Assembly: GCA_017466325.1 (NCBI GenBank)
Contig: JAFTUK010000037.1
Location: forward strand, 1-64,000
DNA from: Bacteroidaceae bacterium
GTDB lineage: Bacteria > Bacteroidota > Bacteroidia > Bacteroidales > Bacteroidaceae
Length of the DNA: 64,000 nt
Direction: 5' to 3'
Part shown: positions 1 through 64,000 of the stretch, one piece after another
How positions within the stretch are numbered: the first letter of the stretch is position 1
Layout: each line of letters opens with the position of its first letter
Notes under the pieces: model-generated
Database searches by the model: none
What the model was told of the DNA's origin: nothing
The model's input: only the letters and a program-made list of their open reading frames with translations
Position numbers and translations under genes: made by a program

Positions 1-8
1 AACGACAC

Positions 9-100
9 TGTAAACTGAATCAGGTTAGGTGTAAACTAAAACAGTTCACCAAAGAGACTGATGTAAACCGTTTCAGTTGTAATGTAAACTCTATTAGTTA
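9..100 (+). repeat. Four phased TGTAAAC repeats upstream of the DUF4143 ATPase
   Basis: TGTAAAC occurs at 9, 30, 62 and 83, each time followed by a loosely conserved tail of the form NNNNTCAGTT. The spacings are 21, 32 and 21 bp, close to 2, 3 and 2 helical turns, so the copies would face the same side of the DNA. This suggests protein binding sites, but no regulator is visible nearby, and the window starts too close to tell whether more copies lie upstream. Confidence 0.5.
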
Positions 101-178
101 ATCGCTCTAAAAAGTGTCAACCTTTTCTAGGGATAGTCATTAAAATAATCAAATATCTTATGCTTTTCCGTCAAAACT

Positions 179-209
179 CTTGTAAAAATCTCAAAAAGGT
201 GTATATTTG
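179..209 (+). promoter_or_regulatory. Bacteroidetes-type promoter of the DUF4143 ATPase gene
   Basis: A -7 element TATATTTG lies at 202-209 and a -33-like CTTG at 179-182, 19 bp apart. This fits the TTTG-N19-21-TAnnTTTG pattern of Bacteroidetes housekeeping promoters. The first copy of the AAGGTG repeat (186-203) lies between the two elements. Confidence 0.6.
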
Positions 210-270
210 CACCGTGTAAAATCTTAAAAAGGTGTAAAATATCGAGATTCAGAAATCGCAAAAAGGTGCG
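186..270 (+). repeat. Three direct repeats AAATCnnAAAAAGGTG in promoter and leader
   Basis: Copies lie at 186-203, 219-236 and 253-270, spaced 33 and 34 bp, about three helical turns. Copy 1 sits inside the promoter, copy 2 near the expected transcription start, and copy 3 ends 12 bp before the ATG at 283. The placement suggests an operator for autoregulation of the ATPase gene; that function is inference. Confidence 0.6.
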
Positions 271-282
271 GATGACATCATC

Positions 283-1632
283 ATGAAGCGTAAAATATAT
301 CAGCAACTCCTTGATTGGAAGGAGAAAAGAAACGGTGAAGTGGCACTACTCGTAGAGGGAGCACGACGTATCGGAAAGAGTTATATCGTAGAGGAATTCG
401 CCAAGAATGAGTATGAGTCATACATCCTCATTGACTTCAATAAGGCTCCCCAGATGGTAAGAGATTGGTTTGACCTCTATCTGGAAGACCTCGACACGTT
501 GTTCCTCTATCTGAGCCAACACTATAAGGTAAGGCTCCATGAGCGCAAGTCGCTTATTATCCTTGATGAGATACAGTTATGCCCCAGAGCGAGAGCAGCC
601 ATCAAGTTTCTGGTGGCCGACAGAAGATATGACTACATTGAGACGGGATCTTTGGTAAGTATCAAGAAAAACACACAAGGCATCGTGCTCCCATCGGAAG
701 AACGTTCTATTCAGATGTACCCTATGGACTTTGAAGAGTTTCTTTGGGCCACAGGTAATGATATGCTGATGGACTTGATACGTAAGATGTATGCAGAGAG
801 AAAACCGATGGGACAGGTTTTCCATCGTCAGGCAATGGATGCTTTCCGTCTCTATATGATAGTTGGAGGAATGCCGCAAGCCGTCAAAAAGTATGTTGAG
901 ACCAAAGACTTTGATGCCGTAGATGCTGCTAAACGTGATGTGCTGACAATCTATCGTAATGACATCTTCAATTATGCAGGTGAGATAGCAGACAAGGTGG
1001 TGTCTATCTTCGACCAGATTCCTCCCCAGCTCTCCAAACATGAAAAGAAGTTTCGGTTGTCAGCCCTGAGACCAGGTGCGAAATACCGCGATTGGGACGA
1101 TGCATTCTTCTGGCTGAAGGACGCGAGGGTTGTCAATATATGCTACAATTCGACAGAGCCGAACATCGGACTTAAGATGAATGAAGACCGTACGACATTG
1201 AAGTGTTATATGAACGATACAGGCTTGCTAATCAGTCATGCTTTCGATGAAAAGGGCATCGTCTCGTCTGAGATTTACCAGAAACTGCTCTTTGGAAAGC
1301 TGGAGGTGAACGAGGGAATGCTCATTGAGAATATCGTGGCTCAGATGCTGACAGCCAGCGGTAACAAACTCTTTTTCTACAGTAAGTCGTCAGAGGAAGC
1401 CGAGGAACGAATGGAAATAGACTTCTTGCTTCAAAAGGACAAAGTGACCAGTCGTCACAATATCCGTCCGATAGAAGTCAAAAGCGGCAAGAACTACACT
1501 TTATCTTCCCTAAAGAAGTGTATGAATAAGTTTGAAGAGTATATGACCACTCCTACCGTTTTGCATGCAGCTGACTATAAAGTAGAGGATGGTATCACCT
1601 ATCTTCCGCTTTACATGACACCTTTATTGTAA
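283..1632 (+). CDS. AAA ATPase with DUF4143 domain
   Basis: A 449-residue protein of the AAA_14/DUF4143 family. Residues 26-33 (GARRIGKS) are the P-loop and LIILDEIQ at 91-98 is Walker B. The C-terminal DUF4143 part carries an IDFLL...PIEVKSG pattern, a PD-(D/E)xK-like core often seen in this family. The family is common in Bacteroidetes and Archaea; its role is unsettled, with links to mobile DNA or defence suspected. The gene stands alone behind its own promoter and a set of direct repeats, 110 bp before an EcoRI-type methylase. The first ATG after the third repeat is the only sensible start. Function in the cell is not known; the domain call is firm. Confidence 0.9.
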   Translation: MKRKIYQQLLDWKEKRNGEVALLVEGARRIGKSYIVEEFAKNEYESYILIDFNKAPQMVRDWFDLYLEDLDTLFLYLSQHYKVRLHERKSLIILDEIQLCPRARAAIKFLVADRRYDYIETGSLVSIKKNTQGIVLPSEERSIQMYPMDFEEFLWATGNDMLMDLIRKMYAERKPMGQVFHRQAMDAFRLYMIVGGMPQAVKKYVETKDFDAVDAAKRDVLTIYRNDIFNYAGEIADKVVSIFDQIPPQLSKHEKKFRLSALRPGAKYRDWDDAFFWLKDARVVNICYNSTEPNIGLKMNEDRTTLKCYMNDTGLLISHAFDEKGIVSSEIYQKLLFGKLEVNEGMLIENIVAQMLTASGNKLFFYSKSSEEAEERMEIDFLLQKDKVTSRHNIRPIEVKSGKNYTLSSLKKCMNKFEEYMTTPTVLHAADYKVEDGITYLPLYMTPLL

Positions 1633-1701
1633 GTACAAGGACGAAGACAATACGTGTCATCTTCTTTGTACTGATTTCGCCTAATACTCAATAAAATTGT
1701 G

Positions 1702-1709
1702 TAAATTTG
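1702..1709 (+). promoter_or_regulatory. -7 element before the adenine methylase
   Basis: TAAATTTG, 33 bp before the methylase ATG at 1743, matches TAnnTTTG. No convincing TTTG element lies at the expected distance, only TTTCG at 1675-1679. Confidence 0.4.
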
Positions 1710-1742
1710 TAGCCAAAATTTGAAATCCTCAAGTAAACGAGT

Positions 1743-2852
1743 ATGGCAAATACGAACTTAGCAAATGCGAAGACGGCAAAGAACGACGAGTTCTATACGC
1801 AATATCCCGATATTCAGAAGGAGATAAACGCCTATCTGGACTATGACCCGAATGTATTTCGTGGCAAGACGGTGCTCCTGCCTTGCGACGACCCAGAGTG
1901 GAGTAACTTCACAAAGTTCTTTGCTCAGAACTTTGAACTATTGGGATTGAAGAAACTGATTTCCACCAGCTATGCACCCGAAAGCAAGAAGTACAAGATG
2001 CCATACCAACCGACATTCTTTGAAACTGAGCAACCGCATTTCAACGCAGACAAAAGTAAGACGCATGGAAAGATATTCGTACTTGAACGTGATGTAACGG
2101 GCGACAATCGTATCAACATCGAAGATTTGCAATGGCAATATCTGGAGGGTGACGGTGATTTCCGTAGCAAGGAGATACGCAAACTACGTGACGAGGCAGA
2201 CATCATTGTAACTAATCCGCCTTTCTCGCTGTTCCGTGAATTCGTGGCTTGGTTGGTGGAGGCTGGCAAGCAATTTATCATTATAGGCAACATGAATGCA
2301 GCGATGTACAAAGAAGTGTTTCCTTTAATTAAAGAAAATAAAATATGGCTTGGAAATGGTTTCCAAAGTGGCAATGCTTACTTCCGAATAGACGCTGTTC
2401 GCAACGAATATGCAGATGGTGTTTATGATGAAACGACAGGGCTTGTAAAGTTCCGTAATTGCTGTTGGTATACTAACATAGACCATGGGCGTCGACATCA
2501 ACCTTTACGGCTTATGACTATGGCTGATAATTTCAAGCATAGCAAACATAAAGAAATAAGAGGAAAGAAAGAGTATGAGCCTTATGTTAACTTTGAAGGA
2601 ATAGAAGTACCATATACGGATGCAATACCATGTGATTATAACGGTGCAATGGGTGTTCCAATCTCTTTCCTTGACAAGTATTGTCCAGATCAATTTGAAA
2701 TTCTTGGTATAGGACTGGAACTTGCAAACATGGATATTATCAAAGAAAAACTTGGCAAACTGAATGGAGGCCCTCGTTTATATGTAGAGCGTGATGGTGA
2801 ACTTGTCAGATTGTACGAAAGAATACTAATCCGTAAAAAGCAATCAGTATGA
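1743..2852 (+). CDS. EcoRI-type adenine-specific DNA methyltransferase
   Basis: A 369-residue protein resembling the M.EcoRI family (Adenine_MTase_EcoRI). It would transfer a methyl group from S-adenosylmethionine to N6 of adenine at a specific DNA site. NPPF at 158-161 is the catalytic motif of N6-adenine methylases, and PCDDPEWSNF near residues 47-56 matches the family's early motif. No EcoRI-like endonuclease gene follows. Instead the stop codon overlaps the ATG of a DUF262-HNH gene by 4 bp (2849-2852), so the two are translationally coupled and probably act as modification and cutting arms of one system. The AT-rich sequence compared with downstream genes suggests horizontal transfer. Confidence 0.88.
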   Translation: MANTNLANAKTAKNDEFYTQYPDIQKEINAYLDYDPNVFRGKTVLLPCDDPEWSNFTKFFAQNFELLGLKKLISTSYAPESKKYKMPYQPTFFETEQPHFNADKSKTHGKIFVLERDVTGDNRINIEDLQWQYLEGDGDFRSKEIRKLRDEADIIVTNPPFSLFREFVAWLVEAGKQFIIIGNMNAAMYKEVFPLIKENKIWLGNGFQSGNAYFRIDAVRNEYADGVYDETTGLVKFRNCCWYTNIDHGRRHQPLRLMTMADNFKHSKHKEIRGKKEYEPYVNFEGIEVPYTDAIPCDYNGAMGVPISFLDKYCPDQFEILGIGLELANMDIIKEKLGKLNGGPRLYVERDGELVRLYERILIRKKQSV

Positions 2853-4048
2853 AGACAGAATTGAAAATCTACACCGTTGAGCAGATTTGCGACGGCTTTG
2901 AGTATAACGAACTGGAAGGGAAAGGTCTCTATGGCTTGGCTGGTCAGTTGACTATTCAGCCAGAATATCAGCGTAACTACATTTATGCCGACGGCAAACG
3001 CGACGTTGCTGTGATTGAATCTGTGTTGAAAGGCTATCCGCTTGGGCTGATATACTTCAACCGCAACAAAGACTTCAAGACCCCTCAAACTGAATTGGAA
3101 GTTCTCGATGGTCAGCAACGCATCACTTCGCTTGGTCGTTTCATTAAGAACAAGTTTGCCGTTAAGATTAATGACTTGGAGCAAATCTTTGACGGTCTGA
3201 ATGAAGGCCAGCAACAGAAGATTCTGCAAACGAAGTTACTGGTCTATATCTGCGAAGGCGAGGGCGAACATGCCGAGGAAGAAATCAAAGAATGGTTTAA
3301 GACAATTAACATTGCTGGCATTCCGCTTAATCATCAAGAGGAATTGAACGCCGTGTTCAGTGGACCTTTCGTAACAAAGTGCAAGGAGGAATTCTCTAAT
3401 TCTGATGACAAGAGGATTCAGCGTTGGAGCAGTTACGTAAAAGGGCCTGCCAATCGTCAGCAGTTCTTAGCAACTGCCCTGGAATGGGTAAGCCGGAATA
3501 TGGACGCAAAGGATAAAGTAAGTGCCTATATGTCTGCCCATCGTCGTGACGAGGACATCAGCGACATAAAGACCTATTTCAACACCGTGATAGATTGGGT
3601 GGATAGCAAGTTTGATAATATCTATGACGAAATGCAAGGCTTGAACTGGGGCGAACTCTACGAGCGTTTCCATTCGCTGCCATTGAACCATACGGAACTG
3701 TCGCAAAAAGTGCGTGAGTTGATGCATGACGATTTTGTTGGGAATCGCCGAGGCGTGTTTGAGTATGTGCTTGGTGGTTGTCAAGATACAAAGCTATTGA
3801 ATGTCCGCTTGTTCGACAAACCAACCATGCGCAAAGTATATCAGCAACAAACCGATAAGGCAAAGGTGGAGGGCGTGAGCAACTGCCCCTACTGTGCCAT
3901 CGGCCATGACCAGAATGCCCGCCGCATCTGGAAACTGGAAGAAATGGATGCCGACCATGTAACCGCATGGAGCAAGGGAGGCTCAACAGATATTGAAAAC
4001 TGTCAAATGTTGTGCAAGACACATAATAGGGCAAAAGGGAATAGATAG
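2849..4048 (+). CDS. DUF262 and HNH endonuclease domain protein
   Basis: A 399-residue protein. The N-terminal DUF262 (GmrS/ParB-like) domain shows QPEYQRNY at 37-44 and DGQQR at 87-91, the family's nucleotide-handling motifs. The last 60 residues are an HNH nuclease with a CPYC zinc knuckle, DADHVTAWSKGG, then N and H (CKTHN). DUF262 plus HNH is the architecture of GmrSD type IV enzymes and of several other defence nucleases. Overlap with the upstream adenine methylase points to a two-gene restriction-modification-like unit in which NTP use and cutting lie in one protein. Whether it cuts unmethylated or modified DNA cannot be read from sequence. Confidence 0.85.
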   Translation: MKTELKIYTVEQICDGFEYNELEGKGLYGLAGQLTIQPEYQRNYIYADGKRDVAVIESVLKGYPLGLIYFNRNKDFKTPQTELEVLDGQQRITSLGRFIKNKFAVKINDLEQIFDGLNEGQQQKILQTKLLVYICEGEGEHAEEEIKEWFKTINIAGIPLNHQEELNAVFSGPFVTKCKEEFSNSDDKRIQRWSSYVKGPANRQQFLATALEWVSRNMDAKDKVSAYMSAHRRDEDISDIKTYFNTVIDWVDSKFDNIYDEMQGLNWGELYERFHSLPLNHTELSQKVRELMHDDFVGNRRGVFEYVLGGCQDTKLLNVRLFDKPTMRKVYQQQTDKAKVEGVSNCPYCAIGHDQNARRIWKLEEMDADHVTAWSKGGSTDIENCQMLCKTHNRAKGNR

Positions 4049-4050
4049 TT

Positions 4051-4701
4051 ATGAAAGAAAATTCTAATTCTAATAAAAGAGGGTTCTGGAAAAGTAATTG
4101 GCATTGGATGTTATTTATTCTATTTTGGCTGTTACTTTTTCCTTACATATTAAACAAACTAATTTTAATTGATAGATATTGGAATATTGTAGGTGGTCCA
4201 AAAGAATGGCTTGCTTTTTGGCCATCATATTTGAGTGCCCTTGCATCTGCTGTAATGATAGCATATACAGCAATGACATTGAAGAACAACAAAGAACAAT
4301 TAGATGAACTGAAACGTCAATGGGATGAAGACCACACACCTAGTGTTTCTGTTTCATTTAATTTTATACCGCCTTTTGCTTATCTTAGATTTGAGAATAC
4401 TTCTGTCGTTGAAGTGGAAGATTTAAGTATGAAAATTGAATTTTACAAAGGAGACACAATAGTAGAAGGCTTTATACCCAAAGATAGGCAAAAAGTAATA
4501 GATAACCTTAAAATAAATATTGAGCCAAAAGGAATAAGAAACCTTGTAATACGAAATAATCTTGGAGGTCTATATAACGATGAATCAATTCTTCTTTATT
4601 TAAAATATAATGGAAAAGAAAAGAAGCCGATAAGGATTCTTTGTAACGATATGTTTACTATTGGTGACAACTCTATGTGGTACATCATGCAAAAACGTTG
4701 A
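4051..4701 (+). CDS. Small membrane protein of the defence-like island
   Basis: A 216-residue protein I do not recognise. Two hydrophobic segments (about residues 17-36 and 52-75) flank a short loop, followed by a short charged region and a soluble C-terminal domain of about 120 residues rich in beta-strand patterns. It starts 2 bp after the DUF262-HNH stop, so it is part of the same transcript. The DNA is markedly AT-rich. Membrane-anchored partners are common in antiphage operons, but a role here is inference only. Confidence 0.75.
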   Translation: MKENSNSNKRGFWKSNWHWMLFILFWLLLFPYILNKLILIDRYWNIVGGPKEWLAFWPSYLSALASAVMIAYTAMTLKNNKEQLDELKRQWDEDHTPSVSVSFNFIPPFAYLRFENTSVVEVEDLSMKIEFYKGDTIVEGFIPKDRQKVIDNLKINIEPKGIRNLVIRNNLGGLYNDESILLYLKYNGKEKKPIRILCNDMFTIGDNSMWYIMQKR

Positions 4702-4708
4702 TAATGAT

Positions 4709-5026
4709 ATGGGGGACATCTACTATAAGTTAGACAGAAATACAAGGGCGGATTTAATAGCAACAGTTAGACGTGCTGCAATTGAGATATTGGAAGGCCC
4801 ACAGGAAACTTGGATAACCGCAGACGAGGTTTCCAAAATGTTTCCTTTCTTTAATAAGGAATGGATGAAGAAGTATAGTTATCTGCTTCCACGTAAGCGT
4901 GTTGAGGTCATGGATAAAAATGGCATAACAACAAGAAGTCGTTGGTACTATTCGCGTAACAGGATTCTCCGAATGGTAAGAGAAAATGACATCCTTCGAT
5001 TTGACGATATAATAGACAGAGACTGA
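4709..5026 (+). CDS. Small basic protein, paralogue 1, possible DNA binder
   Basis: A 105-residue protein. An upstream in-frame start at 4661 lies inside the previous gene; the ATG at 4709, just after that gene's stop, is preferred. The core WITADEVSKMFPFFNKEW followed by a basic stretch (PRKRVEV) and a tail WYYSRNRILRMV looks like a helix-turn-helix with a basic wing, as in excisionase-like proteins, but I cannot name a family. It is clearly related to the next gene: PFF[NK]KxW[ML]K, a basic turn, an aromatic pair and a basic helix are shared. Its TGA overlaps the next ATG by 1 bp. Probably a DNA- or protein-binding partner of the island. Confidence 0.7.
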   Translation: MGDIYYKLDRNTRADLIATVRRAAIEILEGPQETWITADEVSKMFPFFNKEWMKKYSYLLPRKRVEVMDKNGITTRSRWYYSRNRILRMVRENDILRFDDIIDRD

Positions 5027-5295
5027 TGGGCTGGGACGGTTATCTAAAGAATGAAATAGTTCGCGCTATACGCAAGGAGTTGGAACGCTCGGATGAAATG
5101 GCTGATGAAGTTTGGCTAACAGAAAAGCAGTTAGTGGAAGAAATGCCGTTCTTCAAAAAGTCATGGCTGAAGGATAATGGTTACAAACTTCATCCGAGAT
5201 ATGCTTGGGTAACTGACAAGAAAGGCGAATATCATTATTCAAAGAAATACTATCCAAAGAATGCAATCCTAAAACAACTGCGTGAAGAAAAATAG
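5026..5295 (+). CDS. Small basic protein, paralogue 2, possible DNA binder
   Basis: An 89-residue protein with the same plan as its upstream neighbour: an N-terminal helix, VWLTEKQLVEEMPFFKKSW, a basic turn, then KKYYPKNAILKQLRE. The pair arose by tandem duplication and has diverged strongly. It starts on the last base of the neighbour's stop codon, so the two are coupled. No further gene follows before a repeat-rich gap, so this ends the island. No catalytic motif is visible; two similar subunits could form a heterodimer that binds an asymmetric site, which is speculation. Confidence 0.7.
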   Translation: MGWDGYLKNEIVRAIRKELERSDEMADEVWLTEKQLVEEMPFFKKSWLKDNGYKLHPRYAWVTDKKGEYHYSKKYYPKNAILKQLREEK

Positions 5296-5488
5296 CCGAT
5301 GAAGAATTGATATGGGCTACCTACAAATACAGATTGAAAGGCGGGGAACCTTCCCCATTGGGACTGGCTAAGTCTTTGCAAAGATACGGAAAAAATTTAT
5401 GATGTTAATGGATTTTAACAAAAAAGAGATTATATGCTCGGTTTGAGACCGGTTAAGCTTCATATGCCATCACTTTTACCCCCATTCT

Positions 5489-5500
5489 ATTATCGATAAT
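5489..5500. repeat. 12-bp palindrome ATTATCGATAAT
   Basis: A perfect palindrome in the long gap 5296-5719 between converging genes. The first 250 bp of this gap otherwise hold only an orphan CAAAGATA (5379-5386, a promoter-like element on the minus strand with no gene to serve) and a GGGGA/TCCCC mini-hairpin at 5343-5356. Confidence 0.35.
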
Positions 5501-5552
5501 GGCAAGTTTTATCCCATATCATTATACTGTTACTCCGATATGGTGTCGAGAA

Positions 5553-5616
5553 AGTGTTGATACGACAACACTCGAGTGTTGACGCTACAACAGAGCAGTG
5601 TTGTCGGGGCAACACT
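5553..5616. repeat. Three hairpins with 22-bp period (element A)
   Basis: Units start at 5553, 5575 and 5597. Each is AGTGTTG, six free bases, then CAACACT (the middle unit ends CAACAGA), with 2-nt linkers, so the period is exactly 22 bp. Each unit can fold alone; between units 1 and 2 the arms also form a 16-bp palindrome (5566-5581). The cluster lies in the gap between converging genes. The same 7-6-7-2 design with other arm sequences recurs at 23439 and, in a slightly shifted form, at 42112. Confidence 0.75.
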
Positions 5617-5638
5617 GATTAATATATATCATCATAAC

Positions 5639-5660
5639 GCTAATGAACCGATTGGAGCAA
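5639..5660 (+). repeat. Copy of dispersed AATGACC-ATTTGG motif
   Basis: Reads GCTAATGAACCGATTGGAG, a degenerate copy of the intergenic motif also found at 13601, 23576, 27577, 30699, 46201, 46232 and 61633. It sits directly before a strong hairpin whose loop region (CCGATTGG) echoes the motif core. Confidence 0.5.
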
Positions 5661-5696
5661 ATCATGGGGCAATGCCGATTGGCATTGCCCCATGAT
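5661..5696. terminator. Strong hairpin, probable terminator at a convergent gene end
   Basis: A perfect 16-bp stem (5661-5676 with 5681-5696) and a 4-nt loop, 24 bp beyond the stop of the minus-strand secreted-protein gene. No clear T-run follows on either strand, so it may work as a 3' end stabiliser as much as an intrinsic terminator. Confidence 0.65.
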
Positions 5697-5719
5697 AATA
5701 TCATTATAAAAGGATGAAG

Positions 5720-8131
5720 TTAATTGCGTACGACCTTTTTTCTGCCATTTACGATGACTATGCCTTCCTTGGGCAGTGCATGAAGTTTCTGTCCCTGCAT
5801 GTTGTAGATGCCCTGCTGGAGAGTGGCAGCGTCCCCAGTGGTAATGTCCTGGATGGAGGTTACCAGGTCTGTAACCTCCACGTTGGGATTCTCTATGATG
5901 TACATTACTGAACCGTGGTCGTTCCATGTCCAGTTGCGAACGGCACATGAAGCCTCGTTGGTAACAATACAGGCAAAGTTTTTTGAAGCGTCGGAATAGT
6001 CTCCGCCGGCATGGAAACTGAATGTACCGTCGCCGTTGTCGCGAATATTGTCCAGTGCGGTCTTGTTGACAGTGAACTTATAATCGCGGCCTTCACGTGT
6101 CACATAGGACTGGTTCGCCGGCTGATAGAGGTAGTAGGCATCCTCCTCTTTCAGAATCTGCCAGACGACGGTTGAATCAAAAGGGCTGACTTCCTGTTGG
6201 TAAATAGCGGCAACAGTCTGATTGCTGGTCAAATTGTTATAACTGTAATTTGTCACACCACGCAGACTTACATAGGTGTTGGTTATGGTAGGGTTCCATG
6301 CCAAGTAGCCCTCGCCGCTCTTGGCCTTGATGTGGTAGGCCATGTCGTTGCGCAGTTCGGAAAGGCTGCTTATGTTCCTGTATGCCTGAATGGCCTTGTA
6401 GGTAACGGTGAGTACCTTGGTGGCGGCATCCAGAGAAGCGGAACAGATGTATCCTTCGATCTGAATGGGGGTAACGTCGTCGGCAGAGAAATACTGCGAT
6501 GCGTCTATGATGTCCTCATGTCCGTACTCCTTGCCAAGGAAGTTAACGCCGCCCTGCCCCTCGGGAGCGCCTACCACGTTGACCGTGTAGTGCTGAACCT
6601 GCTGCATGTCGCCCTTGATGCTCACGTATCCGCCACGGATGTACTCGGCAGGGATGGTGTAAGTGCTGTCCTGGGCAGAGATGGCAGTTACGGGCACGTC
6701 AACGAGAATCCAGTTGGGGTTGCCGTTCTCGTCCAGTTGGTCCACCGCATTCACGTTGTAACCGTACTTCAGTTGGAAGCCGTTCTGCACGAAGCCCTTT
6801 TCGGGAATGACCTTCACCTTGAGCGCCTTGCCGTATTCGGCCTGATAGGCCTGCAAGGGAGAGAGGTCTTCGGCCAGCACGATGTCGCCGTTCAACTGTG
6901 AAGCGCTTACGCTGACCATATCGCCATGCACGTCCAGGGTGAGATCAACGTAGCCGCCGCCGTCGGAGATGATTGTAGGACCGCCGGCAGGGTTGAGGTT
7001 GTCCCAATCCACCTTGTAGCGCATGCGGTAGAAGCCGTTGGCGGTGGAGGCAGGAACGGTGAATGTGGGCATTGCACTTCCTATGGTGTTGCCGTTGGCC
7101 GAGGTGCTGCCGTCGCTCTTGCGCCATGTACCGTTGACCTGTGCGGCACTGTAGGAGACGATGTCGCTGCCCGCGGCAGGTGTGCCGTTGTCGTTCACTT
7201 CGTAGGAGAAGACGCCGTCGTTGCCCCAGTCGGCATAGACGTATCCGCTCATCCAGGTGCCACTGTACTTGAAGGTGGGCTGTACCTGTTCGCCTGCCTT
7301 GGCCGAGAATACGTTGGTACACATCATATCGGTGTAGACGAGTTTACCTGCACCCATGGCGGTCTGCTCAGTGGCACCAACCTTGAAACCGACACCGTTC
7401 AGACGGCGGTCGTTGCGTGTGGGCTTTGCCTCGGGGTCAATGCTAAGCGCATACTTGTCTGTACTGAAACGCTTGTCGGGATTGTTGTCCACCACTATTT
7501 CGTCGAAGTAAGCCACCCAGTCGCTTTGGTCAGCATGGGGTGAACGGAGGTCGGGGATGATGACAAGAGCATGGATGTCGATACCGCTATTCTCATTCTC
7601 TTCCTTAGAATATGAGAAACCCTTGAAACTTACGACAACGTCCTGCCAGCCTTCCTTGGCCTTGACGGGAGCATTGGTCCAGGCCCAGAACTGCTCGTCC
7701 TCGCCTGTCTGCCATTCCCAACTCTTTTCCAGACGCTTGCCCAGACCTATCACCATCATACGGGAGTCGGCGGGCTTGTCCTTCAGGTATGCCATCACGT
7801 GGATGTACTGCAACTGCTTGGTCATGCGGATGGGTTCCTTCAGGTCTATCCTCACACCATAGGCATTGCCTGCGAAGCGGCTTCTCTGGAATGCCACCAC
7901 CTTGGCAGAGGAGTTGGGTGCTGCACCCAGTACCTCGTCAACTTTTGTATCGGGGTTGTCGGCCACACCTGCATTGCCTGCCAGCGTGCCAACACGGAAA
8001 GGACTCTTTTCCCATTGGTCGTAAACGCCAATCTTTGCATAGTCCTCGGCATCAAAACTGATTGTTGTCTGTGCCTTGGCAGCCAAGCCTGCTATCAGCA
8101 AGGCTGCGGGGAGTATATATTTCTTTATCAT
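5720..8131 (-). CDS. Secreted protein with Por/T9SS-like C-terminal tail
   Basis: An 803-residue protein. Residues 1-20 form a signal peptide ending AKA-Q. The first part (about 25-215) has a jelly-roll look (DYAKIGVYDQW, YFDEIVVD), suggesting a carbohydrate-binding-like module; the middle has beta-rich Ig-like segments with WNPT and DWDNLNPAGG motifs. The last 40 residues (GIYNMQGQKL...VNGRKKVV) match the Prevotella form of the type IX secretion/sorting tail. It lies 10 bp downstream of a GH29 fucosidase and must share its transcript, so it probably acts on or binds the same fucosylated glycans. No catalytic domain is recognised. Confidence 0.85.
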   Translation of the reverse strand: MIKKYILPAALLIAGLAAKAQTTISFDAEDYAKIGVYDQWEKSPFRVGTLAGNAGVADNPDTKVDEVLGAAPNSSAKVVAFQRSRFAGNAYGVRIDLKEPIRMTKQLQYIHVMAYLKDKPADSRMMVIGLGKRLEKSWEWQTGEDEQFWAWTNAPVKAKEGWQDVVVSFKGFSYSKEENENSGIDIHALVIIPDLRSPHADQSDWVAYFDEIVVDNNPDKRFSTDKYALSIDPEAKPTRNDRRLNGVGFKVGATEQTAMGAGKLVYTDMMCTNVFSAKAGEQVQPTFKYSGTWMSGYVYADWGNDGVFSYEVNDNGTPAAGSDIVSYSAAQVNGTWRKSDGSTSANGNTIGSAMPTFTVPASTANGFYRMRYKVDWDNLNPAGGPTIISDGGGYVDLTLDVHGDMVSVSASQLNGDIVLAEDLSPLQAYQAEYGKALKVKVIPEKGFVQNGFQLKYGYNVNAVDQLDENGNPNWILVDVPVTAISAQDSTYTIPAEYIRGGYVSIKGDMQQVQHYTVNVVGAPEGQGGVNFLGKEYGHEDIIDASQYFSADDVTPIQIEGYICSASLDAATKVLTVTYKAIQAYRNISSLSELRNDMAYHIKAKSGEGYLAWNPTITNTYVSLRGVTNYSYNNLTSNQTVAAIYQQEVSPFDSTVVWQILKEEDAYYLYQPANQSYVTREGRDYKFTVNKTALDNIRDNGDGTFSFHAGGDYSDASKNFACIVTNEASCAVRNWTWNDHGSVMYIIENPNVEVTDLVTSIQDITTGDAATLQQGIYNMQGQKLHALPKEGIVIVNGRKKVVRN

Positions 8132-8141
8132 AGGTATGTAA

Positions 8142-9671
8142 TCAATAAACGCTCAGGTTAGACAATAAAGGGCATGCTCTGCTGTCGAGGATGTTGATGC
8201 GGAGTTTCATTGCCTTGTAACCCTCGCCATAACTCTCGGACGTACTGCCGTTCAGGGGAATGATTCTCTTGTAGCCCACGGTGGTGGTCTCCAATGTGGG
8301 GCAGAGTTCGCGCCAGGTGCTGCCGTCGGCACTGTACTCTATGGTAAAGTCCTTGATGCGCTGTCCCAGACGGATGGGTTCCTGCATGAGCAGATAGCGC
8401 AGGGTCTGAGGCTCGTCCCATGACAGGGTGATGCTTGCCTGAAGGCTGCCGTCGTTGGTGCCCCAATAGGTGTTCTTGTCACCGTCGTTCAGGTTAGTGG
8501 CTTCGTACTTGCCACCTGTGCGTGTCTCGCTCACCTCTATGGTAGCGGTCTTGGCCAGGTCCTTGGCAGCGGTGCTCTCGTCCTGTCCGTGAACGGGAAC
8601 TGCCAGGCGCTCGTGAAGCAACTGGCCCAACTTCTTCAACTCGTTGACGGTATTGGTGGGCAACACGCCATACTGGTCGGGAGGGCAGTTGAGGATGAGA
8701 GTGGCGTTGCGGCCCACGGTTTCCAGATACATCTGGAATAGGCGTGCGGCACTCTTCATGGTCTCTCCCTGGTGCCAGAACCAACCGTTGTTTGTAGCCT
8801 TGGCATCGCTCTCGCCGGGATTCCAGAACCAGCCGTTGATGTCGCCCTCTTCGCGTACAACGGTTTCGGACAGGTAGTCGGTCATTGCCCAGTTGGTATT
8901 GCCGGCATAACCGGACTCATTACCAATCCAACGGGCTTCACCACCCACGCCCCACATAACGCAGTTGGGGGCAATACGGTGAACACGTGCACGGAGATTG
9001 GGGATGTCATAGTAGATGGCGGCATCAACCTGGCGTGTACCGCCCTCGCCACCATAGTAGCCGTCGCCGCCATTGGCACCGTCGAACCACATCTCAAACT
9101 GGTCGCTACCGTACTCGGCCAGTTCCTCACACTGCTTCAGGAATACCTCGGTTACGTATGTATCCTTGCCGTAGTGTGCAGAGTTGCGGTCCCAGGGGGA
9201 GATGTAGAAACCATACTTCATGCCATGCTTCTGACTTGCCTTGGCATAGAGTTCGGGAATGTTTGCCGTACGTCCGTATTCACTGCCTGCACGGGTAATG
9301 TTGTGGGTAGTGGTGGCGGTGGGCCACAGGCAGAAACCGTCGTGATGCTTCACCACGGCAATGCCGCCGGTCATACCGGCAGCCTTTACAGAGGTAATCC
9401 ATTGCTCGGGGTTGGGCATGGCCTTGGGTGCATAGATGCTCTCGGCTTCGTCGCCATTACCCCATTCCTTGCCGGTGAATGTGTTCATTCCGTAATGGAA
9501 GAATGCATAGAACTCTGTTTCGTTCCAAAGAACCAGTCGGTCATGGGGAACGGGATGACATGGCAACGGAGCATTGTCCGGATTGGAAAGCTCCTGCGAT
9601 ACCAGCTTAAAGTCTTGGGCAAATCCCGTTATGGGGATAGCGAGTCCAAGAAGAAGGGTCTTAATCTTCAT
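8142..9671 (-). CDS. Alpha-L-fucosidase, GH29, with C-terminal F5/8-type domain
   Basis: A 509-residue secreted enzyme with a signal peptide (residues 1-19, TGFA-Q). It would release alpha-L-fucose from host or dietary glycans. FFHYG at 57-61, VKHHDGFCLWPT at 107-118 and MWFDGANGGDG near 194-204 are GH29 landmarks; Asp197 in WFDG is the expected nucleophile. The acid/base is not conserved across GH29 and I do not assign it. From about residue 370 a discoidin-like (F5/8 type C, CBM32-like) domain follows, with the NDGDKNTYWG signature. First gene of a two-gene operon with the secreted protein downstream. Confidence 0.92.
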   Translation of the reverse strand: MKIKTLLLGLAIPITGFAQDFKLVSQELSNPDNAPLPCHPVPHDRLVLWNETEFYAFFHYGMNTFTGKEWGNGDEAESIYAPKAMPNPEQWITSVKAAGMTGGIAVVKHHDGFCLWPTATTTHNITRAGSEYGRTANIPELYAKASQKHGMKYGFYISPWDRNSAHYGKDTYVTEVFLKQCEELAEYGSDQFEMWFDGANGGDGYYGGEGGTRQVDAAIYYDIPNLRARVHRIAPNCVMWGVGGEARWIGNESGYAGNTNWAMTDYLSETVVREEGDINGWFWNPGESDAKATNNGWFWHQGETMKSAARLFQMYLETVGRNATLILNCPPDQYGVLPTNTVNELKKLGQLLHERLAVPVHGQDESTAAKDLAKTATIEVSETRTGGKYEATNLNDGDKNTYWGTNDGSLQASITLSWDEPQTLRYLLMQEPIRLGQRIKDFTIEYSADGSTWRELCPTLETTTVGYKRIIPLNGSTSESYGEGYKAMKLRINILDSRACPLLSNLSVY

Positions 9672-9730
9672 AGGGTTAAATTTGTTTAGGTTTCACTTAA
9701 AATTAGTTGTTTATTAACGTTTATTCTGCG

Positions 9731-9738
9731 CAAATATA
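9731..9738 (-). promoter_or_regulatory. -7 element of the GH29 operon
   Basis: On the minus strand this reads TATATTTG, 60 bp upstream of the GH29 start. No TTTG is seen at the -33 position. A 13-base T-run at 9784-9796 lies further upstream in the same divergent gap. Confidence 0.5.
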
Positions 9739-9856
9739 TCACATTAATGACATATATGAATTATGCTTAAAACGGCGTTAGTATTTTTTTTTTTTTCTTT
9801 AACGTTTGTTTAGAAAACCAGAGGCTCGCCGGCCGAAAACATTTGTTTGAAGGAAT

Positions 9857-9887
9857 GTTGATATAACGGGAAAATGTTGTAAATTTG
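9857..9887 (+). promoter_or_regulatory. Promoter of the acyltransferase gene
   Basis: GTTG at 9857-9860, 19 bp, then TAAATTTG at 9880-9887; a good fit to the Bacteroidetes consensus, 41 bp before the ATG. Confidence 0.6.
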
Positions 9888-9928
9888 TCTCCGCATAAGC
9901 ATAATCCAAAAGAGAAACATTAAAGTAC

Positions 9929-11122
9929 ATGAAGACCAATTTCAATCAGGGCAACACTGCCGACATGTTGGGTGCAGAATCACAATCCCGCCTTGCCTGG
10001 TGCGATGCCATGCGCCTGCTGGCATTCTTCCTGCTTCTGTGTTGTCATGCTGCCGACCCGTTCTATGCGTCAGCGGCCTATGCATCGGCAGGAGGTGGCG
10101 TTGATGCCGAACTGGTGCTATGGGGTACACGATGGGGGTCCTTCTCGCGTCCGTGCGTACCTTTGTTTGTCATGCTTACCGGGGTACTTTCCCTGCCCAT
10201 AGGGAAAAGCATGGGCAATTTCTACAAACGCCGTATACCACGTGTACTGATACCGTTCCTGATATGGTCCGTCCTGTATTACCTCACGCCCTGGTTTACC
10301 GGACTTTTGGGTATGGACAGCAGTATAGTGCACAAACTGTTCAGTTGGGCAGAGACGGATAGCCAGTCCCTTGCCGATGGAATGAGGAATGTAATGCGCA
10401 TACCATACGCTTTCAGTTTCATTGCATGCCACATGTGGTACATATATATGCTTATCGGTCTGTATCTGTACTTGCCAATATTCTCGGCATGGGTGGAAAG
10501 GGCATCCAAGAGGGAAAAGGAAGTGTTCCTGCTCATTTGGGGCATCAGCACCACATTGTCGTACTTCACCGAGTACGTTAGCAAATACTGCTTCGGCACA
10601 TGCGAATGGAACTCTTATGGCCTGTTCTATTATTTTGCAGGCTTCAGCGGCTACATGCTATTGGGGCATTACATACAGCACTATGTGAAATGGTCGTGGA
10701 GGAAGACACTTCTCGTGGCCATCCCCCTGCTGGTTGGGGGATATGCCATAACGCATTGGGGATATTCGCATATCATGGCATTGCCCGAAAAAACACCCGA
10801 ACAGATAGAACTGTTCTGGACGTATTGCACGCCCAACGTGGTAATGATGACGGTGGCATGGTTTCTGATTGTACGTCGCGTGGAGATACCACAGAAGAGC
10901 AAAGTCCCAGTATGGCTTGCCCACCTTACCGCATGCGGTTTCGGCATATACATGGTGCACTACTACTTTGTGTTCTTGGGATACGACCTTGGAGCAATGC
11001 TTCATCTGCCGGCACCGTTGCGCATACCCTTCTCTGCCATAGTAATACTAATCTGTTCTTGGTTGTTAGTGGGATTGGTACATAAAGCCATGGGCAGATA
11101 TTCCAAATTCCTTATAGGCTGA
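9929..11122 (+). CDS. Membrane acyltransferase, acyltransferase-3 family
   Basis: A 397-residue multi-span membrane protein with about ten hydrophobic segments. The N-terminal WCDAMRLLAFFLLLCCHA carries the (R)xLA...CH pattern of acyltransferase-3 (WecH/OafA-like) enzymes, and RIPRVLIPFLIWSVLYY is the conserved first arginine loop. Such enzymes O-acetylate or otherwise acylate surface sugars or lipids using a cytoplasmic acyl donor. The substrate cannot be told; no polysaccharide cluster is adjacent. The 20 or so residues before TRP are polar, so a later start is possible, but the promoter spacing supports the ATG at 9929. The metallo-hydrolase gene follows after 60 bp. Confidence 0.85.
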   Translation: MKTNFNQGNTADMLGAESQSRLAWCDAMRLLAFFLLLCCHAADPFYASAAYASAGGGVDAELVLWGTRWGSFSRPCVPLFVMLTGVLSLPIGKSMGNFYKRRIPRVLIPFLIWSVLYYLTPWFTGLLGMDSSIVHKLFSWAETDSQSLADGMRNVMRIPYAFSFIACHMWYIYMLIGLYLYLPIFSAWVERASKREKEVFLLIWGISTTLSYFTEYVSKYCFGTCEWNSYGLFYYFAGFSGYMLLGHYIQHYVKWSWRKTLLVAIPLLVGGYAITHWGYSHIMALPEKTPEQIELFWTYCTPNVVMMTVAWFLIVRRVEIPQKSKVPVWLAHLTACGFGIYMVHYYFVFLGYDLGAMLHLPAPLRIPFSAIVILICSWLLVGLVHKAMGRYSKFLIG

Positions 11123-11182
11123 ACCTATGGTACACTAATACTTTATATTCACGCATATAACACACTGAAAAACAATTACACA

Positions 11183-11968
11183 TTGACACTGACATATATT
11201 TTTCATAGCGGTTTCGCATTGGAGACAGAAAAGGCAGTGGTGATCTTCGACTATTGGCTGGATCCTGCCGATGTGATGCCAAAACTTCTATCCAACAGAA
11301 AGCACGTCTATGTGCTATGCAGTCATTTTCACAGAGACCACTTTACACGTCAAGTGTTCAAGTGGAGACAGGATTGGCCCAACCACCGCTATACCTACAT
11401 CCTGTCCAGAGATATACTGAAAAGAGGACGAGCCGAGGAGCATGAGGTGGATGTATGGCTAACCAAAGGAACTGTATGGCAGGACGAGAACATCCGTGTG
11501 CATGCCATGGGAAGCAACGACAGCGGTGTGTCGTGGGTTGTTGAAGTGGAAGGCAAGCGCCTGTTTCATGCCGGCGACCTCAATAACTGGTATGCACACC
11601 TGCTTTCCGATGAGCATGCCAGACGACGCAAAAGTGTATTGGGGATGGGTACAGAGATAAACCCTGAGTATGAGGAAAAACGCTATCTGGGAGAACTGAA
11701 AGACATCGCCAAGGTGTATGACGGTTTCGACATTGTCCTGTTTCCCATTGACGGACGAATAGGCAACGGATACACCAGAGGTGCCAGACAGTTTCTGGAA
11801 CGCTTCTCAGTAGGGTTGTTCGTTCCAATTCATTTTGTTGCCAGTGGTTTTGCCTCGGCATGGAGGATGGAAACTTTTACCGAGAAAAAGAACATTCCGT
11901 TCTGGAGAATAGACCACGAGGGGGCCAGACTTGAAATCGAAACAGCAGAAACAATCTCATCTGATTAG
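11183..11968 (+). CDS. MBL-fold metallo-hydrolase
   Basis: A 261-residue cytoplasmic protein of the metallo-beta-lactamase fold. HFHRDHF near residues 48-54 is the zinc-binding HxHxDH motif, and HAGDLNNW near 131-138 gives further ligands. Family members include UlaG-like lactonases and RNA or nucleotide hydrolases; this one resembles the uncharacterised Bacteroidetes group described as MBL fold metallo-hydrolase. No ATG is placed to start it: a TTG at 11183 gives MTLTYIFHSGFALE, which keeps the usual first strand. Probably cotranscribed with the acyltransferase. Confidence 0.85.
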   Translation: MTLTYIFHSGFALETEKAVVIFDYWLDPADVMPKLLSNRKHVYVLCSHFHRDHFTRQVFKWRQDWPNHRYTYILSRDILKRGRAEEHEVDVWLTKGTVWQDENIRVHAMGSNDSGVSWVVEVEGKRLFHAGDLNNWYAHLLSDEHARRRKSVLGMGTEINPEYEEKRYLGELKDIAKVYDGFDIVLFPIDGRIGNGYTRGARQFLERFSVGLFVPIHFVASGFASAWRMETFTEKKNIPFWRIDHEGARLEIETAETISSD

Positions 11969-11979
11969 TGGGATAAACG

Positions 11980-12011
11980 TTTGCTTAAGACTAATAAAAG
12001 GTATACCTTTG
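11980..12011 (+). promoter_or_regulatory. Promoter of the zinc-ribbon protein gene
   Basis: TTTG at 11980-11983, 20 bp, TACCTTTG at 12004-12011: a near-perfect Bacteroidetes promoter. It supports starting the next gene at 12063 and not at the upstream in-frame start at 11931. Confidence 0.7.
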
Positions 12012-12062
12012 CAAACGATTATAAACGTACTTATTATTGTTTTTCAGAATAAAAATAAACTC

Positions 12063-12923
12063 ATGGCAATAATCCTATGTCCAAATTGCGAACATAAAAT
12101 TTCATCAATGTCTATGACATGCCCACATTGCAACATGCGAATTAAAGGGAATGTTCGCCAATGCCCCACCTGCAATGAATGGATTCTCGGAAATGCAAAC
12201 AAATGCACCAAATGCGGTTCCGAAGTTGATGTGATAAGTGATGCCAATACTCAAGAGCAGAAGTCCCCTATCATCAATTCTACAAGCAGACCAGACACGC
12301 AAAAAAGCAGAAAGGGATGCTGGGGTTTTATAACTGCAATTATAATCACCATACTATGTATAGGACTATGCATCTTTGGACTGCACAAACACGATGAAAA
12401 TGTCAGGGAAGCCAGAAAAGCAGTCCAGGAGGAACTGAACAAAAGGATTGCAGAAGACGAAAAAGCCAATGCAAAGCATATGCTTATGATGCAAAAGGAT
12501 AGTGCACATTGGAAAAAGGCATTTGATGCCAAAACTATTGAAGCAACTGAGGAATATATTAAAATTTATCCAGAGGGAATATTTATTAACGAAGCCTACA
12601 TGCTTCTTGAAGAACTGAATCGTCGCAAGGTTAGTGACAAAGATTACATATATATACGCAACATCGTGGCAAAGAAACTGGAAGATTATAAAGCGCACAC
12701 CTTCAAGAAGAAAGCAAAAGATATATCGGACATTAAGTACGAGATTATAGACTCTGTCATTGCAAGCAAGAAATACATCAACAAAGACAGTTTCCACTTT
12801 GTAGTCCACTGCAATGTCCTTGAAACAACAAACAGGATATCAGCAAAGAAGGATAGTACAAAAATAATAAAATTGGAAATGACACTTGACAATAAGAAAC
12901 GGATTATTCACTGTAGCATATAG
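12063..12923 (+). CDS. Zinc-ribbon membrane protein of unknown function
   Basis: A 286-residue protein. Residues 1-57 hold three CxxC pairs or more (CPNC, CPHC, CPTC, CTKC), a double zinc ribbon. A single hydrophobic segment (about 90-110, WGFITAIIITILCIGLCIFG) is followed by a charged coiled-coil stretch and a C-terminal domain of about 100 residues. The plan, cytoplasmic zinc ribbon, one membrane span and an outer domain, is frequent in uncharacterised Bacteroidetes proteins. The reading frame is open further upstream to 11931 but that part overlaps the previous gene and the promoter. Function unknown. Confidence 0.78.
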   Translation: MAIILCPNCEHKISSMSMTCPHCNMRIKGNVRQCPTCNEWILGNANKCTKCGSEVDVISDANTQEQKSPIINSTSRPDTQKSRKGCWGFITAIIITILCIGLCIFGLHKHDENVREARKAVQEELNKRIAEDEKANAKHMLMMQKDSAHWKKAFDAKTIEATEEYIKIYPEGIFINEAYMLLEELNRRKVSDKDYIYIRNIVAKKLEDYKAHTFKKKAKDISDIKYEIIDSVIASKKYINKDSFHFVVHCNVLETTNRISAKKDSTKIIKLEMTLDNKKRIIHCSI

Positions 12924-12994
12924 CCATTTACCAGACACGCTCGACACCAACAAACACAATATCATGCATCTTTTCGTGATTTTTGTCTCACTTT

Positions 12995-13027
12995 TCTTGC
13001 ATGTGTGCATAAATGAACGTATATTTG
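12995..13027 (+). promoter_or_regulatory. Promoter of the DUF2147 gene
   Basis: TCTTG at 12995-12999, 20 bp, then TATATTTG at 13020-13027, 28 bp before the ATG. Confidence 0.55.
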
Positions 13028-13055
13028 CGCGGATTTTCAGAAAACGAGAAGAAAC

Positions 13056-13505
13056 ATGAAGAAGTTCTTTATTATGCTTACATGTGCAATCATGGCTGTA
13101 TGCCCTACATTTGCACAAGGAATCAATGACAAGGCCGACAACATTGTCGGCGAGTATCTCACAGATCGTGGTGGCAGCAAAAGCAAGGTTCGTATCACCA
13201 AGAATGCCCAGGGCACATACGATGCTCAGGTGTTTTGGGTAGAGCATCCTCTGGACAAGAACGGAAAGAAACGCAAGGATGTAAAGAATCCAGATAAGTC
13301 ACTGCGTAATGTTGATATAGACAAGGTTGTCCTTGTACGTGGTTTGAAGTTCGACTCTGAAGATAAGGAATGGAGCGGAGCAAAGATTTATGACCCCACC
13401 AAGGGCATCCGGGTAAATGCTACTGCCAAGTTTGAATCTGCAAATAAGTTGAAACTGCGTGCCACCATTATGGTATCGGCCAGACACTATATTGGCAAAA
13501 GATAA
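13056..13505 (+). CDS. DUF2147 periplasmic protein
   Basis: A 149-residue protein with a signal peptide (about 1-21, cut after TFA-Q). NIVGEYLTDRGGSKSKVRI and the later GARIYDP-like segment (SGAKIYDPTKG) are typical of DUF2147, a small secreted lipocalin-like family widespread in Bacteroidetes. No enzymatic role is established. Expressed from its own promoter and followed by a terminator hairpin, so it is monocistronic. Confidence 0.85.
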   Translation: MKKFFIMLTCAIMAVCPTFAQGINDKADNIVGEYLTDRGGSKSKVRITKNAQGTYDAQVFWVEHPLDKNGKKRKDVKNPDKSLRNVDIDKVVLVRGLKFDSEDKEWSGAKIYDPTKGIRVNATAKFESANKLKLRATIMVSARHYIGKR

Positions 13506-13539
13506 AATAACCATTCCCACCGGGAAGATATTCCGAATC

Positions 13540-13571
13540 ACTGCCCGCATCTTCAAATGGATGTGGGCAGT
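13540..13571 (+). terminator. Terminator after the DUF2147 gene
   Basis: A 12-bp stem with one G-T pair (13540-13551 with 13560-13571), 8-nt loop, followed by a T-rich stretch (TCTATTTTA). It stands 37 bp after the stop. Confidence 0.7.
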
Positions 13572-13600
13572 TCTATTTTACCGGAGCAATAGAATAATGT

Positions 13601-13623
13601 CCAATGACCGATTGTGGGTAAAC
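13601..13623 (+). repeat. Copy of dispersed AATGACC-ATTTGG motif
   Basis: Reads CAATGACCGATTGTGGGTAA in the gap between the converging DUF2147 and cyuA-like genes. Confidence 0.5.
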
Positions 13624-13655
13624 TGCACCCGTTATGGTTTACCGCCCCCGCTCAT

Positions 13656-14933
13656 TTACTTCTTATGTGTCATGATGTCAAGCACCATGCGGTCAGTTTC
13701 CTGCATGCCTCTGGCACCTACGAGGGTGAGGTTGCGGATGCAGCGGTCCACATCGTCTTCGATAAGTCCTTCCACGTTGGTAACGTATTTGCCCTGTATG
13801 GCCAACATGGCGCTCAGTACGGCAGTTGAGACTCCACTGGACACTTTCAGGGCACAACTGGGTTTGGCACCATCGCATACCATGCCGGCAAGGTTGGCTA
13901 TCATGTTCTTTACACTATATGCTACCTGCTCGTAGCGGCCTCCCATCAAGTAGGTGATGCCGCAGCTGCTTCCCGTACTTGCCACCACGCAACCACAAAG
14001 GGCACTGAGGCGGCCAAGGCTCTGCTTTATGTATATGGCGGTGAGATGACTGAGCACGAGGGCACGGGTGAGTTCCTCTTCTGTATTGTGGTTTTCACGG
14101 GCAAAGACGACAACGGGTAGCGTGGCGGCTATACCCTGGTTTCCGCTTCCGCTATTGCTCATTACGGGAATCATGGCACCAGCCATACGTGCATCGCAGG
14201 CGCTGCTTGTAACCGAGAGGATATGGCTGAATATACTGTCGCCCATGATACCCTTTCCGAGGGGGCGAGACAGGGTCTTGCCAAGTTCGTGGCCGTAGTT
14301 GCCTTTCAAGGCTTCCTGGGCAGCATTCTCGTTGAGGATACGTGCCTCGTTGATGAAATCCAATTCCTCCAAGGGTGTCTGTGTGGCAAAGTCAAAAACC
14401 TGACGGAGGGTAAGGTCACATACAGAATCTCCCTCGGAAGTAGAATGCAAAGACGCGCGGTTGTCCAGCATGACGTTGTTGTCACAACACAAATACACCA
14501 GACGTGTGTGTTCGTGCGCTATGATGGCCTCGGAACGATGATTCCCCTTCTTGCATACGACATCCACATAAAGTTTGTCGCAAGCGCCCTTGTCAAGAGT
14601 AATGTTTATGCGCCCTCCGTCTATGAATCTTTTGCCACGCTCCACCGCCTCAGGTGTACAATCATGGAGAACCTCCAGTTGATAACTGCTCTTTCCGATG
14701 AGCGCACCCAGGGCTATGGCAATGGGCAAGCCCACCATACCCGTACCGGGGATACCAACACCCATAGCGTTCTTGAGCACATTGGCGCTTAGACCGACCT
14801 GAATGTATTCCGGTTCTTCTCCCAATGCCTCAGTGGCATGAGCCACACAGAGAGCCACGCACATGGGTTCGGTACAACCTATGGCCGGTATTACTTCGTG
14901 CTTGATAAGGTCAAGGATTTCGTCTTGTGTCAT
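13656..14933 (-). CDS. cyuA: UPF0597 / L-cysteine desulfidase-like protein
   Basis: A 425-residue protein of the YhaM/CyuA family, related to the alpha chain of iron-sulfur L-serine dehydratase. It would split L-cysteine (or L-serine) into pyruvate, ammonia and sulfide with a [4Fe-4S] cluster. PAIGCTEP at 16-23, SGSGNQGIAATLP in the middle, GSSCGITYLMGG and CDGAKPSC near the C-terminus supply the conserved cysteines and glycine loops. Length matches the family. Last gene of the his-recR transcript, 21 bp after the GNAT gene. The symbol is by family; the physiological substrate here is inferred. Confidence 0.87.
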   Translation of the reverse strand: MTQDEILDLIKHEVIPAIGCTEPMCVALCVAHATEALGEEPEYIQVGLSANVLKNAMGVGIPGTGMVGLPIAIALGALIGKSSYQLEVLHDCTPEAVERGKRFIDGGRINITLDKGACDKLYVDVVCKKGNHRSEAIIAHEHTRLVYLCCDNNVMLDNRASLHSTSEGDSVCDLTLRQVFDFATQTPLEELDFINEARILNENAAQEALKGNYGHELGKTLSRPLGKGIMGDSIFSHILSVTSSACDARMAGAMIPVMSNSGSGNQGIAATLPVVVFARENHNTEEELTRALVLSHLTAIYIKQSLGRLSALCGCVVASTGSSCGITYLMGGRYEQVAYSVKNMIANLAGMVCDGAKPSCALKVSSGVSTAVLSAMLAIQGKYVTNVEGLIEDDVDRCIRNLTLVGARGMQETDRMVLDIMTHKK

Positions 14934-14954
14934 TTCAGGTATTTGTTTGGATTG

Positions 14955-15455
14955 TCAAAAGAATATTAGTTGGTATAGGATTGCATCGGCATAATTTCCT
15001 TCATGGCAGAGCCATTGTGGCAATATGGCCGTTTCCTTGAATGAGGAGTGCAGGAACAGATTGCGTGCCCGTACGTTGTCCGATGCCACTATGGCATAAA
15101 GTTGGTGCAGTCCCTGTTGCCGGGCATACTGGGAAGCCTCCACCATGGCCTCGCGCGCTATGCCGCGACCTTGTGCTTCGGGCAAGAGCGCTATTCCCAC
15201 CTGTGCACGACGGTGTGAGGTATCCAGGTCGGTAATGTCCAGAAAACCGCATGGTGTGCCAGTAGAGGCGTCCATTATGGTCATGCGCACCTGAGAATCG
15301 CGGAACAGGTCTCCCCTGCTCTCCTCTATATACCGCCTTAGGGCATAACGGGAAAGGGGTACAGTGGTGGAACTGTACCTGCACACCAACGGGTCGTTCT
15401 CCACGATGTACATCAGATCCAGGTCCTCGGGTTCTATGGCGCGCAGATATCTCAT
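14955..15455 (-). CDS. GNAT-family N-acetyltransferase
   Basis: A 166-residue GNAT protein. The acetyl-CoA loop is seen in VGIALLPEAQGRGIAREAM (the Q/RxxGxA pattern) and the fold continues with VASDNVRARNLFLHSSF, as in RimJ/RimL-like or SpeG-like enzymes. The open frame reaches 15539 but the ATG at 15455 (MRYLRAIEPEDLDL) overlaps the stop of the preceding membrane protein gene as ATGA and starts right at the domain. Substrate unknown. Confidence 0.88.
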   Translation of the reverse strand: MRYLRAIEPEDLDLMYIVENDPLVCRYSSTTVPLSRYALRRYIEESRGDLFRDSQVRMTIMDASTGTPCGFLDITDLDTSHRRAQVGIALLPEAQGRGIAREAMVEASQYARQQGLHQLYAIVASDNVRARNLFLHSSFKETAILPQWLCHEGNYADAILYQLIFF

Positions 15456-15826
15456 TCTCTGTCTTTCTGCTTGTTTGTAGCACGTGAAACGACCTTGTAT
15501 CTTATCAAGTACACAACCGCTATCATGGGCAAAAGCCAAAGGAGATTGTCACTGCCTGGGGTACACAGGTTCATGTAGTAGTCAATTACCACCCACAGGG
15601 CAGAGATGGCCAGAAGTACAAGTTGCGACATGAGCCTTTCCTTCAATATCGTGAAGGCCGATACCATCGATCCAAGGGAGAACAATACTACTAACATGCG
15701 GAAGACGTAAAGCACGTTGGCATTCAGTTGCACTTCCAAGCCCTTGCCGGCATTAATCTCGAAGGGGATACACATCAGCATTACCCATACGGGGAGGGCA
15801 AAATAAAGTATCTTCAGGTTCTTCAT
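15452..15826 (-). CDS. Small four-span membrane protein
   Basis: A 124-residue protein with four hydrophobic segments (about 5-22, 37-58, 66-85, 93-111) and a basic cytoplasmic tail (NKQKDRE). Related small proteins follow recR in other Bacteroidales as I recall, but I know no function. It overlaps the GNAT gene by 4 bp and follows recR after 34 bp. Confidence 0.75.
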   Translation of the reverse strand: MKNLKILYFALPVWVMLMCIPFEINAGKGLEVQLNANVLYVFRMLVVLFSLGSMVSAFTILKERLMSQLVLLAISALWVVIDYYMNLCTPGSDNLLWLLPMIAVVYLIRYKVVSRATNKQKDRE

Positions 15827-15860
15827 AATCTATATAAATTATCGTTTGGCGAACAGGGGG

Positions 15861-16523
15861 CTACACGGAGAATGGGGTTCGTCCTGCCAGAGCACGTCCC
15901 AGGGTAGCCTCGTCGGTATGCTGAAGTTCGTCGTTCTGTGCCACTCCTCGTGCAATAACCGTGATTCGGGGCAAAGAGATGGTCACATCGTCAGAGTCAC
16001 CATTACCTGAACTATTACTTTGTGTCAACTGGGAAAGACGTCTGTATATGAAGTAATTGGTAGTATCACCTTCCATCGTAGGACTCAGTGCAAGGATTAC
16101 CTCCCTGATGCCTCCTGCTGCTACTCTTTCCACCAGGCTCTGTATGTGCAGATTGCTGGGACCTATGCCATCCATGGGGCTAATCACACCGCCCAGGACA
16201 TGGTAAAGACCACGGTAAAGGCCGGTGGATTCTATGGCCATGACGTCCTGTATGTTCTCCACCACACAAAGTGTGGAGGCATCACGCTTGGGGTTGGCGC
16301 ATATCTCGCATATATCGGTGTCGGAGATGTTGTGACACATGCGGCAATACTTCACCTCGTTGCGAAGGACGGAGAGTGCCTCGGTCAGTGTGGACGTGAC
16401 ACGTGCATCCTGACGCAGGAGGTGCAGAACCAGACGCAAAGCAGTCTTGCGGCCTATGCCGGGCAGACAGGAAACCTCGTCTACAGCCCTTTGCAGAAGA
16501 TGTGAGGAGAAGTTCTGCGTCAT
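15861..16523 (-). CDS. recR: Recombination mediator RecR
   Basis: A 220-residue RecR, which works with RecO (and RecF) to load RecA on single-stranded DNA. The helix-hairpin-helix ([17 protein letters not shown]) is at 20-36, the CxxC...CxxC zinc finger (CRMCHN...CEIC) at 60-76, and a Toprim domain ([12 protein letters not shown]) follows. A short insertion [10 protein letters not shown] near residue 170 replaces the loop found in most RecR proteins. The ATG overlaps the hisB stop as ATGA, so recR is translationally coupled to histidine synthesis genes. Confidence 0.96.
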
Positions 16524-17590
16524 AACGTACCCTTGCTCGACGGCAGGTTAAAATGTTCGATATCTCTCTTCACGGCCATCTTCACGGCACGTGCAAATGC
16601 CTTGAAGATACCTTCTATCTTGTGGTGCTCGTTGGCTCCTTCTGCCTTGATGTTCAGATTCATGCGCGCACTGTCCGAGAGGCTTTTGAAGAAGTGCAGG
16701 AACATTTCCGTGGGCATCTCCCCCACCTTCTCCCTCTTGAACTCTGCATCCCACACCAGCCAAGGGCGTCCGCCAAAGTCCAGGCTCACCTGGCACAGGC
16801 AATCGTCCATGGGCAGGCTGTATCCATATCGTTCTATGCCGCGCTTGTCGCCAAGGGCCTTGGCAAGGCATTCGCCCAGGGCAAGGGCAGTGTCCTCTAT
16901 AGTATGGTGTTCGTCTACGTGCAGGTCACCACGGCATGTTATGTCGAGGTCTATGTTGCCATGGCGTGCAATCTGCTCGAGCATGTGGTCGAAGAAACCA
17001 AGACCGGTGCTGATGTTGCTTTTTCCGTTCCCGTCAAGGCCGACGCATACGTTTATGTCCGTTTCGTGGGTCTTGCGGCATACGGATGCCCTACGGTCTC
17101 CGGCAAAGAGGATTTCCGCTATACGCTTCCAATCCATATCCTCGCCTATTATCAGACTTTGACAACCAAGGTTCACGGCCAGTTGGGCATCCGTCTGACG
17201 GTCGCCTATCACATAGGAGTTGGCCATATCTACGTCCGGATTCTCCATGTATGATGTGAGCATGGCGGTACCAGGTTTGCGCGTAGGCAGATTCTCATGC
17301 GGGAAGGAGCGGTCTATGTGCTGGGCATCAAACTCGATACCTTCGCCCTTCAGTATGTCGAGCATCAGGTTGTGTGTAGGCCAGAAGTCATCCTCTGGAT
17401 ATGAATCCGTACCGAGACCGTCCTGGTTGCTTACAAGTACAAGCCTGTAGTCGGTATGACGGACAAGAAACGACAAAGCCCCTATTGCTCCGGGCATGAA
17501 CTCGAACTTGGCATAGGAGTCTATCTGCTCGTCCTCAGGCTCTCGCAGGATAGTTCCGTCGCGATCTATGAATAGTATTCTCTGTTTCAT
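16520..17590 (-). CDS. hisB: Bifunctional histidinol-phosphatase / imidazoleglycerol-phosphate dehydratase
   Basis: A 356-residue fusion enzyme. Residues 1-165 form a HAD phosphatase with FIDRDGT (Asp9 and Asp11 catalytic), acting on histidinol phosphate; residues 170-356 form the dehydratase with HxxxE metal motifs ([42 protein letters not shown]). It carries out the sixth and eighth steps of histidine synthesis. The fused form is typical of Bacteroidetes and enterobacteria. It begins 3 bp after hisC. Confidence 0.97.
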
Positions 17591-17593
17591 GTC

Positions 17594-18628
17594 TTATCTC
17601 TTGTAACTTCTCAGCGCACCCAGCAACTCATTGTTCTCCTCCTTAGAGCCGATGGTTATGCGCAGGGCATTCTGGCAGAGGGTGACACGGTTGCGGTTAC
17701 GCACTATGATGCCCTTGTCCACCAGATACCGGTATATGGCATCGGCATCCGTTACCTTCACCAGCAGGAAGTTTGCCGCCGAGGGATAAACCTGCTTCAC
17801 CATGGGCAGTTCCATGAGGCACGGTATCATGTGCTTGCGCTCGTGGCGTACTTCGTTTACCCAACGGTCAATCTTCAGCATGTCGGAAAGTAGTTCGCGT
17901 GCCTTCTCCTGTGTGAGCATATTCACGTTGTAGGGATACTTCACCTTGTTGAACAAGGCTATTATCTCCTCCGAGGCAAAGGCCATGCCCAGACGTATGC
18001 CTGCCGAAGCCCAGGCCTTGGAAAATGTGTTCAGCACTATCATCCTGGGGAAATGCTCCAAATAGGAGCGCATTGGCTTTAGATCGGAGAAGTCGCCGTA
18101 TGCCTCGTCCACCACCACAATTCCCTTGAACTCGGAAAGGAGTTTCTGCATCTCCCTGCGGTCCATATCGTTGCCGGTGGGGTTGTTGGGAGAGCATATC
18201 CACACCACCTTTGTGTGCTCGTCGCAGGCCTGAAGCAAAGCATCGGCAGACATGGCGTAATTATCAGACAGGCAGACTGTTCTATACTCAACATCGTTGA
18301 TGTCTGCACACACTTTGTACATGCCGTATGTAGGTTCTATGGCCACTACGTTGTCTACCCTCGGTTCGCAGAAGATGCGGTACACAAGGTCTATCGCCTC
18401 GTCGCTGCCGTTGCCCAGGAATATCTTTCCCGAAGGTACTCCCTTGATGGTGGAGATATCCTTCTTGAGTGACTCTTGCAAGGGATCGGGATAACGGTTG
18501 TACGGGGCATTGTATGCACTCTCGTTGGCATCCAGGAAGACGTGTGCATCGCGCCCCTTGAACTCATCCCTGGCACAGGAATATGGCTTCAGTGCCTGTA
18601 TGTTCTTTCTTACCAGATTCTCTAACAT
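17594..18628 (-). CDS. hisC: Histidinol-phosphate aminotransferase
   Basis: A 344-residue class I/II aminotransferase that converts imidazole acetol phosphate to histidinol phosphate with pyridoxal phosphate. SPNNPTGN marks the cofactor-binding turn and [14 protein letters not shown] carries the Schiff-base lysine. An in-frame TTG one codon upstream (18631) is possible, but the ATG at 18628 is preferred. It lies 67 bp after hisD. Confidence 0.96.
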
Positions 18629-18695
18629 CAACTCGTTGCTTATATGTAGTATTATTGTTGATAATTGTGTTTGCGGTGGTGCTTCTTCAGAGGGA

Positions 18696-19979
18696 CTACC
18701 TGTTCTTCATTCTCAGTGTCATGGCATTGCGGTGGGCATCCAGGCTTTCCGCCTCGGCCATTACCTCCACGGCGCGTCCTATGCTGTCTATGCCCTCGCG
18801 GGTAAGGTGCTGGAAAGTTATCTTTCGGCAGAAACTGTCCAGATTCACACCGCTATATGCCTTGGCGTATCCGCTTGTGGGCAAGGTATGATTGGTGCCC
18901 GAAGCATAGTCTCCGGCACTCTCGCAACTATAATGTCCAAGGAACACGCTACCGGCATTCACCACCCTGTCAGCCCAATCAAGAGCCGTATTCATGGCCA
19001 GGATGAGATGCTCTGGGGCATACTGGTTACAGATTTCAAACGCCTCTTCCATATCGTGAAGCACCACTATGCGGCTATGACCCAGGGAAGAACTTGCCAT
19101 CTCCTTGCGGGGCAAGGCTTCCAGTTGCTTCTCAACCTCGGCAAGGACGGCACGTGCCACATCCTCGTTGTCGGTGAAAAGTATGCTTTGCGAGTCCATG
19201 CCGTGCTCTGCCTGACTGAGCATGTCGGCGGCAACATATTCGGGGTGACAGGTCTTGTCTGCCACTATGGCCACTTCAGAGGGACCGGCAGGCATGTCAA
19301 TGGCCACATCGGTCATGCTTACCTGCTGCTTGGCACAGGTGACATACTGGTTGCCGGGACCGAATATCTTGCTCACCTTGGGTACTGTTTCCGTGCCATA
19401 CGCCATTGCGCCGATGGCCTGCACGCCTCCGCACTTGTATATGCGGTTCACTCCGGCCACCTTGGCGGCATAGAGTATGGCTGGATGCAGTTTGCCTTGG
19501 GGCGAAGGAGGCGAGCACAGCACTATGTCGGTACAACCTGCTATCTTTGCCGGAGTGGCAAGCATCAGCACGGTGCTGAACAGGGGGGCTGTGCCTCCGG
19601 GTATGTAAAGTCCCACCTTCTCTATGGCCACAGACTTCTGCCAGCAATACACGCCCGGGGCAGTTTCCACACAGACGGGCTGCATGCGCTGGGCCTTGTG
19701 GAAACGGTGTATGTTGGCATGGGCAAGATTGATGGATTGCTTCAGTTCCTCGCTTACAAGTGCCTCTGCTTCTTGCAGTTCCTCTTCGGTAACGGCCAGC
19801 GAGGAAAGTTCTGCCTTGTCAAACTTGGCCTCATAGCGCAGTACGGCATTGTCTCCCTCCATGCGCACATCATTGAGCACGGAGGCTACGGTTGCGCCCA
19901 AATCGGCGGCATCCTTGTGCGGACGGCTGAGCAATGCCTGGTAGTCTTCCTTTCCGGGGTGTAGGATAACCTGTATCAT
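18696..19979 (-). CDS. hisD: Histidinol dehydrogenase
   Basis: A 427-residue zinc enzyme that oxidises histidinol to histidine in two NAD-dependent steps. [30 protein letters not shown] and the C-terminal [15 protein letters not shown] are family signatures, with the conserved Glu-His pair in YAPEHLIL. Length is standard. It follows hisG after 67 bp. Confidence 0.97.
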
Positions 19980-20046
19980 TGTTGGTCAAGTGTTTTGTCG
20001 GAGTAGTCGGAATATTCCGATTAATCTGAGTTTTCCGAAATCTTTT

Positions 20047-20898
20047 CTAAAGTATCATCTTTTCAATGGGCATGACCAGTATGCCTTGGGCACCCAGTTC
20101 CTTCAGACGAGAGATAATCTCCCAGAAGCACTTCTCGTCCACCACGGTGTGTATGCTGCTCCATCCTTCGGTAGCCAGCGGCATGATGGTGGGAGACTTG
20201 GCACCGGGCAACACGGCCACAACATCCTGCACCTTGTCGGTGGGCACGTTCATCAGCACGTACTTCTTGTTCTCGGCAGCCTTCACGGCCTCTATGCGGA
20301 AGAGCAGTTCTTCCAGTATGGCACGCTTGCGGGGAGACAGGTTGCGGTTGCCGATGAGCAGGGCTTCGCTCTTCATCACAACTTCCACCTCTGCCAGATT
20401 GTTGCTCACAAGGGTACTGCCGCTGCTTACTATGTCGAATATGGCATCGCTCAGACCAATGCCCGGACTTATCTCTACCGAACCGGTGATTACATGTATG
20501 TCGGCGTTTATATGGTTTTCGTGCAGGAAACGGCGCAGGATATTCGGATATGAGGTGGCTATCTTCTTGCCTTCGAACCAACCAATGCCCGTGTATTTTA
20601 CTGCCTTGGGAATGGCCAAAGACATGCGGCACTTTGAGAAGCCCAGCGGGCGGATAATCTCGGCCTGTTCCTGGCGTTCCTCATACTCGTTTTTGCCTAC
20701 AATACCCAGATCCGTCACACCGGTAGCCACACACTGTGGAATATCATCGTCGCGAAGGTACAATACCTCTATGGGGAAATCAGCACTCTGAACCAGCAAC
20801 GTGCGCTTGCTTGTACTGACCTTTATGCCGGCTTCTGCCAGCAACGACATTGTGTCCTCGAAGAGCCTTCCTTTAGATTGAACTGCAATTCTCAACAT
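20047..20898 (-). CDS. hisG: ATP phosphoribosyltransferase, long form
   Basis: A 283-residue HisG that joins ATP and PRPP in the first, feedback-regulated step of histidine synthesis. It opens with LRIAVQSKGRLFEDTM, and DAIFDIVSSGSTLVSNNL is the PRPP-binding loop. The extra C-terminal 75 residues make the long, histidine-sensitive hexameric form, so HisZ is not needed. First gene of the operon; hisH, hisA, hisF and hisIE are not in this window. Confidence 0.97.
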   Translation of the reverse strand: MLRIAVQSKGRLFEDTMSLLAEAGIKVSTSKRTLLVQSADFPIEVLYLRDDDIPQCVATGVTDLGIVGKNEYEERQEQAEIIRPLGFSKCRMSLAIPKAVKYTGIGWFEGKKIATSYPNILRRFLHENHINADIHVITGSVEISPGIGLSDAIFDIVSSGSTLVSNNLAEVEVVMKSEALLIGNRNLSPRKRAILEELLFRIEAVKAAENKKYVLMNVPTDKVQDVVAVLPGAKSPTIMPLATEGWSSIHTVVDEKCFWEIISRLKELGAQGILVMPIEKMIL

Positions 20899-20941
20899 TC
20901 TATACGTTCATTTTATTTGTATGTTCACTTAACTTAGGTTG

Positions 20942-20949
20942 CAAAGGTA
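20942..20949 (-). promoter_or_regulatory. -7 element of the his operon
   Basis: On the minus strand TACCTTTG, 43 bp upstream of the hisG ATG. The leader is too short for a peptide attenuator or T-box and I see neither. Confidence 0.55.
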
Positions 20950-21012
20950 CATAATTTTCCTTTAATCCCTACATTTTATCATCTATTATTCGGAAATGCT
21001 GATAAAAAAGCC

Positions 21013-21020
21013 TAACTTCG
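21013..21020 (+). promoter_or_regulatory. Probable -7 element of udk
   Basis: TAACTTCG, one base from TAnnTTTG, 35 bp before the udk ATG in the divergent hisG-udk gap. Confidence 0.4.
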
Positions 21021-21055
21021 TGGCCGTAAACTAACACATCAAAACATTTCCACTA

Positions 21056-21667
21056 ATGTATATAATAGGTATAGCCGGCGGCACCGGCAGTGGCAAAACC
21101 ACCGTGGTGAAGAAGATCATGAAAGCGCTCGAGGGCGAGAATGTGGCGGTTATCCCACAGGATTCCTACTACAACGACAACACTCATCTGACGATGGAGG
21201 AACGCCGTAAAATCAACTACGACCATCCTGATGCCTTCGACTGGAATCTTCTGTGCCAACAACTTCACGAACTCCGCCAGGGCAAGGCCATCGAACAACC
21301 AACCTACGACTACATCACATCAAATCGCATGAAGGAAACCATACATGTAGAGCCGTGCGAGGTGATTATCATCGAGGGTATAATGGCTCTTTATCGGAAA
21401 GATTTGCGCGACTTGATGGACCTGAAAATCTACGTGGACACCGACTCGGACGTGCGCCTTATCCGCAACATCCTGCGCGACACCGTGGAACGCGGGCGCA
21501 CCACACAGATGGTAATCGACCGCTACCTGGAGGTACTCAAACCCATGCACGAAGAGTTCATCGAGCCTACCAAGCGCTATGCGGACCTCATCATCCCCGA
21601 AGGTGGCGCCAACCGTCAGGCCATAGACATCATGGAAACATACATACGCCATCGCCTGAAACCATAA
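21056..21667 (+). CDS. udk: Uridine kinase
   Basis: A 203-residue P-loop kinase of the uridine-cytidine kinase family, a pyrimidine salvage enzyme that phosphorylates uridine and cytidine. GGTGSGKT at 8-15 is the Walker A loop; [16 protein letters not shown] and [14 protein letters not shown] give the nucleoside and magnesium sites. Length is normal. The hydrolase gene follows after 6 bp, so the two share a transcript. Confidence 0.95.
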
Positions 21668-21673
21668 GTACTG

Positions 21674-23407
21674 ATGAAAAGGACCATCCAAATACTGCTG
21701 GCATGCATCGTTTGCATTGCCCTTCACGCCCAAGAGCGCGAACCGATATGGAAGAAGAAACAGATGCCCTACCCTCAGGAGCATCAGATAGCGGCCATGA
21801 CGGACGAGACAAGCCGAAAAGGTTTCAAGGCCGACAAGAACAGGGTGGCATACATAGAGTGGTTTGAGGCGCCGGCCGAGGATGTGCGCAACGGTGGGTG
21901 CATGATACTGATTTCGGGAGGAAGTTATCAGAACTGTTGTGATGTGGGACTGATAAAGCAATGGAGGGTGAAACTCACCGCCTTGGGCTTCCAATGCGTG
22001 AACTTCGTGTATAGGACCCCACGCCCCATAGGGTTGCCCATATACCAGACAGCATGGGCCGACGGGCAACGGGCCGTGAGAATGGTAAGGCAACAGGCAC
22101 GCGAGCGTGGCTTTGACCCGGAGAAGATAGGCGTCATATCCATGTCGGCAGGTTCGCATCTGGCATTGCTCCTTGCCACCAGTTCGCAGACACCGGCCTA
22201 CAAGCATAGCGACAATACGGATACAATTCCCTGTCACATAAACTGGGCCATAGTGAACGCACCTGCCTATGGCACCACGGATGCCGAAGGTGGCACACCG
22301 GCCACACGGCAGGGTTACGGCACGGACGTGCATCTGAGCCAGGTATTCAAGTTTGACAAGCGCACCTGTCCCATGAGCCTGCACCACGGGGGAAAGGACA
22401 TCTACGCTCCGCAGACCTCCACCCTGGTGTACCGGGAACTGCGCAAGAGGCGCATACCCGCCGAACTGCACCTGTATGCCGACAAGGGGCACGGTGCACA
22501 CGGCTTCGAACGGGGTGTGGAGTTTATGCGGCAGATGGGCTATCTGGGCAAACCCGGCAAGGAGGTTGCACTGATGGAAAGGTATACCAGCGACGATGCC
22601 AGAGCATCGTACACCAAGACGGAAATATGGCCCAAGGACAAGATGCCCGACCTCCTGCAGATGCAATGCACACCATACATGGAATGGCACATGCCAAGGG
22701 AACTGAAGACGAAGGCCATTCAGATAATATATTCGGGAGGCGGATACGGTTTCAACAATCCCGACGACTTCGAGGTTGCACCCGTACGCCGTTACCTGAA
22801 CGAAAAAGGAATGGCCGTGGTGACGCTGAAATACCGCACTCCGCGCCCCACCCCTCCCCTCGCCAAGCACACAACGGCATGGCAGGACCTGCAACGCACC
22901 GTCAGGCTTGTAAGAAGCCAGGCAGAGGCACGCGGTCTTGACCCCGACCGCATAGGCATAATGGGCAGTTCGGCAGGCGGGCACCTGACACTCATGGGAG
23001 TAACCTCCTCCATGCACCAGTCATACTTGCCGATAGACAAGGTGGACAAACTGCCCTGCAACGTGCAATGGGGCATTGGCATATACCCGGCCTATGGACT
23101 GACAGACGGCACGGACGGAGTGAACAAGAATGGCGGCAACGGAGACGAGGACATACTGGTACCTGACTTCTCCTTCGATTTGAAGACCTCGCCCATGCTC
23201 TTCATCCATGGCGATGCCGACCCCATAGGCTCCATGACTTCGGTGAAGGTGTGGGAGAAAATGCTGCAGATGGGCATACAGAGCGAACTGCACACTCTGG
23301 CACTGCGCAACCACTGCTACCAGAGGACAGCATCGCCAGGAACAGGCAGTTACACCTTCATGGACAGAATATGGGAATTCCTGACGGCAAAGGGGTTCAA
23401 CAAGTGA
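21674..23407 (+). CDS. Secreted tandem alpha/beta-hydrolase (two BD-FAE/acetylesterase-like domains)
   Basis: A 577-residue exported protein with a signal peptide (1-19, LHA-Q) and two homologous alpha/beta-hydrolase halves, about 35-300 and 330-575. Both share FVYRTPRP / LKYRTPRP, TAWADGQRAVRMVR / TAWQDLQRTVRLVR and a DP[ED][KR]IG turn. The nucleophile elbow is SMSAGSH in the first half and the more usual GSSAGGH in the second; HHGGKDIYAP / IHGDADPIGS give the acids and GHGAHGF / RNHCYQR the histidines. Such domains are mostly carbohydrate acetyl- or feruloyl-esterases. A fused pair with two active sites is unusual. Confidence 0.82.
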   Translation: MKRTIQILLACIVCIALHAQEREPIWKKKQMPYPQEHQIAAMTDETSRKGFKADKNRVAYIEWFEAPAEDVRNGGCMILISGGSYQNCCDVGLIKQWRVKLTALGFQCVNFVYRTPRPIGLPIYQTAWADGQRAVRMVRQQARERGFDPEKIGVISMSAGSHLALLLATSSQTPAYKHSDNTDTIPCHINWAIVNAPAYGTTDAEGGTPATRQGYGTDVHLSQVFKFDKRTCPMSLHHGGKDIYAPQTSTLVYRELRKRRIPAELHLYADKGHGAHGFERGVEFMRQMGYLGKPGKEVALMERYTSDDARASYTKTEIWPKDKMPDLLQMQCTPYMEWHMPRELKTKAIQIIYSGGGYGFNNPDDFEVAPVRRYLNEKGMAVVTLKYRTPRPTPPLAKHTTAWQDLQRTVRLVRSQAEARGLDPDRIGIMGSSAGGHLTLMGVTSSMHQSYLPIDKVDKLPCNVQWGIGIYPAYGLTDGTDGVNKNGGNGDEDILVPDFSFDLKTSPMLFIHGDADPIGSMTSVKVWEKMLQMGIQSELHTLALRNHCYQRTASPGTGSYTFMDRIWEFLTAKGFNK

Positions 23408-23433
23408 GAACCTATAAATAGTTATCAATTCAT

Positions 23434-23507
23434 GTTCCAGTACTCCTGCGAGAGTATTGCTGTACTCTCACGGGGAAACTGTAGTACTCTCGCAGGAGTA
23501 CTGGAAC
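23434..23507. repeat. Three hairpins with 22-bp period inside a 23-bp inverted repeat (element B)
   Basis: Units start at 23439, 23461 and 23483. Each is a 7-nt arm (AGTACTC or TGTACTC), six bases, a 7-nt arm (GAGTATT, GGAAACT, GAGTACT) and two bases: 22 bp per unit. The loops of units 1 and 3 (CTGCGA and TCGCAG) are complementary, so the ends also form a perfect 23-bp inverted repeat (23434-23456 with 23485-23507). The cluster starts 27 bp after the stop of the double hydrolase and may end its transcript. Confidence 0.8.
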
Positions 23508-23575
23508 GTTATCGGAAACTTTCCTCTTTTTTGAACAGCCCACATCACCTATCGCACAGGAATAATAATATAGAT

Positions 23576-23597
23576 TTAATGCCAAATCGGTCATTGC
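23576..23597 (-). repeat. Copy of dispersed AATGACC-ATTTGG motif
   Basis: On the minus strand reads GCAATGACCGATTTGGCATT. The 355-bp gap 23408-23762 holds this copy, the hairpin cluster before it and the promoter of the next gene; I see no gene in it. Confidence 0.5.
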
Positions 23598-23701
23598 ATA
23601 ATAACTTGTAATTCTCATCAGCCAAATTTATAAAATTCGCAATTGCGGGAGAATACCTCGGTTTTTAGGAGAAATCCTTTTCTATATTGCACTAATCGGC
23701 A

Positions 23702-23709
23702 TATCTTTG
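23702..23709 (+). promoter_or_regulatory. -7 element of the META-domain lipoprotein gene
   Basis: TATCTTTG, 53 bp before the ATG. Only a T-rich stretch stands at the -33 position. Confidence 0.5.
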
Positions 23710-23752
23710 CATCCGGAAACATAATAATATGCATCCGGAAACATAATAATAC
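23709..23752 (+). repeat. Duplicated 22-bp unit in a 5' leader
   Basis: A 22-bp unit beginning GCATCCGGAAACATAATAAT occurs twice in direct tandem (23709-23730, 23731-23752) between promoter and start codon. Recent duplication is likely because only the last base differs. Confidence 0.65.
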
Positions 23753-23762
23753 ATTAATAAAT

Positions 23763-24182
23763 ATGAAAAAGACATTACTCTCAGCCCTCGTGGCATGTAT
23801 GGCATTTTGCAGTTGTACAAATGATAACGGTACGGGAAACACCAATGCAACAGAACCCAACATGATAGGCAAGTGGGACATAGTGGAGGCCAATGGTCTG
23901 AGCACGGACAGTGCAGAGACAAGCCCCTTCATAGAGTTCTGCGACAGCGGTATGGTGAACGGTCATGCTTCTGTAAACACCTTCTTTGGCCAATATACTA
24001 TCAAGGGTGACAGCATCTTCTTCAACCAGATGGGTGCAACCACCATGATGGGACACGACATGGAGGTGGAAACGGCCATACTGACTGCTATTGCCCAATG
24101 CGCTACTTTGGAATTACAGGACTCCTTACTTTGCGCAAAGGACCATGACGGAAATGTGGTCTTGAGCATGAAGCGCAACTGA
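23763..24182 (+). CDS. META-domain (HslJ-like) lipoprotein
   Basis: A 139-residue lipoprotein. The frame is open from 23643, but the promoter and leader repeat place the start at the ATG at 23763, giving a signal peptide with lipobox-like CSC (residues 16-18 region, LVACMAFCSC). The rest is a META domain: MIGKWDIVEANG, then GHASVNTFFGQYTIKGD and GATTMMG. META proteins (HslJ) are small periplasmic or outer-membrane-anchored barrels linked to stress. Monocistronic, with its own terminator. Confidence 0.8.
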   Translation: MKKTLLSALVACMAFCSCTNDNGTGNTNATEPNMIGKWDIVEANGLSTDSAETSPFIEFCDSGMVNGHASVNTFFGQYTIKGDSIFFNQMGATTMMGHDMEVETAILTAIAQCATLELQDSLLCAKDHDGNVVLSMKRN

Positions 24183-24244
24183 TAAGAGCATTACACCAAC
24201 CTTTGCCCCCCCTGTTCATGGCAAAGGCATCACTAAACTCAACT

Positions 24245-24286
24245 CCCAATCTTGCACACACTACATGTGCCGTGTGCAGGATTGGG
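24245..24286 (+). terminator. Terminator after the META lipoprotein gene
   Basis: A 15-bp stem with one G-T pair (24245-24259 with 24272-24286) and 12-nt loop, followed by ATTTGTTTG. Confidence 0.65.
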
Positions 24287-24372
24287 ATTTGTTTGTGCAC
24301 ATTATAAAGACAAAAAGCAGTTTTTAACTTATTTTTTGTTCTAAAGTACAGGAATTAAAGGGCAAAATAGCG

Positions 24373-24380
24373 TATATTTG
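24373..24380 (+). promoter_or_regulatory. -7 element of the kor operon
   Basis: TATATTTG, 39 bp before the first small gene of the kor operon. No TTTG at the normal -33 distance. Confidence 0.55.
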
Positions 24381-24419
24381 CATCAAAATAGATAAACCAG
24401 AGCCGGATTCCTCAGCACT

Positions 24420-24599
24420 ATGACCGAAGAAGACTACATTGCCCAGGGAGATGCGGCATGGAAACGACAGGACTGGAAGCAGTGCCTTGATTCCTACGCC
24501 AAAGCCATTGCACAGGACCCAGAAAGCCTTGCCGTGGAGAAAAGGGAAATGGTGATGCAGATAATCAATTTCTTCAACAAGGACATGCTGAACCCATAA
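24420..24599 (+). CDS. 59-residue TPR-like protein at the head of the kor operon
   Basis: A short gene read directly from the sequence: ATG at 24420, stop TAA at 24597. The product contains one TPR-like helix pair (AAWKRQDWKQCLDSYAKAI, then a PESLAVEKREM turn) and ends INFFNKDMLNP. The W-x6-A-x3-Y/Y-x2-A spacing fits a single tetratricopeptide repeat. Position, promoter and the 66-bp gap to korD say it belongs to this operon; similar mini-TPR genes precede 2-oxoacid oxidoreductases in other Bacteroidales as far as I recall. It might help assemble the complex, which is inference. Confidence 0.75.
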   Translation: MTEEDYIAQGDAAWKRQDWKQCLDSYAKAIAQDPESLAVEKREMVMQIINFFNKDMLNP

Positions 24600-24665
24600 C
24601 TGACCCGTGTCACCGACTCTAAAGCATAAAAGACAACAACAAACACACTACCACACATATACACA

Positions 24666-24890
24666 ATGGCCAGATTCAAAGGAATCATAGAAGTGGACAC
24701 CAAGCGATGCAAGGGCTGCAACCTGTGTGTCGTGGCCTGTCCCCTGAAACTGATAGAACTCTCTCCTCTGGTGAACCGCAACGGCTATAACTATGCCGTG
24801 CAGACAGATCCCGAGAAGTGCAACGGATGCAGCAGTTGCGGAATCATGTGCCCCGACGGTTGCATCACCGTATACAGAACCAAAGAATAA
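24666..24890 (+). CDS. korD: 2-oxoacid:ferredoxin oxidoreductase, delta (ferredoxin) subunit
   Basis: A 74-residue two-[4Fe-4S] ferredoxin. CKGCNLCVVACP and CNGCSSCGIMCP are the two CxxCxxCxxxCP cluster motifs. It passes electrons from the TPP site to external ferredoxin. First catalytic-complex gene, 15 bp before the alpha subunit gene. Confidence 0.93.
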   Translation: MARFKGIIEVDTKRCKGCNLCVVACPLKLIELSPLVNRNGYNYAVQTDPEKCNGCSSCGIMCPDGCITVYRTKE

Positions 24891-24905
24891 TCCCCCACTC
24901 CACAC

Positions 24906-25997
24906 ATGCAGAAAGACAACGACATACTTTTGCTGAAGGGAAACGAAGCCATAGCACATGCCGCCATACGCTACGGTTACGACGGTTTCTTTGGCTACCC
25001 CATCACGCCACAGAGCGAGATACTGGAAACCCTGGCATTGCTGAAACCCTGGGAAACGACAGGCATGGTGGTGCTTCAGAGCGAGAGCGAGGTGGCAAGC
25101 ATCAACATGATATATGCCGGAGGCGGTTCGGGCAAGTGCGTCCTGACATCGTCCTCCAGCGTGGGCGTGTCGCTGATGCAGGAGGTCATCCCCTACATGG
25201 CCATCTGCGAAGTGCCAGGCCTCATAGTTTCAGTACAGCGCGGAGGTCCGGGCCTTGGCACCATACAGCCGTCTCAATCCGACTACCGTCAGGCTACCTG
25301 CGGAGGCGGCAACGGTGACTACCGCACCATAGTACTTGCTCCTTGCTCGGTGCAGGAGAGTTGCGACATGGTGGGACTTGCCAAGGAACTGATGATGAAG
25401 TGGCGCACCCCGGTAATCATCCTGTCTGACGGCAGCATTGGGCAGATGATGGAGAAATGCATACTGCCCCCCTACACTCCACGGCGCACCGATGAGGAAA
25501 TACGCCGGCAGTGCCCTTGGGCCACTAACGGACTGGGGCTTAAAGACAGGAAACCAAACGTTATGACAAGTCTGGAACTTGACCAAGCGCTGATGGAGAA
25601 GCGCAACCGCGAACTGCAGAAGAAATACGCAAGAATACAGCAGGAGGAAGTTCGTGCCGAGCACTATCATACAGAGGATGCCGAGACCCTCATAGTGGCC
25701 TTCGGTTCTGCCGCACGAATCTCCATGGGTGCCATAGACAACCTGCGCCAGCAGGGGCACAAGGTGGGCCTTCTGCGCCCAGTCACACTATGGCCCTTCC
25801 CCGAGAAGGAAATACTGGAACTGGCATCACGTATGAAACGCATCGTGGTGGTGGAACTGAACGAGGGGCAGATGTTGCGCGATGTACAGTGGGCATCGCA
25901 ATTCCGTTGCCCCATAGAGTTCATCGGACACAGCGGCGGAGTAATCATCACCCCCGACGAGATAAGCAGAAAGATCAGCGAAATGGGAAAGTTATAA
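24906..25997 (+). CDS. korA: 2-oxoacid:ferredoxin oxidoreductase, alpha subunit
   Basis: A 363-residue subunit of the 2-oxoglutarate or branched-chain 2-oxoacid:ferredoxin oxidoreductase (KorA/VorB). It carries the pyrimidine-binding domain (GNEAIAHAAIRYG, YPITPQSEI) and the transketolase C-like domain. The GPGLGTIQPSQSDYRQA stretch is typical. With the other subunits it turns a 2-oxoacid into acyl-CoA, CO2 and reduced ferredoxin, reversibly, in anaerobic central metabolism. Whether 2-oxoglutarate or 2-oxoisovalerate is preferred cannot be told. Confidence 0.92.
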   Translation: MQKDNDILLLKGNEAIAHAAIRYGYDGFFGYPITPQSEILETLALLKPWETTGMVVLQSESEVASINMIYAGGGSGKCVLTSSSSVGVSLMQEVIPYMAICEVPGLIVSVQRGGPGLGTIQPSQSDYRQATCGGGNGDYRTIVLAPCSVQESCDMVGLAKELMMKWRTPVIILSDGSIGQMMEKCILPPYTPRRTDEEIRRQCPWATNGLGLKDRKPNVMTSLELDQALMEKRNRELQKKYARIQQEEVRAEHYHTEDAETLIVAFGSAARISMGAIDNLRQQGHKVGLLRPVTLWPFPEKEILELASRMKRIVVVELNEGQMLRDVQWASQFRCPIEFIGHSGGVIITPDEISRKISEMGKL

Positions 25998-26002
25998 ACG
26001 GA

Positions 26003-26065
26003 AATCTGCGAGTAAGCGAGAGCAGAAGCAAAATTTATTTTGATTATGCCGAGCGGGAGCAGATT
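26003..26065. repeat. 63-bp inverted-repeat element, copy 1
   Basis: Ends are AATCTGC (26003-26009) and GCAGATT (26059-26065). The inside has GAGTAAGCGAGAGC, an AT-rich middle and GCCGAGCGGGAG, the same layout as the copies at 41920 and 41997. A 10-bp direct repeat AAATCTGCGA lies at 26002-26011 and 26116-26125. It separates korA from korB. Confidence 0.6.
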
Positions 26066-26123
26066 CGACGGAGTCAAAACGGAACCAAAGGTCGACGCCC
26101 GGAGGGGCTGAAGTCAAATCTGC

Positions 26124-26169
26124 GAATACTCCGAATTCTCCGAATAACTCCGAATTCTCAGAATACAAC
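26124..26169. repeat. 9-bp minisatellite between korA and korB
   Basis: Five units of 9 (one of 10) bp: GAATACTCC, GAATTCTCC, GAATAACTCC, GAATTCTCA, GAATACAAC. The reverse complement matches the units of the array at 32615. Confidence 0.6.
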
Positions 26170-26172
26170 CTC

Positions 26173-26940
26173 ATGGACGAGAAGACAATAAAATCACCCC
26201 AGAACATCGTTTACCAGAAGCCACGTCTGATGAACGACACCCCCATGCACTACTGCCCCGGATGCGGACATTCCATAGTGCACAAACTGGTGGCCGAGAT
26301 TCTGGACGAAATGGGCATAGAGGAAAAGACCATAGGCGTATGCCCCGTGGGATGCGCTGTCTTTGCATACAGGTATCTGGACATCGACTGGATAGAGGCG
26401 GCACACGGACGTGCTCCGGCATGTGCCTCGGCACTGAAGAGATTGTGGCCGGAACATCTGGTGTTCACATATCAGGGCGACGGCGACCTGGCTTGCATAG
26501 GCACAGGCGAAACCATACAGACACTGAACCGTGGCGAGAACATCACCGTCATCTTCATAAACAATGCCATCTACGGCATGACGGGCGGACAGATGGCCCC
26601 CACCACGCTGATGGGCATGAAGACAAGCACCTGCCCCTATGGCCGACAGGCCGACCTGCATGGTTTCCCCCTGAAAATAAGCGACATTGCCGCCACGCTG
26701 GAGGGCACATGCTACGTCACCCGCCAGGCGGTGAACACCGTGGGCAACATTGCTCGAGCAAAGAAAGCCATACGACAGGCCTTTGAGAACAGCCTGCAGG
26801 GACGCGGTTCATCGCTGGTGGAAATCGTCAGCACATGCTCTGCCGGATGGAAGATGACACCGGTGCAGAGCAACCAGTGGCTTACCGAGAACATGCTGCC
26901 CTACTACCCTTTGGGTGACCTGAAAAACATTAAGGACTGA
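26173..26940 (+). CDS. korB: 2-oxoacid:ferredoxin oxidoreductase, beta subunit
   Basis: A 255-residue thiamine diphosphate subunit. HYCPGCGHSIVHKL at the start supplies cluster or TPP contacts; YQGDGDLACIGTGE...FINNAIYGMTGGQ is the TPP-magnesium motif (GDG-x-N-N). It forms the catalytic core with the alpha subunit. The 175-bp gap before it, filled by an inverted-repeat element and a 9-bp minisatellite, is odd inside an operon. Confidence 0.93.
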   Translation: MDEKTIKSPQNIVYQKPRLMNDTPMHYCPGCGHSIVHKLVAEILDEMGIEEKTIGVCPVGCAVFAYRYLDIDWIEAAHGRAPACASALKRLWPEHLVFTYQGDGDLACIGTGETIQTLNRGENITVIFINNAIYGMTGGQMAPTTLMGMKTSTCPYGRQADLHGFPLKISDIAATLEGTCYVTRQAVNTVGNIARAKKAIRQAFENSLQGRGSSLVEIVSTCSAGWKMTPVQSNQWLTENMLPYYPLGDLKNIKD

Positions 26941-26945
26941 AAGCA

Positions 26946-27497
26946 ATGAAAGAGGAAATAATCATATCGGGCTTCGGCGGACAAGGCGTCCTCTCCATGG
27001 GAAAGATACTGGCATACGCAGGTATCATCGAGGGAAAGGAAGTGACATGGATGCCTTCCTATGGACCTGAGCAGCGCGGAGGCACGGCCAACGTCACCGT
27101 AATACTCTCGGACGAGCGCATCACTTCGCCCGTACTGAACACCTACGACACGGCCATAGTGCTGAACCAGCCCTCGCTGGACCGCTTCATGCCCCTCGTT
27201 AAACCTGGCGGCACACTCATCTACGACCCGGCCAGCATCCTCACCCCTCCCATGCGCAAGGACATAAACGTGTATAGCATAGAGGCCATGGCCGAGGCGG
27301 CAAGGATGAAGAACGGCAAGGTGTTCAACATGCTCCTGCTCGGAGGCCTCATCAAAGTGCGCCCCATCGTCAGTGTGGAGGATGTGGTGGAAGGTCTGCA
27401 CAGGACCCTGCCCGAGCGCCACCATCACCTCATCCCCATGAACGAGGAGGCCATACGCCACGGCATGGAAATCATCCGGGAGGAGAACAGGGCCTGA
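26946..27497 (+). CDS. korC: 2-oxoacid:ferredoxin oxidoreductase, gamma subunit
   Basis: A 183-residue gamma subunit (POR_gamma domain). It begins IIISGFGGQGVLSMGKILA, the glycine-rich signature, and includes MPSYGPEQRGGTANVTVILSD. It completes the four-subunit complex, which uses pyruvate-like 2-oxoacids and CoA. It starts 5 bp after korB and is followed by a terminator. Confidence 0.93.
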   Translation: MKEEIIISGFGGQGVLSMGKILAYAGIIEGKEVTWMPSYGPEQRGGTANVTVILSDERITSPVLNTYDTAIVLNQPSLDRFMPLVKPGGTLIYDPASILTPPMRKDINVYSIEAMAEAARMKNGKVFNMLLLGGLIKVRPIVSVEDVVEGLHRTLPERHHHLIPMNEEAIRHGMEIIREENRA

Positions 27498-27536
27498 CAC
27501 GGCAAGGTCTCTCCAAAATATGAAGCATCACACAGG

Positions 27537-27573
27537 AAGTCTCATGCCACATATGCATGGGACTTTTCTGTTT
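27537..27573 (+). terminator. Terminator of the kor operon
   Basis: An 11-bp stem with one G-T pair (27537-27547 with 27555-27565), then TTTCTGTTT. Confidence 0.7.
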
Positions 27574-27576
27574 AAC

Positions 27577-27599
27577 GCTAATGACCTATTTGGGGATTA
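27577..27599 (+). repeat. Copy of dispersed AATGACC-ATTTGG motif
   Basis: Reads CTAATGACCTATTTGGGGAT; one of the best copies, between the kor terminator and the sigma factor gene. Confidence 0.6.
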
Positions 27600-27727
27600 T
27601 CACGAAGAAAACGGCACCAGAACACCGGCAGGGTGGACAAAACTTCATTTTTCCTTCCTCCGCCTGTAATAAAAACACTATCAGTGCGTCTAAGGGGGTA
27701 AAGCAACAGACAAAGAGAACGACAAAG

Positions 27728-28207
27728 ATGAACCAAGAGCAAGAATTTTCGGAACTCGTGCACCGGCACAAGTCCACAATATACACCGTCTGCTATATGT
27801 TCTCCAAGGACAACGACGAGGTGCAGGACCTGTTTCAGGACATACTCACCAACCTGTGGACAGGCTTCGGCACGTTCCGCGGAGAGGCACAGCAAAAGTC
27901 CTGGGTGTGGCGCGTGGCATTGAACACCTGCATCTCTGTGGAGAGGAAAAAGAAGAAACGCCCCCAATCGGCTCAATTGTCCATGGACATAGACCTATAC
28001 GCTGATGACGACAACGACATCCTTCAGGTGCAGGCTCTGCACAAGCGCATCAACTCCTTGGGGCTCGTTGACCGTGCCATCATACTGCTTTGGCTGGAGG
28101 ACATGAGTTACGAGGAGATTGGCGCCATTATGGGCATAACCTCCAGGAACGTCGGCGTGAAGCTATTCCGCATCAAGGAGCGTCTGAAGCAGATGAAGGA
28201 CAAGTAA
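27728..28207 (+). CDS. ECF-type RNA polymerase sigma factor
   Basis: A 159-residue sigma-70 family factor. Region 2 (YMFSKDNDEVQDLFQDILTN) and region 4 (MSYEEIGAIMGITSRNVGVK) are clear and there is no region 1 or 3. The frame is open from 27557, but the ATG at 27728 begins right at region 2. It would direct RNA polymerase to a small regulon, usually held back by a membrane anti-sigma factor; the next gene, 54 bp on, is the obvious partner. Confidence 0.92.
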   Translation: MNQEQEFSELVHRHKSTIYTVCYMFSKDNDEVQDLFQDILTNLWTGFGTFRGEAQQKSWVWRVALNTCISVERKKKKRPQSAQLSMDIDLYADDDNDILQVQALHKRINSLGLVDRAIILLWLEDMSYEEIGAIMGITSRNVGVKLFRIKERLKQMKDK

Positions 28208-28261
28208 CACAAACTATCCCCTATTATTACCAACATTACCAAGATAAAGCACACACACGTT

Positions 28262-28840
28262 ATGAAAGATATGGAATTAGAAGAAATGCGTGCCCAGATA
28301 AACCTTCTGAAGGAGATGCTGGACAAACAGAGCATCGTCAACAACCACCTCCTGCAACAATCCATGAAAGCAAAGGTGAGCACGATACACCGCCAAGGCT
28401 GGAAGGGCGTGGCATGCGGCTTGGTTGCCATAGTGGCCTTTGCATTCAATTATGTTTTGGGAAGCCTCAGCCTGCCTTTCGTCATCGCCAGCATACTGCT
28501 GATGCTCTTCTGCATCATCGGCACCTGGCATTGCCACACGCCTTTGAACGACAGAGACCTGATGGGACAGGACATCCATACCACCGCCCGTGCCTTCTCG
28601 CTTGTGAAAAGGCGCTACAACTTCTGGCTTCACTACATCACCCCCACCCTCACCATCCCCTGGATTCTATGGTTCTGCCACGATTTCATCCACTCCTCCA
28701 ACATACCCCGGGAGTTTGCCAAACCTACGATGATAGCATTCTGCATATCGGCATGCATAGGCGGCCTGATCGGTTACATGTGGCACCGCAAGGTAGTGAA
28801 TGCCTGCGATGAGGCGGTAAGGCAATTAGAGGAGAGTTAG
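28262..28840 (+). CDS. Membrane partner of the sigma factor, possible anti-sigma
   Basis: A 192-residue protein: an N-terminal coiled coil (MELEEMRAQINLLKEMLDKQ), then four hydrophobic segments (about 47-65, 69-87, 122-140, 152-170), and a short charged tail. No zinc-binding anti-sigma domain (HxxxCxxC) is present. Similar coiled-coil plus four-span proteins often follow ECF sigma genes in Bacteroidales, so an anti-sigma or sensor role is likely but not shown. Confidence 0.78.
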   Translation: MKDMELEEMRAQINLLKEMLDKQSIVNNHLLQQSMKAKVSTIHRQGWKGVACGLVAIVAFAFNYVLGSLSLPFVIASILLMLFCIIGTWHCHTPLNDRDLMGQDIHTTARAFSLVKRRYNFWLHYITPTLTIPWILWFCHDFIHSSNIPREFAKPTMIAFCISACIGGLIGYMWHRKVVNACDEAVRQLEES

Positions 28841-28856
28841 AAAAATACAAAAATAC

Positions 28857-28894
28857 TAAGGACCTTAAGCACTCAAAAGCACTTAAGGTCCTTA
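28857..28894. terminator. Bidirectional terminator
   Basis: A perfect 13-bp stem (28857-28869 with 28882-28894) in the 84-bp gap between two converging genes. The same stretch can be read as five 9-bp units (TAAGGACCT, TAAGCACTC, AAAAGCACT, TAAGGTCCT, TAAAACCAA), like the minisatellite at 43052. Confidence 0.65.
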
Positions 28895-28924
28895 AAACCA
28901 ATCTCCGATTCAGGTTAAAAATCC

Positions 28925-30595
28925 CTATCCTTCTTCTTGCTCTGGCAATTGAGAGTCCGCATCCTTGTTAACCTCCTCCAAAAGTTCTGATGCCATGGTT
29001 TGCAGTTCTATGATGCGCTCCGACTTTTCCTGTATAGAATCAAAGAGGGATATGGCCTCTGCCAAGGCTTTACGGCAACGCTCGTACTCCTCCATTTCGT
29101 AGTAAAGTTCGCCAAGATTCTTCTTCACGATTGCCAGTTCCTCGGTATACGCTCCAGGATACTTGCTCTCAAGTTCACGGAGAAACACGCACACCTCGTT
29201 ATAGACTTCCTCACACTCCAGGCAACACCCTTCCATCTGGAATGAGTCCGCCTTCAACATCATGGCTTGCAGTCTGTTATCGGAATAATCCGGATGTTTT
29301 ACTTCAAGTTCTTTGTAGACCTCTATAACATCATCGAACCAACGTCTGCTCTCACCATAACGCATCATGCCACAATAGGCATTTCCTATGCCAAACATAG
29401 CATATGCCATGCGTTCCTTGTCGGAATGCTTCCTGTACAACTCCAGCGCATGACCGAAGTTCTCTCTTGCTTCGTCATAGTGCTCCGCATTGTAGTTTAT
29501 CTGGCCCAAACGCTCAAACACAGAGGCAAGTCGTGTATCAACAACTTCGTTGCTACCCATGCCATAATATATCTGCACCGCCTCCTTCAAGGCTTTGTTG
29601 CTGTCATCATACTTTCCGAAACCAAAGAAATAAACGACACCAAGGCTATATAACACCTTGGCCATCTCAGTCTTGTATGAATGTTCCGAATTCAGGTCCA
29701 CACGCTTGTATATATCCAAAGACTCCTCATACACTGCCTCTGCCTCTTCATATCTTTCGGCTGTCTGATAGAAGTCGCCCATGCATGCCAAGACCTCAGC
29801 CAATTCTGGTTCATACATCTTTGGATTCTCCTTGGCAAGACGGCGAAACTCGTCCACGCACTTCTGCCTTTCCTCTTCAGTTCCGGTGTTCATATCCCTT
29901 GCCAAATGTTCCTCTATCCTGCGTGCGGCATACTTCCACATCTTGAAGCAGAAGAACAGGAAAGTAACGAACACTACAAGCACGGCAACAGGATGCAGAG
30001 TCTTAACGGAAAACAGCATCGTATCGTATAAACCGTGAAGCAGTATGGGCACCAGAAGAACCATTATGCAGTTCGTCGTGTGACGCTTGGAATTGGGATA
30101 GAACTTTACCAGCGAGTAATAATATCCCATCATTATGCCATAGCAAAGATGACCAGGAACGGCAAAGATTGCCCTTACAACTCCCACCGTCATGAAATTA
30201 TCTATATTGCTATACAGATACAAGATGTTCTCAAGGGCTGCAAATCCCATGGACACGCAGGCGGCATAAACTATGCCATCGACCTTCTCATCAAAATAAG
30301 GATTTTTACGCAGGAAGAACCACAGTACCGCAAACTTGGCAATCTCCTCTGGTATGGCTGCACCAAAGAAAGACAAACGGATGGCATCAAGCAGCGTGCT
30401 GACATTATCGTGAAAGACACCCAACAGGTTCAAAGGACCGGAAATCAGGATGGACAGCAAACATGACAGTACGCCAAGATAGAAAGCCTTGCGTAACTGT
30501 CCTTTGGGTTCCGGTTGCAAACTGTCCTTCTTGTATATGATATACATCAGGACTACAACAGGCAACATTGCCGTAGCAAAAACAAGATAATTCAT
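28925..30595 (-). CDS. PrsW-type intramembrane protease fused to a TPR domain
   Basis: A 556-residue protein starting at the ATG at 30595 (the open frame extends 20 codons further, before the promoter). Residues 1-240 are a PrsW/CAAX-like membrane glutamic protease: PEEIAKF with Glu83-Glu84, LENILYLY, PGHLCYG (His149) and LLHGLYD (His187). PrsW cleaves anti-sigma factors in Bacillus. From residue 255 to the end run about seven TPR-like helix pairs (cytoplasmic by topology). The TPR part probably recruits the substrate. The gene converges on an ECF sigma and membrane partner, which could be its target. Confidence 0.85.
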   Translation of the reverse strand: MNYLVFATAMLPVVVLMYIIYKKDSLQPEPKGQLRKAFYLGVLSCLLSILISGPLNLLGVFHDNVSTLLDAIRLSFFGAAIPEEIAKFAVLWFFLRKNPYFDEKVDGIVYAACVSMGFAALENILYLYSNIDNFMTVGVVRAIFAVPGHLCYGIMMGYYYSLVKFYPNSKRHTTNCIMVLLVPILLHGLYDTMLFSVKTLHPVAVLVVFVTFLFFCFKMWKYAARRIEEHLARDMNTGTEEERQKCVDEFRRLAKENPKMYEPELAEVLACMGDFYQTAERYEEAEAVYEESLDIYKRVDLNSEHSYKTEMAKVLYSLGVVYFFGFGKYDDSNKALKEAVQIYYGMGSNEVVDTRLASVFERLGQINYNAEHYDEARENFGHALELYRKHSDKERMAYAMFGIGNAYCGMMRYGESRRWFDDVIEVYKELEVKHPDYSDNRLQAMMLKADSFQMEGCCLECEEVYNEVCVFLRELESKYPGAYTEELAIVKKNLGELYYEMEEYERCRKALAEAISLFDSIQEKSERIIELQTMASELLEEVNKDADSQLPEQEEG

Positions 30596-30644
30596 AGTAT
30601 TGGATTTAGCGTATGTGATTTTGTACATCAAAGTCTGTCTAATG

Positions 30645-30675
30645 CAAATATACACTTTTTCAATATAATAGCAAA
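30645..30675 (-). promoter_or_regulatory. Promoter of the PrsW-TPR gene
   Basis: On the minus strand TTTG (30675-30672), 19 bp, TATATTTG (30652-30645): a full match, 50 bp before the ATG. Confidence 0.7.
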
Positions 30676-30698
30676 AATTAATCTACATAATTCATAAC

Positions 30699-30721
30699 GC
30701 TAATAACCAAATTGGGGTTAA
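30699..30721 (+). repeat. Copy of dispersed AATGACC-ATTTGG motif
   Basis: Reads CTAATAACCAAATTGGGGTT. The 319-bp divergent gap 30596-30914 also holds the promoters on both sides; nothing else is recognised. Confidence 0.55.
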
Positions 30722-30818
30722 CAGTTCCTGCCAAGCCTTCATTTTTGTTCTATGGCAAAAAGTGACGGAGCGACCAAGTTATTTCCATCCTCATTTCGTA
30801 AACTAACGATATAATTCT

Positions 30819-30826
30819 TATCTTTG
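30819..30826 (+). promoter_or_regulatory. -7 element of the acyltransferase gene
   Basis: TATCTTTG with TTTCG 20 bp upstream (30794-30798). The leader to the ATG at 30915 is about 85 nt and starts with a G8 run. Confidence 0.5.
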
Positions 30827-30914
30827 CACAGCAATTGGGGGGGGATTTGTACGGACATATCTGCACAATCCCCGATACGTTTACTGATTATACGTAATTA
30901 TATAAATAAGCAAT

Positions 30915-32102
30915 ATGCAGGAAACAAAAGACAACATCGTATCATCGGCATCGTATGCCGACACCAAACCGCATTATGCGCTGCTCGACGGTCTTCGTGG
31001 TGCGGCGGCCCTGATGGTAGTATGGTATCATGTATTCGAGGGATTTGCCTTTGCGCAGGGCACGGGCATAGAGACATTCAACCACGGACATATCGGCGTG
31101 GACTTCTTCTTCATGCTTTCGGGTTTCGTCATCAGTTATGCCTATGACGACAGATGGCAGACCCCTGGCCAGAAGCGCCTCACACTGGCGGATTTCTTCA
31201 AGCGACGCCTCATCCGCCTTCATCCCATGATCATAATTGGCGCTATAATAGGCCTCATCACCTTCATGATACAGGGCGGAGTGAAGTGGGACGGCACGGA
31301 GACTCCCGTCCAGTGGGTCATGGTGGCTCTGCTGATGGGCATGCTTCTCCTTCCTGCCTATCCCGGTGCAGGGTATGACGTGCGCGGCAACGGGGAGATG
31401 TATTCGCTGAACGGACCCAGTTGGTCGCTCTTCTTCGAGTACCTTGGCAACATCATGTACGCCCTCTTCATACGCCGCCTGTCCAACAAGGCCTTGGCGT
31501 GCCTGGTGGCCGTCACAGGTGTTCTGTGGGCATGGTTTGCCGTTGGCAATGTTTCCGGGTATGACATGTTGGGAATAGGTTGGACGCTGGACGGGGCCAA
31601 CTTCTTCGGAGGCCTGCTCCGCATGACCTTCCCCTTCACCCTGGGTATGCTGCTTGCACGCAACTTCAAGCCTGTGCGTGTGCCGGGCATCTTCTGGCTC
31701 TCCATTGCCGTGATGTTCTGCCTGTTCTCCGTTCCCTATATACCGGCCGACCTCTGTCCGTGCCTGCAGGGCATAAGCCTGAACAGTGCCTACGAACTGG
31801 CATGCATCGTACTGGTCTTCCCCGTCATCGTATGGCTGGCGGCATCGGGCAGCATGACCACCAACCTGTCGTCCAAGGTGTGCAAGTTCCTGGGCGACAT
31901 CTCTTATCCCCTCTACATTGTCCACTATCCCGTAATGTATCTGTTCTATTCATGGCTCATCAAGAACAAGATGTACACCCTTGGTGAAACGTGGCAGGTG
32001 GTAGTCCTCGTCTTTGCCGTAAACATCACACTGGCCTATGCCTGCCTGAAACTCTACGACGAGCCCGTGCGCCGTTGGCTGGCCAAAAGATTTACGAAAT
32101 AA
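30915..32102 (+). CDS. Membrane acyltransferase, acyltransferase-3 family (OafA-like)
   Basis: A 395-residue multi-span acyltransferase. LLDGLRGAAALMVVWYHVFE is the classic R-x10-H motif (catalytic His in WYH), FFFMLSGFVISYAY and FFKRRLIRLHPM follow as expected. About ten membrane spans. It probably O-acetylates a surface polysaccharide, lipid A part or exported sugar. It differs from the acyltransferase at 9929, which has a more divergent motif. A GNAT gene overlaps its stop codon. Confidence 0.9.
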   Translation: MQETKDNIVSSASYADTKPHYALLDGLRGAAALMVVWYHVFEGFAFAQGTGIETFNHGHIGVDFFFMLSGFVISYAYDDRWQTPGQKRLTLADFFKRRLIRLHPMIIIGAIIGLITFMIQGGVKWDGTETPVQWVMVALLMGMLLLPAYPGAGYDVRGNGEMYSLNGPSWSLFFEYLGNIMYALFIRRLSNKALACLVAVTGVLWAWFAVGNVSGYDMLGIGWTLDGANFFGGLLRMTFPFTLGMLLARNFKPVRVPGIFWLSIAVMFCLFSVPYIPADLCPCLQGISLNSAYELACIVLVFPVIVWLAASGSMTTNLSSKVCKFLGDISYPLYIVHYPVMYLFYSWLIKNKMYTLGETWQVVVLVFAVNITLAYACLKLYDEPVRRWLAKRFTK

Positions 32103-32602
32103 TGACAATACGGAAATCCACTATACAAGATCTGCCTTCTATCCTGCAACTCATAGAGGATGGAAGGCAGAAAATGATTTCAGAGGGCAATACCACCCAG
32201 TGGACAAACGGCCATCCCTCGGTCAAGCAGATTGAGACGGACATTGCCCACGGTGTCAGTTACATGATTACCGAAAATGGTTGTCCCATTGCCACCTTTG
32301 CCCTTATAGAAGGTCCCGATCCCACGTATGCCGAAATCTACGAAGGCCAGTGGCTCAATTCCCTACCCTACTACGTCATCCATCGTGTTGCCTCCGCACC
32401 GGGTGTCCATGGCATCATGCGACGTGTCCTTGACTATGCTTTCTCACTCACGGACACCATCCGCATAGACACCCACCAGGACAACCGCACCATGCGTACC
32501 CTCCTGCAGAAATACGGTTTCACCTATTGCGGCATCATCCTGCTGGAGAACGGAGACCCGCGGCTGGCGTATCAGAGGACGGTCCTTAATGGTGAGAGGT
32601 GA
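32102..32602 (+). CDS. GNAT-family N-acetyltransferase
   Basis: A 166-residue GNAT protein starting at an ATG that shares its first base with the TAA stop of the acyltransferase. TIRKSTIQDLPSILQLI is the usual opening; the acetyl-CoA loop is less regular (HRVASAPGVHGIMRRVLDYA), and DTHQDNRTMRTLLQKYGF is the conserved last strand-helix. Substrate unknown. The frame is open from 31991 but that part overlaps the upstream gene. Confidence 0.87.
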   Translation: MTIRKSTIQDLPSILQLIEDGRQKMISEGNTTQWTNGHPSVKQIETDIAHGVSYMITENGCPIATFALIEGPDPTYAEIYEGQWLNSLPYYVIHRVASAPGVHGIMRRVLDYAFSLTDTIRIDTHQDNRTMRTLLQKYGFTYCGIILLENGDPRLAYQRTVLNGER

Positions 32603-32614
32603 GCGATTGCATAA

Positions 32615-32686
32615 TTCGGAGTATTCAGAGTATTCAGAGTATTCGGAGAACTCAGAGAACTCAGAGAACTCAGAGAACTCAGAAAA
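32615..32686 (+). repeat. 9-bp minisatellite, eight units
   Basis: Units TTCGGAGTA, TTCAGAGTA (twice), TTCGGAGAA, CTCAGAGAA (three times) and CTCAGAAAA in direct tandem, 72 bp. It starts 12 bp after the GNAT stop, in a convergent gap. Translating it gives low-complexity peptide; I treat it as noncoding. Confidence 0.8.
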
Positions 32687-32745
32687 TACCTTCCCGTTTT
32701 TCCATCCCCTTCTCCCTCCCCTTGCGGGCGAGCGAGGTCTTTAGA

Positions 32746-32766
32746 AGAAGCACTAAATGTGCTTCT
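32746..32766 (-). terminator. Hairpin before the end of the phosphatase gene
   Basis: AGAAGCAC and GTGCTTCT pair around a 5-nt loop, in a stretch rich in CCTCCCC/GGGGAGG runs between two converging genes. Weak support as a terminator because no T-run follows. Confidence 0.4.
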
Positions 32767-32822
32767 GTGCCTCGGGAGGGGAGCAATCTCCATTGCGACG
32801 CGCGGACTGGCCGGGGAGGGGT

Positions 32823-33272
32823 CTATCCCATTTGCAAAAGCAAGCCCTTGCATCCCTCCATGCAATCGCGCCATGTGGCGTCGAAGTTGCCCGTGTACCA
32901 TGGGTCGGCCACGTCACCGGGGCGCGAGGTATAATCCAGGAGCAGGCTTATCTTCCCCTCCGGGTCACCGCCGAAGAAGCGGTGCATGTTCCTCAGGTTG
33001 CTGGAGTCCATGCCTATGATAAGGTCGTAATAGTCATAGTCCGCTTTGGTTATCTGGCGTGCCGTCTTACCCTTGCAATCTATGCCGTGCTCCGCCAACT
33101 TGCGGCGTGCCGGCGGATAGACTGGGTTGCCCAACTCCTCCGTACTGGTGGCGGCCGAGGCTATCTCGAACTCCTCTGCCATGCCGGCTTCACTGACCAG
33201 ACGCTTCATCACGAACTCCGCCATCGGGCTGCGGCAGATGTTGCCCAGGCACACGAAAAGTATTTTCTTCAT
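32823..33272 (-). CDS. Low-molecular-weight protein tyrosine phosphatase
   Basis: A 149-residue LMW-PTP. The P-loop VCLGNICRSP (Cys8 to Arg14) is at the start and DPWYTG near 122-127 gives the general acid Asp. Catalytic residues are all present. In Bacteroidetes these enzymes dephosphorylate tyrosine kinases of capsule synthesis or act more generally. It is alone on the minus strand, divergent from the type I restriction locus. Confidence 0.95.
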   Translation of the reverse strand: MKKILFVCLGNICRSPMAEFVMKRLVSEAGMAEEFEIASAATSTEELGNPVYPPARRKLAEHGIDCKGKTARQITKADYDYYDLIIGMDSSNLRNMHRFFGGDPEGKISLLLDYTSRPGDVADPWYTGNFDATWRDCMEGCKGLLLQMG

Positions 33273-33309
33273 CTGTCCTTACACATTATATATTATATAT
33301 ACGCAAGGG

Positions 33310-33317
33310 CAAAGATA
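33310..33317 (-). promoter_or_regulatory. -7 element of the phosphatase gene
   Basis: TATCTTTG on the minus strand, 37 bp before the ATG. Confidence 0.5.
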
Positions 33318-33422
33318 GCATTTCCCCAACTTTTATCCGCAACCAAAGCGGGCAGAAAGGGCAACATTGCACCCATTCTGCCTATATTTTCCGTCAGTGT
33401 GCCTTTATTCGGCAATAATTTC

Positions 33423-33430
33423 GTAACTTT
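33423..33430 (+). promoter_or_regulatory. Probable -7 element of the type I locus
   Basis: TAACTTTA, one base off the consensus, 29 bp before the hsdM ATG. Confidence 0.4.
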
Positions 33431-33459
33431 ACGCATGTAAACCATAATACGCAGCACAC

Positions 33460-34895
33460 ATGATAACAGGCGAGATAAAGAATCGCATAGACTCCATCTG
33501 GGACACGTTCTGGACGGGAGGCATAACCAATTCCATCACCATACTGGAGCAGATGACCTACCTCTTCTTCATGAAGATGCTGGACGATGCCCAGCGCACC
33601 AAAGAGGCCAATGCCAACGCCTGGGGCGTGGAGGTGAAGGACCCCACCTTCCGCCAGGGCACATGGCACAACCCCGGGAGGCCGAGGCCATGTACCGCAC
33701 CATCAGCAAGGACGTGTTCATCTTCATAAAGACCCTGGGCGAGGGACGCGAAAGTGCCTATAGCCGTTTCATGGCAAACGCCACCTTCCTCATACAGAGT
33801 CCGCGCACCCTCACCAAGATAGTGGAGGGCATCAATGCCCTGGACATGAACAACCGCGACACCATGGGCGACGTCTACGAATACGTCCTTGGCAAGATGG
33901 CCGCCTCGGGCAACAACGGCCAGTTCCGCACACCGCGCCACATCATCCGCATGATGGTGGAACTCATGCGACCCACCATCAAGGACACCATCTGCGACCC
34001 CGCCATGGGCTCGGCCGGTTTCATAGTGGAGACCGCCAAGTACATCCAGCAGAACTACAAGGGCGACCTGCTCAAGCGCGAGAACTCGGAGCACTACAAG
34101 AGCGGCATGCTCCACGGTTTCGACACCGACGCCACCATGCTCCGCATAGGTGCCATGAACCTCATGCTCCATGGTGTGGACAATCCCGACATTGCCTATC
34201 GCGACAGCCTCTCCACGGACAACACCGACGAGAACCGCTACACCCTCTGCCTGGCCAACCCTCCCTTTACGGGCAGCCTGGACAACGAGGCGGTGAGCAA
34301 GTCCCTGCTTGCCATCACCAAGACCAAGAAGACGGAACTTCTCTTCCTGGCCCTCTTCGTGCGCATGTTGCAGACGGGTGGCCGTTGTGCCAGCATCGTG
34401 CCCGACGGCGTGCTCTTCGGCAACAGCACCGGCCACAAGTCCATACGCAAGGAACTCATAGACAACCACCGCCTGGAGGCCGTCATCTCCATGCCCTCGG
34501 GCGTGTTCCTGCCCTACTCCGGCGTGAGCACCGCCATCCTCATCTTCACCAAGACCAATGCCGGAGGCACCGACCGTGTCTGGTTCTACGACATGAAGGC
34601 CGACGGCTACTCCCTCGACCAGAAGCGCAACGAGGTAAGCGAGAACGACATCCCCGACCTCATTGCCCGTTTCCACAACCTTGAGGGCGAAACCGGGCGC
34701 ACACGCAAGGAGCAGTCCTTCCTTGTCCCCGTGGAGGAGATACGCGAAAAGGGATACGACCTCTCCATAAACAAGTACAAGGAAGTGGAGCGCGAACAAG
34801 TCGTCTACGATGCCCCCGAGGTGATAATGACTCGCATCAGCGCACTGGAAAGTGAGATACTCGGCGCCATGGACGAGTTGAAGAAGATGATTTAG
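33460..34895 (+). pseudogene. hsdM: Type I restriction-modification methylase subunit HsdM, frameshifted
   Basis: Two frames together spell one HsdM. Codons from 33460 give IDSIWDTFWTGGITNS and LEQMTYLFFMKMLDD, the HsdM_N helical domain; after a TGGCACAACCCC stretch near 33664-33675 the frame is lost, and the protein resumes one frame over with EAEAMYRTISKDVF and runs to 34895. The catalytic part is whole: CDPAMGSAGFIV (AdoMet site) and LANPPFTG (N6-adenine motif). A single extra C in the CCCC run would restore WHNPREAEAMYRT. Either a true 1-nt deletion or a homopolymer sequencing error. If real, both methylation and restriction would fail. Confidence 0.85.
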
Positions 34896-34929
34896 GGAAA
34901 CTAACTTAATATCAGACAACAAGACAATA

Positions 34930-35904
34930 ATGGACTATAAACCGCCCTTTTCACTGACCGACGAAATGATGTCACTTGTAGCCGATGTGGCCGAACTGAT
35001 AGGACACCTGTCTGCCGACCCGTCACATCAGCCATCTCCACGTCTGCGCAAGGAAAACAGGATCAAGACCATACAGTCCTCCTTGGCGATAGAAAACAAC
35101 TCGCTCACCATAGAGCAGGTTACGGCAATCATAGAAGGCAAACGTGTATTGGGTGCGCCAAATGAAATCCAAGAGGTAAAGAATGCCCTGGATGCCTATG
35201 AACTGCTTCTGGAACTGAACCCCTACAAGGAAAAAGACCTGCTTCGTGCCCATCGCCTTATGATGACCGACCTTGTAAATGAAAACGGCCGATACAGAAG
35301 TGGTGGCGTTGGTATATTCGACGGACAGAAATGTGTACATATAGCACCACCTGCGGAACGTGTACCCCTGTTGATGTCCGACCTGCTCCAATGGGTACAC
35401 ACCACCAAAACACATCCGCTCATCAGCAGTTGTGTGTTCCACTACGAATTTGAGTTCATACACCCCTTTGCTGACGGCAACGGACGCATGGGGCGCATGT
35501 GGCAGACACTTCTCCTAATGCAATGGAACCCCATATTTGCATGGATACCGGTAGAAACTTTGGTAAAGGAGCATCAAAGCGAATACTACGAGGCGATAGC
35601 ACAAAGTGACCGTGAGGCTTCAAGTACTCCATTTATCACATTCATGCTACGTTGCTTACTACAAGCAGTTCAAGAAATGGTAGAAAGTAACCAGAAAAGT
35701 AACCAGAAAAGTAACCAGAAAAGTGAACAAAAGGTCTTGGATGCAATGCAAACGAATCCCTACATCACCATCAAGGAACTACAAGATGCCATCGGACTTT
35801 CCGAAAGCGGTATAAAGAAAATCATACGCCAACTGCGTGCCGCAGGACTTGTGGAAAGGGTAGGAAGTGCCAAAGGCGGATACTGGAAAGTTAGCAGACA
35901 ATAA
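34930..35904 (+). CDS. Fic-domain protein with C-terminal winged helix
   Basis: A 324-residue class II Fic protein. HPFADGNGRMGR starting at His178 is the complete AMP-transfer motif, and SLAIEN at 51-56 is the N-terminal inhibitory helix ([ST]xxxE[GN]) that blocks ATP placement. An N-terminal DUF4172-like part precedes it. The tail has three SNQK repeats plus SEQK (residues 255-270, a 12-bp DNA repeat) and then a winged helix (TIKELQDAIGLSESGIKKII). It would AMPylate a protein, perhaps a neighbour, and may bind DNA to control the locus. Located between hsdM and hsdS, a frequent companion there in gut Bacteroidetes. Confidence 0.92.
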   Translation: MDYKPPFSLTDEMMSLVADVAELIGHLSADPSHQPSPRLRKENRIKTIQSSLAIENNSLTIEQVTAIIEGKRVLGAPNEIQEVKNALDAYELLLELNPYKEKDLLRAHRLMMTDLVNENGRYRSGGVGIFDGQKCVHIAPPAERVPLLMSDLLQWVHTTKTHPLISSCVFHYEFEFIHPFADGNGRMGRMWQTLLLMQWNPIFAWIPVETLVKEHQSEYYEAIAQSDREASSTPFITFMLRCLLQAVQEMVESNQKSNQKSNQKSEQKVLDAMQTNPYITIKELQDAIGLSESGIKKIIRQLRAAGLVERVGSAKGGYWKVSRQ

Positions 35905-35952
35905 TCATGTGCTACACTATACAACAACATGAATTACCATCAACCGATTTAT

Positions 35953-36062
35953 GCATCGTGAAGCGATGGGCAACGCATCGTGAGGCGAAGGGCTTGACAA
36001 TACGAGGACAGAGGCTTGACAATACGAGGACGAGGCTCTAACAATACGAGGACACAAAATCA
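35953..36062 (+). repeat. 22-bp period array between fic and hsdS
   Basis: Five consecutive 22-bp steps: two units beginning GCATCGTGA (35953, 35975) and three beginning ACAATACGAGGAC (35997, 36019, 36041). Linker ends such as GGCTTG are shared across the two types. It fills most of the 195-bp gap. Unlike elements A to C, the units are mainly direct repeats, though the first can fold (CATCG/CGATG). Confidence 0.7.
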
Positions 36063-36099
36063 AGGAAAAAAGGACACATTTATTAAGTCTGCTTGAATA

Positions 36100-37230
36100 A
36101 TGAAAGAGGACAATATGAAGCAAGGTTGGGAGATAAAGAAACTTGGGGAGGTGTGCGAGATATTAGACCATCTTAGAGTGCCCATTACAAAAAAGGATAG
36201 GCGCGAAGGATGCTATCCGTACTATGGGGCATCAGGCGTTCAAGACTATATAGATTCATACATTTTTGATGGTCGCTATTTACTTGTTGGAGAAGACGGA
36301 GCAAAATGGGGACCTAATGACAAGAGTGCATATATAATAGAAGGAAAATCTTGGGTCAACAACCACGCACATATACTTAAAATTAACGATTGCTTATCTG
36401 ACAAGTTAGTTGAATACTATCTTGTTGCAAAAGATTTACAAGAGTTTATTACAGGAGCAATAGTTCCAAAACTTACTCAACAAGCACTAAGAAACATCCC
36501 CATCCCAGTCCCCCCTCTCCCCGTTCAAGAGCAGATTGTATCCGAGTTAGATTTGCTTAGTGGCATTATAGAAAAGAAGCGCGAGCAACTGAAAGAACTC
36601 GATGCACTGGCACAATCTATATTCTATGATATGTTTGGAGACCCCATAACTAATGAAAAGGGATGGGAGGTGAAGAAGTTGGGAGAGGTGTGCGATAAAA
36701 TTGGAGATGGTTTACATGGAACTCCTACATATGACGAGAATGGAGAAATTGCATTTATAAATGGCAATAATCTTATCGATGGCAAGATATTAATTACAGA
36801 TAGAACACTATTTGTAAATGAATTAGAGGCACAGAGATACAGAATTGACATGAATACTAATACAATTCTTCTGTCTATTAATGGAACATTGGGGCGAACT
36901 GCAATATACAGAAATGAAAACATTATATTAGGAAAGAGCGCATGTTATTGTAATATAAATGACAAGTTTTTGACAACAAAGTATGTAGAATGCTTAATGA
37001 ATAGTCTCCAATTTAAGATGTTTCTTGAAGATAATTCTTCAAAAAGCACTATAAAGAATGTTGGTTTAAAGGTCATTAGAAACTATGAAATCATCCTCCC
37101 TCCCCTCCCCCTCCAGCACCAATTTGCCACCAAGATAGAGGCAATAGAGAAGCAGAAGGAACTGATAAAGCAATCTATAAGCGAAACCGAAACCCTGTTC
37201 AATGCAAGAATGCAGGAGCACTTTGGGTAA
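36100..37230 (+). CDS. hsdS: Type I restriction-modification specificity subunit HsdS
   Basis: A 376-residue HsdS with two target-recognition domains that read the two halves of a split DNA site. Each half begins GW-E-[IV]-KKLGEVC (residues 9-18 and about 188-198) and ends with a conserved helix (PPLPVQEQIVSELDLL and PPLPLQHQFATKIEAI). The starts of the two halves are near-identical DNA (36127-36160 and 36664-36697), a possible site of recombination between domains. An ATG at 36115 (MKQGW) is an alternative start. The gene is AT-rich relative to hsdM and hsdR, as usual for exchanged hsdS genes. Confidence 0.93.
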   Translation: MKEDNMKQGWEIKKLGEVCEILDHLRVPITKKDRREGCYPYYGASGVQDYIDSYIFDGRYLLVGEDGAKWGPNDKSAYIIEGKSWVNNHAHILKINDCLSDKLVEYYLVAKDLQEFITGAIVPKLTQQALRNIPIPVPPLPVQEQIVSELDLLSGIIEKKREQLKELDALAQSIFYDMFGDPITNEKGWEVKKLGEVCDKIGDGLHGTPTYDENGEIAFINGNNLIDGKILITDRTLFVNELEAQRYRIDMNTNTILLSINGTLGRTAIYRNENIILGKSACYCNINDKFLTTKYVECLMNSLQFKMFLEDNSSKSTIKNVGLKVIRNYEIILPPLPLQHQFATKIEAIEKQKELIKQSISETETLFNARMQEHFG

Positions 37231-37234
37231 TGAA

Positions 37235-37304
37235 TAATTAGTAATTAGTAAAGAGTAAAGAGTAATTAGTAAAGAGTAATTAGTAAAGAGTAAAGAGTAA
37301 TTGG
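37235..37304 (+). repeat. Heptad repeats, left flank of the four-helix-bundle gene
   Basis: Ten 7-bp units, a mix of TAATTAG and TAAAGAG, end TAATTGG. They begin 4 bp after the hsdS stop and end 20 bp before the next ATG. A complementary set lies on the other side of the gene. Confidence 0.8.
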
Positions 37305-37324
37305 GAAGGAGTAGAGGAATTAGT

Positions 37325-37687
37325 ATGAAGGAGAATGTGTTACTTGATAAAAGCAAGTTATTTGCATTGAGAATTATAAAGTTATATAAGTTTCTCGTTG
37401 AACAAAGGTGCGAGCGCATCCTTTCTAAACAAATTCTGCGAAGTGGAACAAGTGTAGGTGCAAATGTAAAGGAGGCTGCCTTCGCGCAATCAAAAGCGGA
37501 CTTTCAAGCAAAGATTTTTATTGCCCAAAAGGAATGTGCTGAAACGGAATATTGGTTAGAACTCTTATACGAAAGCGATTACATAAACAAAACTGAATTT
37601 GATAGTATTTACAGAGATTGTCAGGAGTTAATGAAAATATTAGTTTCTTCAACCAAAACCCTACAGGGGAAAAATAGTAAGGAATGA
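37325..37687 (+). CDS. Four-helix-bundle protein (S23 / 23S rRNA intervening-sequence family)
   Basis: A 120-residue helical protein. LFALRIIKLYKFL, LSKQILRSGTSVGANVKEA and FIAQKECAETEYWLELL are signatures of the family first seen in 23S rRNA intervening sequences and also related to Avd proteins of diversity-generating retroelements. It forms pentamers in known cases and binds nucleic acid. ATG at 37325 is chosen because the upstream start lies in the heptad repeats. It interrupts the hsdS-hsdR gene order and is flanked by inverted heptad repeats, so it may be an inserted cassette. Confidence 0.88.
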   Translation: MKENVLLDKSKLFALRIIKLYKFLVEQRCERILSKQILRSGTSVGANVKEAAFAQSKADFQAKIFIAQKECAETEYWLELLYESDYINKTEFDSIYRDCQELMKILVSSTKTLQGKNSKE

Positions 37688-37722
37688 AGAATCTTAAAAG
37701 CAAAAGAGTAATGAGAAAAAAG

Positions 37723-37754
37723 AGTTACTCACTACTCACTACTATTTACTAATT
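37723..37754 (-). repeat. Heptad repeats, right flank of the four-helix-bundle gene
   Basis: Read on the minus strand: AATTAGTAAATAGTAGTGAG and on, in 7-bp steps. It pairs with the left-flank repeats with about six mismatches in 27 positions, so the transcript could fold into a stem around the gene. Confidence 0.65.
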
Positions 37755-37758
37755 GACC

Positions 37759-40700
37759 ATGCGTAATTTCGATTATATAAAGGACCTTGGCCTGCACGAC
37801 CTGCACCGCCTTTGCTCGGCATGCGAGGAGAACCAAGTCAGCAATCCCGACATCAGTGCCATCAGCGCACGAAGGGCGTTGGAATATCTGGTGAGGGCCC
37901 TGTACAGGATGAAGAACATAGAGGTGGGCGAACGCACCTCGCTCTTCGAACTGGTGGACGGCATGCCCTTCAAGGAGTTCATCGGCGACGACCGCACCAT
38001 GATGGCGGTGCACTATGTGCGCAAGGTGGGCAACGTTGCCGCACATGCCGGAAACACTGGCAAGCGAGAATCGTTCTTCTGTCTGCTGAACCTCTACAAC
38101 GTGGTGGGTGCCATACTCCTGAAACTTCGTGTGGTCAGCGAGGTTCGCCCCTTCGACAAGACACTGGTGCCCAATTCCATAGAACGCACGTTCGTGACAC
38201 CATCCCCCACCGTACCTCCCTCCACGGATGCACTGGTGCAATCCTCGGACATGAGTGCCGTGGAAGACACCACACCCGTGGCACAGGTGGCATGCGACAT
38301 CTCCGAGGCGGAGACACGCCGGATGTACATAGACCTGATGCTTCGCGAAGCAGGGTGGCAGGTATTGTCCGCCGAAGGTACCGTGGAACCGCTGAAGGCG
38401 TGCATAGAGGTGGAACTCAAGGGCATGCCCAACGCACACGACACGGGCCGTGCCGACTATGTGCTCTTCGGAGGCGACGGCAAGCCTCTGGCCGTGGTGG
38501 AGGCCAAGCGTACGTCCGTCTCTCCCACCAAGGGCAAGCACCAGGCGGAACTGTATGCCGATTGCCTGGAACGCCAGTACGGCACAAGGCCGGTGATATA
38601 CTACACCAACGGGTTCGAGACATACATAATAGACGGCCTTGGCTATCCTCCGCGCCGCCTGTATGCCTTCCACACGGCCGCCGACCTGGAATGGATCATC
38701 CAGCAACGCAAGCGCAAGGACATAACGGACTTCAGCGTGAAGCCCCACATCACCGACCGCGACTATCAGAAGATGGCCATAAAGGCGGTGTGCGAGCACC
38801 TGAACGGCATGCACCGCAGGGCACTGCTGGTGATGGCCACTGGTACGGGCAAGACACGCGTGTCCATATCGCTGGTGGACGTGCTCATGCGCAACGGCTG
38901 GGTGAAGAACGTCCTGTTCCTGGCCGACCGCACAAGTCTGGTGAACCAGGCGCACAAGAACTTCGTGAAACTCCTGCCCCACACCACCACCTGCGTGCTG
39001 AGCGACAATGCCTCGGGCATGGAGCGCGACATGCAGGCAAGGATAATGTTCTCCACCTACCAGACGATGATAAACTGCATAGACACGGACGAGAAGACCT
39101 TCTCCGTGGGACGCTTCGACCTGATAATAGTGGACGAGGCGCACCGCTCCATCTTCGGAAAGTTCGGGGCCATATTCCACTACTTCGATGCGATGCTCGT
39201 GGGCCTTACCGCCACACCGCGCCACCAGGTGGACAAGAGCACCTACGATGTCTTCGAAATGGAGCACGGCGTGCCCAACTATGCCTACGAACTGGAGGAT
39301 GCCGTGAATGATGGATACCTGGTGAACTGGAAGGGGCTGAAGCGCGGTTCGATGATACTGAAGGAGGGAATAAAGTACAACAGCCTTTCAGCCAAGGAAA
39401 GGGAGCAACTGGAGGAAGTCTGGCAATACGAACAGGCCGTAAAGCCCCTGGAGGAGCCTGCCCTGGGCATGGTGGCGGAAGATGAGGCGGAATACGGCCG
39501 TCCGCAATATGTGCGCGACATAGCCAGCGGCGAGATATTCAACTACATATACAACAGGGACACCGTGGATGCCGTGCTCCAGGACCTGATGGAGAACGGC
39601 ATAAAGGTTCAGTATGGCGAGCGCATAGGCAAGACGATAATCTTTGCCTACAACCACAGGCATGCGGAAATGATAGTGGAGCGCTTCTGCAAACTTTATC
39701 CCGAATACGGCCCCGACTTCTGCGTGCTGATAGACAACTACGTGACCTATGCCCAGGACCTGATAAACCGCTTCGAGGTGAGGGACGCCGACCCGCAGAT
39801 AGCCGTGTCGGTGGACATGCTGGACACGGGCATTGACGTGCCTGACATAGTGAACCTGGTCTTCTTCAAGACGGTGAAGAGCCGCATAAAGTACGAGCAG
39901 ATGAAGGGACGCGGCACACGCCTGTCGCCCGACCTCTTCGGCGAGGGCAAGGACAAGGAGGGCTTCTACATCTTCGACTGGTGCCGGAACCTGGAATTCT
40001 TCGAGGACAAGGACAACGGGGATTGTGCTGCCACGACGGTGTCGCTGACGGAACGCCTCTTCGGCCTGCGTGCGGAGATAGCCTTCCATCTGCAACACCA
40101 GCAGTATCAGGAGGACGAGTTTGCCCGTGGCCTGCACGACGGGCTGAAGGCCATGCTGAAGGAACAGGTAGCCGCCTTGTCGGACTCGCACATATCGGTG
40201 CGTAAACGATGGGAAACGGTGAGCCGCTTCAAGACGGACGAGGCATGGATGTCGCTCTCGCAGGTGGATGTGCAGACACTGAAGACGGACATAGCACCCC
40301 TGTTGCCCAAGAACACGGCCGAGGTGACGGCAAAGATGTTTGACGCCATAATGCTCAGCATACAACTGGGCCTCGTGAACGAGGAATATAACGCGAACAA
40401 CAAGATAGAGAAGGTGCGCACGCTGGCCGGCACGCTGATAGAGAGCAAGGCCACCCTGCCCCAGGTGCAGGCAAAGATGAAGACACTGAAGGAGGTGCTG
40501 TCGGCCACGGCATGGGAGAACGTCTCCCTGCGCTGGCTGGAGAAGGTGCGCAAGGACCTGCGCGACCTGATGCAGTTCCTGCGCGAGGGCAAGGGCCGCT
40601 GGTTTGTGGTGGACATAAAGGACGTGATTACCGACGAGGGCGAGACAACAGGCGTGGCTCCGCGCATCACCTACAAGCAGCGCGTACTGGACTTCCTGGC

Positions 40701-41133
40701 ACAAAATAGGGACCTGCCCGTGCTAAGGAAAATACAGAACCTGCAACAACTCTCCACCCAGGACATAGACGAACTGGAGCGCATCCTGTGGGTGGAACTG
40801 GGCAACAGGGAGGACTATGACAAATACACCCTGGGCAAACCCTATGGCGACAACGTGGCGGCCTTCATACGCACCATGGTGGGCGTAGACATGAAGGAGG
40901 CGCTGAAGTGCTTCAGCCAGTACCTGTCGGACAACACGCTGAACAGCGAGCAGGAGGATTTCCTGAAGAGCATCATCACCTATGTGTGTGCCAACGGAGA
41001 CATAACCAAGGACATAGTGGTGAACAGCGCTCCCTTCGACGAGCGCCTGATCGTGTTCCAACCCTACATGATTCCGCTGGGCAAGTACATAGACAACATA
41101 CACGCGGTAATCAGTCCGCAGGAGTATGCATAG
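37759..41133 (+). CDS. hsdR: Type I restriction endonuclease subunit HsdR
   Basis: A 1124-residue HsdR. ATG at 37759 is two codons into the open frame (a TTG lies at 37753). Order: an N-terminal DUF4145-like helical domain (1-100), a PD-(D/E)xK nuclease (Asp233, then E248-A-K250 in VVEAKR), a superfamily 2 helicase with MATGTGKT at 359-366, DEAH at 459-462 and the RGTRLSPD motif VI, and an EcoEI-type C-terminal helical domain. It pulls DNA and cuts far from the recognised site when that is unmethylated. Intact, unlike hsdM, so a working HsdR without modification would be harmful only if the HsdM-HsdS core formed; it cannot. Confidence 0.95.
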   Translation: MRNFDYIKDLGLHDLHRLCSACEENQVSNPDISAISARRALEYLVRALYRMKNIEVGERTSLFELVDGMPFKEFIGDDRTMMAVHYVRKVGNVAAHAGNTGKRESFFCLLNLYNVVGAILLKLRVVSEVRPFDKTLVPNSIERTFVTPSPTVPPSTDALVQSSDMSAVEDTTPVAQVACDISEAETRRMYIDLMLREAGWQVLSAEGTVEPLKACIEVELKGMPNAHDTGRADYVLFGGDGKPLAVVEAKRTSVSPTKGKHQAELYADCLERQYGTRPVIYYTNGFETYIIDGLGYPPRRLYAFHTAADLEWIIQQRKRKDITDFSVKPHITDRDYQKMAIKAVCEHLNGMHRRALLVMATGTGKTRVSISLVDVLMRNGWVKNVLFLADRTSLVNQAHKNFVKLLPHTTTCVLSDNASGMERDMQARIMFSTYQTMINCIDTDEKTFSVGRFDLIIVDEAHRSIFGKFGAIFHYFDAMLVGLTATPRHQVDKSTYDVFEMEHGVPNYAYELEDAVNDGYLVNWKGLKRGSMILKEGIKYNSLSAKEREQLEEVWQYEQAVKPLEEPALGMVAEDEAEYGRPQYVRDIASGEIFNYIYNRDTVDAVLQDLMENGIKVQYGERIGKTIIFAYNHRHAEMIVERFCKLYPEYGPDFCVLIDNYVTYAQDLINRFEVRDADPQIAVSVDMLDTGIDVPDIVNLVFFKTVKSRIKYEQMKGRGTRLSPDLFGEGKDKEGFYIFDWCRNLEFFEDKDNGDCAATTVSLTERLFGLRAEIAFHLQHQQYQEDEFARGLHDGLKAMLKEQVAALSDSHISVRKRWETVSRFKTDEAWMSLSQVDVQTLKTDIAPLLPKNTAEVTAKMFDAIMLSIQLGLVNEEYNANNKIEKVRTLAGTLIESKATLPQVQAKMKTLKEVLSATAWENVSLRWLEKVRKDLRDLMQFLREGKGRWFVVDIKDVITDEGETTGVAPRITYKQRVLDFLAQNRDLPVLRKIQNLQQLSTQDIDELERILWVELGNREDYDKYTLGKPYGDNVAAFIRTMVGVDMKEALKCFSQYLSDNTLNSEQEDFLKSIITYVCANGDITKDIVVNSAPFDERLIVFQPYMIPLGKYIDNIHAVISPQEYA

Positions 41134-41144
41134 GCGCAAAGGGC

Positions 41145-41894
41145 CTACAGTTCCTCAAGCAGGAGCATGGACATGAAGCCCAGCAGGAGGGCATACGTTG
41201 CCTGCTTCTGATAGCCATGGGCATGGGTTTCGGGTATCATCTCGTCGGAGGTGACGTAGAGCATGGCACCGCCGGCAAAGCCGAGCATAACGGGAAGCAG
41301 GGTGGCCGACATGGCGCCGAGACCGTAGCCAACGAGGACTCCCACCACCTCCAGCAGACCTATGGCAAGGGATATCATGAAGGTGCGCGCATGCGACACT
41401 CCTGCCAGCAACAGGGGGGCGATGATTACCATGCCCTCGGGAATGTTGTGGAAGGCAATGCCAAGGGTAACAGCCCACGAGGTTACCTCGTCGCCGTTCA
41501 TGCTGACGCCGGCGGCTATGCCCTCGGGGAACTTGTGTATGGCAATGGCCATGACGAAAAGCATGATGCGGTTCAGCGATGCATTGTTGCGATGCTCCTC
41601 CGTGTCCAGTCCCGTGATGGTGTGCATGTGTGGCGTTACAAGGTCTATGACGTTCAGGAAGAAGGCACCTGCCATCACTCCCGCCACTATAAGCCACCAG
41701 GGCATACCCTCTCCCACCCCCTCGAAGGCAGGTACTATAAGTCCTATGGTGGATGCCGCCAGCATAATACCGGCACAATATCCCAGGACGGTGTCGTTCC
41801 ACTTGTGTGGCAATTCCTTTATAAAGAAGCCGAGCACGGAACCCAGCATGGTGGCTCCGCATAGTCCGGCTGCGCTGATAAGTAGTTGTTGCAT
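41145..41894 (-). CDS. ZIP-family metal transporter
   Basis: A 249-residue membrane protein with eight spans. HKFPEGIAAG and FHNIPEGMVI are the paired metal-site motifs in spans IV and V of ZIP carriers, which bring zinc (also iron or manganese) into the cytoplasm. A histidine-bearing loop (TPHMHTITG) links spans. It ends 11 bp from the hsdR stop, without a visible terminator in between. Confidence 0.93.
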   Translation of the reverse strand: MQQLLISAAGLCGATMLGSVLGFFIKELPHKWNDTVLGYCAGIMLAASTIGLIVPAFEGVGEGMPWWLIVAGVMAGAFFLNVIDLVTPHMHTITGLDTEEHRNNASLNRIMLFVMAIAIHKFPEGIAAGVSMNGDEVTSWAVTLGIAFHNIPEGMVIIAPLLLAGVSHARTFMISLAIGLLEVVGVLVGYGLGAMSATLLPVMLGFAGGAMLYVTSDEMIPETHAHGYQKQATYALLLGFMSMLLLEEL

Positions 41895-41917
41895 AGTGTG
41901 CGTATGTTATTGCTCTG

Positions 41918-41925
41918 CAAAGATA
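41918..41925 (-). promoter_or_regulatory. -7 element of the ZIP gene
   Basis: TATCTTTG on the minus strand, 23 bp before the ATG. It overlaps the end of the inverted-repeat element starting at 41920. Confidence 0.5.
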
Positions 41926-41981
41926 CGATTAAGCGAGAGAAAAAGCAAATGTTATTTGATTTTTCCGAGCGAGAGTATCTT
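41920..41981. repeat. 62-bp inverted-repeat element, copy 2
   Basis: Ends AAGATAC and GTATCTT; inside GATTAAGCGAGAG, AT-rich middle, CCGAGCGAGAG. Same layout as copy 1 at 26003. The 344-bp gap 41895-42238 is almost entirely repeats: this copy, copy 3 and hairpin cluster C. Confidence 0.65.
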
Positions 41982-41996
41982 AGAGTCGCAAGACTC

Positions 41997-42060
41997 AAGG
42001 ATACGATTAAGTGAGAGAAATCCCAAATAATTTGAGGATTTCCGAGCGAGAGTATCTTGG
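41997..42060. repeat. Inverted-repeat element, copy 3
   Basis: Ends AAGGATAC and GTATCTTGG; GATTAAGTGAGAG and CCGAGCGAGAG are kept, the middle differs. A small GAGTC-GCAA-GACTC hairpin lies between copies 2 and 3. Confidence 0.65.
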
Positions 42061-42107
42061 AAGCACCAGAGTTTGGACTCATTCTTCGGGAGTTCCCATT
42101 TCTGTCC

Positions 42108-42180
42108 TCGGTGGCGGTAAAATGAGCCGCCACTGGCGGTGAACTTTATCGCCGAGGGCGGTTCATTTTACCGCCACCGA
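42108..42180. repeat. Three hairpins with 22-bp period inside an 18-bp inverted repeat (element C)
   Basis: GGCGGT starts units at 42113, 42135 and 42157 (period 22), each closing with CCGCC or TCGCC. The first and third units are complementary, giving a perfect 18-bp inverted repeat (42108-42125 with 42163-42180). It lies 58 bp beyond the tatC stop. Same design as elements A and B. Confidence 0.75.
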
Positions 42181-42238
42181 CGGCTAACGGAAGCCCCCTA
42201 TAGGGCCAACAGCAAGAAAACACGTTAACTACGTAATC

Positions 42239-43024
42239 TTACGACTTAGACCTCCCGACGATCCAGATGCTGGATTCGTACAACAGCCACATGGGCATGG
42301 AGACAAGCAGGAGGGTGAAGACATCGGCGGTGGGGGTGATGATTGCTCCTACTACGAGCAGGGCCACAACAACATGGCGGCTGTAGCGGCGCATCATGCC
42401 GGCATTGATGATGCCCATGCGACCCATTATCCAGCACACGACAGGGATTTCAAACACGAGACCCATGGAGAGGCTTATCGTCAGGAGAGTGTCGATGTAG
42501 GACTCTATAGTTACGGTGTTCTCCACCACATCGCTGACCTGATACGTGCCGAGGAAACGGAACGTGAGGGGAAAAATGAGGAAGTAACTGAGCAGCATGC
42601 CCGACATGAACATGACATAACCGCTGGAAACGAGTTGCACGGCATAGTGCCTCTCCCTGTCATACAGTGCCGGGGAAACGAAACGGAACAATAAATATAT
42701 AATGTATGGCAGGGCAAGCATGAAGCCCACATAAAAAGAGGTCTTGACATGCAAGAGGAACTGCTGTGCCAAGCCCGTGTTGATGAGGCGCACGTCCATG
42801 GGGAGCATGGCACTGCCCTCCCCTGCTCCGGAAAAGAATTCCGCCACCCGTTGCAACAGGCGGTAGGTAATGAAGTCCGCCTGCCGGGGGGCAAGGATAA
42901 TGCCGAACAACGCATCCTTGAAGCAGAAGGCCGCAACGGCGCACACCGCCACGGCAATGATCATGCGGATAAGACTGCTGCGCAACTCGTCGAGATGCTC
43001 CCAAAAGGTTTGAGGTTCAGACAC
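42239..43024 (-). CDS. tatC: Sec-independent protein translocase TatC
   Basis: A 261-residue membrane protein with six spans that binds twin-arginine signal peptides. FWEHLDELRSSLIR is the conserved N-terminal (HLxELRxR) motif and RFVSPALYDRERHYA the loop after span 2. Length is normal. It follows tatA by 76 bp in which a 9-bp minisatellite sits. Confidence 0.95.
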   Translation of the reverse strand: MSEPQTFWEHLDELRSSLIRMIIAVAVCAVAAFCFKDALFGIILAPRQADFITYRLLQRVAEFFSGAGEGSAMLPMDVRLINTGLAQQFLLHVKTSFYVGFMLALPYIIYLLFRFVSPALYDRERHYAVQLVSSGYVMFMSGMLLSYFLIFPLTFRFLGTYQVSDVVENTVTIESYIDTLLTISLSMGLVFEIPVVCWIMGRMGIINAGMMRRYSRHVVVALLVVGAIITPTADVFTLLLVSMPMWLLYESSIWIVGRSKS

Positions 43025-43051
43025 GGGTGACTGGAGTGAAAGGGTGTAGGG

Positions 43052-43096
43052 AGTTTAGGGACTTTAAAGTACTTAGGGTCCTTAGAGTCCTTAGGG
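43052..43096. repeat. 9-bp minisatellite between tatA and tatC
   Basis: Five units: AGTTTAGGG, ACTTTAAAG, TACTTAGGG, TCCTTAGAG, TCCTTAGGG. Adjacent units partly pair, so it may affect tatC translation or processing. Confidence 0.6.
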
Positions 43097-43100
43097 ATAA

Positions 43101-43262
43101 TTATTCTTCTTTCTTCTCTTCCTCCTTGCCGTTCATGCCGTCCTTGAAACTGCGCACGCCCTTTCCAAGGCCCTTCATGAGTTCTGGTATCTTCTTGCCT
43201 CCGAAGAGAAGCAGTACCACAAGGGCAATGACGATAATCTCTTGTAATCCTATTCCGAACAT
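43101..43262 (-). CDS. tatA: Twin-arginine translocase pore subunit TatA
   Basis: A 53-residue gene read directly: ATG at 43262, stop at 43101. One membrane helix ([19 protein letters not shown]) with the FG(x)KK(I/L)P hinge, then an amphipathic helix ([15 protein letters not shown]) and an acidic-basic tail. This is the standard TatA plan; it oligomerises to form the pore used by TatC-bound substrates. It stands just upstream of tatC and 41 bp downstream of a Tat-signal reductase gene. Confidence 0.93.
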
Positions 43263-43303
43263 ATTGGTTTCGTTTACTTGTTAGTGTTGTTCTTGCATTA
43301 TAC

Positions 43304-44662
43304 CTACAGGGTATCCCTTTTCAGTTTCTCAATGAAGGCATCTATCTTGTGCAGCTCCTTAGGGATGTTTATCCTCTGCGGGCAGTGATGGTTGCACTGC
43401 TTGCATCCGATGCAATGGTCGGCCTGTCGCAACTTGGGCACGCTACGGTCGTAACCCACCAGGAAGGCACGGCGTGCCTTGCGATAGTTCTCGTCCTGGC
43501 GGCTTTCGGGCACGTTGCCTTCATTCACGCACTTGTTGTAGTGCAGGAGAATGGCCGGTATGTCTATGCCGTAGGGGCAGGGCATGCAATACTTGCAATC
43601 GTTGCAGGGGATGGTGGGATACTGCTCTATGAGTTTGGCGGTATCGAAGAGGAACTGGGTCTCATCCGAGGTCAGCGACACAAGGGGCGAGAAGGAACGG
43701 ATGTTGTCCTGCAGGTGCTCCATGTAGGTCATACCGCTGAGTACGGTGAACACATTGGTTTGAGTGCCCAGGAAACGGAATGCCCACGAAGCAACGCTTC
43801 GCTCGGGGCTGCGCTGCTTCAGACGTCCCACGATATGGTCGGGGAGTTTGGACAGACGGCCTCCGAGAAGGGGTTCCATCACCATTACGGGTATGCCCCG
43901 CTTGGCACACTCGTTGTAGAGGTATTCCGCACCTATGCCGCTTCCCTTGGCAATGTGCCAGTCCACGTAGTTCATCTGCAGGAGCACGAAGTCCCAATGG
44001 TATGTGTCGTGCAGGGCAAGGAGTTCGTCGAACACCTCCTTGGAACCGTGGAAAGACCATCCAAGATGACGGATACGGCCGGCCTTGCGCTCCTCCTGAA
44101 GGAAGTCCAGCATACCGTTGTCCACGTAGCGCTTGCGGAAATTGTCCATACCTCCGCCACCCAAGGAGTGAAGCAGGTAGTAGTCGATATAGTCCACCTG
44201 CAATTCGCGGAAGGAGCGGTGGTACATGGCCAGGGAGTTCTCGCGTGAGGAGTCGGAGAAGTTGGAGAGTTTCGTGGAGACATAGTACGACTCGCGCGGA
44301 TGGCGCTTGAGGGCGATACCCGTGGCACGCTCCGACTTGCCCTGCACATAGACAGGCGACGTGTCGAAGAAGTTTACACCGTGCTCTATGGCATAATCCA
44401 CAAGGCTGTTCACCGCCTCCTGGTCAATGATGTCTCCCTTGCCCTCGGGATTGGGGATGGTGGGCCATCGCATGCAACCGTAGCCGAGCAGGGAAACCTT
44501 ATCCTCGCCCAGGGCAGGGAAACTGCGGTATGTCATCTTGTCAGTGGGAACAGGGCCAAGTTCGCCTGCCCCCCCTGCCTGCTCCTGTCCTGCACCGCAT
44601 CCCGCCAGGGCTGCCGTAGCGGAAGTGACACCCAGTATCTTGAGAAATTCGCGTCTATCCAT
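43304..44662 (-). CDS. Tat-exported aldo/keto reductase with ferredoxin-type C-terminus
   Basis: A 452-residue protein. DRREFLKILG at residues 2-11 is a twin-arginine signal, followed by a hydrophobic stretch and an AGC near 20-22 that could be a lipobox. Residues 45-340 form an aldo/keto reductase barrel (Asp-Tyr-Lys-His family; FFDTSPVYVQGKSE). The C-terminal 100 residues carry CNDCKYCMPCPYGI and CIGCKQCNHHCP, two [4Fe-4S] motifs. Such iron-sulfur reductases are common in gut anaerobes; the natural substrate is unknown. Its genomic place beside tatA-tatC marks it as a likely Tat client. Confidence 0.9.
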   Translation of the reverse strand: MDRREFLKILGVTSATAALAGCGAGQEQAGGAGELGPVPTDKMTYRSFPALGEDKVSLLGYGCMRWPTIPNPEGKGDIIDQEAVNSLVDYAIEHGVNFFDTSPVYVQGKSERATGIALKRHPRESYYVSTKLSNFSDSSRENSLAMYHRSFRELQVDYIDYYLLHSLGGGGMDNFRKRYVDNGMLDFLQEERKAGRIRHLGWSFHGSKEVFDELLALHDTYHWDFVLLQMNYVDWHIAKGSGIGAEYLYNECAKRGIPVMVMEPLLGGRLSKLPDHIVGRLKQRSPERSVASWAFRFLGTQTNVFTVLSGMTYMEHLQDNIRSFSPLVSLTSDETQFLFDTAKLIEQYPTIPCNDCKYCMPCPYGIDIPAILLHYNKCVNEGNVPESRQDENYRKARRAFLVGYDRSVPKLRQADHCIGCKQCNHHCPQRINIPKELHKIDAFIEKLKRDTL

Positions 44663-44678
44663 AGTGTTCTTATATATA

Positions 44679-46172
44679 TTATATTATACGGTGACTGTCG
44701 TGCCCTTCCACATAAATGGCGCTGAAGGGACGTGCCGGACAAAGGTTCTCGCATGCGCCGCATCCTATGCAGCGCTCGGTGTTGACAACAGGTATCTTCA
44801 GTTTCTTCTTGCCGCCGTCCTCCAGATCAACCATCTGTATGGCTCCCGTAGGACAATGGCGCTCGCAATTGCCACACGACTGACCGTCGCGCACGGGGAT
44901 GCAGTTCTTCCTGATCCACACGGCATGGCCTATCTGCACGGAGGACTTCTCCTCGCGTGTAATGGGATGTATGGCACCCGTAGGGCAGACATCGGCGCAC
45001 CTGGTACATTCGGGGCGGCAATATCCACGCTCGTAGGACATCTCGGGTTGCATAAGCCGTGAAAGGTCGGAAGAGGGTCTGAGCACTCCATTGGGGCATG
45101 CGGACACGCAAAGTTGGCATGCCGTACAATGCTGGGCGAAATGGCGTGCGCTCATGGCTCCTGAGGGCAGGATGTGCTTCTCGCGCTTGGGGGCCACCTT
45201 GTCCTCTATCTCGGCCAAACCGCCATCCACCTTCGTCTTCTGTGCCTTCAGGGCTGTGGATGCCATGAAGACCGCACCACCGGCAAGAAAGGCACGGCGG
45301 GAGTCGGACACCTTTTCATTAGAGGGCGTATCGCACTGGCACGAGGTGCACTGGGCAGGCTTGTGGGCATAGCGTATGGCTCCCTTCTTGCACTTGCCTA
45401 TGCAATCCATACATGCCACGCAACGGCTATAGTCAATCCTGTGACCTGCCACATCTATGCACGAAGCCTTGCAGTTCCTGGCACAAAGTCCGCAATCTAT
45501 GCACTTGCTCGTGTCTATGACGGGACGAAACCATGAGAAGCGCGACAGGAAACCCAACACCGTGCCTACGGGACAGATGGTATTGCAATATGTGCGACCG
45601 CCACGCCATGCCAGCACGGCAAGCACAAGCAGGGTGCAGACGGCCACGCCAAGGGTAAGGCCGCTCTTCTGCCACACCTCGGTTTCGTAAAACGCATAAC
45701 TGCCGGCACGCTCTGTCAGGTAGGCCAAACCGTTGTTGCCCCATTGCCACAAGGGGGCGAGAAGGCTACCGGCAATACGTCCGTATGCACTATAAGGTGC
45801 AATGAGTTTGGCCAGCACACCACCGCCCAATGCCAGGGAAAGGATGAACAGCACCAGCATGATGTAGCGGAGCCATGACTTGGCCGGAGAATAGGTGTAG
45901 CGGTTCTTTCTGGCCTTCTTTCCCATCCAGGCGAATATGTCCTGCATAATGCCGAGGGGACAGATTATGGAGCAGTAGACACGTCCGAACACAAGGGTAA
46001 GCACCACGAGCAGTACCACCACTCCAAAGTTCATTGCCAATACAGCAGGCAGGAACTGCACCTTCGCCATCCATCCGAACCAAAGGTGGACGGTACCGGT
46101 GAAGTCAAGGAACAAGGCCGTAACGAGCAAGAAGAATATCGTTGCCAGGCCAATTCTCAGTTTTCTCAACAT
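44679..46172 (-). CDS. Polyferredoxin, NapH-like membrane part fused to NapG-like part with internal twin-arginine
   Basis: A 497-residue iron-sulfur membrane protein. Residues 1-210 have four to five spans with CSIICPLG and CNTICPVG, as in NapH/MauN quinol-linked ferredoxins. Residues 224-265 hold two [4Fe-4S] sites (CIDCGLCARNC, CVACMDCIGKC). Then SDSRRAFLAGGAVFMAS (288-304) is a twin-arginine motif followed by a hydrophobic stretch, and residues 345-480 hold four more cluster motifs (CTACQLCVSACP, CTRCADVCP, CGNCERHCP, CIGCGACENLCP). It could move electrons from quinol or cytoplasmic donors to the exported reductase next door. Confidence 0.88.
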   Translation of the reverse strand: MLRKLRIGLATIFFLLVTALFLDFTGTVHLWFGWMAKVQFLPAVLAMNFGVVVLLVVLTLVFGRVYCSIICPLGIMQDIFAWMGKKARKNRYTYSPAKSWLRYIMLVLFILSLALGGGVLAKLIAPYSAYGRIAGSLLAPLWQWGNNGLAYLTERAGSYAFYETEVWQKSGLTLGVAVCTLLVLAVLAWRGGRTYCNTICPVGTVLGFLSRFSWFRPVIDTSKCIDCGLCARNCKASCIDVAGHRIDYSRCVACMDCIGKCKKGAIRYAHKPAQCTSCQCDTPSNEKVSDSRRAFLAGGAVFMASTALKAQKTKVDGGLAEIEDKVAPKREKHILPSGAMSARHFAQHCTACQLCVSACPNGVLRPSSDLSRLMQPEMSYERGYCRPECTRCADVCPTGAIHPITREEKSSVQIGHAVWIRKNCIPVRDGQSCGNCERHCPTGAIQMVDLEDGGKKKLKIPVVNTERCIGCGACENLCPARPFSAIYVEGHDSHRII

Positions 46173-46200
46173 GGTATATAAAATATTATCAAGACAACAT

Positions 46201-46220
46201 TAAACCCCAATAGGTCAGTA
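46201..46220 (-). repeat. Copy of dispersed AATGACC-ATTTGG motif (inverted partner)
   Basis: Minus-strand TACTGACCTATTGGGGTTTA. It faces the copy at 46232, so the two form an imperfect inverted repeat between ribE and the polyferredoxin gene. Confidence 0.55.
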
Positions 46221-46231
46221 GACTGTTACCA

Positions 46232-46253
46232 GCTAATGACTGATTTGGGTTAA
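46232..46253 (+). repeat. Copy of dispersed AATGACC-ATTTGG motif
   Basis: Reads CTAATGACTGATTTGGGTTA and overlaps the stop codon of ribE (46250-46252). Confidence 0.55.
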
Positions 46254-46852
46254 AGCAATGAGTTCATCCGGGCCAGATACTTGCCGATGATGTCGAACTC
46301 GAGGTTGACCACCGTGCCGACCTTGAAATTATGGAAGTTGGTGTGCTCAAAGGTGTAGGGAATGATGCAGACCTGGAAGGTGTCGTCCGTGGGACGGCAT
46401 ACGGTGAGGGATACACCGTTGACGGTTACACTCCCCTTGTCCACACAGAAATATCCCCTGCGTACCATATCCTTGCTGCTCTCGTACTTGAAAGTGAACT
46501 GATGCGAACCTTCCTGGTCCTCTATGGCTATGCAACGTGCCGTCTGGTCGACATGACCCTGAACAATGTGGCCGTCCAAACGACCGTTCATGAGCATCGA
46601 ACGCTCCACATTGACCTCGTCGCCCACGGAGAGCAGACCTATATTGGTGCACTCCAGAGTCTCGCGCATGGCAGTAACGGTGTACGTACCGTCCTGTATG
46701 CTCACCACGGTAAGGCACACACCGTTGTGCGCCACACTTTGGTCAATGCTGAGTTCATCTACAAATGAGCATGAAAGGGTCAGATGCACATTGTCCTGCT
46801 CATGAACAATGCCCACAACACTGGCGGTTTCTTCTACAATACCACTGAACAT
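46250..46852 (-). CDS. ribE: Riboflavin synthase, alpha chain
   Basis: A 200-residue lumazine-binding enzyme that makes riboflavin from two molecules of 6,7-dimethyl-8-ribityllumazine. It has the two homologous barrels: MFSGIVEETASV...HNGVCLTV and GHIVQGHVDQTA...VNGVSLTV. Length is normal. No FMN riboswitch is seen in the 212-bp upstream gap. Alone in its transcript or read into the polyferredoxin gene 78 bp downstream. Confidence 0.95.
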   Translation of the reverse strand: MFSGIVEETASVVGIVHEQDNVHLTLSCSFVDELSIDQSVAHNGVCLTVVSIQDGTYTVTAMRETLECTNIGLLSVGDEVNVERSMLMNGRLDGHIVQGHVDQTARCIAIEDQEGSHQFTFKYESSKDMVRRGYFCVDKGSVTVNGVSLTVCRPTDDTFQVCIIPYTFEHTNFHNFKVGTVVNLEFDIIGKYLARMNSLL

Positions 46853-46892
46853 ATATTCTCTAAATTATAGGGTGTTTTATGCTATACGCAGG

Positions 46893-46900
46893 CAAAGATA
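46893..46900 (-). promoter_or_regulatory. -7 element of ribE
   Basis: TATCTTTG on the minus strand, 40 bp before the ATG. Confidence 0.5.
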
Positions 46901-47031
46901 CAAAGTTTTATGCACATAACACCCCGCCTCCTACTCCTAAAAAATGTTAACGTATGAAACCAAACTTCATCTTATCAGTCAAAATGAAGAAATAATACAC
47001 ATGCGAAAAAAATTAATTTCGTAACTTTGCG

Positions 47032-47039
47032 CAGGAAAA
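47032..47039 (+). promoter_or_regulatory. -7 element of the efflux operon
   Basis: TAACTTTG, 25 bp before the tolC-like gene. No clear -33 element. Confidence 0.5.
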
Positions 47040-47064
47040 TAAATAACGACATTCCATAAAAACA

Positions 47065-48396
47065 ATGATGAGAAAATCAGCAATCGCTCTGTTCATGATG
47101 TGCACCATGAGTGCATGGGCAGAGACATGGACCCTGCACGACTGCATACAGCATGCCATGCAGAACAACATCACCGTACGCAAGAACCGTATCAGCGAGG
47201 AGAGCAGCGAAGCATCGCTGACCCAAAGCAAAAGCGCCCTGTGGCCTTCACTCAGTTTCAGCACCTCGCATGGCGTGAACTACCGCCCCGGACAGGAAAC
47301 GGAATCCATCCGTCCCGTCGACGGAGAACTTGTAAGCACACCCAACACCAGCTGGAACAGTTCATACGGAATAAACATGAACTGGACAGTGTGGAACGGA
47401 GGCATAAACCACAAGAACGTGAAGGCACAGGAGGTAACCGGCGAAATCAACCGCCTGGCCACAGAGACAAGCGAACTGACCGTACAGGAACAGATAGTAC
47501 AACTCTACGTGCAGATCATGTACACGAGAGAGGCGGTAAAGGTGAACCAGGCTCTTGTGGAAACGGCACGCCAACAGTACGAAAGGGGCTGCGAAATGCA
47601 CAAGGAGGGACAGATGTCCAAGGCTGATCTGGTACAACTGGAGGCCCAGTATGCCAGCGCACAATACGATGTGGTGAATAGCAATGCCCAAGTGCAGAAC
47701 TATATCATGCAACTGAAAAAGTTGCTCCAACTTGACATGGATGTGGATTTTGACGTAACAGGCAACACACCCTCGGACGAAGCCGTGATGGCAGTCATCC
47801 CCCAAGCCGAGAGCGTATATGAAAAAGCACTGCTCACACGACCCGAAATACGCAGTGCCGAGAAAAGCATAGAGAGTGCCGAACTGCAATATAACATAGC
47901 AAAGCGCGGATACTACCCCACCATAGGACTAAACGCAGGCATATCCGACAGCCACAATTCGGGCAGCCAGAACGATGTAGGCAAGCAGATGAAGAACAAC
48001 CTGAACATGAGCGCATCGGTGAGCCTCAGCGTTCCCATCTGGGACCAGCGCCGTACCAGCACGAACAAGCAGAAGGCCCTACTGCAGAAGACAACCGCAC
48101 AACTGGATCTGGAGGACAGGAAGAGCAGTCTGTCAAACACCATAGAGCAGTTCTGGCTGAATGCCGTGACCGGACAGAACCGCTTTGTCTCCGCACAGGC
48201 CAAATGCAAGAGCCAGCAGGCAAGTTACGAACTGGTAAACGAGCAGTTCAACAACGGCCTGAAAAATGTCGTTGACGTACTGCAAAGCCGCGACAACATC
48301 CTGGCGGCAGAACAGGATAAACTCCAGAGCAAATACACCTTCTTGCTGAACCTGCAACTGCTCAAGTTCTACATGGGCGAGAACCTTGACCTGTAA
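47065..48396 (+). CDS. TolC-family outer-membrane efflux protein
   Basis: A 443-residue exported protein (signal peptide 1-20, AWA-E) with two OEP repeats rich in long heptad helices. LHDCIQHAMQNNITVRKNRI is the usual start and ALLQKTTAQLDLEDRKSSL a coiled-coil stretch. It forms the trimeric outer-membrane channel for the MacA/MacB-like pump encoded next. A second ATG one codon later (47068) is also possible. Confidence 0.92.
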   Translation: MMRKSAIALFMMCTMSAWAETWTLHDCIQHAMQNNITVRKNRISEESSEASLTQSKSALWPSLSFSTSHGVNYRPGQETESIRPVDGELVSTPNTSWNSSYGINMNWTVWNGGINHKNVKAQEVTGEINRLATETSELTVQEQIVQLYVQIMYTREAVKVNQALVETARQQYERGCEMHKEGQMSKADLVQLEAQYASAQYDVVNSNAQVQNYIMQLKKLLQLDMDVDFDVTGNTPSDEAVMAVIPQAESVYEKALLTRPEIRSAEKSIESAELQYNIAKRGYYPTIGLNAGISDSHNSGSQNDVGKQMKNNLNMSASVSLSVPIWDQRRTSTNKQKALLQKTTAQLDLEDRKSSLSNTIEQFWLNAVTGQNRFVSAQAKCKSQQASYELVNEQFNNGLKNVVDVLQSRDNILAAEQDKLQSKYTFLLNLQLLKFYMGENLDL

Positions 48397-48451
48397 GACG
48401 GATTAACAGAAACTACAAAGAAGAACAACAAGAAACAATACAACAACAGAC

Positions 48452-49609
48452 ATGAAGAAAAATATTATCATGGCACTGGCACTGGCCTCAATGCTGGTTG
48501 CTTGCGAAAGCGGTCCGAAGTTTGAATATACAGAAGGCGAGATTACCCGCGGCGACATCACCACAAGCGTCACCGCCACTGGTACCATCGAACCTGTGAC
48601 AAGCGTACAGGTAGGTACACAGGTGTCAGGCATAGTAAGCAAACTGTATGTGGACTACAACAGCGTGGTGAAGGCAGGACAGGTGATAGCCGAACTGGAC
48701 CGCACAAACCTGATTTCCGAACTGGAGAGCGCCACGGCTCAGTTGCGCAGCGCAGAAAGCGACTACGAGTACCAGAAGACAAACCACGAGAGATACAGGA
48801 ACCTGTACGACAAGGGCCTGGTGTCTGCCAACGAGTACGAGAAGGCACGCCTTTCATACAGCCAGTCGGAACAGACCGTTACCCAGCGCAGGGAAAACGT
48901 CAAGAAAGCCCGCACCAACCTGGGATACGCCACCATTACCAGCCCCATAGACGGCGTGGTACTTAGCAAGGAGGTGGAAGAGGGACAGACCGTGGCTTCA
49001 AGTTTCAACACCCCCACCCTGTTCAACATAGCACAGGACCTGACACAGATGCGCGTGATTGCCGACGTGGATGAAGCCGACATAGGCGAGGTGCGCGAAG
49101 GACAGCGTGTAAGTTTCACCGTGGATGCCTTCCCCAGCATGGTGTTCGAGGGCAGCGTGCAGCAGGTCCGCCAGGAGGCAGCAACAGAAAGCAACGTCGT
49201 TACCTACGAGGTGGTGATATCCGCTCCCAACGATGACCTGAAACTGAAACCCGGACTGACGGCAAACGTGACGATATTCACCATGGAGGTAAAAGACGTT
49301 GTCACCGTTCCTGCCAAGGCGCTGCGCTTCACTCCGCGCGAGATGATGCTGAACAAGGACGAGAGCATAGAGGACTGCCAGGGCAAGAGCAAGGTGTGGA
49401 TGCGCCAGGGCAACACATACAAGGCAGTGAGCGTGGAAACAGGCGTGACAAACGGCATGCTCACCGAGGTGAAGAGCGGCCTGAAGCCCGGCGACATGGT
49501 GGTTACCGACCTGCGTGCACAGATGCCCGAGGTGGAGCAGCAGCAGACACAGAACCCCTTCATGCCCGGTCCCCGCAACAGGAACAACAACAAGAACGCA
49601 AAGAAGTAA
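48452..49609 (+). CDS. MacA-like periplasmic adaptor lipoprotein
   Basis: A 385-residue membrane fusion protein. LASMLVACESG shows a lipobox (Cys18), so it is probably a lipoprotein. The barrel-sandwich hybrid (VQVGTQVSGIVSKLYVDYNS and ITSPIDGVVLSKEVEEGQTV) encloses a helical hairpin of about 75 residues, then a beta-barrel and membrane-proximal domain. The tail is polar (PGPRNRNNNKNAKK). It links the ABC permease to the TolC-like channel. 55 bp after the channel gene. Confidence 0.92.
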   Translation: MKKNIIMALALASMLVACESGPKFEYTEGEITRGDITTSVTATGTIEPVTSVQVGTQVSGIVSKLYVDYNSVVKAGQVIAELDRTNLISELESATAQLRSAESDYEYQKTNHERYRNLYDKGLVSANEYEKARLSYSQSEQTVTQRRENVKKARTNLGYATITSPIDGVVLSKEVEEGQTVASSFNTPTLFNIAQDLTQMRVIADVDEADIGEVREGQRVSFTVDAFPSMVFEGSVQQVRQEAATESNVVTYEVVISAPNDDLKLKPGLTANVTIFTMEVKDVVTVPAKALRFTPREMMLNKDESIEDCQGKSKVWMRQGNTYKAVSVETGVTNGMLTEVKSGLKPGDMVVTDLRAQMPEVEQQQTQNPFMPGPRNRNNNKNAKK

Positions 49610-49646
49610 AAGTGGCCAGACCCCATACTGACACAACACAAATATT

Positions 49647-50432
49647 ATGGCTGAATTCAAGGAAAACACCAACGTGGACGAACACGGACGCAAATGCATC
49701 ATAGAACTGCAGAACGTGAAGCGCGAGTTCCATGTCGGAAGCGAAACAGTAAGGGCCCTCAGAGGGGTTTCGTTCAAGATACATGAAGGCGAGTTCGTTA
49801 CCATCATGGGCACATCGGGTTCGGGCAAGTCTACCCTGCTCAACCAACTGGGATGCCTGGACACTCCCACCAGCGGCGAATACTTCCTGGACGGAGTTCC
49901 CGTCAGGAAGATGAAGCGCAGGGAAAGGGCCGTACTCAGGAACAGGAAGATAGGTTTCATCTTCCAGAACTACAACCTGCTGGCAAAGACCACCGCCGTG
50001 GAGAACGTGGAACTGCCCCTGATGTACAACAAGAACTACAACTCGCGCCAACGCCGCGAGGCTGCGGTAAAGGCATTGCAGCAGGTGGGGCTGGGCGACC
50101 GCCTGGAACACAAGTCCAACCAGATGTCGGGCGGACAGATGCAGCGTGTGGCCATAGCACGTGCCCTGGTAAACAATCCTGCCGTGATACTTGCCGACGA
50201 GGCAACAGGTAATCTGGACACCAGGACTTCGTTTGAAATCCTCTGCCTTTTCCAGGAACTGCACCGCCAGGGGCGTACGATAATCTTTGTGACGCACAAT
50301 CCCGAAATAGCACAGTACTCGAGCCGCAACATCATGCTGCGCGACGGCAAGATACGCTCCGACATCATGAACGAAAACATACTCAGTGCCAAGGAAGCGC
50401 TCGACGCACTGCCTTTGCCCCAGGACGACTAA
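49647..50432 (+). CDS. MacB-type ABC transporter ATP-binding protein
   Basis: A 261-residue ATPase of the MacB/LolD group. GTSGSGKS is Walker A (about residue 54), MSGGQMQRVAIARAL the ABC signature and ILADEATGNLD Walker B. Here ATPase and permease are separate genes, unlike E. coli MacB where they are fused. It powers the pump with the permease downstream, 24 bp away. Confidence 0.95.
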   Translation: MAEFKENTNVDEHGRKCIIELQNVKREFHVGSETVRALRGVSFKIHEGEFVTIMGTSGSGKSTLLNQLGCLDTPTSGEYFLDGVPVRKMKRRERAVLRNRKIGFIFQNYNLLAKTTAVENVELPLMYNKNYNSRQRREAAVKALQQVGLGDRLEHKSNQMSGGQMQRVAIARALVNNPAVILADEATGNLDTRTSFEILCLFQELHRQGRTIIFVTHNPEIAQYSSRNIMLRDGKIRSDIMNENILSAKEALDALPLPQDD

Positions 50433-50456
50433 CCAGACATAAACAGAAAGACCACA

Positions 50457-51683
50457 ATGAGTTATCTGAATCTACTGAAAGTGGCAATTCGTGCCATACT
50501 CAGCAACAAGTTCCGCTCCTTCCTGAGCATGCTGGGTATAATAATAGGTGTTGCCGCCGTAATAATAATGATGGCCATCGGACAGGGTTCCAAGGAGAAC
50601 GTGAAGGCCGAACTGAGCAAGATGGGCACAAACCTGCTGACCATACGCCCTGGTGCAGAACGGCGCTTTGCCGGTGCACGCCCCGACCCCGCAAGTTTGC
50701 AGACACTGAAGGACGAGGACGTGGAAGCCATCAGGCGCGAAGCAACCCTGGTGACACACGTCTCTGCCGAAGTAACTGCCAGCGGACAGGTCATCTACGG
50801 AAACAAGAACACTACAGCCACGCTCTACGGCGAGAGTCCGGACTATCTGGAAATCAAGAAGTGGGAACTGGCAGAAGGGGACTGCTTCACAGAGGAGGAC
50901 TGCATAAAGAACGCCAAGGTGTGTGTGGTCGGAACAACCGTGGTGGAACAACTCTTCGGTGACAAGAACTACAACTGCATAGGCAAGAACATACGCTTCA
51001 AGAACATTCCCTTCCGTATCGTGGGCATACTCAAGTCAAAGGGATACAACAACTGGGGCATGGACCAGGACAACCTGCTCATAGCCCCGAACACCACGGT
51101 GATGAAGCGTGTGGCCGCACAGACGTGGTACTCTTCGATAGCAGTAAGCGCCCTTAGCGAGGAAATGTCCGAAGCCGCCATTGAAGAGTTGAAGGAAATA
51201 CTGCGCAGAAGCCATAAGATAAAGGAAGGGGACGAAGACAACTTCACCATCCGCTCGCAACAGGAAATGATGGACACCATGTCCTCCACCATGGACGGCA
51301 TCACACTGATACTCGTTGTTGCCGCGGCATTCTCCCTGCTGGTGGCCGGTATCGGCATCATGAACATCATGCTGGTGAGCGTGACGGAGCGCACCAAGGA
51401 AATCGGCCTGCGCATGAGCGTAGGAGCCAGCGGACTGGACATCATGCTGCAGTTCCTCATTGAAAGCATCATGATTTCCTTGACCGGTGCATTCCTGGGT
51501 GTTGCATTGGGATATGGCGGTTCCTTTGCCGCCAAGACATTCCTGATGATGCCCTGCAGTGTGCCCCTGTGGTCAGTATGGCTGAGTTTCGGTGTGTGTG
51601 CCTTCATAGGCATATTCTTCGGTTACCTGCCGGCCCGCAAGGCAGCACGTATGGATCCTATTGAGGCAATACGATACGAGTAG
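50457..51683 (+). CDS. MacB-type ABC transporter permease
   Basis: A 408-residue permease with an N-terminal span (FRSFLSMLGIIIGVAAVIIM), a large periplasmic MacB_PCD domain (about 45-270) and three C-terminal spans of the FtsX family (LLVAGIGIMNIMLVSVTERTKE). The mechano-transmission type of ABC protein expels macrolides, peptides or lipoproteins without passing substrate through the membrane. Last gene of the operon. Confidence 0.94.
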   Translation: MSYLNLLKVAIRAILSNKFRSFLSMLGIIIGVAAVIIMMAIGQGSKENVKAELSKMGTNLLTIRPGAERRFAGARPDPASLQTLKDEDVEAIRREATLVTHVSAEVTASGQVIYGNKNTTATLYGESPDYLEIKKWELAEGDCFTEEDCIKNAKVCVVGTTVVEQLFGDKNYNCIGKNIRFKNIPFRIVGILKSKGYNNWGMDQDNLLIAPNTTVMKRVAAQTWYSSIAVSALSEEMSEAAIEELKEILRRSHKIKEGDEDNFTIRSQQEMMDTMSSTMDGITLILVVAAAFSLLVAGIGIMNIMLVSVTERTKEIGLRMSVGASGLDIMLQFLIESIMISLTGAFLGVALGYGGSFAAKTFLMMPCSVPLWSVWLSFGVCAFIGIFFGYLPARKAARMDPIEAIRYE

Positions 51684-51741
51684 ATTTGCTTAAAAGAAGT
51701 AAAAAACGACTTAAAGCATGCAATATGTCAAATATTTGTTG

Positions 51742-51749
51742 TAAGTTTG
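51742..51749 (+). promoter_or_regulatory. -7 element of the DUF4468 gene
   Basis: TAAGTTTG, 55 bp before the ATG. Confidence 0.45.
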
Positions 51750-51804
51750 CATTTGGAAACACAAGCAAACAAACACAACATTAAGACCTAAAAGATACAT
51801 TGCT

Positions 51805-52479
51805 ATGAAAAAAATTATTCTGATATTGCTGCTCCTTATGCCTGTTATGGCAATGGCTCAGAAGGCAAAGGAAGACAAGAATGCCCCCAAGTACCTTAAA
51901 GGAGCAGTACCTGTGGAGAACGGTATTGTTACCTTCAGCAAGACATTCCGTGTACCTGGCCAAACCGATGCACAGTTGTACGAGAATATGCTGTTCTACG
52001 TGAAGGACAACCTTGTAGTAAAGGGCATCGAGGATGCATGGACCCGCATGCTCAGCGAGGGAAAGGAAGATGGCGTAATAGCTGCACGAGTAGAGGAGTG
52101 GATGGTATTCAGCAAGAAATTCCTGTCTCTTGACCAGACACGTTTTCGCTATCAGATAAACGTAACCACCGGTCAGGGTGCCGTGAAAATCACTGTAACC
52201 CAGGTGTCATACCTTTATGGCGAAGAGTGGCATGAGAGCAAACCCACAGGTATGGGTGGAGAAATCTACCGTGCCGAAGAGTGGATTACCGATGAACATG
52301 CTCTGAACAAGAAGGGGACAAAGGTTCTCTCTGGCAGTGGCAAGTTCCGTCGCAAGACCATAGATCGCGTGAATGAAATCTTCGAGAATGCCATGGACAT
52401 GTTTGAAGAGAAGGTCAAGGAAGAAAAGTCAAGACAACAGGAAACCAAGGTGCAGAAGCGCCAGTTCGTCGTTGAATAA
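51805..52479 (+). CDS. DUF4468 exported protein
   Basis: A 224-residue protein with a signal peptide (1-18, AMA-Q). VPVENGIVTFSKTFRVPG and the rest fit DUF4468, a TBP-like-fold domain found in many Bacteroidetes secreted proteins. The C-terminus is a charged coiled coil (EEKVKEEKSRQQETK). Function unknown. A 79-residue membrane protein gene follows after 11 bp. Confidence 0.87.
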   Translation: MKKIILILLLLMPVMAMAQKAKEDKNAPKYLKGAVPVENGIVTFSKTFRVPGQTDAQLYENMLFYVKDNLVVKGIEDAWTRMLSEGKEDGVIAARVEEWMVFSKKFLSLDQTRFRYQINVTTGQGAVKITVTQVSYLYGEEWHESKPTGMGGEIYRAEEWITDEHALNKKGTKVLSGSGKFRRKTIDRVNEIFENAMDMFEEKVKEEKSRQQETKVQKRQFVVE

Positions 52480-52490
52480 GCAAATTTATC

Positions 52491-52730
52491 ATGGCAAAGG
52501 AAGAACTGAGTTTGGAAGAACAAGTAGAACGAATCAGGGCAAAGCGCAATGGTTCTGGCAATTGGAAAGATCGTGCACGCCGAATCCTGAATAATGTTTT
52601 CCTTATACTGGCCGTATGCGGTGTCGTCACCTACTTCTCAGGAGAAGAGAACCACACCAACGGCATGATGTTGGTTGGCATTGCTATGGCATTCAAGTTG
52701 GTGGAAATCATCATAAGAATCATCAGATAG
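52491..52730 (+). CDS. Small two-span membrane protein
   Basis: A 79-residue protein: charged N-terminal coiled coil (LSLEEQVERIRAKR), then two hydrophobic segments (about 34-50 and 58-77) separated by a short polar turn. Not recognised. Probably on the DUF4468 transcript. Confidence 0.72.
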   Translation: MAKEELSLEEQVERIRAKRNGSGNWKDRARRILNNVFLILAVCGVVTYFSGEENHTNGMMLVGIAMAFKLVEIIIRIIR

Positions 52731-52764
52731 GTGCTAAAACTCCTACTCTACACTACGAAGTAAA

Positions 52765-54999
52765 TTGAAAAGACAACTGACAATACTGGCATTGATAACT
52801 ATAGTGGGCCTACCTTCGTGGGCCCGCTTTGCTGTATCAGGCCAAAGCGATGACTACCTGCTGGAGGACATCCAAAGCGAATACAGAGAACAGGACAACG
52901 ACAGGAATTCCACCTCGTGGGGACGAGATACAACACGTGGAAAACAGAAACCGCTGCCCATGGGAGTCTTCCAGTGGAAAATAGACAAACGGTTGGGAAC
53001 TGTAATACCGACAGAGAATACGGATACGGCTGTACATAATTTCCAAAACTGGAAGATGCAGGATGGAATGACAGGAGCATATTCCCATATCGGCAATACA
53101 GGTTCTGCCCGCCTTTCGCGCATCTTCATGGACAGAAAGGAAGACCGAGACTTCATTTTCCTGACTCCTCTGGATTATTTCCATGAAGGGGTTGCCAAAT
53201 TCCTTTTTACCAACACTAAAAGTCCGATAACCAACATAGCCTATCATTCATGCGGAACAAAACAAAACGGAGAAGATAGAGTCAGAGGGAATTTCGCAAC
53301 AAATATTAATAAGATTTCGGGCATAGGATTCCGGCTTGACTATAACTATGCACGCGGTTACTACTCCAACCAGCAAAACAGTCAATTTGGAGGTATAGTC
53401 TACGGCTATTATCTGGGCGACCGTTATAACATGCATGCCTATATCAACGCAAACCACATGAAAAATGCTGAGAATGGAGGTTTGTTAGATGATACATATA
53501 TAACAGAACCATGGAAATACCAGCAGAAGTTCGGCAGCAAGGATATTCCGGTAAACCTCAACAATACCTGGAACAGGAATGATGACCAGACATATTATCT
53601 GACTCATCGATATAATATGGGATATGACCGCGAAATAGAGGTGCCCGATTCCCTGAAACCACAACCGCCCACTGATTCTGAACTGCTCTACGAACTTGAC
53701 GACTCGGTCCGTGTATTACTTTCTTCCGACAGTGTTGCATGTCAGCAGGTAATTGATTCCCTGCGAACAAAATGGGAGAACGAGTTGGTAAAACCAACGG
53801 AATTCGTTTCTGTGGCAAGTATCATCCATACGTTTCAGATGCGAAATCTGGAACATACCTTTATGGACCAGGGCAACAATTCCTCGTTCTACACCAACAA
53901 ATATTGGGGGGAGGATGGCGACATTAAGGACATAACCAATGTAATGAGTGTGCGCAACACCATAGGATTGGCCATGAACGAAGGTTTCAGGAAATGGGTA
54001 AAAATGGGCCTTACATTCTTTGCCACTCATGAATACAGGCGCTATGGTCTTCCGACCCACCTGCCAGACACAGCCTTCCAGACAAACGAGAGCGAACACG
54101 AAGTGCTGATCGGAGCAGAAATACGAAAATCACAGGGACGCACATTGCACTACAATGCCAATGGCGAGTTCTGTCTGGTGGGGCCTAATGTCGGTGACTT
54201 CAATATCCAAGCAGAAGGCGACCTGAATTTCCGTTTGGGCAAACGTGACTCTGCAACACTGATTGTCCGTGCAAATATACAGAACCAGAAACCGACCTAT
54301 CTGCTACGCAATTACCGCAACGCATACATCAACTGGAATAATAACAACCTCTCGCGCCAATTCCGCACCGGTCTGCAAGGCGAAATCAGGTATAGCCGTA
54401 CACGTACAAGACTGCGTTTCGGTTGGGAGAACCTTACAAATTACACCTACCTGGCCATGGATAACACCCTCAAACCAGGTGCTCCCGAAGGAAGTGTCAT
54501 TCCTGGGGATTACACTCACAATATAGGTGTGCATCAGAGTGATGCCAGTGTGCAGGTATTTACAGCATCCATTTTCCAGGATTTGATATGGAAGGTGTTT
54601 GGATGGGAAAACGAGGTGACATTACAGCACAGCACCAATCAGGATGTACTGCCATTGCCATTGATAAACATATACTCCAACATATATCTGCAATTCCGTA
54701 TAGCCAAGGTTTTGCGTGTGCAATTAGGAGGAGACCTACGCTTCTTTACAGGATACTATGCACCGGATTATTTTGGTGCTGCCGGCATGTTTGCAGTACA
54801 GGATGCCTGTCATACACGCATAAAAAACGGCAATTATCCTATTGTGAACGTGTATGCCAACCTACATTTGAAACACTGCCGAATATACGTCAATGTGGCA
54901 CATGTAAATGCAGGGGCAGGAAACATGTTCCTTGCCCCTCACATGCCCATGAATCCGATGACGATAAATTTCGGTCTTTCATGGAACTTCTTTAATTGA
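52765..54999 (+). CDS. Putative outer-membrane porin (Porin_10 family)
   Basis: A 744-residue outer-membrane protein. It is read from a TTG at 52765 (no ATG fits), giving a signal sequence that ends near WARFA. Most of the length is alternating strand patterns ending in an aromatic residue (FGLSWNFFN), as in beta barrels; the family is the putative porin of Bacteroidetes. A central acidic stretch (PQPPTDSELLYELDDS) breaks the barrel. It likely forms a large diffusion or substrate channel. No TonB-box or plug domain. Confidence 0.85.
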   Translation: MKRQLTILALITIVGLPSWARFAVSGQSDDYLLEDIQSEYREQDNDRNSTSWGRDTTRGKQKPLPMGVFQWKIDKRLGTVIPTENTDTAVHNFQNWKMQDGMTGAYSHIGNTGSARLSRIFMDRKEDRDFIFLTPLDYFHEGVAKFLFTNTKSPITNIAYHSCGTKQNGEDRVRGNFATNINKISGIGFRLDYNYARGYYSNQQNSQFGGIVYGYYLGDRYNMHAYINANHMKNAENGGLLDDTYITEPWKYQQKFGSKDIPVNLNNTWNRNDDQTYYLTHRYNMGYDREIEVPDSLKPQPPTDSELLYELDDSVRVLLSSDSVACQQVIDSLRTKWENELVKPTEFVSVASIIHTFQMRNLEHTFMDQGNNSSFYTNKYWGEDGDIKDITNVMSVRNTIGLAMNEGFRKWVKMGLTFFATHEYRRYGLPTHLPDTAFQTNESEHEVLIGAEIRKSQGRTLHYNANGEFCLVGPNVGDFNIQAEGDLNFRLGKRDSATLIVRANIQNQKPTYLLRNYRNAYINWNNNNLSRQFRTGLQGEIRYSRTRTRLRFGWENLTNYTYLAMDNTLKPGAPEGSVIPGDYTHNIGVHQSDASVQVFTASIFQDLIWKVFGWENEVTLQHSTNQDVLPLPLINIYSNIYLQFRIAKVLRVQLGGDLRFFTGYYAPDYFGAAGMFAVQDACHTRIKNGNYPIVNVYANLHLKHCRIYVNVAHVNAGAGNMFLAPHMPMNPMTINFGLSWNFFN

Positions 55000-55006
55000 T
55001 ATAGAT

Positions 55007-55987
55007 ATGAAGAACATTTACTGGGGATTTATAGGATGCGGTGAAGTGACGGAGCGCAAAAGCGGTCCTGCCTTCAGTCTGATAGAAGGCAGCAGTGTTG
55101 TTGCAGTCATGTCGCGCAACAAGGAAAAAGCAGCCTCCTATGCAGAACGTCACAACATACCACGTTATTACACGGATGCACAATCACTAATAAATGACCC
55201 TCAAGTAAATGCTATATACATTGCCACCCCACCCTCTTCACATGCCACCTACGCCATCATGGCCATGAAAGCCGGCAAACCTGTGTATGTAGAGAAACCC
55301 TTGGCTGCTTCATACATGGATTGTCAGCGCGTAATGCGTATCAGTGCGCAAACCGGGGTTCCATGTTTTGTGGCATACTATCGTCGTTGTCTGCCATATT
55401 TTAATAAGGTAAAGCAACTAATTGCAGAAGGAGCAATAGGCAAGGTCATCAACGTACAGATCAGGTTCTCAGTTCCACCACGCGACCTTGACTACAACAG
55501 TACCAATCTGCCTTGGCGTGTACAACGCGATATTGCCGGAGGCGGATACTTCTATGATTTGGCCCCCCACCAGATAGATCTCCTCCAAGAGTTCTTCGGC
55601 CCTATAGTCCACGTAGGCGGTTTCCATGCCAATCGTGGCGGACTGTATCAGACAGAAGATACAGTTTCCGCATCTTTTGCCTTTCAGGACGGCATGCCGG
55701 GAAGCGGCAGCTGGTGTTTTGTTGGGCATGAAAGTGCAAAGACTGACCAAATTGAGTTGATTGGCGAAAGGGGGCGTATATGCTTCTCTGTCTTTACATA
55801 TAATCCAATTATACTCCAAACCAGTAGTGGCGAGCAGGAGATTACAGTTCCCAATCCCAAACATGTCCAACTTCCGCTTATCCAACAGGTGGTCAAACAT
55901 CTGCAAGGTTCAGACGTATGCACCTCCGATTGCACCTCCGCAACAAGTGTTAACTGGGTTATGGACCGTATCTTGGGCAAGATATAG
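55007..55987 (+). CDS. Gfo/Idh/MocA-family oxidoreductase
   Basis: A 326-residue NAD(P)-dependent sugar-type dehydrogenase. WGFIGCGEVTE at the start is the Rossmann loop, VEKPLAAS carries the catalytic Lys of the EKP motif, and FYDLAPHQIDLL the C-terminal active-site His. Substrates are sugars, inositols or bile-pigment-like molecules (biliverdin reductase). It begins 7 bp after the porin gene, so both share a transcript. Confidence 0.92.
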   Translation: MKNIYWGFIGCGEVTERKSGPAFSLIEGSSVVAVMSRNKEKAASYAERHNIPRYYTDAQSLINDPQVNAIYIATPPSSHATYAIMAMKAGKPVYVEKPLAASYMDCQRVMRISAQTGVPCFVAYYRRCLPYFNKVKQLIAEGAIGKVINVQIRFSVPPRDLDYNSTNLPWRVQRDIAGGGYFYDLAPHQIDLLQEFFGPIVHVGGFHANRGGLYQTEDTVSASFAFQDGMPGSGSWCFVGHESAKTDQIELIGERGRICFSVFTYNPIILQTSSGEQEITVPNPKHVQLPLIQQVVKHLQGSDVCTSDCTSATSVNWVMDRILGKI

Positions 55988-56004
55988 CACACCTCCGACA
56001 CCTC

Positions 56005-56037
56005 AGTACCCAGTCAGTACTCCCGTGAGAGTGCCGA
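56005..56037. repeat. Degenerate single unit of the AGTACTC hairpin family (element D)
   Basis: AGTACTC, CCGTGA, GAGTGCC, GA at 56016-56037 has the same arm as element B at 23439, with an AGTACC fragment just before. It lies between two converging genes. Confidence 0.5.
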
Positions 56038-56179
56038 AACATGATTGGAGAATATTCCCCAGACATCATTTTCCTTGCTCTCTAAATTTGTTCACAAGTA
56101 TGTCTACACAAAGAACTCGGTGAGAGAGCGTATAGGCAACATCTCCACGCTGTTCGGTTCTGTTATAATACCATTCCAG

Positions 56180-57370
56180 TTAGGGCCTATATCGGATGAC
56201 TTTTACGTTAGAGCAGTTTTTAAAGGTATCCCTTTCGACTTTTAACCCTTTGGGGATACGGATTTCATATAGATTGGTACAGGCAGAGAAGGCCGCCTTC
56301 CCTATCTTTCTTACCGATGGGGGAAGGCTGATGTCTGTCAGGCCAGAGCATCCTTGAAAAGCAAGCCATCCTATCTCTGTTACCGACGGAGGAATATCAA
56401 TGCTGTTCAGACTGGAGCAACCTGCGAAAGAACCCTTCTCTATCTTTGTAATAGATGGAGGAATTGTGATATTCTGCAGATTAGAACAACCAAGAAATAC
56501 CATTTTACCAATCCCTGTTACCGATGGTGGGAGACTAACAGTCGTGAGATTGCTGCAAGCCTGAAAAGCGCCATCTCCTATCTCCCTTACTGATGATGGA
56601 ATACTGATGTTCCTCAGACAGGAGCAACCTTGAAAAGTTCCGGATTCAATCTCTGTTATTGATGGAGGAATGACTATACTATACAAACTAGAACAGCCTT
56701 GGAAAGCACCATCCTTAATAGCATTTACCGATGATGGAATGGCAATATTCTCCAAACTGGTGCAGCCAAGAAATGCCATACTCCCAATCACCCTTACTGA
56801 TGACGGAATGGTGACGTTATTTAAGTTGGAGCAACCAGAGAAGACCCAGTTTCCTATCTCCGTTACTGATTCTGGGATAGTGATGCCAACAAGACTTGTG
56901 CATCTTTGGAAAGCGCCATCTTCAATCTTACTTTCCAAAGACATATCTGCAACACCTAATGAAAAAGTATCCATTCCACGGGGCGAGGCAGTAATGTTCT
57001 TCAGACAATCACAACCAAGGAAAGCCATCTTCCCGATTTTTGTTACCAATGGAGGTATGGTGAAATCAATCAAACCTGTACAACCACAGAATGATTTATC
57101 TCCAATTTTCCTTATCCATCGCGGAAGAATAATTTCTTGAAGAGAAAAGCAACCATGGAAAGCCTCATCATCAATCTCTTCCAACCATTCCGGCAAAGAA
57201 ATCTCCTTAAGGTTCTCACAACCATAGAAAACCCTTTTACCTATTTTCCTTACCCACTTGGGTACAATGACTCTCCTTAGTTCTAAACATCCCCTGAAAG
57301 CCTCGTCTTCTAACTCCAATATCCACTCAGGAATAATGCCTACACCGTCCTTGATTTCGTATTTAGCCAT
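56180..57370 (-). CDS. Leucine-rich repeat protein, BspA type, without export signal
   Basis: A 396-residue protein built almost entirely of about sixteen LRR_5 repeats of 23 residues with the pattern I-P-x-S-V-x-x-I-G-x-x-A-F-x-G-C-x-x-L. Unlike most BspA-like adhesins there is no signal peptide, no lipobox and no C-terminal sorting tail; it starts MAKYEIKDGVGIIPEW. It may be cytoplasmic. A TAAAGATA (57394-57401) forms a weak -7 on the minus strand. Confidence 0.85.
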   Translation of the reverse strand: MAKYEIKDGVGIIPEWILELEDEAFRGCLELRRVIVPKWVRKIGKRVFYGCENLKEISLPEWLEEIDDEAFHGCFSLQEIILPRWIRKIGDKSFCGCTGLIDFTIPPLVTKIGKMAFLGCDCLKNITASPRGMDTFSLGVADMSLESKIEDGAFQRCTSLVGITIPESVTEIGNWVFSGCSNLNNVTIPSSVRVIGSMAFLGCTSLENIAIPSSVNAIKDGAFQGCSSLYSIVIPPSITEIESGTFQGCSCLRNISIPSSVREIGDGAFQACSNLTTVSLPPSVTGIGKMVFLGCSNLQNITIPPSITKIEKGSFAGCSSLNSIDIPPSVTEIGWLAFQGCSGLTDISLPPSVRKIGKAAFSACTNLYEIRIPKGLKVERDTFKNCSNVKVIRYRP

Positions 57371-57619
57371 GATAAATCTTCCTTTTCACAAGGTAAAGAT
57401 ACAATTTAACATGCAAAATCACAAATATATTTGAATAATTCCAATTATGCTCATACTGGAAACAAGTCCCCTCTATCTTAACTTGATATGAGATTATTTT
57501 AAAATTCCCAAGTTCACGACTTCCGTCATCAACACCACACTAAGAGAGAGGAAAGGCAGATATTTGTTAAGAAATCCTATAATAATAATGTATGTACCTG
57601 TATAATCGGTTAAAATGCG

Positions 57620-57627
57620 TACCTTTG
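57620..57627 (+). promoter_or_regulatory. -7 element of the calcium ATPase gene
   Basis: TACCTTTG, 30 bp before the ATG. Confidence 0.55.
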
Positions 57628-57657
57628 CACGAAGAATAAAATAAACATACAGACATT

Positions 57658-60345
57658 ATGGAACAAGGTGACCTGCAAAAGGGACTTACCTCGCAGGAGG
57701 TGGAAGACAGTAGACGGAAACACGGTACTAACATTCTCACTCCACCCAAGAAGACTTCATTGTGGATTCAGTTCCTGGAGAAGTTTGAAGACCCCATCAT
57801 ACGCATCCTGCTCTTTGCATGGGTGCTGGCCATGATAATCTCGGCAATACATTGCTGGGGACCCGACCAGAAGGGACTGGAGGCTTTCATAGAACCCGTG
57901 GGCATCTTCTTTGCCATAATGCTGGCAAGCACCATAGGCTTCTTCTTCGAAGCCAAGGCGGCAAAGGCCTTTGAGGTGCTGAACCAGGTGAACGACGACA
58001 TACCGGTGACGGTGGTACGCGACGGACACGTTACCGAAACCACCAGGGCGGACATCGTCGTGGGCGACATAGTGATGCTGGGCACTGGCGACGAGATTCC
58101 TGCGGACGGCATCCTGCTGGAGTCCGTTTCCCTGCAGGTGAACGAATCCACCCTTACCGGCGAACCTCTGATTTCCAAGACTACAACAGAGGCCGACTTC
58201 GACCCGGAGGCCACCTATCCTTCCAACCAGACAATGCGCGGAACCACCGTGGTGGACGGGCACGGCATCATGCAGGTGCAGGCCGTGGGCGACGCCACAG
58301 AGTATGGCAAGGTGAACCAGGGAGCACAGATGGACAACAATCTGGACACTCCCCTTCAGTTGCAACTGAAGCGTCTGGCAGGCATCATCAGCAAGGCCGG
58401 CTACACCATAGCGGCACTGACTTTCCTGGTGCTCACCGCCAAGGTGTTCTTACAGGGCGGAGAGGCCGGCAACTTCTACTACATAGAGCATATCCTAAAC
58501 AATTTCATGATAGCCGTCACCCTGGTGGTGGTATCCGTGCCCGAAGGCCTGCCAATGAGCGTAACGCTGAGCCTGGCACTGAGCATGAACCGCATGCTGA
58601 AGGCCAACAACCTGGTGCGCAAGATGCATGCCTGTGAGACGATGGGAGCCACCACAGTCATCTGTACGGACAAGACCGGCACACTGACACAGAACCAGAT
58701 GCGTGTGAACACAACATCGTTCTTCCCCCTGAAGGAGCAGAAGTTGGCAGAGGACAATGCAAGCATGCTCATACGCGAGGGCATAGCGGTGAACTCCACG
58801 GCAAACCTGAACCGGACGGACGGCACCGTCAAGACCTTGGGTAACCCCACCGAGGCAGCCATGCTGCTTTGGCTTGACGCACAGGGACACGACTATGAGA
58901 AGTTGCGCTCCGGAGCCAGGACAGTGAACCAACTTACCTTCTCCACCGAGCGCAAGTACATGGCCACCGTGGTAGACTCTCCCCTTTTGGGAAGCAAGGT
59001 GCTCTACATGAAGGGCGCACCCGAGATAGTGCTTGGACATTGCAAGGACGTGGCCATGGAAAACGACACAAAGCCTGCCGCCGACATGCGTGCCGACATA
59101 GAATCGCTCCTGCTCTCCTACCAGAATCAGGCCATGCGCACACTGGGATTTGCCTACAAGATACTTACCGACAAGGAAGCAGAGACTCCATACGAGGACG
59201 GCAGGCTGTCGGCCAGGGACCTCACCTATCTGGGTGTGGTGGCCATATCCGACCCCGTCAGGGAGGACGTGCCCCGTGCCGTGGGTGCATGCCGCAAGGC
59301 CGGCATAGACATAAAGATAGTTACTGGCGACACTCCTGCCACCGCACGCGAGATAGCACGTCAGATAGGCATCTGGACACAGGAGGATTCGGACAAGAAC
59401 ATAATCACAGGCCCTGCCTTTGAAGCCCTGTCCGACGAAGAGGCCGCCAAGCGGGTACAGGCTCTGAAGATCATGTGCCGTGCACGTCCCACCGACAAGC
59501 AACGCCTGGTACAACTCCTGCAGGAACAGGATGCCGTAGTGGCCGTGACGGGCGACGGCACCAACGATGCCCCTGCACTGAAGGCGGCACAGGTGGGCCT
59601 TTCCATGGGCGACGGTACCTCCGTGGCCAAGGAGGCAAGCGACATAACCATCCTGGACAACTCCTTCTCCAGCATAGTGCAGGCGGTGATGTGGGGACGC
59701 TCGCTGTACCGCAACATACAGCGCTTCCTCATGTTCCAACTGACCATCAACGTGGTTGCCTGCGCCATAGTGCTCATCGGTTCGCTCATCGGTACCGGCT
59801 CTCCGCTCACCATCACACAGATGCTTTGGGTGAACCTCATCATGGACACCTTTGCAGCCGGCGCCCTGGCATCACTGCCTCCCAGTTGGACCGTGATGCG
59901 CGACCGTCCGCGCCGAAGCGGAGAAAACGGCGACTTCATCATCAGCAAGTCCATGGCAAGGAGCATCTTTGCCACCGGCATCCTCTTCACGGCACTGCTC
60001 GTGGGCGTACTGCTCGTTCTTCAGGACAACGGACACCTGTCTCCCCGAGACCTCAGTTGGTTCTTTACCTTCTTCGTAATGCTTCAGGTTTGGAACATGT
60101 TCAATGCCAAGGCTTTCATGACAGGCCGTTCTACTTTTGCCGGCATCTGGCAGAGCAAGAGTTTCCTGTGGGTCATAGCGCTCATCATTGGCGGCCAGTA
60201 CATCATCGTCACATTTGGAGGCAAGATGTTCAACGTGGTTCCCCTAAGCCTTACGGAATGGCTCTGCATATCCGCCATGACTATGCCCGTGCTTCTCTTC
60301 GGAGAGATAGCACGCCTGATACAAGCAAACAAGACAGTAAAATAA
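57658..60345 (+). CDS. P-type calcium-transporting ATPase (PMCA type)
   Basis: An 895-residue P2B-like cation pump. NESTLTGEP is the actuator TGE motif, CTDKTGTLT has the phosphorylated Asp338, PEGLPMSVTLSL is the metal-site span 4 and VTGDGTNDAPALK the hinge. Ten membrane spans are expected. It exports calcium from the cytoplasm; calmodulin-binding tails of eukaryotic PMCA are absent. The start (ATG at 57658) lacks a clear Shine-Dalgarno, as is normal in Bacteroidetes. The CNNM-like gene follows after 1 bp. Confidence 0.93.
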   Translation: MEQGDLQKGLTSQEVEDSRRKHGTNILTPPKKTSLWIQFLEKFEDPIIRILLFAWVLAMIISAIHCWGPDQKGLEAFIEPVGIFFAIMLASTIGFFFEAKAAKAFEVLNQVNDDIPVTVVRDGHVTETTRADIVVGDIVMLGTGDEIPADGILLESVSLQVNESTLTGEPLISKTTTEADFDPEATYPSNQTMRGTTVVDGHGIMQVQAVGDATEYGKVNQGAQMDNNLDTPLQLQLKRLAGIISKAGYTIAALTFLVLTAKVFLQGGEAGNFYYIEHILNNFMIAVTLVVVSVPEGLPMSVTLSLALSMNRMLKANNLVRKMHACETMGATTVICTDKTGTLTQNQMRVNTTSFFPLKEQKLAEDNASMLIREGIAVNSTANLNRTDGTVKTLGNPTEAAMLLWLDAQGHDYEKLRSGARTVNQLTFSTERKYMATVVDSPLLGSKVLYMKGAPEIVLGHCKDVAMENDTKPAADMRADIESLLLSYQNQAMRTLGFAYKILTDKEAETPYEDGRLSARDLTYLGVVAISDPVREDVPRAVGACRKAGIDIKIVTGDTPATAREIARQIGIWTQEDSDKNIITGPAFEALSDEEAAKRVQALKIMCRARPTDKQRLVQLLQEQDAVVAVTGDGTNDAPALKAAQVGLSMGDGTSVAKEASDITILDNSFSSIVQAVMWGRSLYRNIQRFLMFQLTINVVACAIVLIGSLIGTGSPLTITQMLWVNLIMDTFAAGALASLPPSWTVMRDRPRRSGENGDFIISKSMARSIFATGILFTALLVGVLLVLQDNGHLSPRDLSWFFTFFVMLQVWNMFNAKAFMTGRSTFAGIWQSKSFLWVIALIIGGQYIIVTFGGKMFNVVPLSLTEWLCISAMTMPVLLFGEIARLIQANKTVK

Positions 60346-60346
60346 C

Positions 60347-61621
60347 ATGAACGAAATACTTATCATACTGGGACTTATCCTGCTCAACGGCATACTGTCC
60401 ATGACGGAAATGGCCATGGTTTCGGCCAGGAAGTCGAGCCTTTCCACAGAAGCCAGAAACGGCAACGAGCGTGCACGGCGTGCCCTGTCCATAGCAGAGA
60501 ACCCCAACCGCATGCTTTCCACCATACAGATAGGCATCACGCTCATAGGCATACTCACAGGTATCTATTCGGGGAGCAAGTTGGCCGGTTCCCTGGCCAC
60601 ATTGCTGGACGCCATGGGCATGGCACACAACTATTCCATGACTTTGGCACAGGGAGTGATTGTAATAATCGTTACCTTCCTGACACTGCTTTTCGGAGAA
60701 CTGCTGCCCAAGCGCATAGGAATGGCCACGGCAGAAAGCATAGCCAAGACTATGGCGGCACCGATGAACTACCTCTCCACCATGGCAGCACCCTTCGTAT
60801 GGCTTCTGTCCAAAAGCACGGCGGTCATATTCTCGCTGATAGGCCTTCACGACGAGGGAAGCAAGGTGACGGAAGAGGAGATAAAGTCCATCATACAGGA
60901 AGGCAAGGACAGCGGTGAAGTCCAGCCCATGGAGGAAGACCTTGTGAACCGCATCTTCATGATGGGCGACCTGACCGTAGGTTCCATAATGACCTCCAAG
61001 CACGACCTCGTCTGTCTGGACCTCGGACAAAGCGCAGAGGAGATAAAGACCGTGATACGCGAAAACCTCTACGAGGTGTATCCCGTCTCCGAAGGCAGTA
61101 TGGACAACATCCGTGGATTGGCACTCCTAAAAGACCTCTTCGTGGCACTGGACGACAAGGACTTCGCCCTGGAGAAACTCATCCGCCCGGCCACGTATTT
61201 CCATGAGAACACCAGCATTTACAAGATGCTGGAGCAGATGAAGTCCGAGAACATCTCACGAGGCCTTGTTTGCGACGAATACGGTTCGTGTCTGGGCATT
61301 GTCACCCTGAAGGACATGATGGAAGGTATCGTCGGCAACATAGAAGACGGGAACGCCGAAGACCCGCAAATAGTGAAATGCCACGACCGCGAGGCATGGC
61401 TCGTGGACGGACAGTGCAGCATGTACGACTTCCTCACCTTCTTCGACAGCGAGGATCTCATGGAAAGCGATGCCGACTACACCACTGTGGCAGGCTTGTG
61501 CCTGACGGAAATGGAGCGCGTACCCTCCACCGGCGAGCACTTCACGTGGAAGGGTTTCAAATTCCAGATCGTGGACAAAGACAATGCCCGAATAGACAAA
61601 CTTATGGTCAGCAGAGAATGA
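60347..61621 (+). CDS. CNNM/HlyC-family transport protein (DUF21, CBS pair, CorC_HlyC)
   Basis: A 424-residue membrane protein. Residues 1-190 are DUF21 (LIILGLILLNGILSMTEMAMVSARKSSLS), then two CBS domains (IMTSKHDLV..., LLKDLFVAL) and a C-terminal CorC_HlyC domain. Homologues such as CNNM/CorC export or control magnesium. It lies 1 bp after the calcium pump stop, so the two are surely cotranscribed, pointing to divalent-ion homeostasis. Confidence 0.92.
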   Translation: MNEILIILGLILLNGILSMTEMAMVSARKSSLSTEARNGNERARRALSIAENPNRMLSTIQIGITLIGILTGIYSGSKLAGSLATLLDAMGMAHNYSMTLAQGVIVIIVTFLTLLFGELLPKRIGMATAESIAKTMAAPMNYLSTMAAPFVWLLSKSTAVIFSLIGLHDEGSKVTEEEIKSIIQEGKDSGEVQPMEEDLVNRIFMMGDLTVGSIMTSKHDLVCLDLGQSAEEIKTVIRENLYEVYPVSEGSMDNIRGLALLKDLFVALDDKDFALEKLIRPATYFHENTSIYKMLEQMKSENISRGLVCDEYGSCLGIVTLKDMMEGIVGNIEDGNAEDPQIVKCHDREAWLVDGQCSMYDFLTFFDSEDLMESDADYTTVAGLCLTEMERVPSTGEHFTWKGFKFQIVDKDNARIDKLMVSRE

Positions 61622-61632
61622 ACCTACCTATA

Positions 61633-61653
61633 ACCTTAAATCCAAATCGGTCC
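61633..61653 (-). repeat. Copy of dispersed AATGACC-ATTTGG motif
   Basis: Degenerate copy; minus strand GGACCGATTTGGATTTAAG, in the 54-bp gap between two genes. Confidence 0.4.
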
Positions 61654-61675
61654 ACAAGTCCCAACCTACCCCATC

Positions 61676-63379
61676 ATGAAACGCTCCGAAGGCAATTACA
61701 ACAAACAGGAAAACAACTCCGGATACAAAGGCAACGAACCTGGTTTCTGGGATAATCTCAAGGCTATATTTTCCGACGACAGGAAGCCAGAGAAAAGGGA
61801 GTATCTGCACGATTCCCAACCATCCTCACAACCTCAGTCAACGGAACTACAGGCGGAGGTGACTGAGGATGTATACGAGGCATTTGTTTTCAACACACCC
61901 AATGAGGCAGAGGAGGCCAGAAAAGAGGAACCTATAGAGGAAACAATACAGTTGGTATCGCCCAATACCAACGATGACGATACCGAGGCCCCACTCTCCT
62001 GTATCGTTTCCGAACCAGAACACGACTATATCGACTTCTACACGGAAACATCAGAAACGGAGATATATTCCAGAACATTCCGTTCTGCCAAGTCTACAGA
62101 TATCAATGACAGCAACAACATCGGGTTCTATATCGAGACATCAGGTCTGGACTCATACACTCTCATACCAGATGAAGAACCTGACGGAGACTACACAACA
62201 ATGCCAACGACATCAGACGATACCGAGGGGGCAGGTTCCAATACCGACGGCAATACAAACACCATGCTCTTAAAGAGACTGTTATTTGGAATCGGAATCT
62301 ATGTCCTTTATGTCGTGATTAACATGCTTTGTATGATTCCAGTTTTCTTTGAAAGAGAGAGTAGTACAGACACACGACAAAAGCAATACAAACGTGAATG
62401 GAGGGCAGAGCAGAGGCAGAAACTCGAACAAGAAGAGGAAAAATTCAATACATTGGAGATTGGCGATAATGTTTCCATCACATACCACATGAAGCTAAAC
62501 GAGAACCAGAGCGACAAGGACGTCAGGAGTATTTCACTAACTTCCGGAAATGGTTTTAAGACAGTAAAAGGTCCGCTATACGAATATACCAACAAAAACC
62601 ACATTATAGACGATGAAAAGGTATGGGTTCACGACATAAAATTCCTATTCACGCTCCAAGCAAATAATGAAGGCACCTATAATCTGCCCAATGCAGAGGT
62701 TATTTTATGCAAAGATACATTTAGCATGAAGCCACACTCTGTAAACACCCCGTACAGCAATTATTACAACAATGCTAAATTCAAGATCTATCCCAAGGGA
62801 TACTTTATCAGATTGGAAAGACAGCAGGCAGAAGCAAAAAAACAGGCAAGAATACGTAAAAACCAGGCAGACTTCCGCCAATACTATGACGAGAAGACCA
62901 AGAGCGTGAATATTTCCAGAATAGGTTATATTGCAGAGGGGAGTTTCAAAGGATATACCTCGCTACGAAAGGTAATCATACAGAAAGACCTTAAAGCCAT
63001 CAATGATGAGGCGTTTGCGAATTGCCCCAATCTGGAAACCGTTCTTCTGAGTACAACCCTGAATAACTTGGGAGACTCCGTATTCAAGAACAGTAACAAT
63101 ATTAGCGAAGTTTCCATCCCCAACAATGCAAAGTATCACTTCTTCAATCACCTGTCGCATTGCAAGAAAATAAACACAATATATCTTCTCACTCCGGAAT
63201 ACTTCAAGATGCCCAAGAGCATCCAAAAGGCATCATTCCTGTTCTCCGAATGCAAACTCTACGTTGCCGACTCGAAAGTATACCACTACCGCAACGATCC
63301 CGACTGGTCACGCTTTGGACAAATCCTACCCCTGAGCCAATCACGCTGGTACGACGAGAATGGTTGGTGGAAAGAATAA
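61676..63379 (+). CDS. Single-span membrane protein with C-terminal leucine-rich repeats
   Basis: A 567-residue protein. Residues 1-195 are acidic and low in complexity (EEARKEEPIEETIQ, DDDTEAP); a hydrophobic span (about 203-225, LLFGIGIYVLYVVINMLCM) follows, then a charged coiled coil (KQYKREWRAEQRQKLEQEEE) and a beta-rich domain with GTYNLPNAEVILCKD, faintly like BatD-type Ig domains. The last 150 residues have LRR_5-like units (IAEGSFKGYTSLRKVIIQKDL). No known family for the whole. The LRR part links it to the BspA-like gene at 56180. Confidence 0.78.
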   Translation: MKRSEGNYNKQENNSGYKGNEPGFWDNLKAIFSDDRKPEKREYLHDSQPSSQPQSTELQAEVTEDVYEAFVFNTPNEAEEARKEEPIEETIQLVSPNTNDDDTEAPLSCIVSEPEHDYIDFYTETSETEIYSRTFRSAKSTDINDSNNIGFYIETSGLDSYTLIPDEEPDGDYTTMPTTSDDTEGAGSNTDGNTNTMLLKRLLFGIGIYVLYVVINMLCMIPVFFERESSTDTRQKQYKREWRAEQRQKLEQEEEKFNTLEIGDNVSITYHMKLNENQSDKDVRSISLTSGNGFKTVKGPLYEYTNKNHIIDDEKVWVHDIKFLFTLQANNEGTYNLPNAEVILCKDTFSMKPHSVNTPYSNYYNNAKFKIYPKGYFIRLERQQAEAKKQARIRKNQADFRQYYDEKTKSVNISRIGYIAEGSFKGYTSLRKVIIQKDLKAINDEAFANCPNLETVLLSTTLNNLGDSVFKNSNNISEVSIPNNAKYHFFNHLSHCKKINTIYLLTPEYFKMPKSIQKASFLFSECKLYVADSKVYHYRNDPDWSRFGQILPLSQSRWYDENGWWKE

Positions 63380-63415
63380 CGCTGATTAACTGATAATTTT
63401 CAACCTATAAGAATC

Positions 63416-64000
63416 ATGAAAGTTTTATTGATAAACGGAAGTCCTCGCAAGAACGGCAATACAGCCACGGCTCTGGCAGAGGTTCAGCGCCAACTTACAG
63501 AAGAAAGTATAGAGAGTGAAATCGTGTGGATAGGCAACAAGCCCATACGCGGATGTTGCGCATGCGGCCAATGCAAGGAAAAGGCATTGGGAGCGTGCGT
63601 CTTCAACGACGACGTCTGCAACAACATATCTGCCAAGTTTGCCGATGCCGATGCCCTGATAGTCGGTTCCCCCGTCTACTATGGCCAGCCCAACGGAGCA
63701 CTGCTCTCAATCATCCAGCGTACATTCTATTCCAACGGGGCAAACATCGCCGGCAAGCCCGCTGCATCCATTGCCGTATGCCGCAGAGGCGGAGCAACTG
63801 CCGTCTTCGAGACGTTGAACATGCCCTTCCAAATGATGAACATGCCCATCGTAACCTCGCAATACTGGAACATAGTCTACGGACGTGCTGAGGGCGAAGC
63901 GGCCCTCGATGCCGAAGGCATGCAAACCATGCGCACCCTTGCCCGCAACATGGCATGGCTTCTCAAGTCCACCGGTGGCAAGCCTGCCCCGGGCCGTCCT
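63416..64000 (+). CDS. NADPH-dependent FMN reductase / flavodoxin-family protein, cut by the window end
   Basis: At least 195 residues, open at the window edge. MKVLLINGSPRKNGNT is the FMN-phosphate loop and IVGSPVYYGQPNGALLS the second flavin loop. A CCACGQCKEKALGACVF stretch has cysteines seen in iron-sulfur flavoproteins, so it may be one of those (Isf-like). It reduces quinones, azo dyes or nitro compounds with NAD(P)H in related enzymes. Preceded by a 36-bp gap after the LRR protein. Confidence 0.88.
   Translation, partial: MKVLLINGSPRKNGNTATALAEVQRQLTEESIESEIVWIGNKPIRGCCACGQCKEKALGACVFNDDVCNNISAKFADADALIVGSPVYYGQPNGALLSIIQRTFYSNGANIAGKPAASIAVCRRGGATAVFETLNMPFQMMNMPIVTSQYWNIVYGRAEGEAALDAEGMQTMRTLARNMAWLLKSTGGKPAPGRP

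Follow-up and report, generated by a model that had tools for sequence, protein, structure and literature searches.

The window, that is, the whole 64,000-nucleotide stretch of DNA analysed here from a Bacteroidaceae bacterium (contig JAFTUK010000037.1), carries an island of six plus-strand genes (Table 1) that are tightly spaced from the methylase gene on, as stated in a preliminary description of the locus and confirmed by the coordinates and junctions. Specifically, the methylase and nuclease genes overlap by 4 bases, and downstream the genes are separated by 2 and then 7 bases, and the last two overlap by 1 base; the ATG at 4709 was taken as the start of small protein 1, for which the ORF list begins at a TTG, at 4661. 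The window opens at the very start of its contig, so the left flank of the island is unseen.

Table 1. Genes of the island and exchangeable segments of the methylase, in window coordinates
Feature	Position	Strand	Basis
AAA_14 + DUF4143 ATPase	283..1632	+	PADLOC candidate PDC-S01; neighbour outside the conserved core
M.EcoRI-family adenine methylase, proposed specificity subunit	1743..2852	+	PF13651, PADLOC MTase_II, NPPF motif
Methylase central swappable segment, residues 205-241	2355..2465	+	Alignment comparisons
Methylase C-terminal swappable cassette, residues 322-357	2706..2813	+	L081 DNA comparison and cassette typing
DUF262-HNH nuclease, proposed constant methylase-guided cutter	2849..4048	+	PF03235, PF01844, PADLOC REase_II
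Membrane protein without known family; looks like defence cargo	4051..4701	+	Homologues within or next to restriction or defence operons in L069, L112, L113 and L114
Small protein 1, mobile-element type	4709..5026	+	Homologues near primase/integrase genes, L105 and L107
Small protein 2, paralogue of small protein 1	5026..5295	+	31% over 84 residues

The methylase matches the Pfam EcoRI_methylase profile over residues 5-366 (E 2.8e-126), which bears out its earlier assignment to the M.EcoRI family, as well as the PADLOC MTase_II model (E 3e-87), and it retains the NPPF motif; a sequence search for solved structures of the family gave none at E 0.01. The nuclease matches GmrSD_N (DUF262) over residues 36-170 (E 1.6e-19), HNH over residues 346-399 (E 1.8e-9) and the PADLOC REase_II model over residues 18-398 (E 1e-79), and it retains the DGQQR, DH, N, N and C residues, DGQQR (D87-R91) being invariant across 57 aligned nuclease sequences. 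The preliminary description placed this overlapping protein where EcoRI would be expected, and rightly so: the methylase family pairs with R.EcoRI elsewhere, and an EcoRI-like nuclease had no match in the assembly, which is 88% complete (2.59 Mb in 56 contigs). The membrane protein, whose two spans were read off the sequence, matched no family above the cut-off in profile searches, and the small proteins are paralogues, as had been noticed (E about 6e-12). Rfam and tRNA scans of the window gave no match.

The AAA_14 + DUF4143 gene, separated from the methylase by a gap of 110 bases, does not look like part of the unit; it was considered as a component of the system and rejected, not being a constant neighbour in relatives. 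Its leader (window 214-294) holds a repeated AAAAAGGTG, and similar DNA (77-79%) occurs in the same assembly (G000:C19:30560-30640) and in L061.

The methylase-nuclease pair and its changing neighbours

Of 150 relatives searched for methylase loci, 41 gave a match, and a further set of 80 loci came from named genomes of several phyla. Of the 128 loci other than that of the window, three of which are duplicate records across two collections (L081/L116, L090/L137, L097/L148), 115 have a DUF262-HNH gene downstream on the same strand, nine end no more than 16 bases past the methylase, at the contig end, and the remaining four comprise two with an EcoRI nuclease and two (L117, L170) with neither nuclease. 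Independent partners for the methylase and the HNH protein in most genomes, the outcome that the preliminary description had set against its own proposal, were thus not seen. Within the genus, a methylase adjoins all 59 full-length nuclease matches and 60 of the 67 overall, the seven others all being cut-short matches; conversely, the nuclease is present at 61 of 68 methylase matches, the seven without it being three contig ends, two short fragments and two full-length cases (G173, G192). The pair is found in records named Bacteroidota, Verrucomicrobia, Clostridia, Alpha- and Gammaproteobacteria, as well as Actinobacteria, Anaerolineales, Spirochaetaceae and Saccharibacteria, and the DNA similarity of the island to its nearest relatives, L081 and L084, covers the pair alone and stops at the stop codon of the nuclease. 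The core is a widespread two-gene DNA restriction system made of an M.EcoRI-family methylase and a DUF262-HNH nuclease, and the earlier restriction-modification reading is supported, the methylase family being paired with either R.EcoRI or DUF262-HNH.

On viral contigs, where some loci duplicate one another, 32 of 82 methylase loci have no DUF262-HNH nuclease nearby; these are taken as phage orphan methylases and indicate that the methylase can work alone. A complete pair is carried by the Flavobacterium phage vB_FspS_laban6-1 (L206, 2959-5321), and a Macrococcoides canis plasmid (L200, 3001-7038) has another, about 1 kb upstream of mef(F), which is annotated as a macrolide efflux gene. The assembly of the window itself holds a second, diverged pair (L006, G000:C7:48000-60000, 3152-6195), with a methylase 50% and a nuclease 35-38% identical to those of the window, the same C-terminal cassette kind and another central kind; the gene 3' of it matches PADLOC PDC-S14.

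The genes around the pair vary. Five homologues of the membrane protein were found in the other 138 genus genomes, located between methylase and nuclease in L069, in a 4-base overlap with a type III methylase gene in L114, after a type IIG-like enzyme and a Snf2-type helicase in L112, between a PbeC/LmuB-like ATPase and a DUF1016 gene in L113, and beside no recognised restriction or defence neighbour in L115. The protein looks like swappable defence cargo and is perhaps a membrane-located backup effector. Homologues of the small proteins occur in eight other genus genomes; of two regions examined, L105 has a primase-like and L107 an integrase-like gene nearby, and the other regions are similar by eye, so the two small proteins probably derive from a mobile element. 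In L106 (5896-6919), the family is present in three tandem copies. Among the 128 loci, a membrane-protein homologue was found in one (L069) and a small-protein homologue in one (L075), the latter cut short and downstream of the pair (80% over 49 residues).

The methylase-nuclease spacing exceeds 180 bases in 16 of the 115 paired loci, with inserts that include DUF1016 and Fic, an AAA ATPase with a DUF4276 protein, and Bro-N. PADLOC PDC genes located inside the pair are PDC-S02 and PDC-S04 in L081 (= L116), PDC-M31 in L075, PDC-S13 in L092, PDC-S05 in L121 and PDC-S02 in L124; the cargo of the window stands after the pair, not within it. Defence genes embedded in other systems are known under the term guilt-by-embedding in passages of PMC12988326 and PMC12255303. 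A DUF4268/DUF4357 protein with weak restriction-nuclease matches adjoins the pair in L072 (8299-9819), L074, L087 and L097.

Exchangeable segments of the methylase

Exchanged recognition regions are known in restriction types I and III. In the methylase family of the window, the central segment and the C-terminal cassette are exchanged independently, both of one another and of the nuclease, and the DNA similarity to L081 is lost at about 2711-2848, in the region of the C-terminal cassette. Across 101 non-redundant pairs (105 before the removal of identical ones, with 14 ORFs lacking a readable anchor or end left out, seven of them contig-end cases), the Spearman correlation of identities, computed on sequence pairs that are non-independent observations, is 0.70 between methylase body and nuclease and 0.07 between C-terminal cassette and nuclease; across 99 pairs, it is 0.75 between body and nuclease and 0.02 between central segment and nuclease. 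The central segment was delimited by alignment, and a text pattern missed most sequences. Moreover, 109 methylases comprise 19 central and 35 C-terminal types in 76 combinations, and 34 pairs share both types against 33.0 expected. L121 (7001-8461) and L124 (2291-3763), which carry two tandem C-terminal cassettes within a single methylase reading frame, were left out of the 99-pair and 109-methylase analyses. Where the identity of the nucleases reaches 90% or more (36 pairs), the C-terminal type is common to 6, the central type to 13 and both to 5. A weaker replicate on 28 pairs from viral contigs gave 0.27 for cassette and nuclease, 0.28 for body and cassette and 0.76 for body and nuclease.

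No nuclease segment tracking either cassette was found in a scan by 15-residue windows, a size that could miss DNA reading through few nuclease residues. The highest partial correlations of any such window with the two cassettes were 0.24 and 0.14, the windows at the end of the HNH domain ranked highest (0.20-0.23), and a moderately conserved stretch at nuclease residues 193-204 (mean identity 0.49) had a lowish coupling of 0.37. It looks as though the two exchangeable methylase segments determine the DNA site that is read. L134 (5857-9291) has a single nuclease gene preceded by two tandem methylases whose cassettes differ.

The same methylase family adjoins R.EcoRI in L080, L098 and plasmid loci, and DUF262-HNH elsewhere. 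The complete methylases partnered by R.EcoRI are few and partly related: nine, from E. coli and Klebsiella plasmids, Staphylococcus, Leuconostoc, Rhodococcus and three genomes of the phylum of the window, and all nine are alike in their central kind and in their C-terminal kind (FRKGxDxKDL). Their C-terminal cassette is common to 36 of 36 pairs at a body identity of 54-85%; L098 was left out of both counts because its methylase gene is split, and the EcoRI-like nucleases of L210 (Acinetobacter) and L213 (Paracoccus), which stand beside other methylases, were not counted. Among methylases with DUF262-HNH partners, two members of a pair have their C-terminal cassette in common in 56 of 1130 pairs at a body identity of 50-60%, 84 of 2083 at 60-70%, 46 of 343 at 70-80% and 18 of 55 at 80-90%; above 90%, they do so in 9 of 10. 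By this comparison, a nuclease with a fixed target freezes both methylase segments, whereas the DUF262-HNH nuclease does not. L067, with a DUF262-HNH partner, has both segments of EcoRI type, and L073, L086 and L167 combine an EcoRI-type C-terminal segment with other central kinds.

Inverted cassette arrays in relatives

In five loci (L092, L155, L175, L228 and L245), two to four cassettes are arranged around the repeat TTTGAAATCTTAGGG, which codes FEILG, with one nuclease gene that is followed by a tyrosine recombinase. Specifically, in L155 (Bacteroides neonati) the methylase is followed by two more cassettes in inverted orientation, the nuclease gene and then the recombinase; in L175 (Alloprevotella) the cassettes number four, including a silent one of EcoRI kind, and the repeat occurs four times against 0.04 expected; the other three have two to three cassettes each. 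Between L228 and L245, a 392-base segment lies in opposite orientation (80% identity, both ends collinear), and the cassette kind expressed in one is silent in the other, and vice versa. A contig end truncates eight methylase ORFs on their 3' side, and seven of these stop within 6 profile positions of the FEILG repeat; L229 starts inside the repeat and L244 starts 58 bases before it. Such contig breaks would be expected from assemblies that end at invertible segments, or at points where co-resident strains differ in their cassettes.

Type II systems with programmed inversions were reportedly described by Milman, Yelin and Kishony in 2023. In type II inversions and in the type I hsdS shufflons, target-reading segments flip between short repeats with a recombinase nearby, as in the arrays. 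The inverted repeats, spare cassettes and recombinase of a programmed inversion are all present in the array relatives and were not found in the window genome: the window has no FEILG-type repeat at 1 mismatch, and its assembly has no further C-terminal cassette (two copies only, one per methylase) and no match to the array-type recombinase at E 1e-60. The system in the window looks fixed, not switching. Recombinases with 44-51% identity to the L155 enzyme do not adjoin the pair in the 10 regions examined, and in L251 a recombinase is present and no FEILG-type repeat was found. A second C-terminal cassette lies directly 3' of the methylase in L192 (8032-8320), a record named Saccharibacteria.

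Target reading and its rival explanations

In the nuclease, no variable part matching the cassettes was found, so its target is probably supplied by the methylase. The interpretation that we favour, and hold to be somewhat probable on comparative grounds, is that target reading lies with the methylase subunit only, which would guide the DUF262-HNH protein as a generic cutter, after the fashion of type I and III systems. The two exchangeable cassettes, of which one lies on the edge of the catalytic fold and the other is C-terminal, would contact DNA and each read part of a site; the nuclease, predicted to have no target-reading part of its own, would be recruited and would cut or nick where the methylase engages an unmethylated site, and its DUF262 domain would be expected to use nucleotides by analogy with GmrSD, BrxU and SspE. 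A cassette swap, which in some relatives would occur by inversion, would alter protection and attack together, so that one constant nuclease could serve many targets. Whether the pair forms a restriction type of its own is an evenly balanced question: such a type would join a single-chain methylase with two independent half-site readers (exchanged segments of about 18-65 residues) to a target-blind GmrSD-like nuclease, and would be combinatorial and, in some hosts, phase-variable.

In an orthodox type II system, the nuclease would read the site itself, and a few nuclease changes would match each cassette change. The side-by-side methylase and restriction genes and the PADLOC class fit type II, body and nuclease do evolve coupled, and the correlation rises weakly at the end of the HNH domain. 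However, nucleases 90-97% identical stand beside methylases differing in both cassette kinds, L134 serves two cassette sets with one nuclease, the inversion arrays alter the cassette and not the nuclease gene, and the true type II partner, R.EcoRI, freezes both cassettes; a restriction enzyme with its own matched specificity was not recovered by this test, which is an evolutionary one only, and we regard the orthodox arrangement as unlikely. The EcoRI system shares the methylase family, and both cassette positions recur in the methylase that it has on an E. coli plasmid (L196); its nuclease, in contrast, is unrelated to DUF262-HNH, and both cassettes are fixed there, whereas they vary freely with DUF262-HNH. 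Similarly doubtful is the alternative that the nuclease senses foreign DNA modification in a type IV-like manner, as GmrSD or BrxU do, without guidance by the target of the methylase, which would have another role such as epigenetic switching or protection. According to parts of PMC4619093 and PMC12707154, GmrSD, BrxU and SspE have, like the window nuclease, a DUF262 domain with DGQQR followed by a His-metal nuclease; in the window nuclease, however, a PF01844 HNH replaces the DUF1524 domain, and the adenine methylase is a constant partner. A stand-alone sensor needs no partner, yet every full-length genus nuclease adjoins a methylase, and R.EcoRI can occupy the place of the nuclease.

The membership of the membrane and small proteins, as claimed in the preliminary description, did not survive the comparison. 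A five-gene restriction or abortive-infection system that needs them would agree with the tight same-strand spacing and with the homologue inserted between methylase and nuclease in L069, but none of the 128 other loci has all five genes together within the DNA fetched, and the similarity to L081 and L084 ends with the nuclease, which makes this explanation very improbable.

As a proposed methylase-guided nuclease system, the pair can be compared with type III Mod/Res, and its sequence pattern is the one that target reading by the methylase only, with a constant nuclease subunit, would be expected to leave. In the portions of PMC3311624 that bear on modA of Neisseria and Haemophilus, conserved flanks enclose a swapped recognition region, as in the window methylase family, and a constant Res depends on Mod for target reading, like the proposed guided nuclease; the switching of modA through repeat tracts differs from the inversion arrays in relatives of the window pair. 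Moreover, the window pair has two cassettes (one C-terminal) and consists of unrelated proteins without a Res-like helicase, its profiles being EcoRI_methylase, GmrSD_N and HNH and not a type III Mod with a Res helicase motor. Likewise, in the account of LlaJI given in part of PMC12707154, a nuclease of a modification-dependent family works with methylases on an unmodified site; LlaJI differs in having McrBC relatives and its own B3 DNA-binding domain on the restriction side.

The pairing is not new, since PADLOC models both proteins as type II enzymes, and the earlier remark that the system was not described holds only in part: the two proteins are covered by profile models, and no literature on the methylase/DUF262-HNH pairing or its cassette switching was found among the matches listed. 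As far as searches show, the two independent cassettes of the M.EcoRI family, their locking by EcoRI, their freedom with DUF262-HNH and the argument that these make for a methylase-guided GmrSD-like nuclease are new within the literature searched. If the guided reading is true, a widespread pair filed as type II would move to methylase-guided logic, the GmrSD nuclease fold would gain a new mode of action, target change without the cutting of self DNA would be accounted for, and a small modular site code would become readable from the cassettes.

The EcoRI-locked cassettes would give one entry of this code, GAATTC. If the pair is a restriction type of its own, part of GAATTC should be read by the C-terminal FRKG cassette, GAATTC should be protected by the methylase of L067 even with no EcoRI adjoining it, and L073, L086 and L167 should share only part of GAATTC. 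Lastly, the EcoRI-adjoining methylase gene of L098 (5282-7650) is split into two pieces by about 1.4 kb of DNA that holds a 400-residue ORF, and its C-terminal piece carries the FRKG cassette.
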